A stretch of 64,000 nucleotides of DNA, taken from positions 248,001 through 312,000 of the forward strand of contig JADCGA010000001.1 of the NCBI GenBank assembly GCA_020249265.1. The letters are read 5' to 3'. The stretch comes from Roseomonas sp. GTDB taxonomy: Bacteria; Pseudomonadota; Alphaproteobacteria; Acetobacterales; Acetobacteraceae. Positions 1 through 64,000 of this stretch are shown one piece after another. A program made the position numbers and the translations under genes. A model generated the notes under the pieces. The model saw only the letters and a list, made by a program, of their open reading frames with translations, was not told the DNA's origin and did no database searches. The stretch's first letter is position 1; each line of letters opens with the position of its first letter.

Positions 1-1
1 C

Positions 2-202
2 AGCGTAATCCTGATCAGCCCGCGGGAGGTTTACATGCAATGCGCGAAATCCATCCTGCGATCACGCCTTTGGGGCGATGCGCCACGCCCGGCTGGTGTG
101 CCGACAGCGGGGGAGATGATCGCATCGCATACTGGCGGCATGGTGGATTCCGCCGCGTATGATGCCACCGCGCCAGCGCGGCTTGCGGAGACGCTTTACT
201 AA
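2..202 (+). CDS. PPOX-family FMN-binding protein, C-terminal fragment
   Basis: An open frame enters from the left edge and ends at a TAA at 200-202. Only the last 66 residues are present. They contain EVYMQCAKSILRSRLW, which resembles the C-terminal part of the pyridoxamine 5'-phosphate oxidase-like family (Cys-Ala-Lys followed by Arg-Ser-x-Leu-Trp). These are split-barrel FMN-binding proteins whose substrates are often unknown. The gene converges on the YmdB-type gene with only a few bases between the two stops. The family call rests on one short motif, so it is moderate. Confidence 0.5.
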   Translation, partial: SVILISPREVYMQCAKSILRSRLWGDAPRPAGVPTAGEMIASHTGGMVDSAAYDATAPARLAETLY

Positions 203-209
203 AGGCGCT

Positions 210-1031
210 TCACAAGCAAGGCAGCACCGCATCCAACCCACCCCCGATACGCAAGGGTGCAACACGGCGGGCAAGCCCGGTGGCATCATCGGTTTCCACG
301 AATAGCCCGCTGATCGTGGCCTCATTCTCAGCCGGCGCCAGCCGCTCCGCCGGCACCTTCCGCCAGAAGCGGATGGAAGCGCCGGCCTTTTGCATGCCGA
401 TCACGCTATCATAATCGCCGCACATCCCGGCATCGGTCTGAAACGCCGTGCCGCCTGGCAGAATGCGATGATCAGCAGTCGGCACATGGGTATGGGTGCC
501 AATCACAAGGCTCACGCGGCCATCGAAACTATGGCCCATGGCCTGTTTTTCAGATGATGCCTCGGCATGGAAATCGATGATGATGGCCTGCACCGTGCCT
601 TGCGGCCCCAGGCTATGCTGCGCCAATTCCGCCTGAATGGCGCGGAAGGGATCATCCAGGGGTTCCATGAACAACCGCCCCATGGCCTGCAACACCAAAG
701 CCCGCCTGCCATCGGCCAGCACTGCCACCACCGCGCCCTTGCCAGGCGTGCCGGGTGGGTAATTCAGCGGGCGGATCAGGCGCGGCTCGCCCTCAATATA
801 GGGGATGATTTCCTTCCGATCCCAGGCGTGATTGCCAAGCGTCAGCACATCAGCACCCGCGATGAACAGCGCGCGTGCCATCTCCGGCGCCAGGCCAAAC
901 CCGTGGGAGGCATTTTCCGCATTCACCACCACCAGATCGAGCCGGAGCTTTTCACGCAGGCTGGGCAAGGTTGCGGTGACGGCATCACGCCCGGCGCGGC
1001 CAACAATATCGCCAAGGAAAAGCAGCCTCAC
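210..1031 (-). CDS. YmdB-type metallophosphoesterase (TIGR00282 family)
   Basis: The protein begins RLLFLGDIVGRAGR after a GTG start at 1031. It carries the calcineurin-like metal ligands in order: GDIVG near the N-terminus, NAENASHG, LGNHAWD and GTHTHVPTAD. This pattern is typical of the YmdB/TIGR00282 family of roughly 260-280 residues, which includes 2',3'-cyclic-nucleotide phosphodiesterases; the substrate here is unknown. The GTG overlaps the TGA of the upstream cyclo-ligase gene (GTGA), so the two are probably translationally coupled. A longer start at 1046 would run into that gene and is less likely. Confidence 0.85.
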   Translation of the reverse strand: MRLLFLGDIVGRAGRDAVTATLPSLREKLRLDLVVVNAENASHGFGLAPEMARALFIAGADVLTLGNHAWDRKEIIPYIEGEPRLIRPLNYPPGTPGKGAVVAVLADGRRALVLQAMGRLFMEPLDDPFRAIQAELAQHSLGPQGTVQAIIIDFHAEASSEKQAMGHSFDGRVSLVIGTHTHVPTADHRILPGGTAFQTDAGMCGDYDSVIGMQKAGASIRFWRKVPAERLAPAENEATISGLFVETDDATGLARRVAPLRIGGGLDAVLPCL

Positions 1032-1621
1032 GCAGGGTCTCCACAAATGATCACGCCGCCTTCTGTAGCGATCAGGCGCAGGTGGAAATCCTGCGGTCCC
1101 GCCGGTACTTCGGCCATCTCCTGGGCGGCATAGGCGATACCGATGGGTTTTGCACCCGGCAGCGCCGCCAGGGTGCGATCATAATAGCCGCCGCCATAAC
1201 CCAGCCGACGCCCCGCGCGGTCAAAGGCCAAAAGCGGCACCAGCAGCACATCAGGGCGCAGTTCTTCGCCAGCAACAGGTTCCGAAGTGCCCAAGGGGCC
1301 AGGGCGCAAAGCCGCGCTTGGCGCCCAGGCGCGAAAGGCAAGCGGCTGGCCGCGCGGCGGCGTGACCGGCAAGGCCATAGCGTGACCACGTGAAGCCAAG
1401 GCCAGCATCAAGGGGCGCGGGTCCATCTCATCCCCCATTGGCCAATAACCAGCGATTATGGCGCCCTTGGGCGGCGCGTGCTGCGCCAGCATGGCTTCCG
1501 CCAAACGCGCCGGCGCCTCAATATTTGTGAGTGTCGCGCGCTTCGCCCGCGCAAGCTTGCGTGCCGCTGCCTTGGCTGCCTGCAACACAACATCCGATGC
1601 GGCGGCTTGGGCCTCGGTCAA
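1028..1621 (-). CDS. 5-formyltetrahydrofolate cyclo-ligase
   Basis: This enzyme converts 5-formyl-THF to 5,10-methenyl-THF using ATP. The C-terminal half shows the diagnostic RLGYGGGYYDRTLA motif and an N-terminal AKAAARKLARAKR helix typical of the family. The open frame extends upstream to 1759, but that extension runs through the 6S RNA, so it cannot be the real N-terminus. A TTG at 1621 preceded by AGGAA gives a 197-residue protein, the usual family length; this start is inferred. The order zapA - 6S RNA - cyclo-ligase is a conserved proteobacterial arrangement. Confidence 0.85.
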   Translation of the reverse strand: MTEAQAAASDVVLQAAKAAARKLARAKRATLTNIEAPARLAEAMLAQHAPPKGAIIAGYWPMGDEMDPRPLMLALASRGHAMALPVTPPRGQPLAFRAWAPSAALRPGPLGTSEPVAGEELRPDVLLVPLLAFDRAGRRLGYGGGYYDRTLAALPGAKPIGIAYAAQEMAEVPAGPQDFHLRLIATEGGVIICGDPA

Positions 1622-1640
1622 GCAGGGTTCCTGTTGGCAA

Positions 1641-1808
1641 AAAAAGTGCGGAGCCACCATGGCCGCTGGCCTATCATCCTCCCAAGGCCTGCGTTTGCAG
1701 GTGGGCACCAGATACCCGAACCACGGTCCGGACAGAGCCAGTTCCCGGAGGATGTGCATTGGCCCCGGGGATGAATTGCCTGGCGCACCTGGCAGCCCCG
1801 CAGGGCTT
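1641..1808 (-). ncRNA. ssrS: 6S RNA
   Basis: 6S RNA binds the sigma70 RNA polymerase holoenzyme and dampens transcription in stationary phase. The minus-strand sequence between zapA and the cyclo-ligase gene starts near AAGCCCTGCGG and ends CTCCGCACTTTTTTT, so the 5' TGCGG pairs with the 3' CCGCA. A central open region flanked by GGGGCCAATGCACATCC and the AGGCCTTGGGAGGATGAT arm resembles alphaproteobacterial 6S RNAs. The position is the classic ssrS locus. The ends are approximate. A covariance-model search would settle the call. Confidence 0.78.
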
Positions 1809-1810
1809 AG

Positions 1811-2146
1811 TTAGGCTTCCTCAAGCCGCGCGGCAATGGCCTCAAGCTTTTCAGCGAGCTGTATGAGCCCATCGGCCAAGGCGGGGTCGGGCGCGGGCGT
1901 CTCTGAAGCGACGGCGCCGCCGGCCTTCAGCGCGTCATTCTCGGCCTTCAAATCCATGGCTTCATCGGCCAATTGCAAGGCGGCCAGCAGCAGCATGCGC
2001 GTCTCGCCAAATTGGATACCCATGGCTTTCAGCGCGGAAATGCGTTGATCCACCTCGGCAGCCATATTGGTCAGATGCTTTTCCTGACCATCCTGGCAGG
2101 CCACCGGGTGGGCATAGCCGCCGACGCGGACCGTGACCTGCGCCAT
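1811..2146 (-). CDS. zapA: Cell division protein ZapA
   Basis: ZapA binds FtsZ filaments and stabilises the division ring in the cytoplasm. The 111-residue protein begins AQVTVRVGGYAHPVACQDGQ and continues with a helix containing AAEVDQRI, the usual ZapA N-terminal beta-domain followed by a long coiled coil rich in Ala, Glu and Leu (roughly residues 40-110). The ATG overlaps the TGA of the small coiled-coil gene upstream, and the gene ends just before the 6S RNA. Length and neighbours match alphaproteobacterial zapA. Confidence 0.88.
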   Translation of the reverse strand: MAQVTVRVGGYAHPVACQDGQEKHLTNMAAEVDQRISALKAMGIQFGETRMLLLAALQLADEAMDLKAENDALKAGGAVASETPAPDPALADGLIQLAEKLEAIAARLEEA

Positions 2147-2355
2147 CAGCCCTCATTCCCCAAATTGGCGCGCAGCTTGGCGATAGTGGCATCGAGCTGG
2201 GTAGCGAGGGCAGCAACAGCGGCCTTCGGCACCATATCGCCTTCACCGGGCGGGGCGGCGGCACGGCGGGCTTCCACAGCGCGATCAAGGCGTTCCAGGG
2301 CTGCTTCCAGCCGGATCATCGCCGCACCCATTGTGTCAGCTTGCTGCTCGCTCAT
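2146..2355 (-). CDS. Small coiled-coil protein, DUF4164-like
   Basis: A 69-residue protein starting MSEQQADTMGAAMIRLEAAL. It is almost entirely helical with heptad-like Leu/Ala spacing and contains one Pro/Gly break (AAPPGEGDMV). Small proteins of this kind, often labelled DUF4164, sit immediately upstream of zapA in many alphaproteobacteria. The stop codon overlaps the zapA start, which implies co-translation and perhaps a role in Z-ring assembly, but the function is not established. An upstream extension to 2418 is possible; the start used here is the one that gives a family-like N-terminus. Confidence 0.65.
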   Translation of the reverse strand: MSEQQADTMGAAMIRLEAALERLDRAVEARRAAAPPGEGDMVPKAAVAALATQLDATIAKLRANLGNEG

Positions 2356-2436
2356 GCTTTTCCAAATGCCTTGGCGCCAAAGGTTCTTGCGGCTAAGGAT
2401 CACTGAAATGCTTGGCATGCAAAGGCCTCTGGGTCA

Positions 2437-2886
2437 ATGGTAAAGGCGTTTCTGAAGCTGCCGGCGGTGGTGGTGCATGGGCGCGGGCAGGCCGAATGGG
2501 CGTTGCGGGTCGCGGCCGGGCGGCCCTTGTTGCTGGTGTCTGCCCACGGGGCCGCGCTGAATGCCGGACCCGCCTGGTTCAAGGCCGTGCTGGACCAGGC
2601 GGCGGCGGCGCATCCCGGCGCGCCTTTCCAAGCGGCGCTGGATTGCGCCGCCGCCCCAGGGGCTACGCTGGCCGCCTTGCGCGCTGGCTTCAAGCTGGTG
2701 ATTTTCGATATGGCGCATCCCGCCGCCGCAAGCGTGCTGGGCGCCGCCGCCGAAGCCGGCGCGGAGGTTCTGGGCACTAGGCCGGCAGCGCTGGATATGG
2801 CGGGGCTTGATCCACGCCGGCGGGATGATGAAAGGCGCATCGCCGCGCTTTTCGCCACAGTGCCGCCACAGGATCAGCCGACATAA
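2437..2886 (+). CDS. Conserved hypothetical protein upstream of aldolase gene
   Basis: I do not recognise a named family. The 149-residue protein starts MVKAFLKLPAVVVHG and is rich in Ala, Gly and Val. Alternating beta/alpha patterns (VVVHGRGQAEWALR, RPLLLVSAHG, FKLVIFDMAHP) suggest a small cytoplasmic alpha/beta fold. There is no signal peptide and no membrane segment. It lies 72 bases upstream of the aldolase ATG on the same strand, so it may share its transcript. It is divergent from the zapA group across an 81-base gap. Confidence 0.6.
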   Translation: MVKAFLKLPAVVVHGRGQAEWALRVAAGRPLLLVSAHGAALNAGPAWFKAVLDQAAAAHPGAPFQAALDCAAAPGATLAALRAGFKLVIFDMAHPAAASVLGAAAEAGAEVLGTRPAALDMAGLDPRRRDDERRIAALFATVPPQDQPT

Positions 2887-2958
2887 CGCACCCGTGACAG
2901 TCAATGCCGGCTGCGCTATCGGCGCATTCACCCTTTGAGCAAAGAAAAGGAACCCAAG

Positions 2959-3879
2959 ATGAAGCTGACGCGCCGCGTGAAGGAAATCCTCTCCTGGTAT
3001 GAAAGCGATACACCAGGCACCAAGGCGAATCTCGCCCGCATCCTGATGGAAGGGAAGCTTGGTGGCACGGGGCGTATGGTTATTCTGCCGGTGGATCAGG
3101 GCTTTGAACACGGCCCGGCGCGGTCCTTCGCGCCGAACCCGGCGGCTTATGATCCGCATTATCATTTCGAATTGGCGATTGAAGCGGGCCTTAACGCCTA
3201 TGCCGCGCCGCTTGGTATGATTGAAGCCGGCGCCGCCACTTTCGCGGGTGCCATCCCGACCATCCTGAAGGTCAATTCATCGAATAGCCTTTCCACCACC
3301 AAGGATCAGGCCGTGACCGGCAGCGTTGCCGATGCGCTGCGCCTTGGCTGTTCAGCGATTGGCTTCACCATCTATCCTTCATCCGAATATCAGTTTGAGA
3401 TGATGGAAGAACTTCGCGAATTGGCGGAAGAAGCCAAGGCGGCTGGGCTTGCCGTGGTGGTCTGGTCCTATCCGCGCGGGCCGATGCTGGACAAGAATGG
3501 CGAAACCGCCTTCGACATTTGCGCCTATGCCGCACATATGGCCGCGCTGATGGGCGCGCATATCATCAAGGTGAAGCCACCCACCGATGTGCTGAGCCTG
3601 GACGCGGCGAAGAAGGTTTATATCGAGCGCAAGATTGACGGCAGCGATCTGGCCAAGCGCATCAGCCATGTGGTGCAGGCCTGCTTTAATGGGCGCAGGC
3701 TGGTGGTGTTCTCGGGCGGTGAGGCGAAGGGCACGGATGCGCTGCTCGCGGAAGCGCGCGCCATTCATGCCGGTGGCGGCAATGGGTCCATCGTTGGCCG
3801 CAATGCCTTCCAGCGCCCGAAGGATGAGGCGCTGAAGCTGCTGGGCCAGATGATTGAGGTCTATAAGGGCAAGGCCTGA
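2959..3879 (+). CDS. Class I fructose-bisphosphate aldolase (FbaB/DhnA type)
   Basis: The enzyme cleaves fructose-1,6-bisphosphate to dihydroxyacetone phosphate and glyceraldehyde-3-phosphate through a Schiff base. ILPVDQGFEHGPARSF and HIIKVKPPTD (the latter with the probable Schiff-base Lys) are the hallmark segments of the prokaryotic class I family; SGGEAKGTDALL is the phosphate-binding end. The ATG at 2959 follows AAAGGAACCCAAG; a TTG at 2935 would add eight residues and is less likely. The 306-residue length is normal. The gene borders the photosynthesis cluster, and crtC follows 73 bases later. Confidence 0.9.
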   Translation: MKLTRRVKEILSWYESDTPGTKANLARILMEGKLGGTGRMVILPVDQGFEHGPARSFAPNPAAYDPHYHFELAIEAGLNAYAAPLGMIEAGAATFAGAIPTILKVNSSNSLSTTKDQAVTGSVADALRLGCSAIGFTIYPSSEYQFEMMEELRELAEEAKAAGLAVVVWSYPRGPMLDKNGETAFDICAYAAHMAALMGAHIIKVKPPTDVLSLDAAKKVYIERKIDGSDLAKRISHVVQACFNGRRLVVFSGGEAKGTDALLAEARAIHAGGGNGSIVGRNAFQRPKDEALKLLGQMIEVYKGKA

Positions 3880-3952
3880 AACACGGCTTCGCCCGGCTTG
3901 ACCCGCAGCGCGATGCGGGCGGAAATGGCCGGGTGATAAGGCGGCTTTTGCA

Positions 3953-4903
3953 ATGAATGAGAGTTTGAACGCCACGGGCTTGGATTTCACCCTGCCCGTG
4001 GCTGAACGTGGCTATCGCTGGTGGTATTTGGATGCGCTTTCCGATGATGGGGCGCATGGCATTACGATTATCGCCTTTTTGGGCACTGTCTTTTCCCCCT
4101 GGTACGCATTTGCACGGCGCGGCGGTGGTGGTGATCCGCTGAACCATTGCTGCATGCATGTGGCGCTTTACGGCAAGCCGGCGCGCTGGGCGATGACGGA
4201 TCGCCCGCGCGGTGCGCTGCGGCGCGGCGCAGATTTTTTGCAAATCGGGCCGAGTGCCATGCGCTGGGATGGCACCAAGCTGGTGGTTGACCTTGTGGAA
4301 GTAACCGCGCCAGTGCCGGGCAAGTTGCGCGGGCGCGTGACGCTTTATCCCGAGGCGCTATCGCATCGCCACTTTCAGTTGGATGGCGCGGGGCGGCATC
4401 ATTGGCAGCCAATTGCGCCGCGTTCCCGGGTGGAAGTGGCGTTTGATAATCCTTCATTGCGTTGGTCCGGCTTTTCATATTTTGACACCAATACTGGGAC
4501 TGCACCGCTGGAAGAGGATTTCATTTTCTGGGATTGGTGCCGCGCGCCCATGCCGGAAGCGACCGCCATTTTGTACAATGCATCGCGCCGCGATGGGTCG
4601 TCGCAATCGCTGGCGCTTCAAGTGAACCGCGCCGGAGAAGTTGCGGATATGCCAATTCCCGCGCCCGCCACCATGCCGCCTGGGTTTTGGCGCGTGCCGC
4701 GCCCGACACGGTCTGAGGATGGCAAGGCAGAACTGGTGCGCGCGCTGGTGGATGCTCCCTTTTATACGCGGTCCGAAATCCGCACGCGGCTTTTGGGGCA
4801 GAATGCTATTGCCGTGCATGAAAGCCTGGCGCTGAACCGCTTTGACAATCTGGCGGTGCAAGCGCTGATGCTGCCCTTTAAAGTGCCGCGGGCGCGGGGC
4901 TAA
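3953..4903 (+). CDS. crtC: Carotenoid 1,2-hydratase CrtC
   Basis: CrtC adds water across the C-1,2 double bond of neurosporene or lycopene, giving 1-hydroxy carotenoids on the way to spheroidene or spirilloxanthin. The 316-residue protein shows the family segments RGYRWWYLDALSDDG, GTVFSPWYAFARR, LNHCCMHVALYG and FDTNTGTAPLEEDFIFWDW. It starts the carotenoid block, reads away from the aldolase gene and ends convergent with the ATP-grasp gene with four bases of overlap. With crtD and crtF also present, the expected end product is of the spirilloxanthin series. Confidence 0.93.
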   Translation: MNESLNATGLDFTLPVAERGYRWWYLDALSDDGAHGITIIAFLGTVFSPWYAFARRGGGGDPLNHCCMHVALYGKPARWAMTDRPRGALRRGADFLQIGPSAMRWDGTKLVVDLVEVTAPVPGKLRGRVTLYPEALSHRHFQLDGAGRHHWQPIAPRSRVEVAFDNPSLRWSGFSYFDTNTGTAPLEEDFIFWDWCRAPMPEATAILYNASRRDGSSQSLALQVNRAGEVADMPIPAPATMPPGFWRVPRPTRSEDGKAELVRALVDAPFYTRSEIRTRLLGQNAIAVHESLALNRFDNLAVQALMLPFKVPRARG

Positions 4904-6024
4904 TCATACCAACCAACATCGAGCGTTGCCACTTCCCCGAAGGGCACACCGCGCGCCATGGCCATGCGGATGATGGGCCATGACGTTGCTGTCATGGTCA
5001 GGAAGGGCATGGGATCGCGCCGGTCCCAAGTGACGTCGCGCGTGGAAAAGAGTTGGCGTAGATTTTCGCGAAACGGGCCGCGCCGGAACAGCGACATCTG
5101 CGTTTCAGTCAGCGCCGAATAGAATTGCTGAAGGCGCGTTTCAGGCCGATAGCGTGGCGTGAAGCCTGGTTCCAGCACGGCGCGCGCAATATCTTCGCGC
5201 TGCCAGAAATGCAGCCCGCTTGTCGTGCGCGGGTTGCACTCAATCCCCCAGGGCTGGCCGGCCTCATCCAGCATGATGTCGAAGGCGATGAAGCCGGTCC
5301 ATTGCGCGGCGGCGACGAAACGCGTGATCCAATCTTCAATCGCGGGGTGTTCTACCCGTTCAAAGGCAACCGCGACCGAGCCTGATTTCTGCGCCGCACG
5401 GTAGATGACGGTGGAGGAAACGCGCCCGTTATGCGCGATGGAACATGAACTATACTCCGCGCCCATCACGCAGCGCTGCACAATTGTGGGAATCGCGGGA
5501 TCAGGCGCGGGCAAGGCAGCGCCGGCGGGCAATAGACGCACGCCGCGCCCGGAACAGGAATGCACCGGCTTGACCACCACCGGGCCGGATTGCACCAAAG
5601 CCCCTGCCGCTGGATCGCCGAGCGCATGGGTCTCCGGCACGGCAAGGCCCCAAGCTTCTGCCTGTTGCGCAAAGCCGTGCTTGTTGTGGAGCCGGAGCAA
5701 ATTTTCCGGCGGCATGGTGAAAAGCCGCGTAGTGGCGGGCAGACTATCGCGCAGGAAGGCGACATGCATGGTTTCTTCCGAAACCGGCACAACAAGATCA
5801 ATCTTCTCATCCGCGATGATGCGCCTCAGGTCAGCCAGGTAGGCCTGCTTGTCCTCAGCCGGCGCCGTCACGCGATGGCTTTGTGCCACTGCGCGGGAAG
5901 CGCCCGCCAGATGGCGCTTGAAGGGTTCCGCCACCACAACGCGCCAACCAAGATCAGCAAAGCCGCGCGCAACATCCAGCGCCTTGGGCAGACGCCCGAG
6001 GGTCAGCAGCACATTGCCTGTCAT
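4900..6024 (-). CDS. ATP-grasp enzyme, substrate unknown
   Basis: A 374-residue ATP-grasp protein. VVVKPVHSCSGRGVRLL (about 149-165) supplies the ATP-binding Lys152 and Gly-rich loop. FIAFDIMLDE and WGIECNPRTTSG (about 245-270) supply the Mg-binding acidic and Asn residues. The N-terminal fold (NVLLTLGRLPKALDVAR) looks like a pre-ATP-grasp Rossmann domain. The family joins a carboxylate to an amine, thiol or similar via an acyl phosphate; the substrate cannot be read from the sequence. The start at 6024 overlaps the TGA of the P450 gene (ATGA), so the two are almost certainly co-translated. No carotenoid enzyme of this type is known to me. Confidence 0.8.
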   Translation of the reverse strand: MTGNVLLTLGRLPKALDVARGFADLGWRVVVAEPFKRHLAGASRAVAQSHRVTAPAEDKQAYLADLRRIIADEKIDLVVPVSEETMHVAFLRDSLPATTRLFTMPPENLLRLHNKHGFAQQAEAWGLAVPETHALGDPAAGALVQSGPVVVKPVHSCSGRGVRLLPAGAALPAPDPAIPTIVQRCVMGAEYSSCSIAHNGRVSSTVIYRAAQKSGSVAVAFERVEHPAIEDWITRFVAAAQWTGFIAFDIMLDEAGQPWGIECNPRTTSGLHFWQREDIARAVLEPGFTPRYRPETRLQQFYSALTETQMSLFRRGPFRENLRQLFSTRDVTWDRRDPMPFLTMTATSWPIIRMAMARGVPFGEVATLDVGWYD

Positions 6025-7406
6025 GCCGCGCGGGTGACGCGGCACATCACCTGCCGCGCCGGGCGCGTGGTAAGCCGCGCGGCGGGGCGTACATCACCAG
6101 GCGCTTCGATGTGGAAATCAAAATGTCGAAACAGCCGCGCAATCAGCAGCACCGCTTCCACCTGTGCAAAAGCAGCACCCGCGCAAACCCGTGGGCCAAT
6201 GCCGAAGGGAATATAGGCGCCCGTGGTCATTTCCGCCTCACGCTCTGGCAGGAAGCGATCTGGGTCAAACAAATGCGGATCGCGCCAATAGGCCTGGTGC
6301 CGATGCAGCACCCAAGGTGCCACCATGATCAGCGCGCCCTTCTTCACCGGGTAGTCACCGATGCGCGTTGCTTCATTGGCTACGCGCGGCAGAAAAGTGA
6401 TGGGCGGATAGAGCCGGAGCGTTTCACGAAACACATTGCGCACAAACAAAAGCTTGCGCGTATGTTCGAACAGGATCGGCCCAGGCCCAACGATTTCATC
6501 AATTTCAGCGCGCAACCTTGCGACCAAAGCGGGTTGTGTTGCGAGCAGATAGAACACCCAGGTCAGCGCGCTGGCGCTGGTTTCATGCCCGGCCAGGAAC
6601 AGCACACCAAGCTGATCAATCAGTTCTTCGCGCGTGAAGGCTTTGCCTTCCACATCATGCGCGGCGATGATGGCGCTCGCGATATCGTCAAAGCTGGTGG
6701 CGCCATCGCCCAAATGCGTATCCAGCAATTCGCCCAAATATCGCCGGATCAGGCCGCAGGCATTCAACACGCTTTCCTTTTGCGGAATACGTTTCCAGGC
6801 GCGGTCAAAAATCAGCCGGCGAATTTCCACCTGCGCGACGCTATGTTCAAATTCCGTGAAGGCGTCGAAGACCTCATGTGCCACACGTGTTTCGAGCCCC
6901 GTGGAGAACACCGTGCGGCAGATGATGTCTGCCGTCATGTGGCTCATCATCAGGTCAAGCGAAAAGCGCGTATCGCGCGCGGCGTGATCGGCAAGCGTTG
7001 CCTCGGCTGCCGCCGCACCGGCTTCCATCGCCGGAAAGGCGCGGTTGACGCGCATCATTGTCAAGGCGGGGTCAATCATGCCCCGCTGACGCCGCCAGGT
7101 GGCGCCGGAGGAGACGAAAATCGAATCGCCAATCAGCGGGTCCAGCGCATGCACCATCAGATCGCTTTTGGGCAGGATGCCCTTGGCATCCGTCAGCACC
7201 TCGCGCACCAAATCGGGGCGATTGACGATGATGGTGGACCGACGCGAATAGCCAAGCGGGCCGATCGGCATGCGATAGGCTTCTGCCGGCAAAAGCGAGA
7301 GCAAATCCCCATCGCCGCGGATCATGCAGCGCATCAGCGCAATCACCGCGGGCAAGGGTTCCGGGCGCGGGGGCGCAAAAGCACGGAAGGCAGGCACGTG
7401 ATTCAC
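6021..7406 (-). CDS. Cytochrome P450
   Basis: A 461-residue soluble P450 with all landmark motifs: I-helix AGHETS (272-277), K-helix ETLR (328-331), and the heme loop FGIGPRVCAG with the axial Cys408. The proximal WRRQRGMIDPAL segment is also typical. The start is a GTG at 7406 preceded by AGGGG. It overlaps the ATP-grasp gene and sits between crtC and crtD, which suggests hydroxylation or oxidative modification of a carotenoid or another lipophilic product, but this is inference from position. No ferredoxin or reductase gene lies beside it, so electrons must come from elsewhere. Confidence 0.93.
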   Translation of the reverse strand: MNHVPAFRAFAPPRPEPLPAVIALMRCMIRGDGDLLSLLPAEAYRMPIGPLGYSRRSTIIVNRPDLVREVLTDAKGILPKSDLMVHALDPLIGDSIFVSSGATWRRQRGMIDPALTMMRVNRAFPAMEAGAAAAEATLADHAARDTRFSLDLMMSHMTADIICRTVFSTGLETRVAHEVFDAFTEFEHSVAQVEIRRLIFDRAWKRIPQKESVLNACGLIRRYLGELLDTHLGDGATSFDDIASAIIAAHDVEGKAFTREELIDQLGVLFLAGHETSASALTWVFYLLATQPALVARLRAEIDEIVGPGPILFEHTRKLLFVRNVFRETLRLYPPITFLPRVANEATRIGDYPVKKGALIMVAPWVLHRHQAYWRDPHLFDPDRFLPEREAEMTTGAYIPFGIGPRVCAGAAFAQVEAVLLIARLFRHFDFHIEAPGDVRPAARLTTRPARQVMCRVTRAA

Positions 7407-7503
7407 GGCGCCCTACCCTGCGTGACGCCCAGGCAAGCGCGGGCGAAGGGGCGATGCGATCCTTGAGCTACCATGGCTGAATTCCATGCTTTACATTATT
7501 ATA

Positions 7504-7521
7504 TGTCAAGTGCGATTGTCA
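7504..7521. promoter_or_regulatory. Direct-repeat TGTCA half-sites in divergent intergenic region
   Basis: TGTCA occurs at 7504-7508 and again at 7517-7521, in the same orientation and eight bases apart. Half-sites of the PpsR operator have this sequence, but the genuine operator is inverted (TGTCA-N8-TGACA), so this is not a standard site. The surrounding stretch (7485-7505) is AT-rich and, on the minus strand, contains TTGACA followed at once by TATAAT. It could drive the P450 gene, the divergent membrane-protein gene, or both. Confidence 0.25.
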
Positions 7522-7543
7522 CTCGAAAGCCGGGGAGGCTCGG

Positions 7544-8287
7544 ATGGTCCTGTTCCTGTTCCATGCACTGGTCGCCGCCCATATCGTGACGGGCAGCATT
7601 GGCGCCATCGCTTTCTGGGTGCCCGTGATTGGGCGCAAGGGCGGCGCCAATCACGCGCGCTGGGGCAAGGTTTTCACCTTTGCGCTGCTGATCACCGGCT
7701 GCCTTGCCATGATGATGAGTCTGCTGACGCTGGCTGCGCCGATAGAAACCCACCCGCATCTGGAAGGCCGGTTTGATGAGGCTTTCATCCGCGGCATTTT
7801 CGGCTGGATGATGTTGATGACCGGCCTTTTGACCGTGAACCTTGCCTGGTATGGCTGGCTTTCCATCCGCAACAAGCGCCGGCATGAATTGAATCGCACC
7901 AGGCTCAATCTGTTTTTGCAATATGCGCTGATTCCGGCTTCACTCAATTGCGCCTGGCACGGTTGGATGATTAATCAGCCTTTGATGATTGGCATTTGCA
8001 TGGTGGGGTTGGCGACGGCGGCCACGAATCTCTGGTTTCTTTTGGCGCGCGAACCGGGGCCGGGATCCTGGATCAAGGAACATATCAAGGCTTTGGTGGG
8101 GGCGGGTATTTCCGTCTACACGGCCTTTTTGGCCTTTGGGTCTGTGCGTATCCTGCCCGAATTGGCGCTGAATCCCTTCATGTGGGCGGTACCGCTGGTG
8201 GTGGGTGTGGCGCTGATTATCTGGCATCGCCGCGCGGTGGATCGGCAATTCGCCGGGCGTGGGCGGCGGCTGAGCGCTGCAACCTGA
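7544..8287 (+). CDS. Polytopic membrane protein, DUF2306-like
   Basis: A 247-residue integral membrane protein with about six or seven hydrophobic segments. The pattern of an N-terminal LFLFHALVAAHIVTGSIGA helix followed by HARWGKVFTFALLITG recalls the DUF2306 family (His on the loop between helices), but the match is weak. It has a GGGGAGG ribosome site seven to twelve bases before the ATG. It is divergent from the P450 gene and ends one base before crtD, so it is likely co-transcribed with crtD. Its role in carotenoid or membrane biology is unknown. Confidence 0.65.
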   Translation: MVLFLFHALVAAHIVTGSIGAIAFWVPVIGRKGGANHARWGKVFTFALLITGCLAMMMSLLTLAAPIETHPHLEGRFDEAFIRGIFGWMMLMTGLLTVNLAWYGWLSIRNKRRHELNRTRLNLFLQYALIPASLNCAWHGWMINQPLMIGICMVGLATAATNLWFLLAREPGPGSWIKEHIKALVGAGISVYTAFLAFGSVRILPELALNPFMWAVPLVVGVALIIWHRRAVDRQFAGRGRRLSAAT

Positions 8288-8288
8288 C

Positions 8289-9818
8289 ATGGCTGCCCCG
8301 CGCGTTGTTGTGATTGGTGCCGGCATGGGCGGCTTGGCGGCCGCCGCTGACCTCGCGCGGCGCGGTGCGGCAGTGACGGTGTTGGAACGCGCGTCGGCGC
8401 CCGGCGGGAAGATGCGCGAAGTGATGGTGGATGGTAGCCCGATTGATGGCGGGCCCACTGTCTTCACCATGCGCTGGATTTTCGAGGGGCTGTTTGCGGA
8501 TGCCGGCGCTTCGCTGGAAGCGGCGCTGCCACTGCAAAAGGCCGATATCCTGGCGCGGCATGCCTGGCGTGCTGGCGGCAGGTTGGATCTATTCGCTGAT
8601 ATCGCACGTTCCGTTGATTCCATCGGCGATTTTGCCGGTGCGGCAGAAGCACGCGGCTATCGCGCATTTTGCGCGCGCAGCGCTGATATTTTTCGCACCC
8701 TGCGCGGTTCCTTCATTGCCGCCGAACGTCCCTCCCCGCTTGATCTGGTCAAGCGTGTGGGCATTACGAATATCGCCGCGCTGATCCGCACCGCGCCGAT
8801 GAAGACGCTGTGGGACGCCTTGGGCGAGCATTTCCGCGATGCGCGGTTGCGCCAGCTATTCGGGCGCTATGCGACCTATTGCGGATGTTCACCCTGGTTG
8901 GCGCCAGCAACACTCATGCTGGTCGCGCATGTGGAACAGGACGGCGTGTGGTTTGTGAAGGGCGGCATGCGGCGCGTGGCGGATGCGATCCAGCGCTTGG
9001 GAGAAACCAAGGGCGCTGAATTTCGTTTCGGTTCGGAAGTCGCGGAAATTCTGACGCGCCAAGGCAGGGCTTGCGGGGTGCGGCTCGCCACTGGCGAGGA
9101 ACTCGCCGCTGATGCGGTGGTCTTCAACGGCGATGTGGCCGCGCTCGCGCAGGGGATGCTGGGGCAGGCGCCACGCAGCGCGGCAGAGGATACGCCGCGC
9201 GCTGCACGTTCCCTTTCAGCCGTCACCTGGTGCGTGAAGGCGCCGACTTCTGGTTTTCCCTTGGTGCACCATAATGTGTTTTTCGCCGAGGATTACGCGG
9301 CGGAATTCGACGCCATTTTTCGCAGACGCGATATCACCGCCGCCCCCACGGTTTATATCTGCGCGCAGGATCGCGAAGCTGGGCCGGGACCGGCAGCGGG
9401 CACACCGGAACGCATGCTCGTGCTGATCAATGCGCCACCTGATGGTGATCAGCGCGGCTATTCGCTTGATGAGACCACCGAACTTGGCGAACGTGGCTTT
9501 GGCCTATTGAAGGCTTGTGGGTTGCAGGTTGCGCGCGATGCGGGCGCGGAAGTCATTACCACGCCTGAGGGTTTTGCCCGGCTTTTTCCAGGTTCAGGCG
9601 GCGCGCTTTATGGCCGCGCGAGCCATGGAACCACCGGCACCTTCGCGCGCCCCGGCGCGGTGACGCGCTTGCAAGGGCTTTATCTGGCGGGCGGTTCCGT
9701 GCATCCCGGCCCGGGCATTCCCATGGCCGCAATGTCCGGACGCATTGCTGCAGCGCGGCTTTTGGAAGATTGGGCAGGGGCGCGTGGCGCGATCAGGATT
9801 GGCGCGGTGCGTGGTTAG
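8289..9818 (+). CDS. crtD: 1-hydroxycarotenoid 3,4-desaturase CrtD
   Basis: CrtD introduces the 3,4 double bond into 1-hydroxy carotenoids, using FAD. The N-terminus has the dinucleotide-binding motif VIGAGMGGLAAA and the CrtI-family GGPTVFTMRWIFEGL. The segment DGVWFVKGGMRRVADA together with YATYCGCSPWLAPATL is characteristic of CrtD rather than phytoene desaturase. The C-terminus carries GLYLAGGSVHPGPGIPMA, the usual carotenoid desaturase end motif. The gene follows the membrane protein directly and ends convergent with crtI with four bases of overlap. Confidence 0.9.
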   Translation: MAAPRVVVIGAGMGGLAAAADLARRGAAVTVLERASAPGGKMREVMVDGSPIDGGPTVFTMRWIFEGLFADAGASLEAALPLQKADILARHAWRAGGRLDLFADIARSVDSIGDFAGAAEARGYRAFCARSADIFRTLRGSFIAAERPSPLDLVKRVGITNIAALIRTAPMKTLWDALGEHFRDARLRQLFGRYATYCGCSPWLAPATLMLVAHVEQDGVWFVKGGMRRVADAIQRLGETKGAEFRFGSEVAEILTRQGRACGVRLATGEELAADAVVFNGDVAALAQGMLGQAPRSAAEDTPRAARSLSAVTWCVKAPTSGFPLVHHNVFFAEDYAAEFDAIFRRRDITAAPTVYICAQDREAGPGPAAGTPERMLVLINAPPDGDQRGYSLDETTELGERGFGLLKACGLQVARDAGAEVITTPEGFARLFPGSGGALYGRASHGTTGTFARPGAVTRLQGLYLAGGSVHPGPGIPMAAMSGRIAAARLLEDWAGARGAIRIGAVRG

Positions 9819-11356
9819 CTGCGACTGAGCGTATCGCCATGCGGCACAAGCTGATCCAAAACCTTGGCTGAGGAAATCACGCCCGGCACGCCAGCGCCGG
9901 GATGCGTGCCTGCGCCTACCAGATAAAGCCCCTGCACTTCTTCGCTGATATTATGCGGGCGAAACCAGGCGCTTTGGAAAAGCTGCGGTTCCAGCGCAAA
10001 GGCCGCGCCATTCACCGATAGCAGCCGATCCTGAAAATCCTGCGGCGTGATCATGCGTGATGTGACAAGTGCCTCACCAAGCCCTGGCAGTACGGTTTCT
10101 TCCAGGCGCTTTTCGATGGCCTGGCGATAGGGTTCCGCGTGCTTGGCCCAATCCACGCCACTGCCAAGATGCGGCACCGGCGCCAAGACGTAAAAGGAAT
10201 CGCAGCCAGGTGGTGCGAGTGAACTATCCGTCGCAGTCGGGCGATGCAGATAAAGGCTGAAATCCTCGGCCAAATGCTTGCGAGTGAAGATATCGTGCAG
10301 CAATTCCTGGTAGCGGGGCCCAAGCACCATCGTGTGGTGATAGACATCTTCATACCGGCGCTTAGTGCCAAAATACCAGACAAACAGGCTCATGGAATAG
10401 CGCGCACGGGCAATCTTGCGATCTGTCCAGCGCCGGCGCGGGTAATCCTGCAAAAGCTTGCTGTAAGTCCAGGCAACATCGGCATTGGAAACCACAATAT
10501 CGGCGGCAAGCCTTTCGCCATCGGCCAGCTCAACGCCTGTTGCGCGGCGGCCATCGGTGATGATGCGCTTCACTTCAGCATTATAGCGAATGGCCCCACC
10601 AAGCCGGATGGCCAGGTTGAGAATGCCTTGCACCAGCGCCCCCATGCCCCCCATGGCGTAATGCACGCCATGCAGTCGTTCAAGATGTGCAATAAGACAG
10701 TAATAGGCAGTGGTGGTCATGGGGTTCCCGCCGATCAGTAGCGGGTGAAAGCTGAAGGCAACGCGCAGCTTGTCGCTGGTGAAGTAATCACAGACGCGGC
10801 TATAGACGGTCCGATAACCCTTCAGCCGGATCAAATCCGGCGCCGCACTGATCAGGCTTGCAAGACTATGAAAGGGCTTATCCGCCAAATCGGCAAAGGC
10901 CACGCGAAAGATGCGTTCACTTTCCAGTATAAAGCGTTCGAAGCCTGCGCTATCCTGCGGCGCAATCCGCACCACCTCCGCCCGCGTGACATCAAGGTCA
11001 GCGGAACAGCGCATCACTTCGCCATCATCGAAGCGGATCAGATAGAAGGGATCCATGGCGCGCAAATCAATATCCTGCGTCAGATTGCGCCCGGCCAGCG
11101 CCCATAATTCTTCTAGCAAGTAAGGCGCAGTGATGATGGTGGGGCCAGCATCAAAAGTGAAACCATCCTGGCGAAACACGTAGGCGCGCCCACCAGCGGC
11201 ATCCAGCTTTTCCAGAATGGTCACGCGCCAACCGCGCGCGCCAAGCCGCACCGCCGCAGCCAATCCACCAAAACCGGAACCGATCACTATCGCATGCGGG
11301 CGCGGGTCTGTGGTGTGGTCCCTCATGCGCGCTTCACTTTGCATATCATAAGGCAT
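9815..11356 (-). CDS. crtI: Phytoene desaturase CrtI
   Basis: CrtI carries out successive desaturations of phytoene to neurosporene or lycopene with FAD. Features are AIVIGSGFGGLAAAVRL (FAD fold), DAGPTIITAPYLLEELW, the CrtI-specific HGVHYAMGGMGALVQGIL, and GLYLVGAGTHPGAGVPGV at the C-terminus. At 513 residues it has normal length. Several in-frame ATGs (11356, 11344, 11326) are possible and none has a strong ribosome site, so the start is uncertain by up to ten residues. The gene lies downstream of the puf terminator on the same strand, and no clear promoter was seen. crtB is not adjacent; it is 11 kb away with crtE. Confidence 0.92.
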   Translation of the reverse strand: MPYDMQSEARMRDHTTDPRPHAIVIGSGFGGLAAAVRLGARGWRVTILEKLDAAGGRAYVFRQDGFTFDAGPTIITAPYLLEELWALAGRNLTQDIDLRAMDPFYLIRFDDGEVMRCSADLDVTRAEVVRIAPQDSAGFERFILESERIFRVAFADLADKPFHSLASLISAAPDLIRLKGYRTVYSRVCDYFTSDKLRVAFSFHPLLIGGNPMTTTAYYCLIAHLERLHGVHYAMGGMGALVQGILNLAIRLGGAIRYNAEVKRIITDGRRATGVELADGERLAADIVVSNADVAWTYSKLLQDYPRRRWTDRKIARARYSMSLFVWYFGTKRRYEDVYHHTMVLGPRYQELLHDIFTRKHLAEDFSLYLHRPTATDSSLAPPGCDSFYVLAPVPHLGSGVDWAKHAEPYRQAIEKRLEETVLPGLGEALVTSRMITPQDFQDRLLSVNGAAFALEPQLFQSAWFRPHNISEEVQGLYLVGAGTHPGAGVPGVISSAKVLDQLVPHGDTLSRS

Positions 11357-11379
11357 GAAACACCATATTTATGTCCCGG

Positions 11380-11410
11380 AAAAGGAAAACCTCCGCGCAT
11401 GACGCGGAGG
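11380..11410 (-). terminator. Rho-independent terminator of the puf operon
   Basis: On the minus strand an 8-bp stem CCTCCGCG/CGCGGAGG with a five-base loop is followed by TTTTCCTTTT. It lies 55 bases after the pufC stop and 24 bases before the crtI ATG. It fits termination of the long bch-crt-puf transcript, with crtI then needing read-through or its own promoter. Confidence 0.7.
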
Positions 11411-11434
11411 CTCCTCGGTAGTTCATTTGTGCCT

Positions 11435-11457
11435 GGGCGGGATAGCGCGCCCCACCC
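11435..11457 (-). terminator. Hairpin directly downstream of pufC
   Basis: GGGTGGG pairs with CCCGCCC (one G-U pair) around a nine-base loop, starting eight bases after the pufC stop. There is no T-run, so it is more likely an mRNA 3' stabiliser acting in tandem with the terminator that follows. Confidence 0.4.
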
Positions 11458-11464
11458 AAAGCCT

Positions 11465-12541
11465 TCATCGCGGCGTGGCATCCGCCGAACGTAGCGGGCC
11501 TTGATTGACCTGCTTCAATTCGGGGAAGTCACGCAGCATGGGTGCGCCATTCAGGGGACGATTCACGCCCTGGTGGCAAGTGGAACAATTCACCTTCAGC
11601 GGATCACCCATCACCCCAAGCCGCGGGCCATGCGGGCCTTCCGCCGGACCATTCGGGTTCTTGGCCCATAGCGGCTGCAATGGTTCGATATAGGACATGT
11701 TGATTTCCCGCACCATGCGGATGCCATGCCAGGCAGTCGTCCGCGCTGGTGGGCTTTCGGCCCATTCAGCGAAGGAACGGCTATTGTGGCAATATGTGCA
11801 ATTCACACCGAGCGATGAGGACATATGCATCATCAACGCATAGGTCCATTCAGTTGACATGGTGTTTTGAGTATTCCGCCCCGGCAGCGACGTAGTGCTG
11901 ATGTTACGGATTTCCTTGTCACCCAGCAAGAAGGGCGTGAAGGGATCAGACGGCAAGGAAGACAAACCGACTGAGGCCGCCGGGTGATTCTGCCCGCGTG
12001 GCGCCTGCAAGCCCGCGCGGCTATTCGGTTCCGTTGACCAGACCATGGTTGGCACCGCGTTGCCGCGATGGCAGGTGTAGCATGTCACGCCGGTTTGGCC
12101 GACATGCGTCGCCCATTCCGAATTGATCTTATGCGTCATCTGCAACATGCGCCGGGCGACAACTTTGGTATAGACTTCGTCGGACGCCATATTCTCAACA
12201 TTATGGCAATAGCCGCAGCCCTGATTGGGCGCGATCCATTCGGTCATCACCAGCATCAGGCGGTTGAATTGCGCTTCACTCAAATCGCGCAATACCTGCA
12301 CATTCTCATAGACCTCATGCGCCCTTGGGCCCGTTGCATCCGCAGCTTCGGGTGCTTCCGGCGCCTTATTGGCGGCGAGCAATGCCGGCAGGGTGCGTGG
12401 GTTTTCCACTTCACCCATCGAAAGGCCGCGGAAGCCGCCTTGTGTTGAGAAGACCGGTGGACGTTCAAAGGTGGTGACGAAGATCACCCCGCAAAGCAGC
12501 GCCACCACAAAGGCAGCGGTACTGAGTGAAAACTTGCTCAT
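11465..12541 (-). CDS. pufC: Reaction-centre tetraheme cytochrome c subunit PufC
   Basis: PufC binds the periplasmic face of the reaction centre and re-reduces the oxidised special pair. The 358-residue protein has four CXXCH sites: CGYCH, CYTCH, CTYCH and CSTCH, each in the expected spacing with Met ligands such as MLQMTHKI and MMHMSSS. The N-terminus has one hydrophobic segment (about 9-24) followed by ERPP. The only Cys there lies in ALLCG, which is a poor lipobox, so the protein may be held by an uncleaved helix rather than a lipid. The ATG overlaps the pufM TGA. It is the last gene of the puf operon. Confidence 0.96.
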
Positions 12542-13518
12542 CGCGGCGCTCCTTGAACGATGGAGGGATCAACAGCCGGTGTCCAAGGCATTGTGTAAGC
12601 CGGCGCAAAGTGCCGATCCACGGCCCAGAGATACCAGTTGTCAACAACAGTTCCGGTCAGCAGAATGCCGATCCCGCCCGCGACAGGGCAGAGGAAGGCA
12701 AACCACCAGGCCCAGCGGTGGATACTTTCAAACGTGGCGTTGAAGCCCATGGTCCAGCGCCAGAAAAGCCCACCGCGTTCTGCCGCAGTGCCGCGGTCCA
12801 GCGTCTGTTCGATTTCACGTTCACCGCCATAGCGCCCAAGCGCCAGGATGGTTGCGGCATGCATCGCAAACAGCAGGACAGAGCCGTAGAGGAATACGAT
12901 CGAAAGCGCGTGGAAGGGATTGTAGAACAGATTGCCGTATCGGATCGAAAACGCCGCTGTCCAATCCAGATGTGGGAAGATGCCGAAGGGTACCGCTTCG
13001 CTCCAGCTACCCATGGCAACCGGGCGGATGAAGCCCAGCACCAGGTAAAGCCAGATGGCACCGGCAAAGGCCCACGCGACATGCGTGCCCATGCCAAGTT
13101 GACGTGCGCGGCGATAGGTGCGCACCCACCAAAGTAGTATGGAAAGCGTCAGGAAAAAGCCAGCCACAATCCACCAGCCGCCCTTGTTAAGCGGCGGGAT
13201 GCGCAAGCCATATTCGGGCGGCGGCGGTTCCAGCGCTAGCCAGAAAAGCTGCCGGATGAATTCACTGACATTCCAATTCACTGAGGCCAGCATGGTAAGC
13301 CCGATGATCTCAAAGGCGATGAAGCCAAAGAGCAGCGAGAGAATACCAAGGTAGCCAAGATAGATCGGACCAATCTGTGCATCGCCCAGGCGCCCAAAAA
13401 GGTGCACCTCGCTTGCTGTGCCTTCGCGCGGAGAGTTATCGGCGGGAAGGGGAACACCAGGGTAGGGTGCTGGTCCGCGCACCTGTATCCGGGTGAAGAT
13501 GTTCTGATATTCGGCCAT
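12538..13518 (-). CDS. pufM: Reaction-centre M subunit
   Basis: The M subunit is one of two membrane subunits that hold the special-pair bacteriochlorophylls, bacteriopheophytins, quinones and the non-heme iron. The 326-residue protein has five hydrophobic helices. The His-containing stretches [15 protein letters not shown] and [17 protein letters not shown] give the special-pair and iron ligands, and [14 protein letters not shown] matches the conserved D-helix approach. It starts 21 bases after pufL with GGGAGGGAGAA as ribosome site and overlaps pufC by four bases. The short C-terminal extension after helix E is typical of species with PufC. Confidence 0.97.
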
Positions 13519-13539
13519 GGGAATTCTCCCTCCCCTCGC

Positions 13540-14364
13540 CTAGCGCCAAATCGGCAGGTTGAGCCACCAGCCCCACCATTCGGGCCAGCCGCGGGTCCAG
13601 AATGGACCACTAATCACGATGCAGATCGCACTCCAGAATCCAGCTGACAGCGCAAGGAAAAGACCGAGCCGATGGATACCAAGCGTGCCGATCGAATAAC
13701 CGATCAGGTCGCGGAAGAAGGTATTCTCATGCTCTGCGGTCTTGACAGGTTCACCTTCCGGCGGGTTGAGCGCCGAGAGAACCAATGCACCATGCAGCGA
13801 CAGCGCCAATACCGTGGTGAAGAAGAAGGTCACCGCGATCATATGCGCTGGGTTGTAGTGGAAATGCAGATATTGATAGCCGACATTGGACACCCAATCG
13901 AGGTGACTCCAAATGCCGTAGGGGAAACCATGGCCCCATGCGCCCATGAGCACCGGCCGGATCACGACCAGCGTGACATAGGCGAAAACCGCCACGCCAT
14001 AAGCGATGGGAATATGATACCCCATGCCAAGCTTGCGCGAGATTTCTGCCTGCCGCAGCGCCCAGGAAACAAATGCCCCGATCGCGCAGATGGTGATCAC
14101 CTGCCAAAGCCCGCCTTCGCGCATTGGCGCCAGGCGCAGCCCGTATTTGAGATCCGGCGGCGCGATATTGATCAGCCAGGGATTCCATGTCCCGCCAATC
14201 GCCGCGCCGTAGAGGATCAGGGCGGTTCCAACAAAGCTGAAAAATGCCGTGGTCACGCCAAAGAACCCGACATAGAAAGGCCCTATCCAGAAATCGAACA
14301 GGTCGCCCCCTATCAGGGTTCCGCCGCGGACGCGGTATTTCCGCTCAAAGCTCAACATCGCCAT
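13540..14364 (-). CDS. pufL: Reaction-centre L subunit
   Basis: The L subunit pairs with M to form the reaction-centre core. The 274-residue protein begins [20 protein letters not shown] and has five transmembrane helices. Conserved parts are [30 protein letters not shown] (special-pair His region) and [17 protein letters not shown] (iron and QB His). The ATG lies about nine bases after GGAG; a second in-frame ATG is six bases on. It is separated from pufA by 128 bases holding two hairpins. Confidence 0.97.
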
Positions 14365-14428
14365 CGCTTGATGCTCCTCTCCCGACGGGGGCTTTGCCCG
14401 CCTGGCGGTCCCTCATGATGTTCTGTGC

Positions 14429-14456
14429 GGGCGAGGCAGTTTCGGCTGCCTCGCCC
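14429..14456 (-). other. Perfect 11-bp intercistronic hairpin between pufA and pufL
   Basis: GGGCGAGGCAG and CTGCCTCGCCC form a perfect 11-bp stem around a six-base loop. In known puf operons a hairpin at this place blocks 3' exonucleases, so that the pufBA part of the mRNA outlives the pufLM part. No T-run follows. Confidence 0.7.
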
Positions 14457-14467
14457 AATTCGCTGAA

Positions 14468-14485
14468 GCGCGGCCTAAGCCGCGC
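14468..14485 (-). other. Second hairpin just after pufA
   Basis: GCGCGGC and GCCGCGC form a seven-base stem with a four-base loop, eight bases after the pufA stop. With the 11-bp hairpin it makes a tandem barrier that fits the expected LH1-to-reaction-centre mRNA ratio control. Confidence 0.6.
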
Positions 14486-14492
14486 CCCATGC

Positions 14493-14672
14493 TCAACCAC
14501 CCAGCTTCTGGCCAGGTGTGAAGGTCGGTGTCGTTGCGCACCAACCAAGGTGATCGCAGTAGCGCGGCGAGCTCAGAACAGCGAAGTGAATCACTGCCGC
14601 GATCGCCACCACACCTGCCGCGCCGAGGAACCCGACACGACGAGCGTCAATCACCATCCACATTTTATGCAT
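14493..14672 (-). CDS. pufA: LH1 antenna alpha polypeptide
   Basis: PufA is the alpha chain of the core antenna ring and binds bacteriochlorophyll by its transmembrane His. The 59-residue form starts MHKMWMVIDARR, as antenna alpha chains do. It has one hydrophobic helix (about 13-34) with the ligand His29 in AVIHF. The upstream ATG at 14681 stands one base from the GGAG, too close, so the ATG at 14672 is preferred. The periplasmic tail holds two Cys (39 and 45) and ends TPGQKLGG, which is unusual to my knowledge. It follows pufB by 62 bases. Confidence 0.9.
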   Translation of the reverse strand: MHKMWMVIDARRVGFLGAAGVVAIAAVIHFAVLSSPRYCDHLGWCATTPTFTPGQKLGG

Positions 14673-14734
14673 ATCGAACATTCTCCTTTCCTTGCGCCCA
14701 GGTCTCGGGAATTTCCCTCAACCTGGAACATCCT

Positions 14735-14911
14735 TCAGAAGAAGCGCCAGTCGGGCGGAACCACTTGTCCGGTATAGACAAGCGGCCGCCACAACCAGAC
14801 GAGGATATGCGCACCCATGGAAGCGAATACGGAGAAAGCCCATCCCTGGACCACCAAGTTGTGGACTTCCTTCGCCTGAGCTTCCGTCAAGCGCGTTTTT
14901 GTGTCGGCCAT
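14735..14911 (-). CDS. pufB: LH1 antenna beta polypeptide
   Basis: PufB is the beta chain of the LH1 ring. The 58-residue protein reads [20 protein letters not shown] and then a hydrophobic helix with the ligand His35 in SMGAHILVWLWRP, followed by the VPPDWRFF tail. These are standard beta-chain features: His at about 17, His 18 residues later, Trp-Arg-Pro at the helix end. A strong GGAGG lies seven bases before the ATG. The gene is shorter than 60 codons and easy to miss. It precedes pufA, as is usual. Confidence 0.93.
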   Translation of the reverse strand: MADTKTRLTEAQAKEVHNLVVQGWAFSVFASMGAHILVWLWRPLVYTGQVVPPDWRFF

Positions 14912-15075
14912 CAGTAAGCCTCCGACTTGGCCTTACGGCCATTACCGCGTCCACCCGCGCGGCAGGGACGGCAGAGGCGGAATTCCGCCCAAGCCTTCTT
15001 GTCATTGGATGCGTACCCACAGCGGTGGCCGCGGTCCGTTCGCAGACAAGATTCGGAATGGCGAAGGGGCGTCAT
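14911..15075 (-). CDS. Possible 54-residue protein in the pufQ position
   Basis: A 54-codon frame starts at an ATG overlapping the bchZ stop (ATGA) and ends at a TGA sharing its A with the pufB start (TGATG). Its codons look like those of the neighbours. The peptide is basic and soluble, with four Cys including CRPC, and has no membrane helix, so it is not PufQ-like. It may be a real small gene or a chance frame that carries ribosomes to pufB. The region also contains the perfect palindrome GGCGGAATTCCGCC. Confidence 0.35.
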
Positions 15076-16508
15076 GCCATGACCTCCGCCAAAGTCTTTT
15101 GCACGCGCTCAGCCGTCACGCGCGGCTCCGCCGCATCGCGCGCGGCGCGTTCAACTTGTTCACGCAGCCGCTTGGCTGCCGAAATGCGCAGCAGGAAGGG
15201 TTCCTGGCCCACCCGTTCATCCAATAGCGCGACCGCCGCCGCATCCCAGGGTTCCGCTGCGCGCACCGGGGTTGGCTCGACCCGATCAAGATCAGTGCCA
15301 AGCGGCAGGATATGAAACAGCGCATCAAACAGCGCGTTGCAATATTCCTGGATGATATAGGTGGCGCCGGCATACCCCATGAAGGGCGTGCCGGTGGCGC
15401 GGCGGATGATCGCACCCGGGAAACTTGCCGGGATATACATGGCGCGGCTTTTGATTTCCGCGGCATACATGCGTTCGTTGTAGGAACCGAACAGCACCAA
15501 GGGCGGCGTCTTGCGCAACGCATCGCGCACCGCCGCATTATCCGGCTTCTGCCCCGCCTTGCGGGAGAAGGCGAAGGCGCAAGGAATGCCCATTTCATCA
15601 TGCAGAAAGCGCTGCAGGCCACGCGCGTAAGTATCCGTCGCCACCACCGCGAAGGAGGCCGAGGCATAGAAATCCTGCGTCACACTGCGCCACAAATCCC
15701 AAAGCGGCTTCACCGTGGTGTGCTTTTCGCGTTCGATGAAGGGTTCCGGGTCCAACCCAGTCAATTCACCAAGCTTGCGGAGGAAGTTCGTTGTCGCAAA
15801 AAGCCCGATAGGCGCTTGCAGATAGGGCCGTTCGAGTTCTTCACAAAGCTTGCGGCCAAATTCGCGATACATGCAGATATTCACGTCCGCATCGGGCAGC
15901 TTCGCGATATCTTCCACATGGCTACCCAATGGGAAGACCAGGTTGATCTCACAGCCAATGCCTTCCACCAGACGGCGGATTTCCGCCAGGTCCGATGGCA
16001 TATTGAAGGTGCCATAGATGGGGCCGATGATGTTCACGCGCGGCTTTTCGCCTTCCTTGCGCGTGCGGGGTTTCGGCTTGCGGCCACGCGCCCCGAACTC
16101 GGTCCAAAGCCACATGATGGCGCGATCAGCGGCTTGCCACTGATCCTCATCAATTGTGCGGCAGATGAAGCGCTGCAGATTGCTTCCCTGCGGTGTGACG
16201 CCACCGCCAATCATCTCGGCGATTGAACCCGTCACCACCACGGCAGGCAATTCAGCATCCTGCGTTGCGGCAGCGCGCTTCAAGGCGCCTTCGGTGCCGT
16301 TCTGGGAGAGTGAGTCCTCATCCAGGCCGGTCACCACAATCGGCAATTCATGCGGCGGCAGCGCATCCGTGTAATGCAGCACGGCGGTCACGGGCAGGTT
16401 TTCGCAACCAACCGGCCCATCAATCACAACACGCAGGCCGCGCACCGCCGAGAAAGCATAGATCGCCCCCCAGTAGCCGCCGGCACGATCATGATCGAGA
16501 ACAAGCAT
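15072..16508 (-). CDS. bchZ: Chlorophyllide a reductase subunit Z
   Basis: BchZ, with BchY, forms the catalytic heterotetramer that reduces the C7-C8 bond of chlorophyllide a (ring B), fed by the BchX iron protein. The 478-residue protein begins [15 protein letters not shown] and contains [13 protein letters not shown] (an iron-sulfur Cys), [10 protein letters not shown]-type loops and [16 protein letters not shown], all nitrogenase-MoFe-like. It lies two bases after bchY and is the last bch gene before puf, an arrangement conserved in purple bacteria (bchCXYZ-puf). Confidence 0.96.
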
Positions 16509-16510
16509 GC

Positions 16511-18025
16511 TCAGGTCCCCACCGCTTCTTCGGCCTTGGCCTTGGCGGCGCGCAGCTTGCGCTGACGTTCGCGAAAACCAGGGGGATCGCTTGGCTTGTC
16601 ACGGAAGCCATAGCCGGCGCCATCAGGCGTACCGACACCTTCAAAGAAGGACACCATGCGCGAAAAACGTTCGCGCCCATTGGTCTGCGCCGCGACAATA
16701 CCCGCCATGGAAGCCGCACCAGCAGGGCCAAATAACGGCCGGGCAGAAACCATATTGGTGAAGTAAAGCGCGGGCGTACCCATTTCCTTGGCCTTCTGCA
16801 CAAGGGGCGTTGTGCCAAGCGCCAGATCGGGCCGCGCTTCCTTCATCGCGGCGATGTCTTGTTCCAGGCTGGCGCGATACTGCACATGGCATCCATGCGC
16901 TTCGAGCCATTCGCGATCTGCCGCACTCCATTCCGTGCGCGGCGCGGCAGTACCAACGTAAGGCACTTCAGCGCCCGCTTCGATCAGCAAGCGCGCCACC
17001 AACAATTCTGAACCTTCGTAGCCGGAGACTGTAATGCGTGCCTTGACCGGATTACCGGCAAGTGCACCACGAATGGCGGGTAATGCACGCGCCTTGGCGG
17101 CTTCGATTTCGGAAGGCTTCACGCCGGCGACTGCGCCAATCGCGGAAAGCCAGGCATCGGTACCTTCCACACCCACGGGTGCGGAACCCACCACAGGCCG
17201 ACCAGCAGCGCGGAATTCGCGAATGCTGGCAGTGTAGAAGGGATGCACCGCTGCCACCGCCACGCTATCAAGCGCCGCGTAAAGATCGCGCCATTCACGC
17301 GCCGGGGTTTGTGGCGCCAGCGTCAACCCCATGGGCTGGATCAGCGCACCAATACCCGGCGGATCGGCGGGGAATAATTCACCAATTACCGCAATGCTGC
17401 GTTGATCCAGCGCGTAATCGCGTGGCCGTGCTACTGGACCAGCCTCAGCCTCATTGCGTGCGTAGCGCAGCATGGCGCCCGCCAGCACATCCTTGGCTTC
17501 TGCATGGGTCGGCACACCAAAGCCCGGCACATCAATCCCAATGACACGCACGCCATTGATTTGCTTCGGCAGCAGATCAAGCGGCACACCGGAAGCCGTT
17601 GGCACGCAAAGATTGGTGACGATGACCGCATCATAATCTTCTGGCTTCGCCAGATCATGGACTGCGTCGCGAATATCTTCGAACAGCTTGCCGGTGACGA
17701 GCGTTTCCGAATTGAAGGGAACATAGCCCACCGTGCGGCGCGCACCATAGAAATGGCTGGTGAAGGTCAGGCCATAGACGCAGCAGGCGCTACCGGAAAG
17801 GATCGTCGCCACACGGCGCATGCGCAAACCAACGCGGAGCGACCCAAAGGCCGGGCACATGGATTGCGGCTGGTCATGCGGCCCGCGCGGATAATCAGCA
17901 GCAAGCTTATCCATCACGTCTGACTTGCCAGCAGCGCGCGCGGCAGCATCCAACGTTTCCCGCCCACCATGGCAGGCAGCGCCTTCAGCGGCAGCAGGCG
18001 GTGAAGGAGGGGGAAGCGTGTCCAT
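16511..18025 (-). CDS. bchY: Chlorophyllide a reductase subunit Y
   Basis: BchY is the partner of BchZ in chlorophyllide a reductase. The 504-residue protein has [19 protein letters not shown] with a cluster-binding Cys, [20 protein letters not shown], and [18 protein letters not shown] (another conserved Cys). These are the family iron-sulfur positions. An ATG at 18025 follows the bchX TGA by five bases with GAGG just upstream; a TTG at 18034 is possible but less likely. It is co-transcribed with bchC, bchX and bchZ. Confidence 0.95.
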
Positions 18026-18030
18026 GTCCC

Positions 18031-19047
18031 TCAAACGCCCTCATACACCACTTCAAGGGATGGCTTATTCAGTACTTCCGCCGCGCACATGTCTTCCATG
18101 GTGGCGGGGTTCAGCACCACGCCACGACCCACGGCTTCACCCTTGAACAGACCAAGCAGGTTTTCCTGGCTCAACGGTGTTGGGCGCAGCGGCGGCGCTT
18201 CCGCTACCTGCGTCGCGAGTTGTTCAAACACCGAAGCCCAACGACCACCGGGCTTGCCGATGATCTCGTAATTTGCGGATTTGCGCCGGATATCCTCATC
18301 CGCCGGAATGGCGGCCAGCACAGGAATGCCGGCCTCAGCCGCGAAGGCATGCGCCTCACCCGTGCCATCATCCTTGTTGATCACCATACCGGCCACGCCG
18401 ACATTGCCGCCAAGCTTGCGGAAATACTCCACTGCCGAACAGACATTATTCGCGACATAAAGCGATTGCAGGTCATTCGACCCGACCACAATCACCTTCT
18501 GGCACATGTCGCGCGCAATCGGCAGACCGAAGCCGCCGCAGACCACATCGCCCAGGAAGTCCAGCAGGACGTAATCGAAATCCCATTGATGGAAGCCAAG
18601 TTTTTCCAGCAATTCGAAGCCGTGGATGATACCGCGCCCACCGCAGCCCCGGCCCACTTCCGGGCCACCCAATTCCATGGCGAAAACGCCATCGCGCTTG
18701 AAGCAGACATCGCCGATGGCAACTGCTTCACCAGCGGCTTTCTTCTTCGATGATGTTTCAATGATGGTCGGGCAGGAACGCCCGCCAAACAGAAGCGAAG
18801 TGGTATCGCTTTTCGGGTCGCAGCCAATCAGCAAAACGCGCTTGCCCTGCTGCGCCATCATGTAGCTCAGATTCGCGAGCGTGAAGGATTTGCCAATGCC
18901 ACCCTTACCATAAATGGCAATGATCTGCGTTTTCTTGGCCGCCGGTGATGTCTGCACCGGATCAAGCGGCGCCGCCGCTTCCGCGCGCAGCGCATCGCGC
19001 ATGCCATTGATGGATGAACCGCTTGGCTTCCCCGGGACAGCATTCAT
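18031..19047 (-). CDS. bchX: Chlorophyllide a reductase iron protein BchX
   Basis: BchX is the NifH-like dimer that hydrolyses ATP and passes electrons to Bch[18 protein letters not shown] is the P-loop. GRGCGGRGIIHGFELLE and [12 protein letters not shown] carry the two Cys that bind the shared 4Fe-4S cluster. The 338-residue length and the N-terminal extension of about 40 residues before the P-loop are typical of BchX and separate it from BchL. The ATG overlaps the bchC TGA (ATGA). Confidence 0.97.
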   Translation of the reverse strand: MNAVPGKPSGSSINGMRDALRAEAAAPLDPVQTSPAAKKTQIIAIYGKGGIGKSFTLANLSYMMAQQGKRVLLIGCDPKSDTTSLLFGGRSCPTIIETSSKKKAAGEAVAIGDVCFKRDGVFAMELGGPEVGRGCGGRGIIHGFELLEKLGFHQWDFDYVLLDFLGDVVCGGFGLPIARDMCQKVIVVGSNDLQSLYVANNVCSAVEYFRKLGGNVGVAGMVINKDDGTGEAHAFAAEAGIPVLAAIPADEDIRRKSANYEIIGKPGGRWASVFEQLATQVAEAPPLRPTPLSQENLLGLFKGEAVGRGVVLNPATMEDMCAAEVLNKPSLEVVYEGV

Positions 19048-19985
19048 TGTTTGTTTCTCCAGTCCAGAACCATTTTGAGGCAGGCAGGATCTTCAAAAGC
19101 CTGGCGATAGGCTTCAGGCGCGAAATCCGCCGCCGCGCGATGCGTGATCAGCCCTGAAAGGGAAAGCCGGCGCGCGGCGATCAGCGCATTCACCGCTTCC
19201 ATATCGGGCTGTTTCCATTCGGCGGCGATGGCGATGCGCGCTTCCCGCATGAAGGCGGGCGGGAAAGTGAAGGACAGGGGCGCGCTGTAGAAACCAGCAA
19301 GCGTCACCACACCACCAGGGGCCAAGCGCGCAATCAGCGCATCCAACAGCGCCGCATCGCCGCTGACATCACAAATCGCGCGATAATCGCGACGCGCATC
19401 TTCGGCTGGATCACAAACAACATAGCCATGCGCGCCGTCGCGCCGCGCCGCATTGCTTTCCCACACCATCGGCGCGGGATGGCCTGCGGCGATGATGATG
19501 CGCGCCAGCAAGCGCCCCAGCACGCCATGGCCAATGATCAATTCAGGAATCGCACCATGCGGCAGAACCATGGCGTGATGCGCGGTGGCGGCCAGCGCCA
19601 ATAAAACCGCATCCGCACCAAGCGCGGCATCCACCGGCGTCACACGCGCTGCCGGCACCACCAAGCGCGCTGCAGCGCCACCAAAAAGCCCGCGCACATC
19701 TCCAAAGCAGCGCGCGCCAGGCACGAAAACCGCTTCACCAAGCGCCCTGCCCGCTTCCGCGCCGGCCTGCACAATGCGGCCCACGGATTCGTAACCAGGC
19801 ACCAGCGGGTAACCCATACCGGGAAAGGATGGCATGCGCCCGGACCAGAGAAGGCGTTCTGTTCCAGTACTGATACCGCTCCAATCAATGTCCACGACAA
19901 CATCCTGCGCGCCTGGCGGCGTCAATGTCAGACGCGACAGCGAGAGCTGTTCGGGTGCACTGAGCAGGATAGCGAGTGTTTCCAC
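19044..19985 (-). CDS. bchC: Bacteriochlorophyllide a dehydrogenase BchC
   Basis: BchC oxidises the 3-hydroxyethyl group of the bacteriochlorin to the 3-acetyl group, with NAD. The sequence is a medium-chain dehydrogenase: WSGISTGTERLLWSGRMPSFPGMGYPLVPGYE near the start region and IIGHGVLGRLLARI for the cofactor fold. A GTG at 19985 with GGGAG upstream gives the family-like start (V/M-E-T-L-A). The longer frame to 20039 would run through the operator sites and promoter, so it is rejected. The gene leads the bchCXYZ-puf segment. Confidence 0.93.
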   Translation of the reverse strand: METLAILLSAPEQLSLSRLTLTPPGAQDVVVDIDWSGISTGTERLLWSGRMPSFPGMGYPLVPGYESVGRIVQAGAEAGRALGEAVFVPGARCFGDVRGLFGGAAARLVVPAARVTPVDAALGADAVLLALAATAHHAMVLPHGAIPELIIGHGVLGRLLARIIIAAGHPAPMVWESNAARRDGAHGYVVCDPAEDARRDYRAICDVSGDAALLDALIARLAPGGVVTLAGFYSAPLSFTFPPAFMREARIAIAAEWKQPDMEAVNALIAARRLSLSGLITHRAAADFAPEAYRQAFEDPACLKMVLDWRNKQ

Positions 19986-20007
19986 CCTTGGACTCCCTCT
20001 TGGGTTT

Positions 20008-20025
20008 TGTAACTCTAATGTGACG
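20008..20025 (-). promoter_or_regulatory. Second (imperfect) PpsR/CrtJ site of the bchC promoter
   Basis: TGTAACTCTAATGTGACG matches TGT-N12-ACA except for the last base. It covers the candidate -10 (TAGAGT, 20012-20017) and starts eight bases from the perfect site. Two operators spaced this way are what is known for bchC in Rhodobacter capsulatus, where CrtJ binds cooperatively. Confidence 0.55.
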
Positions 20026-20033
20026 TTTGTAGC

Positions 20034-20051
20034 TGTCAAGCAAAATTGACA
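20034..20051 (-). promoter_or_regulatory. PpsR/CrtJ operator and -35 of the bchC promoter
   Basis: TGTCAAGCAAAATTGACA is a perfect TGT-N12-ACA palindrome (TGTCA-N8-TGACA). On the minus strand its inner end supplies the -35 TTGACA (20034-20039), followed after 16 bases by TAGAGT. Binding of PpsR would block RNA polymerase, giving aerobic repression of bchCXYZ and read-through into puf. Confidence 0.8.
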
Positions 20052-20070
20052 ATAAAAGAGTCAAGCCGCT

Positions 20071-21237
20071 TCAATCTGCGACATCGGCTTGCATCACCCG
20101 GGTCAACAGCGGTGTATCGGTGGGCATCAAGCGCGCGCCGCTGAAGCCGGCGGCGGTCAGCATCGCGGCCAGTTCATCCGGCCGGCGCGGGCGGCCCCTA
20201 CCCATCGCTAGCAGGTAAAAGCCGAAATAGGCGCCGCCCATTGGCTCGGCCCCGGCGGTGCCAGCCATGGGTTCGGCAATCAGCACTCGTCCGCCCTTGG
20301 GCAGGGCCGCGCGCACGCGCCCCAGCAGGGCTTGCACCACATCATCATCATGATCGTGCAGCACCCGCACCAGACTGATGATATCGGCGCCCAGTGGCAG
20401 CGAATCGGTGGTGAAATCCCCGCCCATCGCCATGGCACGATCGGAAAGCCCTTCGCGGGCAAAGCGCTGGCGCCCCTGTTCGGCCACCGCCGGCAGGTCA
20501 AACAACAGCAGATCAAGCCCGGGGTTTGCCTTGCCGACCGCCGTCAGAAAAGCGCCGCTGCCGCCGCCCACATCCATCAGCCGCCGATGCTGGCCGAAGC
20601 GGTAAGCCGCCAAGACTTCCTGCGCCACCATGGGTTGGCTGGCCGCCATCAAGGCCGTGTAGTCGGACACTTTTTCGTTTGGCAGGGCGTCCGGCTGCGC
20701 TGCCCCGGCATAGGCCCAGTATTGCGCCAGCGCCGTGCCGCCCCTTTCGCGACGCAGCAGCGCCACTGGGTCCGCAAGATCGGCGTAGAGCATGGCATGG
20801 TGTTCGACCATGGCGGCAATTCCCGGATTGCCGATCATGGCCGCGCCCAATTCACCAAGCGCCCAGGCGCCATCCGCACGCCGACGCACCAGCCGGAGCG
20901 ACTCGGCAGCCACCAACAGCCGGCTCATCGCCTCAGGCGTCAGGCCGCAGCGCGCGGCCAGCGCCGCTTCGCTCGTTGGGGCTTCATGCAGGATTTCAAA
21001 AAGCTTCAGCCGCACACAGGCGGCCAGCACCTGCGAATAGACAAAGCCAGCGCAGAGATCGAACAATTCCCGCGCGCGGCGCCGCGCCAAGGGGCGGGTC
21101 AGCGGAAAACGCGCGGCCCAGGCACGAAAACCGGGGCGGGCAGTCAGCGATTCCCGCCAAGCGGTGAAGCGATCCGCCCAAGAAGGGGCTGGTTCCCGAT
21201 CAGCCCCTTGCGGCGGCAGCGGCATGGCCCTCGCCAT
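20071..21237 (-). CDS. crtF: Hydroxyneurosporene/rhodopin O-methyltransferase CrtF
   Basis: CrtF methylates the 1-hydroxy group of carotenoids with SAM, forming the methoxy ends of spheroidene or spirilloxanthin. The 388-residue protein belongs to the O-methyltransferase 2 family: an N-terminal dimerisation helix region with FDLCAGFVYSQVLAACVRL, the SAM-binding LMDVGGGSGAFLTAVG, and the catalytic region LVRVLHDHDDD. The C-terminus has GGRVLIAEPMAG. The start at 21237 comes one codon after the crtE stop. It is the last crt gene before the bchC promoter. Confidence 0.93.
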   Translation of the reverse strand: MARAMPLPPQGADREPAPSWADRFTAWRESLTARPGFRAWAARFPLTRPLARRRARELFDLCAGFVYSQVLAACVRLKLFEILHEAPTSEAALAARCGLTPEAMSRLLVAAESLRLVRRRADGAWALGELGAAMIGNPGIAAMVEHHAMLYADLADPVALLRRERGGTALAQYWAYAGAAQPDALPNEKVSDYTALMAASQPMVAQEVLAAYRFGQHRRLMDVGGGSGAFLTAVGKANPGLDLLLFDLPAVAEQGRQRFAREGLSDRAMAMGGDFTTDSLPLGADIISLVRVLHDHDDDVVQALLGRVRAALPKGGRVLIAEPMAGTAGAEPMGGAYFGFYLLAMGRGRPRRPDELAAMLTAAGFSGARLMPTDTPLLTRVMQADVAD

Positions 21238-21240
21238 GGT

Positions 21241-22107
21241 TCAGGCCGTGGCCAGCTTGCGCGGCAAAAGCCGCCCCACTTCATCCAGCATAGCCGCGCG
21301 CAGCAGGCTACGACCGGGGCAGGCAGGAATCGCTTCCACGGCCCCATTCGCCAAGGTTTTCAGGCGCGCCACAGCGCCATCCAGGCCCAATTGCAGCACG
21401 GCTGATGGCCGGCCCAATGCCTTGTCGCGACCAACGGGCTTGCCGATGCTCGCTTCATCTTCCACCGCGTCGCGCAGGTCATCGGCAACCTGGAAGGCCT
21501 CACCCAGCCGATCCCCAAGCAAGCGCCAGGCTTCGGCATCAGCAACACCCGCGGCAGCCGCGCCGGCAACCGATGCGGCGGCAAACAGCGCGCCGGTCTT
21601 TTGCCGCTGATATTCGGAAAGATCGGCGCGCGGTTCGCATTCCCAGGCCTGGCCAGCGACAATGCCGAAGGGCACGCCAACGCCATCGCCAATGGCATTG
21701 ATCACCGGGCCAAGCCGTTCCGGCGCAGCGCAGCCGGCGCGCGCAACGGTCTGGAAAGCCAGCACAATCAGCCCATCCCCAGCGAGAACCGCCAGCGGTT
21801 CGCCAAAGGCGCGATGCACGGAAGGCCGGCCCCGGCGGGTATCGGCATCATCGAAACAGGGAAGGTCATCATGCACCAGGCTGGCGCAATGCAGTAGTTC
21901 AATCGCGGCGGCGGCCGCGCTGGCAAGCCTTGGCTGGTCATCACCGCAAGCCGCCGCGACCGCAAGCGTCAGGCGTGGGCGGATGCGCGCCCCTTTCGGG
22001 AAAACCGCGTGGCGCATGGCGGCTGCAAGGCGGGGCGGCGCGCCGCTCGCCTCGGCGGAGAGCACCGCGTCAGCGAGGCTGCTCTCAATACGGGCCAAGG
22101 CGTCCAT
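21241..22107 (-). CDS. crtE: Geranylgeranyl diphosphate synthase CrtE
   Basis: CrtE adds isopentenyl units to make the C20 GGPP used for carotenoids and the bacteriochlorophyll tail. The 288-residue protein has both Asp-rich motifs of trans-prenyltransferases: LVHDDLPCFDDADTRRG (first, DDxxxxD type) and FQVADDLRDAVEDE (second). KGARIRPRL marks the conserved Lys/Arg for IPP binding. It starts 105 bases downstream of crtB and has a PpsR site in that gap, so it likely has its own light- and oxygen-regulated promoter driving crtE-crtF. Confidence 0.94.
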   Translation of the reverse strand: MDALARIESSLADAVLSAEASGAPPRLAAAMRHAVFPKGARIRPRLTLAVAAACGDDQPRLASAAAAAIELLHCASLVHDDLPCFDDADTRRGRPSVHRAFGEPLAVLAGDGLIVLAFQTVARAGCAAPERLGPVINAIGDGVGVPFGIVAGQAWECEPRADLSEYQRQKTGALFAAASVAGAAAAGVADAEAWRLLGDRLGEAFQVADDLRDAVEDEASIGKPVGRDKALGRPSAVLQLGLDGAVARLKTLANGAVEAIPACPGRSLLRAAMLDEVGRLLPRKLATA

Positions 22108-22178
22108 GCGGGACCTCCCGAGGGGTGGCGCGAGCGGATCGCGGCAGCCCTTTGTATGTTTTGTTAGACTGTCATGAT

Positions 22179-22196
22179 TGTCAGCTTATATTGACA
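22179..22196 (-). promoter_or_regulatory. PpsR/CrtJ operator upstream of crtE
   Basis: TGTCAGCTTATATTGACA is a perfect TGT-N12-ACA palindrome between crtB and crtE. A second inverted repeat, TTGACAC-TT-GTGTCAA at 22191-22206, overlaps it and gives a minus-strand TTGACA. The -10 is not clear. The crtE ATG is 72 bases downstream. Repression of crtE and crtF by PpsR is the expected effect. Confidence 0.75.
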
Positions 22197-22212
22197 CTTG
22201 TGTCAAGGCTTT

Positions 22213-23250
22213 TCATGCCCGCGCCGCAAAACGGCTTTCGCGATCCATCCGATCCATCAATTCCAAGGCCCAAACCAACCTTTCGCCATAGCCGGCACCA
22301 AGCGGCGGACCTTCCGGCGCGGCGGCAGCGCGCACCGCATCCACCAGAAAGCGCGTGGCCGGTGATGGCGCTTCATCCGCGCCATCCTGTTGCGCGGCGA
22401 GAGCACCCGCCGCACGCGCCAAAAGCCAAGCCTTGCGCCGGCCCGAAACCACCGCGCGGCGAGAGACGGAATCGAGACCCTGGCGTTCCACCTCTCGCCC
22501 GATTTCCGCATAGACAAGGCGCGCCGCGCCGATCCCTGGTCGGCAATCCCAAGGCAGCAGCGCAATGCCTGGCCAGGCGCGGCGATAATGCGCTTCCGCA
22601 GCACCCAAAAGCCGCGCCACCACGCGGCCAAGCGCGGGGGAAAAGACCGGATTCGCGATCAGCGCTTCCGCCGAGAGCCCTTCTTCACGCAACCAGGAAA
22701 GCGGCAGATAAACCCGCCCTGCCTTGGCATCTTCGCCGACATCACGGGCGATATTCGTCAATTGCATGGCAAGGCCAAGATCACAGGCGCGCGCAATCGC
22801 TTCCGCTGAACGCACGCCCATCAGCAGTGTCATCATCGCGCCCACCGTGGCGGCGACGCGTGCGGCATAGGCTTCCAGCGCGGCGATATCCTCATAGAAA
22901 CGGCCTTCGGCATCCCAGGCGAAGCCTTCCAACAGCGCCGCCGGCAGGGCACGTGGCACGCCATATTGCGCAACCACGGCCGCGAAGGCGCGATCCGCCA
23001 CATGATCCCAGGGCCGCGCGGCATAGGCGCCATCCAAGCGCTGGTGCAGCAGTTCCAGCGCGGCCGCGGGATCATCGCTCATGTCAATCGCGTCATCCGC
23101 GACTCGGCAGAAGGCATAAAGCGCGGCAGCAGGCGTGGCGATGCGGCGCGGCAGAAGAAAGGACGCGGCGCGGAAGCTTTTCGAACCGCCCGCCAAAAGC
23201 CTGTTGCAGGCAGCGAGATCCTCGACCGAAATGCCGATCAATCCGGACAT
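22213..23250 (-). CDS. crtB: Phytoene synthase CrtB
   Basis: CrtB joins two GGPP to phytoene. The 345-residue protein has the two substrate-Mg motifs of the squalene/phytoene synthase family, YAFCRVADDAIDMSDD and LTNIARDVGEDAKAGRVYLP, and the N-terminal GGSKSFRAASFLLP. The ATG at 23250 with GGGGG upstream is preferred to a GTG two codons earlier. The gene lies 24 bases after the DUF3422 gene, so it may be read from the bch operon as well. Confidence 0.94.
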   Translation of the reverse strand: MSGLIGISVEDLAACNRLLAGGSKSFRAASFLLPRRIATPAAALYAFCRVADDAIDMSDDPAAALELLHQRLDGAYAARPWDHVADRAFAAVVAQYGVPRALPAALLEGFAWDAEGRFYEDIAALEAYAARVAATVGAMMTLLMGVRSAEAIARACDLGLAMQLTNIARDVGEDAKAGRVYLPLSWLREEGLSAEALIANPVFSPALGRVVARLLGAAEAHYRRAWPGIALLPWDCRPGIGAARLVYAEIGREVERQGLDSVSRRAVVSGRRKAWLLARAAGALAAQQDGADEAPSPATRFLVDAVRAAAAPEGPPLGAGYGERLVWALELMDRMDRESRFAARA

Positions 23251-23274
23251 GCGCACCCCCGCATTTTCATTGCT

Positions 23275-24573
23275 TCAATCATGATTTCTCATCCGGCGCC
23301 GGAAACGTCGCACGCCCAGCGCCACCCCAATAGCGACAACCGGAATGGCGACGCTGGTGATGATTTCTTCACGCAGCGCAACACCCGATGTGGCCAAACC
23401 CTTGGCCAGATAGGCAACGAGGCCGACCACATAATAGGTGATCGCCGCGACCGAAAAACCTTCCACTGCCTGCTGCAGCCGGACCTGCTGACGCGCGCGC
23501 CGTTCCATGGAAGCAAGCAAGGCCTGGTTCTGCCGCTCGCGCGTGATGTCAACGCGTGTCGAGAGAAGCTGCGTGGCGCGCGCCACTCGCTGGGACAGCA
23601 TTTCCTGCCGTGTTGCCACCGCCTTGCAGGTATTCATGGCCGGCGCCAGGCGACGTTCGGTGAATTCGCCGAAGGTCTGCATGCCTTCCATGCGGGTTTC
23701 GCGCAATTCCTGAATGCGATTGCGCACCAATTCGTAATAGGCGGAAGCGGCAGAAAACCGGAAACGGTGGCGTGATTCGCGGCTTTCCGCTTCGGCGGCC
23801 ATGCGCGTCAGGCGTTGCAACAACAAGGGCTCATCGGCTTCCTGCGCTTCCACCAGCGCTGCGCTGATTTCCGCCAATTCGCGTTCCTGCGCGCCGATCT
23901 GAGGTGCGAGTTCCTGCGCCACGGGCAGCGCCAACAGCGCCATGATGCGGTAAGTTTCCATCTCCAGCAGGCGCTGGGTTAGCCTGCCCGCCTGATAGGG
24001 CGACATGCCGCCATCATAAATCAGGAAGCGGCTGAACCCATCCGTCTGGATCCGAAAATCTGTGAAGGCATGGGCCTGACCACCAGCGAGCGGCCCACCC
24101 ACCAGCATATGGTCACCAAAATAACGCCGCGAGATTTCACTGATGGCAAGCGGCACATCCCTGGACGCGAGCAGCGTGACATGGGCCGCCGCAATCACCT
24201 GCCCGGGCAGCGCCTTGAGCCAATCCGCCGGCAGGGCATGAATCGCTGCGGCGGAAAATGGTTCAGGTTCTGATCCTGCAACCACCACCATAAAGCGGCT
24301 GAATTCGCCATGCCTTTCCCATTTCAGCCGAAAAGGCCCGAAATCAGCACTGTAATGATTGGCCCCTGGCGCCGGTGGCGGGACAGAAAAGCGCTGCGCC
24401 AGCGCACAAAGTGCGGCCCAGGGCGCGTCCCGCGCTTCATCCGCAGCCGACAGCAGCGCAATTTGCGAGACGCGACAGGGGGAGAATAGAATCTCCGGCG
24501 GGCGCGCATGCACCTCATCATTGAGTTCGATGCGTTTGGCATAGGAAGGGGGAAGCACGCTATCGAAGCTCAT
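23275..24573 (-). CDS. DUF3422 family membrane-anchored protein
   Basis: A 432-residue protein with the DUF3422 signature ELNDEVHARPPE near the N-terminus. The central part (about 215-375) is a long coiled coil rich in Gln, Glu and Arg. Two hydrophobic helices near 385-420 (ITYYVVGLVAYLAKGL and ITSVAIPVVAIGVALG) end in a basic cytoplasmic tail RRFRRRMRNHD. The function is unknown. The ATG overlaps the bchO TGA and the gene runs into crtB, so it is an integral member of the photosynthesis operon here; a role in membrane or pigment assembly is inference only. Confidence 0.85.
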   Translation of the reverse strand: MSFDSVLPPSYAKRIELNDEVHARPPEILFSPCRVSQIALLSAADEARDAPWAALCALAQRFSVPPPAPGANHYSADFGPFRLKWERHGEFSRFMVVVAGSEPEPFSAAAIHALPADWLKALPGQVIAAAHVTLLASRDVPLAISEISRRYFGDHMLVGGPLAGGQAHAFTDFRIQTDGFSRFLIYDGGMSPYQAGRLTQRLLEMETYRIMALLALPVAQELAPQIGAQERELAEISAALVEAQEADEPLLLQRLTRMAAEAESRESRHRFRFSAASAYYELVRNRIQELRETRMEGMQTFGEFTERRLAPAMNTCKAVATRQEMLSQRVARATQLLSTRVDITRERQNQALLASMERRARQQVRLQQAVEGFSVAAITYYVVGLVAYLAKGLATSGVALREEIITSVAIPVVAIGVALGVRRFRRRMRNHD

Positions 24574-25478
24574 GCCGCGGCCCCGGTGATATCCTGCGCC
24601 AAGCGCGACCATTCTTTCATGAGCGTATCGGCAACGTACTCTGGCGCTTCCTCATGCGCCAAATGGCCAAGCCCTTCCAGGGTGATGATGCGTGCGGCGG
24701 GAAGAATGGCCTGGATGCGCCGCGCCTGCATCGGCGGCACGGCGCGATCACGGCTGCCCACCATCAGCAAGAGCGCCGGTGCAAGGCGCGGCAGATCACG
24801 CATCAAGGGGCGCAATTCCCATTGCGCCATCATCATCAGTGCCGCGCGAATATGGCCGGGATAGCTGAAAAGCCGCGTATACAATTCAACGCCACGCGGC
24901 CCGATATCTGAACCCGTATCACGCAGCAGCTTGGCCGCGACTTCCTGCTTGGAAGCCCGCCAGGCGCATAGCTTGGAGATAAAGGGCAGCCCCACCATGA
25001 CACGTGCCGCGCGCGTAAAGAACGCCGCATGCTCATCGCCAAGCGGCAGCAGCGCGCCATTCAGGCTGAATATGGCGCGCGGTGCGATCTTGCCATCCAA
25101 GGCCATGCGCAGGGCAATCGCCGCGCCTGCGGAATGACCAAGAACAAGATCGGACGAGACTTGAAGCCGGTTGAGCAGTTCATGCAAGGCTTCCGAAAAA
25201 CCCGCCAAAGAAACACGCGCCTGCGGCAGGCTGGAAGTGAAGCCCTGCCCTGGCAGATCGGGCGCGATCAGGGTGAAATGAGTGGCAAGGATCGGCGCCA
25301 GATCGCGCCAGCTATGCGTGGATGCTGCCGTGCCGTGCAGCAACAATAGGCAAGGCCCCTGCCCCATGCGCTGCACATGCCATGTCAGCCCGCCCGCTTT
25401 GACAAATTCGCTCGATTGCCGATTGGGCCAATCCTGCCCATCCCTTTCCCAAATCGGCGAGTCTGTGGATGATGCCAT
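24570..25478 (-). CDS. bchO: Alpha/beta hydrolase BchO
   Basis: BchO is an alpha/beta hydrolase conserved next to the Mg-chelatase genes; it may help Mg insertion or protect an intermediate, but its reaction is not established. The 302-residue protein has LLLLHGTAASTHSWRDL (oxyanion), the nucleophile loop LVLGHSAGAAIAL with Ser, and GLGHLAHEEAPE with the catalytic His. The ATG at 25478 is four bases after the bchD stop; longer starts would lie inside bchD. The downstream DUF3422 gene overlaps it. Confidence 0.9.
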   Translation of the reverse strand: MASSTDSPIWERDGQDWPNRQSSEFVKAGGLTWHVQRMGQGPCLLLLHGTAASTHSWRDLAPILATHFTLIAPDLPGQGFTSSLPQARVSLAGFSEALHELLNRLQVSSDLVLGHSAGAAIALRMALDGKIAPRAIFSLNGALLPLGDEHAAFFTRAARVMVGLPFISKLCAWRASKQEVAAKLLRDTGSDIGPRGVELYTRLFSYPGHIRAALMMMAQWELRPLMRDLPRLAPALLLMVGSRDRAVPPMQARRIQAILPAARIITLEGLGHLAHEEAPEYVADTLMKEWSRLAQDITGAAA

Positions 25479-25482
25479 GGCA

Positions 25483-27276
25483 TCAAGGCCCGGTCGCCGA
25501 CGCATGCGTGGCATGACGCACCGCTGCTGACATGCGCGCCGCATCCGCAAAAGGCAGCGGCACATAGCGCGCGCCCATCGCAGAGGCGAGGTCCCGTGAA
25601 AAGGGCTGCGGCCGTGGCGCGGTATCAATCAGCAGGGAGGAAATACCGGAAGCCTTGAAAAGCCGCGCCACATCAAGCGCTTCCGCTTCCGCCATGGCGC
25701 GCCCGCCCATGCCATCGCGCGCAACATTGGCGCGGCCATCCGTGAGGGCGACGATAACCGGCGTTTGTCCGCGCTTGCGGCTGGCTTCCGCCATGGCGTA
25801 GCCGGCGGCAATTCCAGCGGAGAGCGGCGTGCCACCGCCACCGGGCAAAGAAGCCAAGCTGCGCTTAGCCCGCACCAAAGAATGGGTCGGTTCCAGCAGT
25901 ACCTCGGCGCCGCGCCCACGGAAGGCAATCACCGCCACACGATCACGTCGAACATAACAATCCGCGAGCAGCAGTTCCACCGCGCCCTTTGCTTCCGCCA
26001 GCCGATGCAACGCCGCCGATCCTGACGCATCCACCAGGAAAATCGTGGTGGTTTCGCTATTCTGCTTGTAGCGCCGGATGCGCACATCTTCCCTTCTGAT
26101 ATGCACCAGCGCCGCATGATGCGGCTTTTCGCGGCGGCGATATTCCTGCCATGGCGCCGCGACCCGCAGCGTTTCCACCAAGGCCAAACGCAGCCCCGCG
26201 CGCCAGGCCGCAGGGCGCGCGCCGATGGGCCTACCGCGCTGCGCGGAACGACGCATCATGCCGGATTTGCCCGCTTGCGCCGCTTGTCGCGCCATCTGCC
26301 GCGCTGCCACGCCAAGCCCCGCGAGCAAACTTGGCGGGAGGCTTGCTTGCGCTGCCGCAAGTACAAGATCTTCCAATGACGGTTGATCTTGGCTTTGGGA
26401 CTGATCTGCCGACGTGTTTTCCTGTTGTTGTTGCTCTGGCGCCGGGGGCTGTTCTTCTACGGGTGCCTCTGGCAATTGGCGCGCGCGCGGCGCCAGCACC
26501 AATTGCGCGGCGAGCGCCGCATCTTCCGGGGCGACCTCGGCGCGGCCAGCCAGCGCGGCTGCGGCGCGGGCACATCGCAGGGCGAAAACCGGCGCCCGCA
26601 ATGAAAGAATACCAAGTGCCAGGGCAGCCGCGCAGAAGGCCTGCGGCAAATCCTTCGGTATCCTCACCTCAGCGACTTGTTGCCGTGCCGCTTGAATATC
26701 ATCCCGTTGCGGCATGGCGGATGTGGCCCGCTTCATCGCATACGGCGGAATGCTGACATGGAAGGCCAAACGATCTGAAAGCGCTTCAGCCACCTGTTCT
26801 TCTTCCGACGCGCCCTCATCCAAGGCAATCACGGCAAAGCGTGTTGCCTCAGCAAACGCAATCCCTTCCCGCGCAACATTGATCGCACCTTGATCGAGCA
26901 CCGCCGCGATGCGCGCGATGGTTTGGCCTTCGACGCGTTCCGCCATGGGCAGAATGACGGCACCACCATCGCTTTCCGCAAGCAATCCGCGTTGCGCGAT
27001 GGGTCGCCCGCTGCTGAGGCTTGCAGCAAGGTCAAGACCACCCAGCAGACGATTATCCGCAATGCCAATGGGCACACGACGCCAGGGCGCAGCTTGCGGC
27101 ATCATTTTACGCAAGGCTTCCAGCCATTCATCCCTGAGCGGATCCGCTGGCCCGCGCAATACCGCGCCACCCAGCCCAGTCGGATCAACCGCAAGCAGCG
27201 CCGCGACCTGGAAGGCCATCGCAGTCGCGGTGTCTTCCTGATCGCTTGTGTCTGCTGCCTGCGGCGTCTTCGTCAT
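25483..27276 (-). CDS. bchD: Magnesium chelatase subunit D
   Basis: BchD forms a hexameric AAA+ double ring with BchI and links ATP hydrolysis to Mg insertion by BchH. The 597-residue protein has a degenerate AAA+ N-terminal half, a Pro/Gln/Glu-rich linker (PPAPEQQQQENTSADQSQ) and a C-terminal von Willebrand A domain with the MIDAS motif FLVDASGSAALHRLAEAKGA and TDGRANVARDG. The ATG overlaps the bchI TGA (ATGA). The upstream in-frame extension lies inside bchI and is not real. Confidence 0.95.
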   Translation of the reverse strand: MTKTPQAADTSDQEDTATAMAFQVAALLAVDPTGLGGAVLRGPADPLRDEWLEALRKMMPQAAPWRRVPIGIADNRLLGGLDLAASLSSGRPIAQRGLLAESDGGAVILPMAERVEGQTIARIAAVLDQGAINVAREGIAFAEATRFAVIALDEGASEEEQVAEALSDRLAFHVSIPPYAMKRATSAMPQRDDIQAARQQVAEVRIPKDLPQAFCAAALALGILSLRAPVFALRCARAAAALAGRAEVAPEDAALAAQLVLAPRARQLPEAPVEEQPPAPEQQQQENTSADQSQSQDQPSLEDLVLAAAQASLPPSLLAGLGVAARQMARQAAQAGKSGMMRRSAQRGRPIGARPAAWRAGLRLALVETLRVAAPWQEYRRREKPHHAALVHIRREDVRIRRYKQNSETTTIFLVDASGSAALHRLAEAKGAVELLLADCYVRRDRVAVIAFRGRGAEVLLEPTHSLVRAKRSLASLPGGGGTPLSAGIAAGYAMAEASRKRGQTPVIVALTDGRANVARDGMGGRAMAEAEALDVARLFKASGISSLLIDTAPRPQPFSRDLASAMGARYVPLPFADAARMSAAVRHATHASATGP

Positions 27277-28418
27277 GAGCAGAAGACGTCTTCGAGCGCC
27301 TTTTCCACCCGCGTCGTCGCAACCGCTTCGTCCAATGGGTTGCGCCGGAGCCGGTGACGCAAGGCAGATGGCGCAATACGGCGCAGATGATCCTTGCTCA
27401 CTTCGCGTTCGCCTTCCAGCGCGGCCAATGCGCGGGCCGCCCTGACAAGTGTGAGCTCCCCACGCAAACCATCGGTGCCAAGCGCCATGCAAAGCGTTGC
27501 CGCCTGTTCAATCGCGCCAAGCGGCAGCGTGACGGAAGAAAGGCGCTTCCGACCGGCCAAAATGGCTTCCCGCGTTTTCGCTTCCTCCTTAGACCAGTGC
27601 TTGATGAAACTTGCGGCATCGCGGTCATAAGCATCCCGCCGACACACCACCTCAACACGGCTGGCGAGGTCCTTTGGCGTGGTGACCTCCACCGAAAGCC
27701 CGAAACGGTCGAGCAGTTGCGGCCGCAATTCGCCTTCTTCCGGATTGCCACTGCCAATCAAAACAAAGCGTGCGGGATGGCGCAGACTGATGCCTTCACG
27801 CTCCACCACATTCTCACCGGATGCGGCGACATCAAGCAGAAGATCAACCAGGTGATCTTCCAGCAAATTCACCTCATCAATATAAAGAAACCCGCGATGC
27901 GCGGCGGCGAGCAGCCCTGGTTCGAAAGCTTTCACGCCCTGTGCCAAGGCCCTTTCGATATCGAGCGCACCAGCCAGGCGATCTTCCGTTGTGCCCAGTG
28001 GCAAATCCACCACCGGTACGGGCACCATGCGTTTTTCCACCTTTTGTCCCTTGGGCAGATTCGCGCAATGGGAACAGCTCCCCTGAGGCGTGGCAGGATC
28101 ACAGGCGAAGGGGCAGCCGCCAACCACGGGCATTTGGGGCAACAGGGCCGCCAATGAACGCACGGCAGTGGATTTGCCGGTACCGCGATCCCCAAATACC
28201 AGCACGCCACCAATACTTGGATCAATCGCCCCAATCATCAGGGCGCGCTTCATTTCCTCCTGTCCGACGATTGCGCTGAAGGGATAGGCATTGCGCGTGG
28301 CAGGCGTGGCCAAGCGGCCTGTGCTTTCCGATGGGGCGCGCGGCGCTTGACGACGCGACACCTGCCCTTCCTGACCGGGCCGCGTGCCTGGCCGAAAGCT
28401 GCTCAGGGCGCCATCCAT
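27273..28418 (-). CDS. bchI: Magnesium chelatase ATPase subunit I
   Basis: BchI is the AAA+ ATPase of Mg-chelatase. The 381-residue protein has PFSAIVGQEEMKRALMIGA, the Walker A FGDRGTGKST, the insertion with CDPATPQGSC, the Walker B GFLYIDEVNLLEDHLVD, and sensor region VLIGSGNPEEGELRPQLLDRFG. The ATG shares its A with the hemA stop (TAATG). It starts the bchI-D-O group and is followed directly by bchD. Confidence 0.96.
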   Translation of the reverse strand: MDGALSSFRPGTRPGQEGQVSRRQAPRAPSESTGRLATPATRNAYPFSAIVGQEEMKRALMIGAIDPSIGGVLVFGDRGTGKSTAVRSLAALLPQMPVVGGCPFACDPATPQGSCSHCANLPKGQKVEKRMVPVPVVDLPLGTTEDRLAGALDIERALAQGVKAFEPGLLAAAHRGFLYIDEVNLLEDHLVDLLLDVAASGENVVEREGISLRHPARFVLIGSGNPEEGELRPQLLDRFGLSVEVTTPKDLASRVEVVCRRDAYDRDAASFIKHWSKEEAKTREAILAGRKRLSSVTLPLGAIEQAATLCMALGTDGLRGELTLVRAARALAALEGEREVSKDHLRRIAPSALRHRLRRNPLDEAVATTRVEKALEDVFCS

Positions 28419-29629
28419 TACGCGGCCCGCCGCAAGCGGAATTGCGACCAAACCTGTTCAAGCGATTGGACCAGGTGATCCATATCGGCATCCGAATGAA
28501 CGGGCGATGGCGTGATACGCAGCCTTTCCGTCCCACGTGGCACGGTTGGATAATTGATGGGCTGCACGTAAATTCCATGCTCATCCAAAAGCGTGTCACT
28601 CAGCTTTTTGCAGAGCGTCGGATCACCCACCATGACCGGAACGATATGGCTGAGATTGTCCAGATGCGGCACACCAATCGCATCCAAGCGCCGCCGGAGC
28701 GTGGCGGCGCGTTCATGCAGCCGTTCACGTTCATCATTGCTCTGCCGCAAATGGCAAATGGCGGCGCGTGCGCCGGCGGCGATCGCCGGCGGCAGGGCCG
28801 TTGAAAAGATAAAGCCGGAGGCAAAGGATCGCACGAAATCGCACATGGCGCTACTGCCAGCGATATAGCCGCCAATCACGCCAAAGGCCTTGGCGAGTGT
28901 TCCTTCAATCACCGTAACGCGATCCGCGACCCCATCACGTTGCGTGATACCGCCGCCATTTGGGCCATATAGGCCCACCGCATGAACCTCATCACAATAG
29001 GTCATGGCACCATGATCATCGGCTATATCGCAGATATCGCTGATCGGCGCGATATCGCCATCCATCGAATAAACACTCTCAAAAGCAACCAGTTTCGGCG
29101 CTGATTTCGGAAGCTCTGCCAATACACGCCGCAGATCCGCAACATCATTATGCTTGAACAGGACGCGCTTGGCCTTGCTATGGCGCATCCCTTCAATCAT
29201 GGATGCATGGTTCATTTCATCGGAAACGATGATGCAGCCGGGCAGCTTTGACCCAAGTGTCGAAAGCGATGCCCAATTCGACATATAGCCGGAATTGAAC
29301 AGCAGCGCTGCCTCGCGCCCATGCAGCGCAGCGAGGTCTTTTTCCAACAAGACATGTTCGTGATTGGTGCCGGAGATATTGCGCGTGCCGCCAGCGCCTG
29401 CGCCGCAACGATCCAGCGCTTCATGCATTGCATTCAACACATCCGGGTGTTGACCCATGCCGAGGTAATCATTGGAACACCAGACGGTCACTTCACCGCG
29501 GACACCCTTGTCATGGCGCGTTGCGCGGGGGAATTGTCCGCGGCGCCGTTCAAGGTCGGCGAATACCCGATACCGCCCTTCACGGCGAAGGCCATCAAGC
29601 TGACCCTGGAAAAATTCTTCGTAATTCAT
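28418..29629 (-). CDS. hemA: 5-aminolevulinate synthase
   Basis: This PLP enzyme condenses glycine and succinyl-CoA to 5-aminolevulinate, the first step of tetrapyrrole synthesis by the C4 route. The 403-residue protein begins [20 protein letters not shown] and shows [43 protein letters not shown] and the PLP-lysine segment [18 protein letters not shown] good AAGGAGAG lies before the ATG. It sits between puhE and bchI, so precursor supply is transcribed with the pigment genes. Other hemA copies could exist outside the window. Confidence 0.95.
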
Positions 29630-29740
29630 GTCATACTCTCCTTGCCCAGAATGATTTTCCAGGTCTTGCGATTGCGCGAAGGTCGCTTTCGGCCAATGGT
29701 ACCGAAACAAGGCCCCTCGCCATGCCTTGGGTGATCTGCT

Positions 29741-30799
29741 TCATGCGCCATACCTCAGCGCGTAATCCTCGAACTCGGCCCGTATGCCGCGCATATCCAG
29801 CAAGCGCCCGGTGACGATGATGCCTGTTCGCGTCGTCTCTGGCACTGCTTCGCGCCGCAGATGGATGGTGCCATCAGCAAAATCAAGCGTAAGCCAGCCA
29901 TCAGGCGCGCGAATGGAACCGCGCAGGCTTTCCACCGATCCAAAAGCGCCCGCCGTGATGCGCGTCACCAAGGCGTTCAAGGGCCGCGTATCAAAGGGAC
30001 CATTCCTATCGGTGGACCAGCTTCCGGTTTGCGCCGGTGATTCCTCATCCTTCAGGCCCCAGCGCCAAAGCGCCTCAAGCGGCAAAGGCAGCATCAGGAA
30101 CCAATGTTCAATCACGGCCAGCGAGGCCATCGTCGCGACAAGCATGAAGCCCGTTGCCTGATGCGCATCAGCCCCCGCCGCAAAAGCCTTGTGGAAAAGC
30201 AGGGCGGTCAAGATGGTACCCAGCGTGATTGAAAACGGAAACAACAAATTCATCGGCCGATGCGCGAAATAGCTGCTCATGTAGCGCAGATGCGTCGGTA
30301 ACAATCGCTCACCCGTATTGCGCACGCCGAGATAGAGATTGAGCTTGGCACTCAGGCGCATGAGCCAAAGAATGCCATAGGTCAGCAGGCCAATCTGATT
30401 TGGCCCCTGCGCAAACGCGACAATGAGCAAAAATCCCAGCGCCAGGATGAACAATTCATGCCACAGGACCACGCGCGTTGCAGACCAGAAGCGCCGTAGC
30501 CCGGTGAATTGCGCTGGCAATGCTGCGCGATTCGGGCCGGTAATCAGCCCACCAAGAAAGCTGATTTCAACTGCCCCCCATATCGCCAGCGCAGCCAGGA
30601 AAGACAGATAGGCGCCATTCGCGCTTACATCCTCTGCGGTCAAGTGCAACGCGATGAGCCCCGCCGCGAGAAGGCTTGCCGAAGCAGCACCAAGAGCAAG
30701 ACGACGCGACGCAAGCCTGGTGACCACGCAAAGAATCACACCCGTGGTCAACCACCAAAGAAAGATGGCAATCAGGGCCGCGGTCACGCTTTCGGGCAT
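29741..30799 (-). CDS. puhE: Photosynthetic complex assembly protein PuhE (DUF3623)
   Basis: PuhE is a polytopic membrane protein known to influence reaction-centre or bacteriochlorophyll assembly. The 352-residue protein has about seven hydrophobic segments in its first 250 residues, with GLITGPNRAALPA, RLSAKLNLYLGVRN and FAHRPMNLLFPFSI marking the DUF3623 family, and a soluble C-terminal part of about 100 residues. The gene lies 10 bases after acsF and 111 bases before hemA, the same neighbourhood as in other purple bacteria. Confidence 0.88.
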   Translation of the reverse strand: MPESVTAALIAIFLWWLTTGVILCVVTRLASRRLALGAASASLLAAGLIALHLTAEDVSANGAYLSFLAALAIWGAVEISFLGGLITGPNRAALPAQFTGLRRFWSATRVVLWHELFILALGFLLIVAFAQGPNQIGLLTYGILWLMRLSAKLNLYLGVRNTGERLLPTHLRYMSSYFAHRPMNLLFPFSITLGTILTALLFHKAFAAGADAHQATGFMLVATMASLAVIEHWFLMLPLPLEALWRWGLKDEESPAQTGSWSTDRNGPFDTRPLNALVTRITAGAFGSVESLRGSIRAPDGWLTLDFADGTIHLRREAVPETTRTGIIVTGRLLDMRGIRAEFEDYALRYGA

Positions 30800-30809
30800 C
30801 GCGCCTTGC

Positions 30810-31886
30810 CTACCACACCGGCGAAAGGCGAATTTCGGTGGGCAACGGATGCTTGCGCGGCCGGCGGAAGAACAGCTTGGCGAAGGTGGTCGCCGCCGAA
30901 ATGCTTAAAGCAACCCGCCGCAGCCTGCCGCCAATGCCACCCTGCCGCCGAGCATCGCTCATTCTCTCTGAGATCTGCCAGAGACGATCCATGTCTTCCA
31001 TGAAGCCCGGACCATCCACATCAAGCGTCACGGGGAATACCTGACGGCAAATCTCCTCAGTGATCTTGAAGACCTGCCGATCATATTCCGTCGGCGTCAT
31101 GCCAAGTGCCTTGTGGAATTCCGGTCGGCCATGATCGCGCACATACATAGTAGCGAAAACCGCCAATTGGAAAAAGCGGCACCACAGCGCATTCATGCCG
31201 GTCAGCAGCTTTGGATTGGCACGCATCAGCAATGCGAAAGCCTCTCCATGGCGAAACTCGTCATTGCACCATTTTTCGAACCACAGGAAGATCGGGTGAA
31301 AACGCAATTCCGGGTGGCGTTCGAATTGGCGAAAAATGGTGATGTAACGGGCATAACCAATCTTCTCGCTCAAATAGGTCGCGTAGAAGATGAATTTCGG
31401 CTGGAAGTAATGATACTTCTTAGCGCGCGTCAGGAAGCCCAGATCAACGCCAATCCCCAAATCCTTCAGCGCATCATTGATGAAACCGGCATGGCGGCTT
31501 TCATCACGCGCCATCACGGAAAACAATTCGCGCATATCGGGGTTCTTCACGCGCTTCTTGATTTCGGCATAAAGCACGCAGCCGGAAAACTCCGCGGTGA
31601 CACTGCTTACCAGGAAATCCACCAGCTCGGTCTGCAACCCCTCCGGCAAATCCTCCAGCCGAAACGCGTCGAATCGCTCGTCACGGATGAAATGGCCCTT
31701 GTTCGGGTCACGATGAAATTCCTCCATCAGCCGGTCCCATTCGGCCCGCACCGGTTCCACATCAATCGCGTCCATCGCCGCAAAATCCGTGGTGTAAAAG
31801 CGTGGCGACAGCGCCGTCTCGGTCAGCGCAAGTTCGGTCGTCTCACGCGAGAGCTTGTCCCGCATGGGGTGAGTCACGGCGTTCAT
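30810..31886 (-). CDS. acsF: Oxygen-dependent Mg-protoporphyrin IX monomethyl ester cyclase AcsF
   Basis: AcsF forms ring E from Mg-protoporphyrin monomethyl ester with O2, using a diiron site. The 358-residue protein has the paired EXXH-type ligands in ARDESRHAGFINDA and CNDEFRHGEAFALLM, plus the family segments RDERFDAFRLEDLP and YHYFQPKFIFYATYLSEKIG. No anaerobic BchE is present in the window, so pigment synthesis here depends on oxygen. The ATG overlaps the stop of the small upstream gene that is probably bciE. Confidence 0.96.
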   Translation of the reverse strand: MNAVTHPMRDKLSRETTELALTETALSPRFYTTDFAAMDAIDVEPVRAEWDRLMEEFHRDPNKGHFIRDERFDAFRLEDLPEGLQTELVDFLVSSVTAEFSGCVLYAEIKKRVKNPDMRELFSVMARDESRHAGFINDALKDLGIGVDLGFLTRAKKYHYFQPKFIFYATYLSEKIGYARYITIFRQFERHPELRFHPIFLWFEKWCNDEFRHGEAFALLMRANPKLLTGMNALWCRFFQLAVFATMYVRDHGRPEFHKALGMTPTEYDRQVFKITEEICRQVFPVTLDVDGPGFMEDMDRLWQISERMSDARRQGGIGGRLRRVALSISAATTFAKLFFRRPRKHPLPTEIRLSPVW

Positions 31887-32188
31887 GCGGCCTCCTTGGG
31901 CTCAAAGCCGACATGATAAAGTTCGGTCAATTCCAGGATCGAACGGAACTGAGTCCAATGCCGCAGGAAAAACCCTGCACGGATGATGGTGGCCGAGGTT
32001 TCAAAGCTGTATTTCTCACCATAGGCCACCTGGCTTGGTGCACCATGGACGATCACCTGATCACCAGGCCGCAACACCACATCTTCTGGTACGGCATAGG
32101 CATGAAAACTATCGAAGCTGCGTTCGATTTCGACGGTGCACGGCACGTCAAAGCGCCTGCCTCGCCGCTGATTGCTTTCTTGGGTCAT
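31883..32188 (-). CDS. bciE: Probable cyclase accessory protein BciE
   Basis: A 101-residue soluble protein containing RGRRFDVPCTVEIERSFDSF and VVLRPGDQVIVHGAPS, a small beta-rich fold. In alphaproteobacteria the AcsF-type cyclase needs a small partner, BciE, encoded by a short gene beside acsF. This gene has the expected size, position (puhC-bciE-acsF) and tight overlaps on both sides (ATGA twice). I identify it by context more than by recalled sequence, so the symbol is tentative. Confidence 0.6.
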   Translation of the reverse strand: MTQESNQRRGRRFDVPCTVEIERSFDSFHAYAVPEDVVLRPGDQVIVHGAPSQVAYGEKYSFETSATIIRAGFFLRHWTQFRSILELTELYHVGFEPKEAA

Positions 32189-32643
32189 TTGCCTTCCTCA
32201 TTTTTCTTGAACAGTATTTCAGCAAAACTCTGCAGATTCGTCGCACCAAAGGCGCGCAAATCCGTCCAACGACCACTTGTCGGGTCTTGAAGAATAAGGG
32301 CGCCGCCCGGCAGCGCCGCAAGCCTCAGGGGGCTCTCCGCGCCGGGACTTTCCAAACGCCTTTCGCGTGTGAAGCCGCGGAGTGCGCCGCGTACGAAACC
32401 ACCCTCACCAGGCTGAATTTCGCCGATCAATTGGCCTGTGGTCGCATCGCGAATGGAAATGCTGCCATCCACGCGATCACTGAACAGGATGCTCCGTGCA
32501 AAAAGGGCCTCTTGCGGAAGATGGCGCGCCTGCTGCTTTTCACCCGCATTGAACACCACCAATGAAAGCAGGCCGACCAATACCACCCCAAGGCCAAAGC
32601 CCAGATAGTCCTTTCGTGGGTTCATTGCCTTGGCCTGCATCAT
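32185..32643 (-). CDS. puhC: Photosynthetic complex assembly protein PuhC
   Basis: PuhC is a single-pass membrane protein needed for normal levels of the RC-LH1 complex. The 152-residue protein starts MMQAKAMNPRKDYLGFGLGV, has one transmembrane helix (about 15-35) and a periplasmic beta-rich domain with DRVDGSISIRDATTGQLIGE and LRAFGATNLQSFAEILFKK. Paired ATGs at 32643 and 32640 follow the puhB TAG with GGGGAAG between. The longer frame upstream overlaps puhB and is not real. Confidence 0.88.
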   Translation of the reverse strand: MMQAKAMNPRKDYLGFGLGVVLVGLLSLVVFNAGEKQQARHLPQEALFARSILFSDRVDGSISIRDATTGQLIGEIQPGEGGFVRGALRGFTRERRLESPGAESPLRLAALPGGALILQDPTSGRWTDLRAFGATNLQSFAEILFKKNEEGK

Positions 32644-32650
32644 GCTTCCC

Positions 32651-33328
32651 CTAAGCCATTGCCGTTGCGCCGCCTGGCATTTCGGCTTGCGCCGTATTCT
32701 GACCCCGGCTGATGGCAGCACCGCCCGCACTGGCAACCGCCTCACCCAAAATCCTCGCCACAGCTGCAGCATCAGCAACGCCGCGCAGCATTGGCTTTGG
32801 CCGACCGAAGCTCCATCCGGCGCAATGCGGCCAGAGCGCAATCCACGAAATCCGATGGCCTGGCAGCAATTCCATCACGATGTCGCCATGGCCATCTTTG
32901 CGATGCCGCAAATCTGCCCCAGCAATCGCCGCAAAAGGTATATTGATGGTGATAGGCAGGGAGACACCGACGCGCAGCACCAAGCGGCGAGACGTGATGG
33001 AATAGACGCTGGTTCGTGCCGCAAGCTTCGCCAGCAGCGCCAGAATACCAACGCCCACACTGCCACCCAGCAGCAAAATCGCCGCTGAGCCGATGGCGTT
33101 GACCATCGGACCACCCCGCAGCGCCGTGTTCAAAAGGTCCCATGACGCCAGGGCCAAGAAATAGATCATGACCCAGCGGATCAGGAAGACCCGCTGGGCA
33201 ATTTCGGTCCAAGCCGGCGCCCCCTGCCACAGCAAGACTTCACCTGCCGGAAGCGTTTCCGGAAGGCCCGGTATCGGTTCCAGCCCGTGTTCGGTCAGGC
33301 GTGCGGGGGCTGGCTTGGTCACAGGCAT
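32651..33328 (-). CDS. puhB: Photosynthetic complex assembly protein PuhB
   Basis: PuhB is a membrane protein with a PH-like domain that assists reaction-centre assembly. The 225-residue protein has GEVLLWQGAPAWTEIAQRVF, two or three hydrophobic helices (about 48-105), then SVYSITSRRLVLRVGVSLP and INIPFAAIAGADLRHRKDG, which are usual in PuhB. Its ATG lies within the last codons of puhA (10 bases overlap). Confidence 0.9.
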   Translation of the reverse strand: MPVTKPAPARLTEHGLEPIPGLPETLPAGEVLLWQGAPAWTEIAQRVFLIRWVMIYFLALASWDLLNTALRGGPMVNAIGSAAILLLGGSVGVGILALLAKLAARTSVYSITSRRLVLRVGVSLPITINIPFAAIAGADLRHRKDGHGDIVMELLPGHRISWIALWPHCAGWSFGRPKPMLRGVADAAAVARILGEAVASAGGAAISRGQNTAQAEMPGGATAMA

Positions 33329-34101
33329 GGCTCGCTGCGTTCCGGCGTCGCATAGAAATGCCCGCCGCCAAAATATGCGGAGATACGATCTTCCTCCAAC
33401 AGGGTGATCTGTTCCGGTTGCGCAATGCCGGGGGCGGAAATGAATTGCGCGGCGGTCACGGAAATCACCCGCGCCGTTCCGTCATCAGTGAAGGTGCACA
33501 GGAACATCGGCACCAGAACCCGCCGGCCACCGGCAACCTCAACTTCCAGATAGCGGAGGATATATTCAGAACGATCCACCCAAAGATCAAGCGTGGTTCC
33601 AGCAACTTCGCCATCAAGCGTGATCACTGGCTGGCCGCGCGGATCGGGGTCTTCATGTGCAATATGCCAACCTGGCGCAGCTCGCAGCGGGACAATCTTT
33701 GGCTTATTGTCGTCAAACGCCAGATCAGGTTCATCGGCACGATCCGCATAGGCGGCTGGCCCGACACCATCACGCATGGCATCCCCTGTCGGCAGAAAGG
33801 CCGTACCCGGATAGGGGTATTCCGGAATCAGATGGGCGCTTACATCGCGTTCAGGCCGCACACCCTGCACCACGGTTGCACCTTCAGGGTAATGCAGCCG
33901 GAATACCTTCGGTGGCGGCGTTTCCGGGAAGCCGTGCATGGTGGCGAAAGCGGGACGATCCGGCAATTCATTGATCATCGGATAGCCTTCGCGCTTGTTC
34001 TCGCGGGTCAGGTAATAGATAAGGCCCGCAAAAAACGCGAAGAAAAGATAGAGAGAAAGAGCAGCCGCATCCAAAAAGACCGGCGTTGCGGGTGTTGTCA
34101 T
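33319..34101 (-). CDS. puhA: Reaction-centre H subunit
   Basis: The H subunit caps the cytoplasmic side of the reaction centre and helps proton transfer to QB. The 260-residue protein has one N-terminal transmembrane helix (about 12-31, LYLFFAFFAGLIYYLTREN) followed by KREGYPM and a PRC-barrel domain: IVPLRAAPGWHIAHEDPDPRG, LDLWVDRSEYILRYLEVEV, and GARVISVTAAQF-type strands. The ATG overlaps the lhaA TGA. Confidence 0.96.
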   Translation of the reverse strand: MTTPATPVFLDAAALSLYLFFAFFAGLIYYLTRENKREGYPMINELPDRPAFATMHGFPETPPPKVFRLHYPEGATVVQGVRPERDVSAHLIPEYPYPGTAFLPTGDAMRDGVGPAAYADRADEPDLAFDDNKPKIVPLRAAPGWHIAHEDPDPRGQPVITLDGEVAGTTLDLWVDRSEYILRYLEVEVAGGRRVLVPMFLCTFTDDGTARVISVTAAQFISAPGIAQPEQITLLEEDRISAYFGGGHFYATPERSEPCL

Positions 34102-35561
34102 GGCAATGCTCCATGTTGGTTACGCAGTCCAGCAAGAACCTGCTGGCCAGCACGACGTTGAGGGCGTGGAGAAACAGAATCATTGGCACGCAGCAAAGGG
34201 CCAACTACTGCAAGCATCAGGAACAGCAAAATGATTTCTACGATATAGACACCGACATAGCCTGTGCTTGGTGCATCAAGCCCGGCGCCCAGAACGCCGG
34301 CTGACGCGAGCGAGGAAATGACATCGCGGATGACACCACCAAGGGCCACCGCGGCACCACCGGCCGTGGCCGTCACCGCGCCCCAGACACCAAGCGTCAG
34401 ACCAATCTGGCCTTCCGGTGCGGCCTGCATGCATCCCGTCAGCGTTGCATGTGCGAACAGGCCCGCGCCAAACCCAATCGCCGCTGTCCCTGCGGCAAAG
34501 ACCAGCGTTGATTCAAGCGGTGAGGCGAAGATCACCATCACAAAGCCGGAAATACCGACAATGGCACCGGCGCTGGCAACGCGTTGTGCATGCATGCCCC
34601 GGCCAAGCAAGGGTGCAGCGCGCAAGAAGCCCAGCACCGCACCGCTTGCAAAAAGCGCGGTCAAGGCAGTTGTGGCACCCACGCTCAGCGATAGAATTTG
34701 TCCGCCATAGGGTTCCAGCAAAACATCCTGCATGCCGAAGGCCGCCGTACCCAACGCCGCCGCCAACAAACGCCGATCCCATGGTCCTGACTTGCGCAAA
34801 AGCTTAAGGCTCTCACGGAAGCCCGGATCACCGGGGGCGCGACCTACGGTCAATTCCGGACGCCTTGGTTCCTGCTTCCAGGCGGCAATCAGATTGATAA
34901 CCAATGTTGCAGCGGCCATGCCTTGCACAAGCTGGATCAGCTTGATTTGCGAAAAATTTGCTAGGAATGCGCCAAAGGCAATCGCAGAAATCACCATACC
35001 AATCAATTGCATGAGCGAAAGTATCGTGACGACATTGGGCTGCGCTTCGCGTGGGACGATGTCGGTTGCCAGCGCAAGCCCTACGGTCTGCACCGTATGC
35101 ATACCAGCGCCAACCATCAAAAACGCGAGCCCAGCTGCAAGATGCGCGACCCAAGGCGGTGCCCAAGTATCGCCGGACAAGATGATCAAGGCGAAGGGCA
35201 TCATCGCGAGCCCCCCGAATTGGATGATGCTGCCAAGCCAAAGATATGGCACGCGCCGCCAGCCAAGCACTGAACGGTGGGAATCCGAACGAAACCCAAT
35301 CAAGGCCCGCAGTGGTGCAAACAGCAGCGGCAGCGCCACCATGATGGCCACCAGACTTGCCGCCACACCCATTTCCACAATCATGACGCGATTGAGCGTG
35401 CCAACCATCAGCACAGCCGTCATGCCGCAGGAAATCTGGAACAGCGAAAGCCGCAATAGACGCTTAATGGGCAAAGGGCCGCTGCTCGGCTCGGCGAAGG
35501 GCAGCACATTCACGCTGATCCCAGTCCAAAGTCGTGCCAGGCGGTCATTCACCTCACTCAT
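34098..35561 (-). CDS. lhaA: LH1 assembly protein LhaA (PucC family)
   Basis: LhaA is a major-facilitator-like protein that helps insert LH1 and deliver bacteriochlorophyll. The 487-residue protein has about 12 hydrophobic helices. Landmarks of the PucC family are LNRVMIVEMGVAASLVA, FAPLRALIGFRSDSHRS, GWRRVPYLWLGSIIQFGG and GMQDVLLEPYGGQIL. The ATG overlaps the bchM TGA, and the gene leads into puhA, as in other purple bacteria (bchM-lhaA-puhABC). Confidence 0.94.
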   Translation of the reverse strand: MSEVNDRLARLWTGISVNVLPFAEPSSGPLPIKRLLRLSLFQISCGMTAVLMVGTLNRVMIVEMGVAASLVAIMVALPLLFAPLRALIGFRSDSHRSVLGWRRVPYLWLGSIIQFGGLAMMPFALIILSGDTWAPPWVAHLAAGLAFLMVGAGMHTVQTVGLALATDIVPREAQPNVVTILSLMQLIGMVISAIAFGAFLANFSQIKLIQLVQGMAAATLVINLIAAWKQEPRRPELTVGRAPGDPGFRESLKLLRKSGPWDRRLLAAALGTAAFGMQDVLLEPYGGQILSLSVGATTALTALFASGAVLGFLRAAPLLGRGMHAQRVASAGAIVGISGFVMVIFASPLESTLVFAAGTAAIGFGAGLFAHATLTGCMQAAPEGQIGLTLGVWGAVTATAGGAAVALGGVIRDVISSLASAGVLGAGLDAPSTGYVGVYIVEIILLFLMLAVVGPLLRANDSVSPRPQRRAGQQVLAGLRNQHGALP

Positions 35562-36258
35562 TTCCGGATCAACTCCAGCGCATGAGAGGTATAGAATCCA
35601 CGCGAAATGCGCCGATCCTGGCCGAGATTCCAGGACATGAGGTGCCTTTCGCTCGCAATGCGCGCCTTCAGGCTGCGCTCTGCCACGGGTTCGATTGCCG
35701 GCGCACGATCACCCCGTGGGAAGGCGCGCCCTACAAAATGCATCGCCGCGAGCAATGGCGTCTTTGGCGCAAAGGTCATCAGCATGGAACGGCGAATGCG
35801 CGGCGCGAGACTGGCCAGGCTCTGGACCATATCATCGGGATGATAATGGATCAGGCTATCCATGGCGACGACGTGATCGAAAATCCCGTATTGGCTATCC
35901 AGCATGTCACCCACTTCGTGGATGATGCTGCCTGCCGGTGCCAAGCCTTCGCTTCGCTCACGTGCAATTTTGATGAGCGAGGGCGAAACATCAATCGCCA
36001 GAATCTGCGCACCACGCCGCGCTGCCTCTATGGCGAAGCTGCCCGTGCCACAACCGGCATCAAGAAGACGCTTTCCGGTCAGGTCATCCGGTAGCCAGGC
36101 CAAAAGCGTCTGGCGCATTTCATCGCGGCCTGCACGCACCGTCGCCCGAATGCCGCTGACTGGCGCATCTGACGTCAGCCGCACCCAGGCATCCGCAGCC
36201 GTACGATCGAAATAGGTTTCGATCTGGCTGCGGCGGTGCTGATAAGTCGCGGTCTGCA

Positions 36259-36259
<1 letters not shown>
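35558..36259 (-). CDS. bchM: Mg-protoporphyrin IX methyltransferase
   Basis: BchM methylates the C13 propionate of Mg-protoporphyrin IX with SAM. The 233-residue protein has the SAM motif LLDAGCGTGSFAIEAARRG, an N-terminal YFDRTAADAWVRLTSDAP typical of the ChlM/BchM family, and AMDSLIHYHPDDMVQSL. The ATG overlaps the bchL TGA by one base (TGATG). Confidence 0.95.
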
Positions 36260-40758
<4,499 letters not shown>

Positions 40759-40784
<26 letters not shown>

Positions 40785-42291
40785 CGTAAAGCGTCTCAAT
40801 AGTAATCACGGCAATGCCGCGTTCTTCGGCAAAGCGTTCGGTGTTCCGGCGTGCCTTGCCACGCACGAAAAAGGGAATCTTGCGCAATTCCGCCTCGGCT
40901 TCATGCGCCCAGCTTGCCGGGCCGGCGATGATCGGCGCGACGGGTACATCTGAAGGGGGCGCATGCCCCAGATGGGACGGCGCCACACCATCACGGAATT
41001 CGAAATCCTCGCGGAACATGCCAAGCAGATGTTCCTCAAGCCCCATCATCAGCGGATGCACCCAGGTATCGAAGATGACATTGGCACCTTCAAAACCCAT
41101 TTGCGGCGCATAGCGCGCGGGGAAATCCTGCACATGCACCGGCGCGGAAATGACCGCACAGGGCACGCCAAGCTTCTTAGCAATATGGCGTTCCATCTGC
41201 GTACCAAGCACCAATTCGGGCTGCAGCGCGGCGATGCGTTCTTCGACTTCCAGGTAATCCTCGGAAATTAATGCCTCAACGCCGTATTTTTCAGCGGCGG
41301 CGCGAATTTCGCGGCCGAATTCGCGGCTGTAAGTGCCAAGACCGACCACCGCGAAGCCTAATTCTTCCTGCGCGATGCGCGCAGCGGCAATGGCGTGGGT
41401 GGCATCGCCAAAGATGAAAACGCGCTTGCCGGTCAGATAATTCGAATCGACCGAACGCGCATACCAAGGCAGGCGAAGCGCTCCGCTACCATCGGTCGAA
41501 GGCGCTGGCAGCCCCGCAAGCTCTGCGACCTCATTCATGAAATCGCGCGTCGCACCAACGCCAATAGGCACGGTGCGTGTGAAGGGCTGGCCCAGATGGC
41601 GTTGCAGAAAGCTTGCCGTGACCTGCGCGATTTCCGGGTAAAGCACGACATTGAAATCCGCATCCCGCAGGCGCGTCAGGTCTGTTGGCGAGGCACCCAT
41701 GGGCGCGGTCACCACAACCTCAACGCCCATGCTGCTGAGCAGCTTGGTGATTTCCGCCACATCATCGCGATGCCGAAAGCCAAGGGCAGTCGGGCCCAGG
41801 ATATTGCAGCGCGGCGCGCGTGCCGGATCACGCGGCGCGCGGGTTTGCGCTGGCCCAGCAAAGGCGCGCACCAGGCGGTAGAATGTCTCCGCCGCGCCCC
41901 AATTTTCCTTGCGTTGATAGGCCGGTAATTCCAGCGGCACCACGGGCACCGGCAAGCCAAGTGTCTTTGCCAAACCGCCAGGATCGTCCTGAATAAGCTC
42001 GGCGGTGCAGGAAGCGCCCACCAGCATGGCTTCGGGCTTGAAGCGCGCATACGCATCCCGTGCGGCTTCCATGAAAAGTTCTGCCGTATCGCCGCCCAAA
42101 TCGCGCGCCTGGAAGGTGGTCCATGTCACCGGCGGGCGCTTGCTGCGCCTTTCGATCATGGTGAAAAGCAAATCGGCATAGGTATCGCCCTGCGGCGCGT
42201 GCAGCACGTAATGCACACCCTGCATTGCGGTGGCGATACGCATCGCCCCCACATGCGGCGGCCCTTCATAGGTCCAGACAGCAAGCTGCAT
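40759..42291 (-). CDS. bchB: Light-independent protochlorophyllide reductase subunit B
   Basis: BchB, with BchN, forms the catalytic component that reduces ring D of protochlorophyllide. The 510-residue protein starts [39 protein letters not shown] holds the cluster Cys, and [20 protein letters not shown] and the C-terminal [19 protein letters not shown] domain are standard. It follows the bchN stop by two bases. Confidence 0.97.
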
Positions 42292-42293
42292 GG

Positions 42294-44185
<1,892 letters not shown>

Positions 44186-44363
44186 TTCTTGACACTCCCG
44201 GATATTGAAGCGAGTCGGGCAGCCCAGCCTGGGGCAGGGCCAACCAAGGACCTCATCTGGTCCTTTTCGACCAGTTTTCCTTGGAATTTTGTGACGCACA
44301 GGGTCATGTGGACCCCCTTCCCAATCTTCTACGTGTTTGAGGCTACCGGCCTTGCAGGGCTAG

Positions 44364-44381
44364 TGTCAAGAAAGATTGACG
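44364..44381. promoter_or_regulatory. PpsR/CrtJ operator between bchF and aerR
   Basis: TGTCAAGAAAGATTGACG matches TGT-N12-ACA except for its last base (TGTCA-N8-TGACg). A second partial site, CGTATTTTTTGATTGACA (44380-44397), lies directly beside it. On the minus strand the first site supplies TTGACA, with a weak TAGCCT 18 bases on for bchF; on the plus strand it lies about 60 bases before aerR. It could regulate both directions and so its own regulators. Confidence 0.65.
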
Positions 44382-44443
44382 TATTTTTTGATTGACAGTA
44401 ATCGCCCCTCAGGACGAAGCTACCCACTCAAAGGGGGGTCACC

Positions 44444-45394
44444 ATGAAGCCGAGCACGGATGAGGAGCGACAGACCCAAGCGGAATATGTGGAAGCCGAT
44501 CGCGGTTTCACGCTATATTCGCGCGAGGACATGGCAGACTCAGACCCCGATCACCGGGATGGTCCCGCTGCGACGGAATGGCGCCCCGCCTCTCGGGAGC
44601 GGGCGCTTCCATTGAAGCGGGTGATCGAGACCGAGATAATCCCTCGACTCGTGCTAGCACAGCGCGTGCTTAATGACCCGGGGCATGAGCCCGATCAGAC
44701 ACATCCCGCCGCGCCCACCAAGGAAGATGTCGAAGCCTTCGCGGCGCTTGCACGTCTCGGCAATACTGACAATGCGCTGACCTTCATTGATGCCTTCTGC
44801 GCGCGCGGCTTGCCGTTGACGCAGGTTTATCTTGGCTTGCTCGCGCCCGCCGCGCGGCTTCTTGGCACGTGCTGGGAAGATGATGTGTGCGATTTCACGG
44901 AAGTTACCATCGGCCTGCGCTGCCTGCATGGGGTTTGCCATGCGCTGGAACCGCGCTTTGCGCCGCTTTCCCCCGATGGAAGATCAGGGCGGAGCATCTT
45001 GCTGGCCCCTGCCCCGGGTGAACAGCATGGTTTTGGCCTGACCATGGTGGAACAATTCTTCCGCCGCGCCGGCTGGGAATCTTGGGTAGATGGCGGGGCT
45101 GATAGCGATGCGCTGGTTGCCATGGTCGCCGAAAAGCATTTCGGCCTGATCGGGTTTTCCATCGGTGGTGAGACGCATATCGAAGCGCTGACGGCGCTCA
45201 TTCGCGATATTCGGCGCGCATCGCGCAATCCCAATCTGGGCATTTTGGTGGGCGGCCCCTTGCTGTTGCAGGAACCGCTGCTGGTCAAGCGCCTTGGCGC
45301 CGATGCCACCGCACGGGACGCAGAAGAAGCAGTGCTTCAAGCAGAGGCCTTGCTGGCCTTACAAGGACGAGGAAGCGAGGGATTGCCGAGCTAA
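44444..45394 (+). CDS. aerR: Cobalamin-binding regulator AerR/PpaA
   Basis: AerR/PpaA is a cobalamin-dependent antirepressor that works with PpsR/CrtJ. The 316-residue protein has a B12-binding helical cap (about 95-175, with LTFIDAFCARGLPLTQVYLG and WEDDVCDFTEVTIG) and a B12 domain (185-305). PGEQHGFGLTMVE places a His195-x-x-Gly in the cobalamin ligand position, and GFSIGGETHIEAL and ILVGGPLLLQE complete the fold. The long acidic N-terminus (1-55) is variable in the family. GGGGGG precedes the ATG. The gene directly precedes ppsR. Confidence 0.92.
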   Translation: MKPSTDEERQTQAEYVEADRGFTLYSREDMADSDPDHRDGPAATEWRPASRERALPLKRVIETEIIPRLVLAQRVLNDPGHEPDQTHPAAPTKEDVEAFAALARLGNTDNALTFIDAFCARGLPLTQVYLGLLAPAARLLGTCWEDDVCDFTEVTIGLRCLHGVCHALEPRFAPLSPDGRSGRSILLAPAPGEQHGFGLTMVEQFFRRAGWESWVDGGADSDALVAMVAEKHFGLIGFSIGGETHIEALTALIRDIRRASRNPNLGILVGGPLLLQEPLLVKRLGADATARDAEEAVLQAEALLALQGRGSEGLPS

Positions 45395-45491
45395 GGGCCC
45401 CGGCAATGCGACAGAAAGCGTCGTCTCCCCTTGATTTCCCTAAGCGCCATAAAGAAAAGGCGCCGTTCGTTGCAGAAGGTCGCCAATTTCC

Positions 45492-46913
45492 GTGAAGACA
45501 TTCCTTGCCCCCCGCAAATCTCTGGGAGATTTGGATGCTGATGCCGCGGCCTCATTGGTCTCGGCGGCGGCGGATATGGCTTTGGTTGTTGATGAACAGG
45601 GCGTCATTCGCGATATCGCTTTCAGCAATCAGGAGTTATCCAAGGCTTTGGGCGGGCACCAAGCTTGGCTCGGTCGCCCCTGGGCGGAAACCGTCACCAC
45701 GGAAAGCCGCCCCAAGGTTGAAGCGCTATTGAGCGGCGCGCCCACCGAAGCGAAATGGCGCAGCATCAATCAGGTCGCAGAAGGCGGCGAATCCGTGCCG
45801 CTGCTTTTCGCCGCCGTTCCCTTGCAGCGCGGCAATCGGCGCGTGGTGTTTGGCCGCGACCTTAGCGCGCAATCGCGCCTGCAACAGAGATTGCTGGAAA
45901 CCCAGCAATCCATGGAACGTGATTATGCGAAGCTCCGGCAGGCGGAAACGCGCTATCGCCTATTGTTTCAGCTTTCAGCCGATGCAACGCTGATTGTGGA
46001 TGGCGCGACAGGGCGCGTGACGGAAGCCAACCCCGCCGCTGAGCAGCTTTTCGGCCGGCATTCCCGCCGCGTGATTGGCCGCCCTTTGATGGATGCCTTC
46101 AGCGCGGAAAGTCGGCAGGCAGTACAATCCCTGCTCGCTTCTGTGCGCATTGCGGGTCGCGGCGACGAAGTGGGTGCGCAGCTAGCCGATTCGGCGCGCG
46201 ATGTCACCATCGCTGCCACCAGCTTCCGCCAGGATGGTGCCTCCGTTTTGCTGGTGCGGCTTTCCCTGCCTGGCGGAGAACAGCCTGCCGGCCTTTCAAC
46301 CGCCAAGGCACAAATGCTGAAGGTGGCGGAAAACCTGCCCGATGCCTTTGTGATCACGGATCAGAATGGCGTGGTGCTTGCGGCCAATGGCGCCTTTCTG
46401 GATTTGGCCGAGCTTGGTTCGGAAGAACAGGCGCGCGGCGAATCGCTGGAACGCTGGCTGGGCGGCCGGGGCATCGAAATTGAAGTCCTGCTGTCCAACC
46501 TTCGCAATCGCGGTACGGTCAGGCTTTACAACACCACATTGCGCGGCGCGATGGGCGCGCGGGTAGAGGTGGAAATCTCCGCCGTCACTGTCACGCATGG
46601 CGGGCAGGATGTTTTCGGCTTTTCGATTCGCGATATCGGCGCACGCGTCGCGGAACCCCGCCAGACTGGCGCGCATGCCACGCGTTCTGTTGAACAACTC
46701 ACGGAATTGATCGGGCGCGTGCCGCTCAAGGACCTTGTGCGTGATGCGACAGATGCGATTGAACGTCTGTGCATTGAAGCCGCACTTCAGCTTTCTGGCG
46801 ATAACCGCGCTTCGGCGGCGGAAATGCTCGGGCTCAGTCGGCAAAGCCTTTATGTGAAATTGCATCGCTACGGGCTTGGTGACCTCGGCGCCGATAGCGC
46901 CGAGCAAGGGTGA
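45492..46913 (+). CDS. ppsR: Photosynthesis repressor PpsR/CrtJ
   Basis: PpsR represses bch, crt and some antenna genes under oxygen. The 473-residue protein has three PAS-like regions (about 20-130, 150-265, 280-390), joined by a Gln-rich coiled helix (SRLQQRLLETQQSMERDY), and a C-terminal Fis-type helix-turn-helix, RASAAEMLGLSRQSLYVKL. It has one Cys only, Cys427 in ERLCIEAAL next to the DNA-binding helix; the PAS-linker Cys used for redox sensing in Rhodobacter is absent. The start is a GTG at 45492 without a strong ribosome site, so it is less certain. Confidence 0.94.
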   Translation: MKTFLAPRKSLGDLDADAAASLVSAAADMALVVDEQGVIRDIAFSNQELSKALGGHQAWLGRPWAETVTTESRPKVEALLSGAPTEAKWRSINQVAEGGESVPLLFAAVPLQRGNRRVVFGRDLSAQSRLQQRLLETQQSMERDYAKLRQAETRYRLLFQLSADATLIVDGATGRVTEANPAAEQLFGRHSRRVIGRPLMDAFSAESRQAVQSLLASVRIAGRGDEVGAQLADSARDVTIAATSFRQDGASVLLVRLSLPGGEQPAGLSTAKAQMLKVAENLPDAFVITDQNGVVLAANGAFLDLAELGSEEQARGESLERWLGGRGIEIEVLLSNLRNRGTVRLYNTTLRGAMGARVEVEISAVTVTHGGQDVFGFSIRDIGARVAEPRQTGAHATRSVEQLTELIGRVPLKDLVRDATDAIERLCIEAALQLSGDNRASAAEMLGLSRQSLYVKLHRYGLGDLGADSAEQG

Positions 46914-46922
46914 GGTAGCGCG

Positions 46923-47843
46923 ATGGCGGCCCCCGTTGCATCCGCGACGACCGCCCCTGCCCCGCGGCTGAAGCCAGCGGCGGTTCTTGAGTTATTGAAG
47001 CCCATCACCTGGTTCCCGCCCATGTGGGCCTTTGGCTGCGGCGTTGCTTCCGCCCATGGCGGCTTTGCTGAGCATTGGCCTTTGGCATTGCTGGGCGTGG
47101 TGCTGGCCGGGCCTTTGGTTTGTGCCATGAGTCAGGCGGCGAATGATTGGTATGATCGCCATGTGGATGCGATCAATGAACCGAATCGCCCGATTCCTTC
47201 AGGGCGGATTCCCGGCCGTTGGGGTTTGTATATTGCCCTGTTCTGGACAGCACTTTCGCTGCTGGCTGCCGTGCCGCTGGGTGCCTGGGGCTTTGGTGCG
47301 ACGATCATCGCCGTTGCGCTCGCCTGGGCCTATTCCGCGCCGCCTTTTCGGCTGAAGGCGAATGGCTGGTGGGGGAATCTGGCCTGTGGCTTGGCCTATG
47401 AAACGCTGCCATGGATCACGGCGGCAGCGATCATGTCAGGCGGTGCGCCGGATTGGCGCGTGCTGCTGGTGGCGCTGCTTTATGGCCTTGGCGCGCATGG
47501 CATCATGACGCTGAATGATTTCAAGGCGATTGAAGGTGATCGCCGCATGGGCGTGCTTTCTTTGCCCGTGCAATTGGGTGCGGAACGTGCGGGGCTGGTC
47601 GCCTGCATTTTCATGGCGGTGCCGCAAGTGTTTGTCGTCGCACTTCTCGCTTTCTGGGATGCGCCCTGGCACGCGGCGGCGGTTGCGCTTTCACTCCTGA
47701 TCCAGCTTGGCCTGATGCGGCGCATGTTGCGCGATCCGCGCGCCTTGGCGCCCTGGTATAACGGCACCGGCGTTCTGCTTTACGTGATTGGCATGCTGAT
47801 CAGCGCCTTTGCTCTGGCCGCTCTGACAGGAGGCGCAGCATGA
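46923..47843 (+). CDS. bchG: Bacteriochlorophyll synthase BchG
   Basis: BchG attaches the geranylgeranyl (or phytyl) tail to bacteriochlorophyllide a. The 306-residue protein is a UbiA-type prenyltransferase with about eight or nine helices and two Asp motifs: MSQAANDWYDRHVDAINEPN (first) and LNDFKAIEGDRRMG (second). PITWFPPMWAFGCG is the family N-terminal signature. It follows ppsR by nine bases, so it is probably in the aerR-ppsR-bchG-bch2-bchP unit. Confidence 0.95.
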   Translation: MAAPVASATTAPAPRLKPAAVLELLKPITWFPPMWAFGCGVASAHGGFAEHWPLALLGVVLAGPLVCAMSQAANDWYDRHVDAINEPNRPIPSGRIPGRWGLYIALFWTALSLLAAVPLGAWGFGATIIAVALAWAYSAPPFRLKANGWWGNLACGLAYETLPWITAAAIMSGGAPDWRVLLVALLYGLGAHGIMTLNDFKAIEGDRRMGVLSLPVQLGAERAGLVACIFMAVPQVFVVALLAFWDAPWHAAAVALSLLIQLGLMRRMLRDPRALAPWYNGTGVLLYVIGMLISAFALAALTGGAA

Positions 47844-49162
47844 CCCCCGTCCCGCTTGGCTGGCTTGGCATTATCCGCCTTGGCCTGGTGCAAACCGCCC
47901 TCGGCGCCATTGTGGTGCTGACAACCTCCGCGCTTAATCGCGTGATGGTGGTGGAATTGGCCCTGCCCGCGACGCTGCCCGGGATTCTGGTTGGGATCCA
48001 TTACGCGCTGCAAATGCTCCGCCCACGCATGGGTTACGGGTCTGATATGGGTGGGCGGCGCACACCTTGGATCATTGGCGGCATGGCGGTGCTGGCGCTT
48101 GGCGGTGTCCTGGCTGCAGCGGGCACGGCACTGATGGCGGAAGCACTTTGGGCCGGCATTGCTCTTGCCGTGGTGGCCTTCCTGATGATTGGCGCAGGCG
48201 TTGGCGCCGCTGGCACCTCTCTGTTGGTGCTACTCGCTTCACGCACCGCGCCTGCACGCCGCGCCGCTGCCGCATCACTAGTTTGGATCATGATGATCGC
48301 GGGCTTCGTCATCACCACCGCCATTGCCGGGCGCCTGCTTGATCCTTATTCGCCCATGCGGCTGATCGCTGTCGCCGCCGGTGTTTCCGCCATTGCCTTC
48401 ACGCTGGCGACGCTTGCGGTCTGGGGCATGGAAGGCCCACGCGCCGCGCGCCCGGAAGCGGGCGATGCCGCCAAGCCGCCCTTCCGCCAAGCCTTACGAG
48501 AAGTCTGGGCGGAACCGGAAGCCCGGCGCTTCACCATTTTCATTTTCGTCTCAATGCTCGCCTATAGCGCGCAGGATCTGATCCTGGAGCCTTTCGCCGG
48601 CGCGGTATTTGGCCGGACCTTGGGCGAGACCACGCGCATTTCATCGCTGCAACATGCGGGCGTTCTGGTGGGCATGATTGCCATTGCGCTGATTGGCAGC
48701 CTGCGCGGCGGGCGCTGGGCGGGCACGCTCCGTTTCTGGACCATCGCGGGGTGCCTTGCCACGGCGGTAATGATGTTGGCGCTTTCTGTTGCCGGACAAT
48801 TCGGCGCGGCCTGGCCGCTCAAGACCAGCTTCTTCGCGCTTGGTGTCGCGAATGGCGTCTTCGCCGCTGCGGCCATTGCTTCCATGATGCAAATGGTCGC
48901 GCGCGGGCATGAAGCGCGCGAAGGCACGCGCATGGGGCTTTGGGGCGCGGCGCAGGCCGTGGCTTTCGGGCTTGGCGGGCTAGCCGGTGCGGCGGCGGTG
49001 GATGTGGCGCGGCTGGTACTTGGTCAGGTTGAAGCCGCCTATGCGACAGTGTTCATTCTGGACGCGGCACTGTTCATCGCGGCGGCCATGTTGGCGGCGC
49101 GCATCAATCGTCCAAAAATCAGCAAGACCGGCGGCTTCGGCCCAATGGTACCGGCGCAGTAG
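47840..49162 (+). CDS. PucC-family transporter-like protein (bch2)
   Basis: A 440-residue major-facilitator-like protein of the PucC/LhaA/Bch2 family, with about 12 hydrophobic helices. LGWLGIIRLGLVQTALGAIV, TTSALNRVMVVELALPATLPG and AYSAQDLILEPFAGAVFG are shared with LhaA at 34098-35561. Its position between bchG and bchP is that of Bch2 (orf428 in Rhodobacter). It is thought to aid pigment insertion, but its substrate is unproven. The ATG overlaps the bchG TGA. Confidence 0.9.
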   Translation: MTPVPLGWLGIIRLGLVQTALGAIVVLTTSALNRVMVVELALPATLPGILVGIHYALQMLRPRMGYGSDMGGRRTPWIIGGMAVLALGGVLAAAGTALMAEALWAGIALAVVAFLMIGAGVGAAGTSLLVLLASRTAPARRAAAASLVWIMMIAGFVITTAIAGRLLDPYSPMRLIAVAAGVSAIAFTLATLAVWGMEGPRAARPEAGDAAKPPFRQALREVWAEPEARRFTIFIFVSMLAYSAQDLILEPFAGAVFGRTLGETTRISSLQHAGVLVGMIAIALIGSLRGGRWAGTLRFWTIAGCLATAVMMLALSVAGQFGAAWPLKTSFFALGVANGVFAAAAIASMMQMVARGHEAREGTRMGLWGAAQAVAFGLGGLAGAAAVDVARLVLGQVEAAYATVFILDAALFIAAAMLAARINRPKISKTGGFGPMVPAQ

Positions 49163-49168
49163 AGGAAC

Positions 49169-50356
49169 ATGGCCATGCAAACATATGATGTGATCGTGGT
49201 GGGCGGCGGACCATCCGGGGCCACTGCCGCCGATGATCTGGCGCGCCGCGGGCGCAGTGTTTTGCTGTTGGATCGCGCCGGGCGAATCAAACCCTGTGGT
49301 GGTGCGATTCCACCCCGTCTGATCCGCGACTTTGCCATTCCTGATGAACTGCTCGTGGCCAAGATCAACTCCGCCCGCATGGTCGCCCCCAGCGCGAAAT
49401 CCGTGGATATGCCGATTGATGGCGGCTTTGTCGGCATGGTGGATCGCGCGGATTTCGACGAATGGCTGCGCGAGCGCGCCGAACACGCTGGTGCGGAACG
49501 CCAGACCGGCACTTATGAGAAAATCACGCGCGATGCCGATGGCACTGCCATTGTTCATTGGCAATCGAAGGATGGCGCAGCGGTTGCTGCGCGCGCACGC
49601 TTGGTGATTGGTGCCGATGGCGCGCGGTCCCAAGTCGCGAAGCAGGAAGTGCCCGGCGGCGATAAGGTGCGCTGCGTTTTCGCCTATCATGAAATCGTGC
49701 GCTCACCGCCCAATGGCGGGGGCGCGGATTTCGATGCCAAGCGCTGCGATGTCTATTACCAGGGTAAGCTTTCACCCGATTTCTACGCCTGGATTTTCCC
49801 GCATGGCGACACGACCAGCATCGGCACGGGTTCCATGCAAAAGGGCTTTTCGCTGCGTGGTTCGGTTGCTGAACTCCGACGCGATATTGGCCTGACGGAT
49901 GCCGAGACAATTCGCCGCGAAGGCGCGCCCATTCCCCTGAAGCCGCTGAAACGCTGGGACAATGGCCGCGATGTGATCCTGGCCGGGGACGCCGCTGGCG
50001 TGGTTGCCCCTGCGTCCGGTGAGGGTATTTACTACGCCATGTATGGTGGCCGACTTGCCGCTGATGCCGCTGAGGAATGCTTGAAGACTGGCGATGCACG
50101 CGCGCTTGCCGATGCGCGCAAGCGCTTCATGAAGGCGCATGGTCGGGTCTTCTGGGTGCTCGGCATCATGCAGTATTTCTGGTATTCATCGGATAAGCGG
50201 CGGGAGAAGTTTGTCTCCATCTGCGCTGATAAGGATGTGCAGCGCCTGACCTGGGAATCCTACATGAACAAGGAATTGGTCCGCCGCGATCCCCTTGCGC
50301 ATGTGCGAATTTTCTTCAAGGATTTGGCACATCTCTTTGGCCTCGCGAGGGCCTGA
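49169..50356 (+). CDS. bchP: Geranylgeranyl reductase BchP
   Basis: BchP saturates the geranylgeranyl tail to phytyl, using FAD and NADPH. The 395-residue protein has VIVVGGGPSGATAADDLARR (FAD fold), RIKPCGGAIPPRL with the conserved Cys, VIGADGARSQVAK and the second FAD segment VILAGDAAGVVAPASGEGI. Two ATGs (49169 and 49175) are close; the second has better spacing from GAGG. It ends the plus-strand bch unit. Confidence 0.95.
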   Translation: MAMQTYDVIVVGGGPSGATAADDLARRGRSVLLLDRAGRIKPCGGAIPPRLIRDFAIPDELLVAKINSARMVAPSAKSVDMPIDGGFVGMVDRADFDEWLRERAEHAGAERQTGTYEKITRDADGTAIVHWQSKDGAAVAARARLVIGADGARSQVAKQEVPGGDKVRCVFAYHEIVRSPPNGGGADFDAKRCDVYYQGKLSPDFYAWIFPHGDTTSIGTGSMQKGFSLRGSVAELRRDIGLTDAETIRREGAPIPLKPLKRWDNGRDVILAGDAAGVVAPASGEGIYYAMYGGRLAADAAEECLKTGDARALADARKRFMKAHGRVFWVLGIMQYFWYSSDKRREKFVSICADKDVQRLTWESYMNKELVRRDPLAHVRIFFKDLAHLFGLARA

Positions 50357-50378
50357 TCAAGAATAAGGTTTTTGAGGA

Positions 50379-51329
50379 ATGGCGTCTCAGCCCATGCGCA
50401 TTGGCACGCGCGGCTCTCCGCTTGCGCTTTGGCAAGCGCGGCATTTTGCCAGCGTGGCCCGTGCGGCCATCCCGGCCCTGGCCGAAGATGGCGCGCTGGA
50501 AGAACACATCATCGCGACATCCGGCGACAAGGTTCAGGATAAGCGCCTGGCCGATATTGGCGGCAAGGGGCTTTTCGCCAAGGAAATCCATGAAGCGCTG
50601 GCCGATGGCCGCATAGATGTCGCGGTGCATAGCCTCAAGGATCTGGAAACAGAATTGCCGCCAGGCATTGTGCTGGCCGCTGTGCTGGAACGCGAAGACC
50701 CGCGCGATGCGCTGATTCTGGGTGCTGGATGCAGTGCGGGAACGGCGGATGACCCGCTGGCTGCCTTGCCCCAAGGCGCCTTGGTCGGCACGGCTTCCGT
50801 GCGCCGGCAAGCGCAATTGCTGCATCGGCGACGGGATCTGCGAGTAGATATCATTCGCGGCAATGTGCAAACGCGGCTCGGGCGCGTGGCAGCCGGGGAT
50901 TTCACCTGTTCCCTGCTGGCGCTGGCTGGCTTGAAGCGGCTTGGCATGGCGGATCGCGCGCAAGTGGTGCTGGAAGCAGATGCCATGCTGCCCGCCGCCT
51001 GCCAAGGGATTGTCGGCATCACGGCGCGCGCGGATGATGCCGCCACGCTGGCGCTACTCGCCCAGATTGAACATGCGCCAAGCCGGCTGGTGGCGGATGC
51101 CGAACGCGCCTTGCTTGGCGCGCTGGATGGTTCCTGCCGCACACCGATTGGCGCGCATGCCACGCTGCTGCCTGATGGGCGGCTTCGCCTGCAAGGGCTT
51201 GTCGCACGCGCCGATGGCAGTTTCCTGAGGCGCAATATGGGTGAAGCCGCGGCGAAGGATGGCCCGCAGCTTGGGCGCGATTTGGCTGCCGCTTTGAAGC
51301 GCGAAAGCCCGGCAGATATCTTCGGTTAA
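50379..51329 (+). CDS. hemC: Porphobilinogen deaminase HemC
   Basis: HemC links four porphobilinogen units into hydroxymethylbilane. The 316-residue protein has RIGTRGSPLALWQAR, TSGDKVQDKRLADIGGKGLF, VAVHSLKDLETELPPG, GTASVRRQAQLL, and DGSCRTPIGAH with the dipyrromethane-cofactor Cys. It follows bchP by 22 bases on the same strand, so heme/bacteriochlorophyll precursor supply is again joined to the cluster. It is the last recognised tetrapyrrole gene. Confidence 0.95.
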   Translation: MASQPMRIGTRGSPLALWQARHFASVARAAIPALAEDGALEEHIIATSGDKVQDKRLADIGGKGLFAKEIHEALADGRIDVAVHSLKDLETELPPGIVLAAVLEREDPRDALILGAGCSAGTADDPLAALPQGALVGTASVRRQAQLLHRRRDLRVDIIRGNVQTRLGRVAAGDFTCSLLALAGLKRLGMADRAQVVLEADAMLPAACQGIVGITARADDAATLALLAQIEHAPSRLVADAERALLGALDGSCRTPIGAHATLLPDGRLRLQGLVARADGSFLRRNMGEAAAKDGPQLGRDLAAALKRESPADIFG

Positions 51330-51350
51330 AACGGGCTGGAGCCTCAGCCC
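51330..51350 (-). terminator. Possible intrinsic terminator for the unknown gene at 51344-51736
   Basis: GGGCTG and CAGCCC pair around a six-base loop, followed on the minus strand by GTTTT. The stop codon lies within the stem. On the plus strand it is close behind hemC but lacks a T-run. Confidence 0.4.
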
Positions 51351-51736
51351 CGCCCGGCCATCGCCGTAACGCGGCGCGGCGCGATATTGTCAGCATCCCG
51401 CCGGCGCAATTCTTCCGCCATCACGCGGTGCACCATTGCAATGGCGGAATCATCCAGGCTGGCCACCCAAAGCCGCGCAAAGCTTGGATCAAAGCCGGGG
51501 TCCAGCACTTGGCGCGGCAGGGAAAGCTCTGCGGCACGCGCCTGAATTTCCGCCGCCGCCCCGGGACTATCCAGCGCAATGGCACGCAGCCGGCGCGGAT
51601 CTGTCACCATATTTGCAATAAAGACGTCCAAGGCGGCGACGGCGCGGTCCAGCGCGGCGGCATCCCCCTCGGCCTCGGCGGCGTCCAGCTTGGCTTTCAG
51701 TGCCTCATAGGCGATGCGATGCGAATTGCCATTCAT
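51344..51736 (-). CDS. Unknown protein with a PpsR operator upstream
   Basis: I do not recognise this 130-residue protein. It starts MNGNSHRIAYEALKAKLDAA after GGAGGGGGG and is mainly helical and soluble, with a coiled N-terminal half (to about 55) and a C-terminal half containing LDPGFDPSFARLWVASLDDS and VMAEELRRRDADN. It has no Cys, signal or membrane segment. It converges on hemC. A perfect PpsR palindrome lies 51 bases upstream of its ATG, nearly identical to that of bchC, which implies regulation with photosynthesis. A longer start at 51796 would cover part of the operator. Confidence 0.6.
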   Translation of the reverse strand: MNGNSHRIAYEALKAKLDAAEAEGDAAALDRAVAALDVFIANMVTDPRRLRAIALDSPGAAAEIQARAAELSLPRQVLDPGFDPSFARLWVASLDDSAIAMVHRVMAEELRRRDADNIAPRRVTAMAGRG

Positions 51737-51786
51737 GGCGCCCCCCTCCAGAGCATATCGGAAGGCTGCGCCTTTTATCGCGCATG

Positions 51787-51804
51787 TGTCAATCAAAATT
51801 GACA
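51787..51804 (-). promoter_or_regulatory. PpsR/CrtJ operator upstream of the unknown gene
   Basis: TGTCAATCAAAATTGACA is a perfect TGT-N12-ACA palindrome. It differs from the bchC operator at 20034-20051 by one base of 18. The minus strand holds TTGACA at its end as a possible -35; no clear -10 was found. It lies between two minus-strand unknown genes. Confidence 0.75.
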
Positions 51805-51819
51805 GTCATGCTATGACAA

Positions 51820-52095
51820 TCAATCCCGCCAGCGGCGCCACAGATCCCAGGCATGGGCGAAAAAGGCCGCCGTCAGCGCGAGGGACACAAAGCCCCACCA
51901 GGCGCCGGTCAGCGCCGCGCGCAAAGCCAGCGCAAAAAACACCCCCGGCAGCACCAGGGCGAGCACAGATTGCGGCCGCAGCCCGCGCCCGGTCAGGCGC
52001 CAAAAACCAAGCAGCGCCAAGGCTTCCACCAGCAGCACCGCCACCATCAGATCAGCGACCTGACCAGAGGCGAAAAAGGCAGCGAAATCCGGCAT
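51820..52095 (-). CDS. Small membrane protein, unknown
   Basis: A 91-residue protein starting MPDFAAFFASGQVADLMVAV with about three hydrophobic helices (roughly 10-32, 40-58, 62-80) and a positive C-terminus WDLWRRWRD. No family recognised. It starts seven bases after the stop of the TPR/glycosyltransferase gene, so it is probably translated from the same mRNA. The PpsR site lies just after its stop codon. Confidence 0.6.
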   Translation of the reverse strand: MPDFAAFFASGQVADLMVAVLLVEALALLGFWRLTGRGLRPQSVLALVLPGVFFALALRAALTGAWWGFVSLALTAAFFAHAWDLWRRWRD

Positions 52096-52102
52096 GGCGC
52101 GC

Positions 52103-54598
52103 CTAATCCTCAGCCGGCACGGCAAAGTCTTCCGGCGCAAGGCCGGCGGCATGGCGCTGCCACATCACGCGATAGGCGCCTTCCAGATGGCGTGTGAAGC
52201 GTGGGGTGTTGAAAAGCGGCGCGGTTGGCATGGCGGCAATGAGCTTCGCCTTCAGCGCCGCAGCGCGGGCGGGATCACGGCCAAGTGCAATGGCCAGCGC
52301 TTCATATTCTGCGGTATCGCGCGTGATCATTTCCGGCAGGCCGACAGCGTTCAGCAAGCTTGCCGCAACGCGCCCAGCGAAAGCCTGCCCCATCTGCGTC
52401 AGCACCGGCAGCCCTGCCCAAAGCGCATCGCTTGCCGTGGTATGCGCATTATAGGGCAAAGTATCGAGGAAAAGATCCGCAATCCGATGCCGCGCCAGAT
52501 GCTGTGCTGATGGCAAGTAGGGCGCAAAAACCAGGCGCGCCGGATCAACGCCCTGCGCTTCCGCAACAGCGCGCAACCGCGCCATGGCGTCTGCTTCATT
52601 GTTCAAAAGCCACAGCACAGAATCCGGAACGGCGTTCAGAATACGCATCCAGGACGCGAAGATTTCCGGCGTGATCTTATAGGCATTGTTGAAGCAGCAA
52701 TAAACAAACGCATCCGCCGGCAGCCCGGCTTCAGCGCGTGATGGCGTCTCGGGCGCGATCACGCGACGGTCATCATTGGCCTGATAGCTATCCGGCAGAT
52801 GGATGATTTTCTCATCATAAAAGCGCTGCTGATCCATGGGCAACACGGTCGCATCCGCCAGGATATAATCCAGGAAATCGGCACCCACGGTGCCGGGATA
52901 GCCAAGATAGCTGACCTGCACCGGCGCCAGCCGCGCAGCGAAGGGCGCAAGCCGCGCATCCTGCGTATAGCCATTGAGATCAACGGCGATATCAATCCCG
53001 GCCCGCCGCGCCATGGCCATTATCGCGCCATCGGACATGCGCGCACATTCATGGAAATGATCCATGGTGGCCCGAATGCGCGCCCGCATCGTATCCTCTG
53101 CTTCCGGCCCGTAGGAAAAGGCATGGATTTCGAAAGCATCGCGGTCATGGCATTCGAACGCGCCGACAAGCAGTTGCATCACGGCATGATTGCGAAAATC
53201 AGCCGAGAAATACCCAATGCGCAAGCGTTGGCGCTGTTCAGCCGGCGGTGGCTGAACAGCGGGGGGCTGCGGCAGGGTTTCACGCGTATAGGCGCGGGCG
53301 GCGATCTGGTGCAGTTCCGGATCATCGCAAATACCAAGCAGCGCAAAGGGATTGGCCACGTATTGCCGCGCCCGCACACGGTCCAGCAGGAATTGCCGCT
53401 GTTCCGGCAGCCCGGCCCAGTTCCAGCGGCGCTGCTTGGTGTAGACCAGGGATGAAAGCGCCTCAGTGACACCGGGATCGAGCGCCACCGCCTTTTCGAA
53501 CCGCGCCACGGCTTCCGATTGCCGGTTCAGCGCATTCAGTGAATTACCTTCATAATTCAGCGCTTCCGCCGAATTTGGATCAAGCGCCAGCACGCGTTCA
53601 TAACAGGCAAGCGCTTCTTCGTGCCGGTTCAGCAGCGCCAAGGCGTTACCGAGGTTGAGATGCGCATTCGGATGACGGGGCGCCGCTTCAATGGCGCGGC
53701 GATAGGTCTCGATCGCTTCAGGCAGACGGCGCAAGGCCTTCAGCGCAACCCCTTTGCCCACCAGTGCTTCCGCATCACGCGCATCAAGCGCGAGTGCCGC
53801 TTCCAGCGCTGCAATCGCTTCCTCATGGCGGTTCTCACCGCTCAAGGCCAGGCCCTTGCCGATCAGGGCCTTGATCGGTGGTGGCTTGAGGTTGGCCAAG
53901 CGTTCAAACAGCCCAAGCGCGCGCGGGTAATCCCGCAAGCCCAGAAAGCCGGAACCGAGCGAAATCAGCGTTTCAAGACTGGCGCGCTGCTTGTCCAAAA
54001 ACCCCGTCAGAAAGATCACCGCATCGCGATGGGCCCCAAGCTTCTGCATCGTGTCCGAAAGCGCGGCGGCGGCGCGGGAATGGCCGGGTTCCAACGCCAA
54101 GGCGGCGCGAAAGGCTTCCATGGCGCCGGCCGCATCGCCAAGCTGAAGCCGGCACAATCCGCGATTGACGTGAAAATCTCCATCAATGCCGGCAAAGCCG
54201 CGCGCGATAATGTCATCATAAGTCGCGCTGGCGCGCGCGATATCGCCTGCCTCCAGCAACGAATCGGCCAGGTTGAAATGGGCAAAGGCGAAGCCTGGCT
54301 CAGCCGCGATCGCGGCGCTGAAGGCTTCCACCGCTGCAGCCTTGTCGCCGGCAGCGCGGCGCGCATTGCCAAGATCATTCAGCAGCGCGGCATTGGCCGG
54401 TGCCAGGCTGGTGGCGCGTTCCAAAGCCTGACGCGCCGGCGCGACCTCACCGCGCGCAAACAGCGCCAAGCCGAGCATCCGATTGGCCTCGGCATGGTTG
54501 GGCTCATGCTGCAGAAAGGCACGATAACCAGCAATCGCCGCGTCCAAATTGCCGGCCTGATGCTGGCGGAGAGAGGCTTGCAAATCGGGCGAGGCCAA
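52103..54598 (-). CDS. TPR protein with O-GlcNAc-transferase-like catalytic domain
   Basis: An 831-residue cytoplasmic protein. Residues about 1-420 are tetratricopeptide repeats (for example DAIAGYRAFLQHEPNHAEAN and EEALACYERVLALDPNSAEA). The rest is a glycosyltransferase family 41 domain: RIGYFSADFRNHAVMQLL, DIAVDLNGYTQDAR, VSYLGYPGTVGADFLDYILA, and DTLPYNAHTTASDALWAGLP. It likely transfers a sugar from a UDP-sugar to proteins; target unknown. The TTG at 54598 with AAGGA seven bases upstream is the likeliest start; the frame upstream lacks family similarity. Confidence 0.82.
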   Translation of the reverse strand: MASPDLQASLRQHQAGNLDAAIAGYRAFLQHEPNHAEANRMLGLALFARGEVAPARQALERATSLAPANAALLNDLGNARRAAGDKAAAVEAFSAAIAAEPGFAFAHFNLADSLLEAGDIARASATYDDIIARGFAGIDGDFHVNRGLCRLQLGDAAGAMEAFRAALALEPGHSRAAAALSDTMQKLGAHRDAVIFLTGFLDKQRASLETLISLGSGFLGLRDYPRALGLFERLANLKPPPIKALIGKGLALSGENRHEEAIAALEAALALDARDAEALVGKGVALKALRRLPEAIETYRRAIEAAPRHPNAHLNLGNALALLNRHEEALACYERVLALDPNSAEALNYEGNSLNALNRQSEAVARFEKAVALDPGVTEALSSLVYTKQRRWNWAGLPEQRQFLLDRVRARQYVANPFALLGICDDPELHQIAARAYTRETLPQPPAVQPPPAEQRQRLRIGYFSADFRNHAVMQLLVGAFECHDRDAFEIHAFSYGPEAEDTMRARIRATMDHFHECARMSDGAIMAMARRAGIDIAVDLNGYTQDARLAPFAARLAPVQVSYLGYPGTVGADFLDYILADATVLPMDQQRFYDEKIIHLPDSYQANDDRRVIAPETPSRAEAGLPADAFVYCCFNNAYKITPEIFASWMRILNAVPDSVLWLLNNEADAMARLRAVAEAQGVDPARLVFAPYLPSAQHLARHRIADLFLDTLPYNAHTTASDALWAGLPVLTQMGQAFAGRVAASLLNAVGLPEMITRDTAEYEALAIALGRDPARAAALKAKLIAAMPTAPLFNTPRFTRHLEGAYRVMWQRHAAGLAPEDFAVPAED

Positions 54599-54680
54599 GG
54601 CGATTCCTTCCAGGCGTAAACAGCGCGCCTTCCTTGCCCGGAAACGCCCCTGCCCGTCCAGCGGGCGGGGCGTTCTTCGC

Positions 54681-55805
54681 CTAGAACAACGACATCTGCG
54701 CCCCCGGCACCGTAAAGCGCGTGCAATCCAAGGCCCCCGCCCCACCACCGCGCTTTTCCAGGCCAAGCCGCCGCATCGCCACTGTAAAGCGCCGTGCGAG
54801 CAATTCCGCATAGGGCCCACTGCCGGTCTGGCGCTGGCCGAAACGGCTGTCATACAGCGCGCCGCCGCGCGTCTGGCGGATTAGGGAAAGCACCCGGGCA
54901 GCACGATCGGGCATATGGCGCGCCAGCCATTCCTCAAAAAGCTGTTTGATTTCCAGGGGCAGGCGCAACAGCACATAGCCCGCGCTGGTGGCCCCCGCCG
55001 CCGCGCCCTGTTCCAGCAGCTTTTCCAATTCCATGTCATTCACCGCCGGAATCATGGGCGCGGCCAGGATGGCGGTGGGGACGCCCGCTGCCGTCAATTC
55101 CCGGATAGCCTGCAACCGCCGCGCCGGGGTAGCGGCACGCGGTTCCATGATGCGCGCCAAGGCCGGGTCCAACGTGGTGACGGAAAGGCACACCCGCACC
55201 AAATTGCGCGCGGCCAGCCGCTGCAGGACATCCACATCACGCAGCACGCCGGCCGATTTCGTGACAATCGTCACCGGGTGGTTGAAGCGGTCCAGCACGT
55301 CCAAAACGGCCCGTGTCAGCCCCAATTGGCGTTCCACCGGCTGATAGGGGTCCGTATTGGCGCCAAGGGCGATCGGGCGGGGCTGATAGCCTGGCTTGCG
55401 GAGCTCCTTTTCCAGCAACGCCGCGATATCGGGCTTGAACATCAACTGCGTTTCGAATTCGAGCCCCGGCGAGAAGCCCAAATAGGCATGGGAAGGCCGC
55501 GCATAGCAGTAGATGCAGCCATGTTCACAGCCGCGATAGGGGTTGATGGACCTATCAAAACCCAGATCAGGGCTTTCATTGTAGCTGAGGGCGGATTTCG
55601 CGCGATCCTCGGTCAGGCTGGTCGGCAAGGGCGGCAATTCGGCGAAGCTTTGTTCCAGCGTCGCCCAGCCATCGTCAAACGCCTCCCGCTGTGCGGGTTC
55701 AAAGCGCACTGACGGGTTGGAAACGGCCCCGCGCCCCTTGCGCGCCAGGGATGGCATGGCGAAGGCACTTTCACCCTGGGTCAGGTTGGGCATACCATCG
55801 GGCAT
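54681..55805 (-). CDS. Radical SAM protein, PA0069 family
   Basis: A 374-residue radical SAM protein. NPYRGCEHGCIYCYARPSHA has the CxxxCxxC cluster site near residue 80. ALGANTDPYQPVERQLGLTR, IVTKSAGVLRDVDVLQRLA and VCLSVTTLDPALARIMEPR are typical of the PA0069/Rv2578c family, whose substrate is unknown. The ATG at 55805 is preferred; the frame to 56054 would overlap the divergent transferase gene. The two genes diverge from a 73-base gap. Confidence 0.85.
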   Translation of the reverse strand: MPDGMPNLTQGESAFAMPSLARKGRGAVSNPSVRFEPAQREAFDDGWATLEQSFAELPPLPTSLTEDRAKSALSYNESPDLGFDRSINPYRGCEHGCIYCYARPSHAYLGFSPGLEFETQLMFKPDIAALLEKELRKPGYQPRPIALGANTDPYQPVERQLGLTRAVLDVLDRFNHPVTIVTKSAGVLRDVDVLQRLAARNLVRVCLSVTTLDPALARIMEPRAATPARRLQAIRELTAAGVPTAILAAPMIPAVNDMELEKLLEQGAAAGATSAGYVLLRLPLEIKQLFEEWLARHMPDRAARVLSLIRQTRGGALYDSRFGQRQTGSGPYAELLARRFTVAMRRLGLEKRGGGAGALDCTRFTVPGAQMSLF

Positions 55806-55878
55806 GATGTGTTCCCTTTTCCGAACCTGACCAGAGTGGCGCAAAGCGCCGCCCAAGTCAAGAACAAAATAAGAACAA

Positions 55879-56565
55879 ATGCACCTTTTACCTGTTTCCG
55901 CGCTGATCCCAACGCTGAATGCCGCCGCAAGCCTGCCGGCGACGCTCGCCGCCCTACGCAGCCATGTGGCGGAAATCATCATCGCCGATGGCGGCAGCAC
56001 GGATGGAACACCACAACTTGCGAAAACACTTGGCGCGCGCGTCATCACGGGCAATCGCGGGCGCGGCGTTCAATTGCGCGCCGCAGCTGACGCCGCAACC
56101 CAGCCCTGGTTGCTGGCGATGCATGCCGATACACGCCCCGGCCCCGGCTGGCAGGAAGCGGCAGCAGGCTTTATTGCGCAGCTCGAAAACACGACCAGGG
56201 CCGCCCATTTCCGCTTCGCGCTTGACCATCCAGCGCCGCAAGCGCGGCGGCTGGAAGCCATGGTGGCCTGGCGCTGCCGCTGGCTTGGCCTGCCCTATGG
56301 AGATCAGGGCCTGCTGATCGCACGTGATTTCTATCAGGCGCTTGGCGGTTATGAACCCGTGCCGCTGATGGAAGATGTGGCGTTGATCCGCCGTATTGGG
56401 CGCAAGCGCCTTCGGGCGCTGCCCGTGGATTTCATTACCTCCGCCGAGAAATGGCAGCGCGATGGCTGGTACGGGCGCTCGGCGCGGAACCTGTTCTGTC
56501 TGTCGCTGTGGTTCGCGGGCGTCTCGCCCGAACGCATCGCCGGGTTCTATGCGCGCCGGCGCTGA
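55879..56565 (+). CDS. Family 2 glycosyltransferase, TIGR04283 type
   Basis: A 228-residue GT2-fold protein: SALIPTLNAAASLPATLAAL, EIIIADGGSTDGT, AMHADTRPGPGWQ (a DxD-like metal site) and LPYGDQGLLIARDFYQALGG. This set is that of rSAM/selenodomain-associated transferase 2. Function is not firmly known. The next gene is the usual partner, transferase 1, 17 bases on. Confidence 0.82.
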   Translation: MHLLPVSALIPTLNAAASLPATLAALRSHVAEIIIADGGSTDGTPQLAKTLGARVITGNRGRGVQLRAAADAATQPWLLAMHADTRPGPGWQEAAAGFIAQLENTTRAAHFRFALDHPAPQARRLEAMVAWRCRWLGLPYGDQGLLIARDFYQALGGYEPVPLMEDVALIRRIGRKRLRALPVDFITSAEKWQRDGWYGRSARNLFCLSLWFAGVSPERIAGFYARRR

Positions 56566-56582
56566 TCGGCTTTGCTGAGGCA

Positions 56583-57206
56583 ATGCGCCGCCCCGTTGTG
56601 ATCATTTTTGCCCGCGCGCCACGCCTTGGCGCGGTAAAGCGCCGCTTGGCTGCGGGTATTGGCGCGCGTGGTGCCCTGCACTTCTACCGCGCCACGCTGG
56701 CAGCGATCGCTTGGCCCATTACGCGTGACAGGCGTTGGCGCACGATACTGGCCATCACCCCGCGCGGTGCGCGGGCCGATTGGACGCGGCTGGCGCCACC
56801 CGGCACGCTGCGCATGGCTCAGATTGCCGGGGATTTGGGGCAGCGGATGGAAAGGGCGCTCGCCCCCTTCCCGCGCGCCATCCTGATCGGCAGCGATATT
56901 CCTGGGCTTGGCCCCGCCGATATCGCCGCCGGGTTTCGCGCGCTGGGGCGGGCGGATGCGGTTTTCGGCCCGGCGCTGGATGGGGGCTATTGGCTGGTCG
57001 GTTTCGGTCCCCAGCGCCCGCACAAGCCATTTGCACGGGTGCGCTGGTCCAGCCGCCATGCCCTGGCTGATACCTTGGCCAATTTCCGGCGCCATCGCGT
57101 GGCGCTATTGCCGCCCAAGCGTGATGTGGATAGCGCCGAGGATTTGGCAGCGCTGCGCCTGCCCGCCCTTCTTCATCCAGCGAAACCACCCTTTTTGCGC
57201 CAATGA
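56583..57206 (+). CDS. rSAM/selenodomain-associated transferase 1 (TIGR04282/DUF2064)
   Basis: A 207-residue protein with nucleotidyltransferase-like fold: IIFARAPRLGAVKRRLAAGI, RAILIGSDIPGLGPADIAAG and AVFGPALDGGYWLVGFG. These are the DUF2064 motifs. The ATG at 56583 follows GAGG; the longer frame to 56451 overlaps the upstream gene and is not used. The pair TIGR04283-TIGR04282 occurs in many genomes, sometimes near radical SAM genes, as here. Its product is uncertain. Confidence 0.85.
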   Translation: MRRPVVIIFARAPRLGAVKRRLAAGIGARGALHFYRATLAAIAWPITRDRRWRTILAITPRGARADWTRLAPPGTLRMAQIAGDLGQRMERALAPFPRAILIGSDIPGLGPADIAAGFRALGRADAVFGPALDGGYWLVGFGPQRPHKPFARVRWSSRHALADTLANFRRHRVALLPPKRDVDSAEDLAALRLPALLHPAKPPFLRQ

Positions 57207-57273
57207 GATTTCCCGCCCGCAAATTGACGGAAATTTAAGGCGGAATTCCTATGCTTTCATTGGGAGGTCCGCA

Positions 57274-57651
57274 ATGGAACCAACTAGCACCGGAATCGAT
57301 GATAGCGCCCGTGAATGCCGCCAGCGCGTTGCGGCGCATTTGCAGGATTTGCATCGCATCCATTTGGCCCTGGCTGAAGACAGCCGCGCGCTGAAGCGCT
57401 TCACGACCGATGGCAATGCGCGGGTGGAACTGGAATTGGCTGCGGAAATGCTGGAACTCTACATGGCCTCCAGCGCGGCCTTTCTGGAAAACATGCGCGG
57501 GCGGTTTGAAGCGCGCCTGCCGCTGCTCCGCCGTGGCGAGCCCGCTTTCGGCCAGCACCCGGAACGCGCGCCCGAACATGGCGCCTTTTGGCTCAGTTTC
57601 TCGCGCCTTTGCGCGGTACTCCGCCGCGCCACCAAGCACGTCGAGGTATGA
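57274..57651 (+). CDS. Hypothetical helical protein
   Basis: A 125-residue protein with GGGAGG six bases before the ATG. It begins MEPTSTGIDDSARECRQRVA and is nearly all helical, with charged/hydrophobic alternation (AAHLQDLHRIHLALAEDSRA, ELAAEMLELYMASSAAFLEN). No signal or membrane segment and no family recognised. It converges on purQ with five bases between stops. Confidence 0.65.
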   Translation: MEPTSTGIDDSARECRQRVAAHLQDLHRIHLALAEDSRALKRFTTDGNARVELELAAEMLELYMASSAAFLENMRGRFEARLPLLRRGEPAFGQHPERAPEHGAFWLSFSRLCAVLRRATKHVEV

Positions 57652-57656
57652 AAACC

Positions 57657-58355
57657 TTAAGCTGAGACCAGGCGTTCAGCCAGGCTTTGGAACATGGGCA
57701 GGCCATCCACGCCGCCCATCAGCGGGTCCACCAAATCTTCCGGATGCGGCATCAGCCCGCAGACGCGGAGATTGGCTGAAAACACACCCGCGATATTGCG
57801 CGCGCTGCCATTGCGGTTGGCGGCGTCCGTAGCTTGGCCCGCTTCATCCACATAACGGAAGGCGACCAAGCCTTCGCCTTCCAGCCGATCAAGCGTTACG
57901 TTATCGGCGAAGTAATTGCCATCACCATGCGCCATGGGGGCGCGGAAGCAATCGCCCTGTTGCCACTGCGCGGTAAAGGCCGTTCCGGCGCGCTCCACCC
58001 GCAAACGACACTCCATGGAAAGAAAGCGCAGAGTCGCGTTACGCAGCAACCCACCCGGTAGCAGCCCGGCTTCGATCATGATCTGAAAACCATTGCAGAC
58101 ACCAAGCACATACCCGCCGCCCGCAGCAAAATCCTTCACCGCGCGCATGATGGGCGATTGCGCTGCCATGGCGCCGCAGCGCAGGTAATCGCCATAGGAA
58201 AAGCCACCCGGCAGCACTACCAGATCTAGCCCTGCGGGCAGCGCCGCTTCGCGGTGAAATAGCATCATGGGATCTCGGCCCGATGCGCGCTTCAGCGCCA
58301 ACCTCATATCCCGTTCCCGATTGGTGCCGGGGAACACAATAATCGCCGCCTTCAT
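57657..58355 (-). CDS. purQ: Phosphoribosylformylglycinamidine synthase subunit PurQ
   Basis: PurQ is the glutaminase subunit that supplies ammonia to PurL in purine synthesis. The 232-residue protein has [55 protein letters not shown] with the nucleophile Cys, and [14 protein letters not shown] with the catalytic His/Glu. The ATG at 58355 is the family start. It follows the small membrane gene by five bases. Confidence 0.94.
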
Positions 58356-58360
58356 GGCCT

Positions 58361-58579
58361 TCAGGTCCCGATCAGGCGGAGCCAATGCAGCCCGCCCATG
58401 AATACCATTGTCACCAGCGCGGCGAGTGCCGCCGCCGTCACCCAGCGATTGATCGTCCGCTTGCCGCGCGCCACCATATTGCCGCGCGCGACAATGGGCG
58501 CGCGTTGTTCGCGCCAACGCAGCCCCATGGCGATCAGCACCGTCAGCACCAGCATCGCGATCAGGCTGGCCTTGACCAC
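58361..58579 (-). CDS. Small two-helix membrane protein inside the pur operon
   Basis: A 72-residue protein with two hydrophobic helices (about 4-19 and 47-66) separated by a basic loop ([20 protein letters not shown]). No family recognised with confidence; it resembles short twin-transmembrane proteins. It starts one base after purS and ends five bases before purQ, so it is co-translated with purine genes. No link to purine synthesis is evident from the sequence. Confidence 0.65.
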
Positions 58580-58580
58580 C

Positions 58581-58820
58581 TCAGACGATCTCCACCCGGA
58601 AGCTTTCGATCACCGTATTGGCGAGCAGCTTGCGTGCCATATCTTCGGCGATCTGCTTGGCCTGCGCCGGGTCAGCCTCGGCCAGATCAAGTTCAATCAC
58701 CTTGCCGGCGCGTACATCACGCACGCCGCCAAAGCCCAGGCCTTCCAGAGCGTTGCCAATGGCTTTGCCCTGAGGGTCAAGCACGCCCGCCTTGGGCATG
58801 ACATAGACGCGGGCTTTCAT
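58581..58820 (-). CDS. purS: Phosphoribosylformylglycinamidine synthase subunit PurS
   Basis: PurS bridges PurQ and PurL. The 79-residue protein has VYVMPKAGVLDPQGKAIGNA, LGFGGVRDVRAGKVIELDL and LLANTVIESFRVEIV, the typical PurS sequence with its C-terminal beta strand. It lies downstream of purC and upstream of purQ (with the small membrane gene between). Confidence 0.94.
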   Translation of the reverse strand: MKARVYVMPKAGVLDPQGKAIGNALEGLGFGGVRDVRAGKVIELDLAEADPAQAKQIAEDMARKLLANTVIESFRVEIV

Positions 58821-58876
58821 ATCAATCCTAACCGCCGTTCTTGCATATCGCCTCTCCTGGCGCGGAATTTGGTCCG

Positions 58877-58938
58877 GCGCATCCGATTCACGCCTCCGGT
58901 GCTCGGCTGCGCCTGCGCCCTGCGACGATCGGATGCGC
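58877..58938 (-). repeat. Inverted repeat directly after purC
   Basis: GCGCATCCGAT (58877-58887) and ATCGGATGCGC (58928-58938) are perfect 11-base inverted copies, 40 bases apart, starting just after the purC stop. As RNA they would close a long hairpin between purC and purS. No T-run follows, so it is not a standard terminator. Confidence 0.6.
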
Positions 58939-59703
58939 TCACTGAACCGCCTCCGGCCCCTTCAGGTCGCGCACGCCCGCTTCCGGCAAAATGCCCAAGC
59001 GCCGGGCTACTTCCTGGTAGCCTTCTTCGACCTTACCCAGGTCTCGGCGGAAGCGATCCTTGTCCATTTTCTCGCCGGTCTTGGCATCCCAAAGGCGGCA
59101 ATTATCCGGGCTGATCTCATCGGCCAGCACGATGCGCATTTCCTCATTTTCCCAGAGGCGCCCGAATTCCAGCTTGAAATCCACCAGCGTAATGCCGACG
59201 CCAAGCAAAAGCCCGGTCAGGAAATCATTGATGCGCAAGGTCAGCGCAATCATGTCATCCAGATCATGCGTGGAAGCCCAGCCGAAGCAGGTGATGTGTT
59301 CTTCCGCCACCATCGGGTCATTCAGCGCGTCATTCTTGAAGTAATACTCGATGATGGAACGCGGCAGGCGTTGGCCTTCCGGAATGCCCAGACGCTCCGC
59401 AAGCGACCCCGCGGCCACATTGCGCACCACCACTTCCAGCGGGATGATCTCCACCTCCCGGATCAATTGCTCGCGCATATTGAGCCGGCGGATGAAATGC
59501 GTCGGGATGCCAATCTCTGTCAGGCGCATCATCAGATATTCGCTGATGCGATTATTCAGTACCCCCTTGCCGGTGATGGTGCCCTTCTTCTTGGCATTGA
59601 AGGCGGTGGCGTCATCCTTGAAATACTGCACCAGGGTGCCGGGTTCCGGCCCCTCGAACAGGATTTTTGCTTTACCTTCATAGAGTTGGCGGCGACGAGC
59701 CAT
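58939..59703 (-). CDS. purC: SAICAR synthase PurC
   Basis: PurC joins CAIR and aspartate with ATP. The 254-residue protein begins [20 protein letters not shown] and has [55 protein letters not shown] and [30 protein letters not shown], all usual for PurC. It heads the pur group in this window. Confidence 0.95.
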
Positions 59704-60096
59704 GGGTCAGTCATCCTTTGGCCCACCATCCAAGGGCGGAAGGCGGAGCTTTAATTTTGTATAGCAGCCATCACCCAGGGTCGCCACTTTAGGCCCCGAG
59801 TCGACTGCTCAGCCCAGCGCCTCAAGGTCATTGAACACGCCTTCCCCCGGCGGGGCGGCACAAAAACGCCAGAGCCTTTCCCAAGTCAGGTAAGTGCCGA
59901 TTCTGCTGGCAGAGCGACCTGAGGAGGGTGCAGCTAACCGCCGCGTCAGATCCACAAAAAGGACCTGGCCTGCAAGTTTTTTAGTAGTGAGGGCCGGGGG
60001 TACAGAGATTTTTTGGTCGTCCATACGGGGGGCAATCAGGAACTGCGTCGCTTATGGTGATGTCACAAAGAGGCGCGCTAAAACATCACACCAAGG
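59704..60096. other. Gap between purC and methyltransferase gene
   Basis: About 390 bases without a convincing complete gene. It holds the NRDE-like remnant at 59809-60024 and otherwise AT-richer sequence. No promoter or terminator stands out. Confidence 0.5.
59809..60024 (-). pseudogene. Remnant of an NRDE-family gene 3' end
   Basis: The frame ends ERLWRFCAAPPGEGVF, matching ERLWRFCPAPPGEGVF at the end of the NRDE gene at 62287-63045. At DNA level 59841-59882 and 62340-62381 agree at 37 of 42 positions. The first 45 residues of the frame show no NRDE similarity. It looks like a duplicated 3' end fused to unrelated DNA, probably left by insertion of the intervening genes. Whether the frame is translated is unknown. 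Confidence 0.5.
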
Positions 60097-60933
60097 TCAC
60101 CGGGGAGCTGACCATTTGTTTTTGCTCTGGTCGGGCTTTTCAGGCAAAGCCCCATCGAATGGTTTTGCGTTTGGCCAAACTTCCGCAATGGAGCCGACCA
60201 CCCGCCTCCGGCCCAGTGCGGCAGCAAGTCCGGTCTCATTCTTTTTGATGAGGCAGACAGAGTTGTAAAAATGAACTGATTCTATGCCAGAAAAGTCGCA
60301 ATTCTTGATCAAAGCGGCGTAACTGGGATGTTTGGCCACCAAGAATTCTTGCGGTGACATGGGAATTCCCCAATTTTCTAGATTCACGACATCAACCAAG
60401 TCCTTGAGGAAGGCCATTGATGAAGATGGATGGAACAGCCCCCCATCATAGCCTTGCCAATAACTAGCGTGTAAATCCTCGACCACGAAGGTGCCGCCCT
60501 TCCGTAGTATTGGATAATAATGAAGAAATGATCTGATAATGTCGTTTGATTTATGGGACCCGTCATCAATAATGACGTCGAACTCCGCGCTCAGCGCCTC
60601 GATGCGGTTGCGCGTTGCCTCGGCATTCGCATCGCCCACAACTACCTTGATTTTGTCGTGACCTGGATAAACGAGCTTTCCGCAGAGTGGATGTATGTCG
60701 CAGCCGACGATAACACTGTGATTGGCGAAATATCGGGCATGAACTTCGAGCGAACCACCGTTCTGGATACCTATTTCAAGCAGCGCAATGTCTCGATCCT
60801 TGTATGTGGCGAAGGCATCATCATAAACCGAAAGGTAACTGTCCCATTTGTCTGAAACTTTGCCTTCTTGGGCTTCAAAGACCTCGCGGAAGGTCTTAGA
60901 GATTTTTGTTGTCTCTTGCATCAAAAAAGCCAT
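60097..60933 (-). CDS. Class I SAM-dependent methyltransferase
   Basis: A 278-residue protein. The region LLEIGIQNGGSLEVHARYF is the SAM-binding motif, followed by IVGCDIHPLC, FDVIIDDGSHKSNDIIRSFL and GGTFVVEDLHASYW. This set resembles sugar O-methyltransferases found in glycan and natural-product clusters. The ATG at 60933 has GGAG 11 bases upstream; the longer frame has no family similarity. The base composition is lower in GC than the neighbours, which suggests transfer. It is divergent from a glycosyltransferase gene; a role in surface-glycan synthesis is inference. Confidence 0.75.
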   Translation of the reverse strand: MAFLMQETTKISKTFREVFEAQEGKVSDKWDSYLSVYDDAFATYKDRDIALLEIGIQNGGSLEVHARYFANHSVIVGCDIHPLCGKLVYPGHDKIKVVVGDANAEATRNRIEALSAEFDVIIDDGSHKSNDIIRSFLHYYPILRKGGTFVVEDLHASYWQGYDGGLFHPSSSMAFLKDLVDVVNLENWGIPMSPQEFLVAKHPSYAALIKNCDFSGIESVHFYNSVCLIKKNETGLAAALGRRRVVGSIAEVWPNAKPFDGALPEKPDQSKNKWSAPR

Positions 60934-61276
60934 TTCTAATTGTCTCCGAGACGATCGAATCTCTGCCTGTTGGAAAGATAAGAAACTGTGAGGCCTCAAC
61001 GCAAGGCTCTTGCAATCGGCAGACATATTCTGGGGCAATTTTTTCCTTGCCATTCGTCGTTTGGACTGACGATGCGCGAGGAGGTTTGCGGGGCGGGCGA
61101 CTGCCACAGAGGCACATAAATTGCCAAAGCTAGCGCCTAAGACTCCTGTAACCTTAACCACCGGGTTTATTCGCATGGCCTCTCACTAGGCTGATGGCGT
61201 CGCTTGATCAAACATCATCTTTTGCCTCTAAGTACGTTCTTACACATAATGTCAAAAATTTTGCAAGTCCCATGAC
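60934..61276. other. Divergent intergenic region of the glycan pair
   Basis: About 340 bases of AT-rich sequence between two divergent genes. It includes a candidate promoter for the glycosyltransferase gene (listed separately). No RNA gene or repeat was recognised. Confidence 0.5.
61222..61250 (+). promoter_or_regulatory. Candidate sigma70 promoter of the glycosyltransferase gene
   Basis: TTGCCT (61222-61227) and CATAAT (61245-61250) are 17 bases apart. The -10 agrees at five of six and the -35 at four of six positions. Transcription would start some 20 bases before the ATG at 61277; no clear ribosome site was seen. Confidence 0.45.
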
Positions 61277-62299
61277 ATGAGCCGCGATAAGCCCTTTCCA
61301 ACCCTCCTCCCCATGCCACCCAGCGCCCAACCCCGTCCGTTCTGGTCGGTTGTTATTCCAACCTACCAGCGCTGCGAACTTTTGAAGTCCTGTATCGAAT
61401 CGATCATGTGTCAGGCTGTGGGCGAAGAACACTTGGAAATTCTGGTGTCTGACAATGATCCGGCGAGCGATATCGCGGTCCGTGTTGCCGAATGGACTGC
61501 GGGGCGTGCCCTTTACACACGCAATCCGCAAAACGTCGGTACCTTCCCAAACATCAACGCTGCCATCAGCCGGACCAGGGGGAAATGGATTCATATCATC
61601 CCCGACGATGATTGGATCGGGCCTGGCTTCTATGCCGCCATGGAAGGCGCCATCACCACAGCAACCCATCAATTTGGCGTCGCTGTTTCCCATCACGTCA
61701 ATTACAGGGAAGACAACAAAGTCTTTCAACCGACCACGCCATTGGCGGATGGTCCCGGCATATTGGGTACTTCTTTCCTGGCTCGCTTGGCCGCGTTAAA
61801 TCCCATCCAAATCCCAGCCGTTGTAATGCGCAGGGAAACCTTTGAAACATTGGGCCTCTTCAGGGAAGACCTTCCCTACACCGGCGATTGGGAATTCTGG
61901 TTCAGGGCAGCCAGCAGGGTGGCCTGGCTCTATGTCCCCAATGCCGTTGCCTATTTTCGGATGCATCCCGGCAGCCAGACACGCGCGCTCTTGCGCACCG
62001 CCCAAACGGCCGAGGATTTGCGGCGCACGCTTGATTTGAATGAACAAGCCCTGCCGCCCGAAATGGTGCCGCAAATCATGCCGCGGGCGCGGGCCCATCA
62101 TGCCGGCCAAATGCTCCGCAATGCCAAAGCCGCCCTGGATTTGGCGCTGATGCCAACGGCTGAACGCTACATTCGGGAAGCCTGCGCCATCTACCCTGAT
62201 GCGGCCATCACGCCTGAATTCCTGGAATGCCTAAAGCACCCTTCATTGGCGAATTTGCGGCAGCAGTTCCGCGAAGTGGCCATGCGCTACGGGGCCTGA
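61277..62299 (+). CDS. Family 2 glycosyltransferase
   Basis: A 340-residue GT2 protein. WSVVIPTYQRCELLKSCIES, ILVSDNDPASD, GKWIHIIPDDDWIGPGFY (DxD metal site) and LPYTGDWEFWFRAASRV are usual for the GT-A fold. The C-terminal 90 residues are helical. It has no membrane segment. Its target is unknown; with the methyltransferase it may modify a surface polysaccharide. It overlaps the end of the convergent NRDE gene by 13 bases. Confidence 0.85.
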   Translation: MSRDKPFPTLLPMPPSAQPRPFWSVVIPTYQRCELLKSCIESIMCQAVGEEHLEILVSDNDPASDIAVRVAEWTAGRALYTRNPQNVGTFPNINAAISRTRGKWIHIIPDDDWIGPGFYAAMEGAITTATHQFGVAVSHHVNYREDNKVFQPTTPLADGPGILGTSFLARLAALNPIQIPAVVMRRETFETLGLFREDLPYTGDWEFWFRAASRVAWLYVPNAVAYFRMHPGSQTRALLRTAQTAEDLRRTLDLNEQALPPEMVPQIMPRARAHHAGQMLRNAKAALDLALMPTAERYIREACAIYPDAAITPEFLECLKHPSLANLRQQFREVAMRYGA

Positions 62300-63045
62300 A
62301 GACGCGCGGCCCCTGCCCACCGAACCCCCTCAAACACCCCCTCCCCCGGCGGGGCGGGGCAGAAACGCCATAGCCTTTCCCCTGTCGCGCCAAAGCCCAA
62401 AAGACTGGACGAGATCGTGCCATAGCCCGCCAGCAGCGGCACTTTGAGTGTCGCGGCCAAATCCCCCTCATGGCTGTCATCGGCGAGGCGTTCTTCCCAA
62501 GCGCGCCAATCACCCCGCGCGGGCTCGGGCGCGGCGGCTTCGCGAAAGCGCGGCAAATGGCGGCGCGTGCGGGGGTGGCTTTCATCATTGGGGGGATGGG
62601 ATGTCACCATGGAAAGCCCAGGCGCCATCACCATGGCTTGGGGGCGCCCTTCCCCAAGCGCTTCAATGTAGAACGCCATGCGCTGATCCACGACCACCAC
62701 GTTGAAGGGGCGCCAGGCGCCGGCATCAAGGCGGGTAATGGCCTCCATCGCCGCTTCGGCTGTCTCGGCATTCGCGGCCATCAGGGGTAATTCGCCGCGG
62801 CTTCGTTTGCCGGGCGCGGGGCCAAGGCTGCCGGGGCGGTTTAAGGCTGCCGCCAGCACGCCCTTGGGGCCAAGCGCCATCCAGCTTCCACCGGCGCTTC
62901 GGTCTCGGCCGCCGATCACGCCAGGATAATCAGGCCACCAGGCCGCCGGCGCATCCCAGGCGCGATCCGCCCTTTCGTCCCGATTGGCGGCCACCAGAAT
63001 CGGCCATTCGTGATCGGGCCGATTGAGCAGAATGAGCGTGCACAT
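62287..63045 (-). CDS. NRDE/TANGO2 family protein
   Basis: A 252-residue protein starting MCTLILLNRPDHEWPILVAA and containing ANRDERADRAW, the N-R-D-E signature. Cys2 is at the place of an N-terminal nucleophile, and GGRDRSAGGSWMALGPKGVL and NRPGSLGPAPGKRSRGELPL follow. TANGO2-like proteins are linked to heme and lipid handling in eukaryotes; the bacterial role is unclear. The last 20 residues are duplicated at 59809. Confidence 0.88.
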   Translation of the reverse strand: MCTLILLNRPDHEWPILVAANRDERADRAWDAPAAWWPDYPGVIGGRDRSAGGSWMALGPKGVLAAALNRPGSLGPAPGKRSRGELPLMAANAETAEAAMEAITRLDAGAWRPFNVVVVDQRMAFYIEALGEGRPQAMVMAPGLSMVTSHPPNDESHPRTRRHLPRFREAAAPEPARGDWRAWEERLADDSHEGDLAATLKVPLLAGYGTISSSLLGFGATGERLWRFCPAPPGEGVFEGVRWAGAARLQAP

Positions 63046-63090
63046 AAGGCGCTTAATTGCGCCGCGCGGCAGGCGCGCGCAAGCCGCGCT

Positions 63091-63426
63091 TCAGAACCGG
63101 AAATTGAGCGAAACGCCGGGCCGCCCGTAATAGCCGTAACGAGGATAGGGCGTCGGCACATGATAAGAGGGCGGCGGCGCGTAGTAATAGGCCGGAGGCG
63201 GTGCGTAATAAACCGGCGGAAGCGCGAAATAGACGGGAGGCGGCGCATAGCGCACCGGGGGCTGGATAATCACCACCTCCCCATGGCCGCGAGGAGTGTG
63301 GTGCGGCCTGGGGTGATAGCCATAACCATAGCCATATTGCGGATGCGCGATTACCGGCGCGGCGGGTAGCGCTAACCCAACCAAGCCCAAGGCCAGAACA
63401 GCAAAAGGACGGAGCTTCAAGGTCAT
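63091..63426 (-). CDS. Pro/Tyr-rich secreted protein
   Basis: A 111-residue protein starting MTLKLRPFAVLALGLVGLAL with a signal peptide, probable cleavage after PVIA. The rest is low complexity: GYGYGYHPRPHH, then PPPVYF/PPVYYAPPPAYYYAPPP repeats, ending in GRPGVSLNFRF. A C-terminal aromatic Phe is seen in outer-membrane or surface proteins, but one this short is not a porin. Function unknown. Confidence 0.7.
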   Translation of the reverse strand: MTLKLRPFAVLALGLVGLALPAAPVIAHPQYGYGYGYHPRPHHTPRGHGEVVIIQPPVRYAPPPVYFALPPVYYAPPPAYYYAPPPSYHVPTPYPRYGYYGRPGVSLNFRF

Positions 63427-63486
63427 GGCGACAACTCCCTTAACGCTGCGATAATGCTCCCGCCACACGGCAGAAAAAAGGCATGC

Positions 63487-64000
63487 TCACAGGTCCAGCA
63501 TCATCGGTTCCAGCGCATCGCCAAGCGCGATCTGCCCGCCTTCCAACACCTCGGCATAAACCCCCAAATCCGCATGGCCGAAATGCCGGCGCAAATCGCG
63601 CGGCGGGTCGGCGTCGCGCAACGCGGTTTCCGGGTTCACCTCGGTCGCGGCGCAGCGCACGATGCGCTTCACCACCTTCAGCCGCACCTGGCCGATCTGG
63701 ATTTCCTGGCCGAGCCAATCAAACTCCGCCCAGGGCCGCCCGCCGGAGAAATAGAAATTCGCGCGAAAGCGCAGCGGGTCCAAAGCCATGCCGGCCTCGG
63801 CTTCCAAAGCATGCAGGCTGGCAAGGCCGATAATGGACACCACCTTCATCGCCACATCGGAAAAGCGATGGCCGGGGGCTTCAATGAAGCGGGGTTCGCC
63901 ACGTGCTTCCGGGCCGAGGAAGGCAGTCAGATAGGCGGCGATGGCGGCCTTGCCTGCCTCGGTCCGGGTATCGCCAAGAAAGGGCGCGGCGCCGGGGGCG
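63487..64000 (-). CDS. MOSC domain protein, partial
   Basis: The frame is open to the right edge; 170 residues are present and the N-terminus is missing. GHRFSDVAMKVVSIIGLASL, LDPLRFRANFYFSGGRPWAE and VVKRIVRCAATEVNPET match the MOSC family, with the conserved Cys in the last segment. MOSC proteins handle sulfur bound to a Cys, as in molybdenum-cofactor sulfuration or N-hydroxylated substrate reduction. It is 60 bases upstream of the secreted protein gene. Confidence 0.82.
   Translation of the reverse strand, partial: APGAAPFLGDTRTEAGKAAIAAYLTAFLGPEARGEPRFIEAPGHRFSDVAMKVVSIIGLASLHALEAEAGMALDPLRFRANFYFSGGRPWAEFDWLGQEIQIGQVRLKVVKRIVRCAATEVNPETALRDADPPRDLRRHFGHADLGVYAEVLEGGQIALGDALEPMMLDL

Follow-up and report, generated by a model that had tools for sequence, protein, structure and literature searches.

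The linear methoxylated carotenoid gemmatoxanthin is present in Gemmatimonas phototrophica and Gemmatimonas groenlandica, and it carries a free C16 (16-oic) acid as well as a C19' aldehyde (PMC8342508, PMC12817894). The authors of the gemmatoxanthin paper have proposed CruH-like proteins as the source of the acid. The oxidising genes are described there as not yet known, and the word "P450" does not occur in the text. G. groenlandica also contains some spirilloxanthin. A 2025 review names spirilloxanthin as the primary carotenoid of the Halieaceae, and a C30 carotene-dioate and its diglucosyl ester are reviewed for Roseococcus thiosulfatophilus.

The locus discussed here lies in a stretch of Roseomonas sp. 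DNA of 64,000 nucleotides, which is called the window. Its carotenoid block holds genes for a cytochrome P450, an ATP-grasp ligase and a seven-helix membrane protein, M247. The preferred reading, to which we give a probability of roughly one half, is that the P450 and M247 turn a terminal methyl group on an acyclic carotenoid into an acid, which the ligase then conjugates, probably to an amine.

The P450, the ligase and M247 in the carotenoid block

The original prediction placed the P450 and the ligase between crtC and crtD. This position was confirmed (Table 1), but a third gene had been overlooked, since M247 separates the P450 from crtD and the P450 is not the immediate neighbour of crtD. 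The ATGA overlap claimed for the pair can be read in the sequence, the ligase ATG occupying 6024-6022 and the P450 TGA 6023-6021. As mechanically called, the ligase frame has a GTG start at 6045; it is the ATG at 6024 that creates the overlap. No crtA was recognised among the translations of the window when these were read by eye. The gene order rests on tblastn, except for the Gemmatimonas spacing and the reading of tig, clpP, clpX and lon, which rest on called frames, and the gene caller mis-called some overlapping frames. The motif TGTN12ACA, which we take to be of the PpsR/CrtJ type, was found in 15 of the 68 P450/M247 intergenic regions examined; the exact motif is absent from the window's own region.

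Table 1. Features of the carotenoid block, with positions in the window
Feature	Position	Strand	Basis or remark
crtC, carotenoid 1,2-hydratase	3953-4903	plus	NF045922 best model, 294.5 bits, under its 400-bit cut-off
ATP-grasp ligase gene	4900-6024	minus	374 aa counted from ATG
ATGA stop/start overlap, P450 and ligase	6021-6024	minus	read from sequence
P450 gene	6021-7406	minus	ORF, GTG start, 461 aa
Divergent P450/M247 intergenic region	7407-7543	.	sequence
M247 gene, 7-helix membrane protein, 247 aa	7544-8287	plus	divergent from P450
crtD, 1-hydroxycarotenoid 3,4-desaturase	8289-9818	plus	NF045637, 686.7 bits, cut-off 580
crtI, phytoene desaturase family	9815-11356	minus	TIGR02734, 612.4 bits, cut-off 238.1
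pufM and pufL, type 2 reaction centre	12538-14364	minus	PF00124 matched twice in the window's genome, at these places
crtF, crtE, crtB (presumed)	20071-23256	minus	translations read by eye, named without family search

The window protein is a member of the cytochrome P450 superfamily, as seen from its PF00067 match (E 2.3e-74, 251.3 bits against a cut-off of 22.8 bits), heme Cys, ExxR and AGxxT, and it is the sole PF00067 match in the 3.96-Mb genome. The heme Cys408, AGHETS and ETLR motifs named in the original prediction held up. When the window P450 is aligned with 14 orthologs that are 51-78% identical to it, Cys408, AGHET (272-276), E328 and R331 show no variation. NCBIfam P450 equivalogs such as pentalenene oxygenase were also considered, and the best score was 176.7 bits against the 800 required; none of the 10 models listed reached its cut-off. 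By profile and phmmer matches, the best match among solved P450s is LUT5, a plant carotenoid hydroxylase. The likeness is distant and may be due to general P450 kinship. By convention, P450s of one family share about 40% identity.

The ligase belongs to the ATP-grasp superfamily, as indicated by PF02655 (28.5 bits against a cut-off of 23.2), the ATP/Mg residues and the fold. K115, K152, D249, E262 and N264, which we take to be the ATP/Mg residues, do not vary among the window ligase and 50 orthologs of 35-66% identity. The predicted structure (mean pLDDT 95.1) resembles L-amino acid ligase BL00235, PylC and PurK, with an E of 4.1e-16 for the best Foldseek match. The model fits carboxylate-amine ligases, and such an activity is predicted from the fold match. 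The best family model, NF005315 (PRK06849), gave 255.8 of the 406 bits required for membership. For M247, the predicted structure has a mean pLDDT of 94.0. PF10067 (DUF2306) is weakly matched by 33 of 45 M247 members (best 6.5e-5), the window M247 being without a match, and M247 may be a distant DUF2306 relative.

Genotype and pigments of named isolates

Both gemmatoxanthin producers, G. phototrophica AP64 and G. groenlandica TET16, have adjacent P450 and M247 genes on the same strand, 8 bp apart and with an 8-bp overlap, respectively. These genes lie about 2 kb from crtI in both strains, and the AP64 P450 is 55% identical to that of the window. The ligase is absent from both genomes at E<=1e-15. 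As read by eye, tig and clpP lie between the P450 and crtI in AP64, and clpX and lon lie on the other side; the link to crtI is therefore loose there. In other Gemmatimonadaceae (L126, L182) M247 directly adjoins crtI. The AP64 P450 is 1.3 Mb away from pufLM. Among 30 genomes of the genus Gemmatimonas, two carry the P450 but lack a reaction centre, two show the reverse, and the genome that we take to be that of G. aurantiaca T-27 has neither. The original prediction held that spirilloxanthin synthesis needs neither the P450 nor the ligase. This is borne out by Elioraea tepida, which makes spirilloxanthin and in whose genome neither the P450 nor M247 has a match.

Luminiphilus syltensis NOR5-1B, presumably the type strain Ivo14, carries the P450, M247 and the ligase (L101). 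Extracts of Luminiphilus Ivo14 gave bacteriochlorophyll a and spirilloxanthin peaks only, and "additional pigments were not observed". We expect a spirilloxanthin-like spectrum to be unaffected by an acid on an end group that lies outside the conjugated chain, and the Luminiphilus spectrum therefore weakens, rather than refutes, the acid reading. A Roseococcus sp. also carries all three genes (L090); it is linked to R. thiosulfatophilus by genus only, and the pigments there are C30. The genotype matches the chemistry in four isolates, and Luminiphilus, a fifth, is without the expected pigment by spectrum.

Gemmatoxanthin also has an oxidised in-chain methyl group, the C19' aldehyde, and the P450 could therefore make that group instead. 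More generally, the P450 may work elsewhere on the carotenoid, by converting an in-chain methyl (C19/C20) to an aldehyde, by C-2 hydroxylation or by adding a keto group, with the ligase acting on another acid or on a different product. We consider this unlikely, though it deserves to be taken seriously. The C19' aldehyde and rhodopinal are both without assigned genes, and in two genomes (L070, L071) the P450 is found beside crtA, which codes for an oxygenase acting on acyclic carotenoids. However, gemmatoxanthin, with its in-chain aldehyde, gives a single broad band, whereas the spectrum of Luminiphilus, where this P450 and M247 are also present, retains three peaks. The adjoining ATP-grasp ligase, of a kind that usually activates carboxylates, also suits an acid better.

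Distribution and linkage

The P450 locus set consists of the best 80 of 592 matched stretches, 60 in which the P450 reaches 49.5% identity or more and 20 less similar. Absence from this search means little because its patterns need exact matches. P450 orthologs (about 50% identity or more) occur in records labelled Alpha-, Beta- and Gammaproteobacteria and Gemmatimonadota. The pair recurs in other photosynthesis clusters: within the best 80 of 592, crt or photosynthesis genes are found at 53/60 ortholog loci, M247 at 53/60 and the ligase at 43/60, compared with 0/20 of the less similar P450 loci for each. Reaction-centre genes were found in 29 of the 30 ortholog genomes tested (half of the 60, picked mainly for few photosynthesis genes in view) versus 4 of 20 controls (all of the less similar loci). 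For at least two genomes in this test, G724 and G725, the places of the reaction-centre genes agree with those in G518 and G523 of the family sample described below, and the two sets therefore overlap.

The P450, reaction-centre and M247 counts in Acetobacteraceae are taken as one sample of 299 genomes, given the shared handles and count. Reaction-centre genes are present in 29 of 32 P450 genomes versus 67 of 267 others (Fisher p 4e-13, ignoring relatedness). The pair was not seen to be common outside phototrophs, a pattern that would have counted against the original prediction, though a reaction-centre gene was not found in three of the 32 P450 genomes, of which two are less than 81% complete. 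M247 is present in 31/32 P450-ortholog genomes and in 0/267 others and is the near-obligate partner of the P450.

A P450 tree of 89 rows was built by a quick method without bootstrap, with near-copies, incomplete reading frames and loci L001-L021 left out. Every one of the 56 crt-linked P450s falls in a single clade of 64 rows (SH-aLRT 99). One subclade, for which the support is only 82, has the ligase in 43 of its 47 rows, and the 17 other clade rows have none. The four subclade rows without a ligase have none elsewhere in their genomes. L063 and L143 join in the tree as long branches, and L099, which is outside the tree, has its ligase on another contig of its genome. The unit is strongly tied to the carotenoid genes of phototrophs, and to that extent the original idea of a coupled P450 and ligase in the carotenoid block stands, but the core unit is the P450 with M247, to which the ligase has been added in a single P450 subclade only.

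It could be argued that the module acts on another lipophilic product of phototrophs, be it a bacteriochlorophyll tail, quinone, hopanoid or lipid, its place in the block serving co-expression only. One locus (L114) has bch and pucC neighbours and no crt gene, two others (L128, L129) have no photosynthesis gene within about 21 kb although their genomes have reaction-centre genes, and the genes nearest to the G. phototrophica P450 are, by eye, tig, clpP and clpX. This explanation is nevertheless improbable, as a crt gene is found at 52 of the 60 ortholog loci (best 80 of 592), the Gemmatimonadaceae P450 still has crtI within about 2 kb although it is away from the photosynthesis cluster, and 67 of the 96 phototrophs in the family sample are without the P450. 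That an ordinary P450 and ligase were simply caught in a photosynthesis cluster, with no pigment function, is hardly credible: ligase relatives of about 30% identity do sit in unrelated clusters, but the unit keeps recurring in different phyla, with varied gene orders and both ligase orientations (24 on the strand of the P450, 19 opposite; ortholog loci, best 80 of 592), and the catalytic residues of both enzymes are intact.

A proposed end-group oxidation and known systems

The original prediction stated that no pathway of this type had been described in phototrophs. In the part of the open-licence literature that was covered, no such pathway and no description of the P450/M247/ligase unit was found. 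The substrate, the oxidised position (C16), the part played by M247 and the partner of the ligase are inferred as follows. The P450 and M247 would be a carotenoid-tailoring oxidase of aerobic anoxygenic phototrophs, acting on the psi end of an acyclic carotenoid left unhydrated by CrtC. The terminal methyl group (C16) would be oxidised stepwise to the carboxylic acid, as in gemmatoxanthin, with M247 as the membrane partner of the P450 in the role of electron donor, anchor or second oxidase. Acid formation would shield that end from CrtC, CrtD and CrtF and lead to an asymmetric pigment, with a methoxy group at one end and an acid at the other. The ligase of the window's lineage would activate the carotenoid acid as an acyl phosphate and couple it with a nucleophile, most probably an amine, to give a conjugated carotenoid.

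A wider and more tentative proposal, somewhat doubtful as it stands, is that the P450 and M247 are the missing carotenoid end-group carboxylase for aerobic phototrophs of several phyla and that the added ligase in one lineage leads to nitrogen-conjugated (amide) photosynthetic carotenoids. On the same reading, amide carotenoids would have gone unseen because their spectra look like that of spirilloxanthin. The P450 and M247 are candidate genes for the oxidation step that the gemmatoxanthin paper leaves unassigned. It is also predicted that acidic or conjugated carotenoids are present in some aerobic phototrophs whose spirilloxanthin has been scored from the UV/visible spectrum alone. Both the assembly of antennae and the transfer of energy are influenced by light-harvesting carotenoids, and widespread unnoticed end-group chemistry would therefore alter the reading of aerobic-phototroph pigment data. 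The P450/M247/ligase set would also offer enzymes for making carotenoid acids and conjugates.

Among known ligases, BL00235, PylC and NF005315 (PRK06849) share the fold and catalytic residues of the window ligase. Its gene neighbours are unlike those in the KASIII/F390-synthetase clusters of plasmid relatives. CYP97 carotenoid hydroxylases act on rings. CYP97 (LUT5) is the best solved sequence match of the window P450 and has a carotenoid substrate, but it is distant, and acyclic carotenoids are implied by the crt genes here. The CrtA spheroidene monooxygenase, the P450 neighbour at the two loci named above, likewise carries out oxygen-dependent tailoring of acyclic carotenoids; unlike the window enzyme, it is not a P450. 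In the CruH/synechoxanthin and torularhodin carotenoid acids an end-group methyl becomes an acid, as proposed here, but by other or unassigned enzymes. Staphyloxanthin-type acids also arise from an end-group methyl by enzymes other than the P450 described here, and we know of no paired ligase for any of these three kinds of acid. The gemmatoxanthin producers are without the ligase. Like the window, they hold the orthologous P450 and M247, and we infer that these genes make gemmatoxanthin.

Gene organization and distribution in the Acetobacteraceae

The P450 and ATP-grasp ligase genes, which the original prediction placed between crtC and crtD and suggested might oxidize and then couple a carotenoid or another product, do form a pair with an ATGA overlap, flanked by crtC on one side and crtD on the other. 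The observation is wider than could be seen from one stretch, as it recurs in many genomes with a third gene, M247, that encodes a membrane protein of 247 residues.

Coordinates of the P450, ligase and M247 genes and their neighbors in the window
Feature	Position	Strand	Remark
P450	7406-6021	minus	
ATP-grasp ligase	6024-4900	minus	
crtC	3953-4903		one flank of the unit
crtD	8289-9818		other flank of the unit
M247	7544-8287	plus	between P450 and crtD

The 3.96-Mb genome, of Acetobacteraceae type to judge by named relatives such as Falsiroseomonas and Roseomonas, contains no other P450. The heme Cys408, ExxR and AGHET motifs of this P450 are invariant in an alignment of 15 sequences including its own. 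The presumed ATP/Mg residues of the ligase are invariant in 51 aligned sequences. M247 of the window has no Pfam or NCBIfam match; it and its orthologs are seven-helix proteins, at most distantly DUF2306-like, with four almost invariant histidines, and accompany the P450 nearly without exception.

P450 matches were examined in 59 genomes from a search of relatives and in 299 sampled family members, and their identities form three bands: one of about 70-100%, a second at 53-56% and a third that reaches no higher than about 41%. The upper two bands (E<=1e-140) define 32 P450 carriers in the family sample. The ligase and M247 adjoin the P450 in all 26 carriers with a P450 identity of about 70% or more, and the ligase is absent genome-wide from the other six (E<=1e-15). 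M247 is present in 31 of the 32 carriers versus 0 of the 267 other genomes; the single exception (G618) is an assembly in 510 contigs. Reaction-centre genes, scored by PF00124 above its cut-off, occur in 96 of the 299 genomes, 29/32 carriers (all except G534, G618 and G702) versus 67/267 others. Thus, the carriers are nearly all phototrophs, and phototrophs in the sample mostly lack the unit.

Several relatives have two crtD-like genes each (L080, 6076-7521 and 11948-13333; L087, 7596-8969 and 13435-14820; also L078, L079 and L086). The copy beside M247 is above the CrtD cut-off of 580 bits in L080 and L087, and the copy beside crtC is below it (548.7 and 550.3 bits, respectively). Between P450 and M247, 15 of the 68 intergenic regions contain TGTN12ACA palindromes of the PpsR/CrtJ type (L089, L106 and L114 among them), above the shuffled expectation; the window's own region has no exact copy. 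TGTN12ACA sites ending in TTGACA lie at 20034, 22179, 44177 and 51787 in the window, the first three near bchC, crtE and bchF as read by eye; the overall count in the window is at chance level.

Recurrence beyond the family

Among the best 80 of 592 matched stretches from named genomes, 60 loci encode a P450 with 49.5% identity or more. Their records are labeled Roseomonas, Falsiroseomonas, Roseococcus, Sphingomonas, Novosphingobium, Candidatus Phycosocius, Limibaculum, Luminiphilus, HTCC2080, Gemmatimonadota and many other names, these others being mostly MAGs, some under Methyloversatilis, Burkholderiales and Acidobacteria; names are as deposited and some seem mis-assigned. Within these best 80, crt or photosynthesis genes accompany 53 of the 60 orthologs (a crt gene in 52), M247 53 and the ligase 43, versus none of these at the 20 control loci with a P450 below 45% identity. 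Reaction-centre genes were found in 29 of 30 tested ortholog genomes versus 4 of 20 controls.

In a tree of 89 P450s, all 56 crt-linked rows fall in one 64-row clade (SH-aLRT 99); five of its eight rows lacking a crt link come from stretches shorter than 5 kb. All 43 ligase-bearing rows lie within one 47-row subclade (support 82; 98 for the inner 44 rows), versus 0 of the 17 clade rows outside it. The simplest history would be that P450 and M247 came earliest and that the ligase was gained once and lost a few times. Transfer of the unit between phyla is likely.

In two genomes of the class, the gene immediately upstream of the P450 is of the crtA type (L070, 6884-7654; L071, 7698-8480), with NF045923 scores of 294.6 and 307.6 bits against a cut-off of 300; M247 was not seen in these stretches. 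Relatives of the ligase with about 30% identity are found on three plasmids (L066, L067 and L068) in a recurrent cluster with KASIII, an NAD(P)-dependent oxidoreductase, an MBL hydrolase and an F390/CoF synthetase, plus a GNAT in two of the three. This is possibly an undescribed biosynthetic cluster.

Proposed mechanism

No published description of the unit was found in open-licence papers. Successive P450 turnovers can convert a methyl group to an acid. Gemmatoxanthin, a linear carotenoid of Gemmatimonas phototrophica and G. groenlandica with a free terminal C16 acid and a C19' aldehyde, retains C1=C2 at its acid end, therefore that end was not hydrated by a 1,2-hydratase. The name of the compound also places the methoxy group on the opposite end (PMC8342508). 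We propose that the P450 oxidizes C16 at one psi end and that CrtC, CrtD and CrtF act at the other, a division of work that would yield the asymmetric ends. Without the ligase the product would be the free acid, as found; with it, a conjugate is predicted.

The closest structural matches of the modeled ligase (mean pLDDT 95.1) are BL00235, an L-amino acid ligase, PylC and PurK, with 11-17% identity and query TM-scores of about 0.55-0.63. These matches fit acyl-phosphate chemistry and do not name the acceptor, and an ester instead of an amine conjugate is possible. M247 is confidently modeled with seven helices, and a search for a solved relative returned none; its strict co-occurrence with the P450 argues for a direct role alongside it.

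That the unit acts on carotenoids is very probable, and production of an end-group acid is somewhat favored. We give the whole explanation, acid formation by P450 and M247 followed by conjugation by the ligase, a probability of about 0.5, the ligase step being its least certain part. More tentatively, P450 and M247 may be an end-group carboxylase across phyla, to which the ligase was added to give amide-conjugated photosynthetic carotenoids in one lineage.

Genotype and carotenoid chemistry

M247 and the P450 are same-strand neighbors, with an 8 bp gap or an 8-bp overlap, in the genomes identified as G. groenlandica TET16 and G. phototrophica AP64, and the ligase was not found in either genome. 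crtI is about 2 kb from the pair, with crtB beyond it; the link is loose because tig and clpP (read by eye) intervene. M247 directly adjoins crtI in other Gemmatimonadaceae (L126 and L182). In two Gemmatimonas genomes (L176, 7298-11423; L179, 9436-13600) the pair is flanked by clpP and clpX, as read by eye. Complexes of G. groenlandica contain gemmatoxanthin and some spirilloxanthin (PMC12817894). The text of the gemmatoxanthin paper leaves the oxidation genes open, suggests CruH-like proteins for the acid step and does not contain the term 'P450' (PMC8342508).

Among 30 genomes of the genus, 21 have both the P450 and reaction-centre genes, two the P450 only, two the reaction centre only and five neither. 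Both are absent from G778, which we take to be G. aurantiaca T-27. Oscillol and deoxyoscillol rhamnosides are the reported products of T-27 (PMC11271474). The genome identified as Elioraea tepida MS-P2 has reaction-centre genes and no P450 or M247 match; spirilloxanthin and some 3,4-dehydrorhodopin were identified in this species against standards (PMC8781829).

The genotype-chemistry match is based on four isolates, three of one genus, and the proposed mechanism does not account for the C19' aldehyde. All three genes are present in Luminiphilus syltensis NOR5-1B, presumably the same strain as Ivo14. In UV/visible spectra, extracts of Ivo14 are described as showing BChl a and spirilloxanthin and no further pigment (PMC3679898). 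This makes it less likely that the product shared by carriers is an in-chain aldehyde; such a spectrum would not reveal end-group changes outside the conjugated chain, and Luminiphilus adds nothing to the match. The whole unit is also present in a Roseococcus sp. (L090). For R. thiosulfatophilus, of the same genus, a review describes a C30 carotene-dioate, together with its diglucosyl ester, as contributing to light transfer (PMC12654162).
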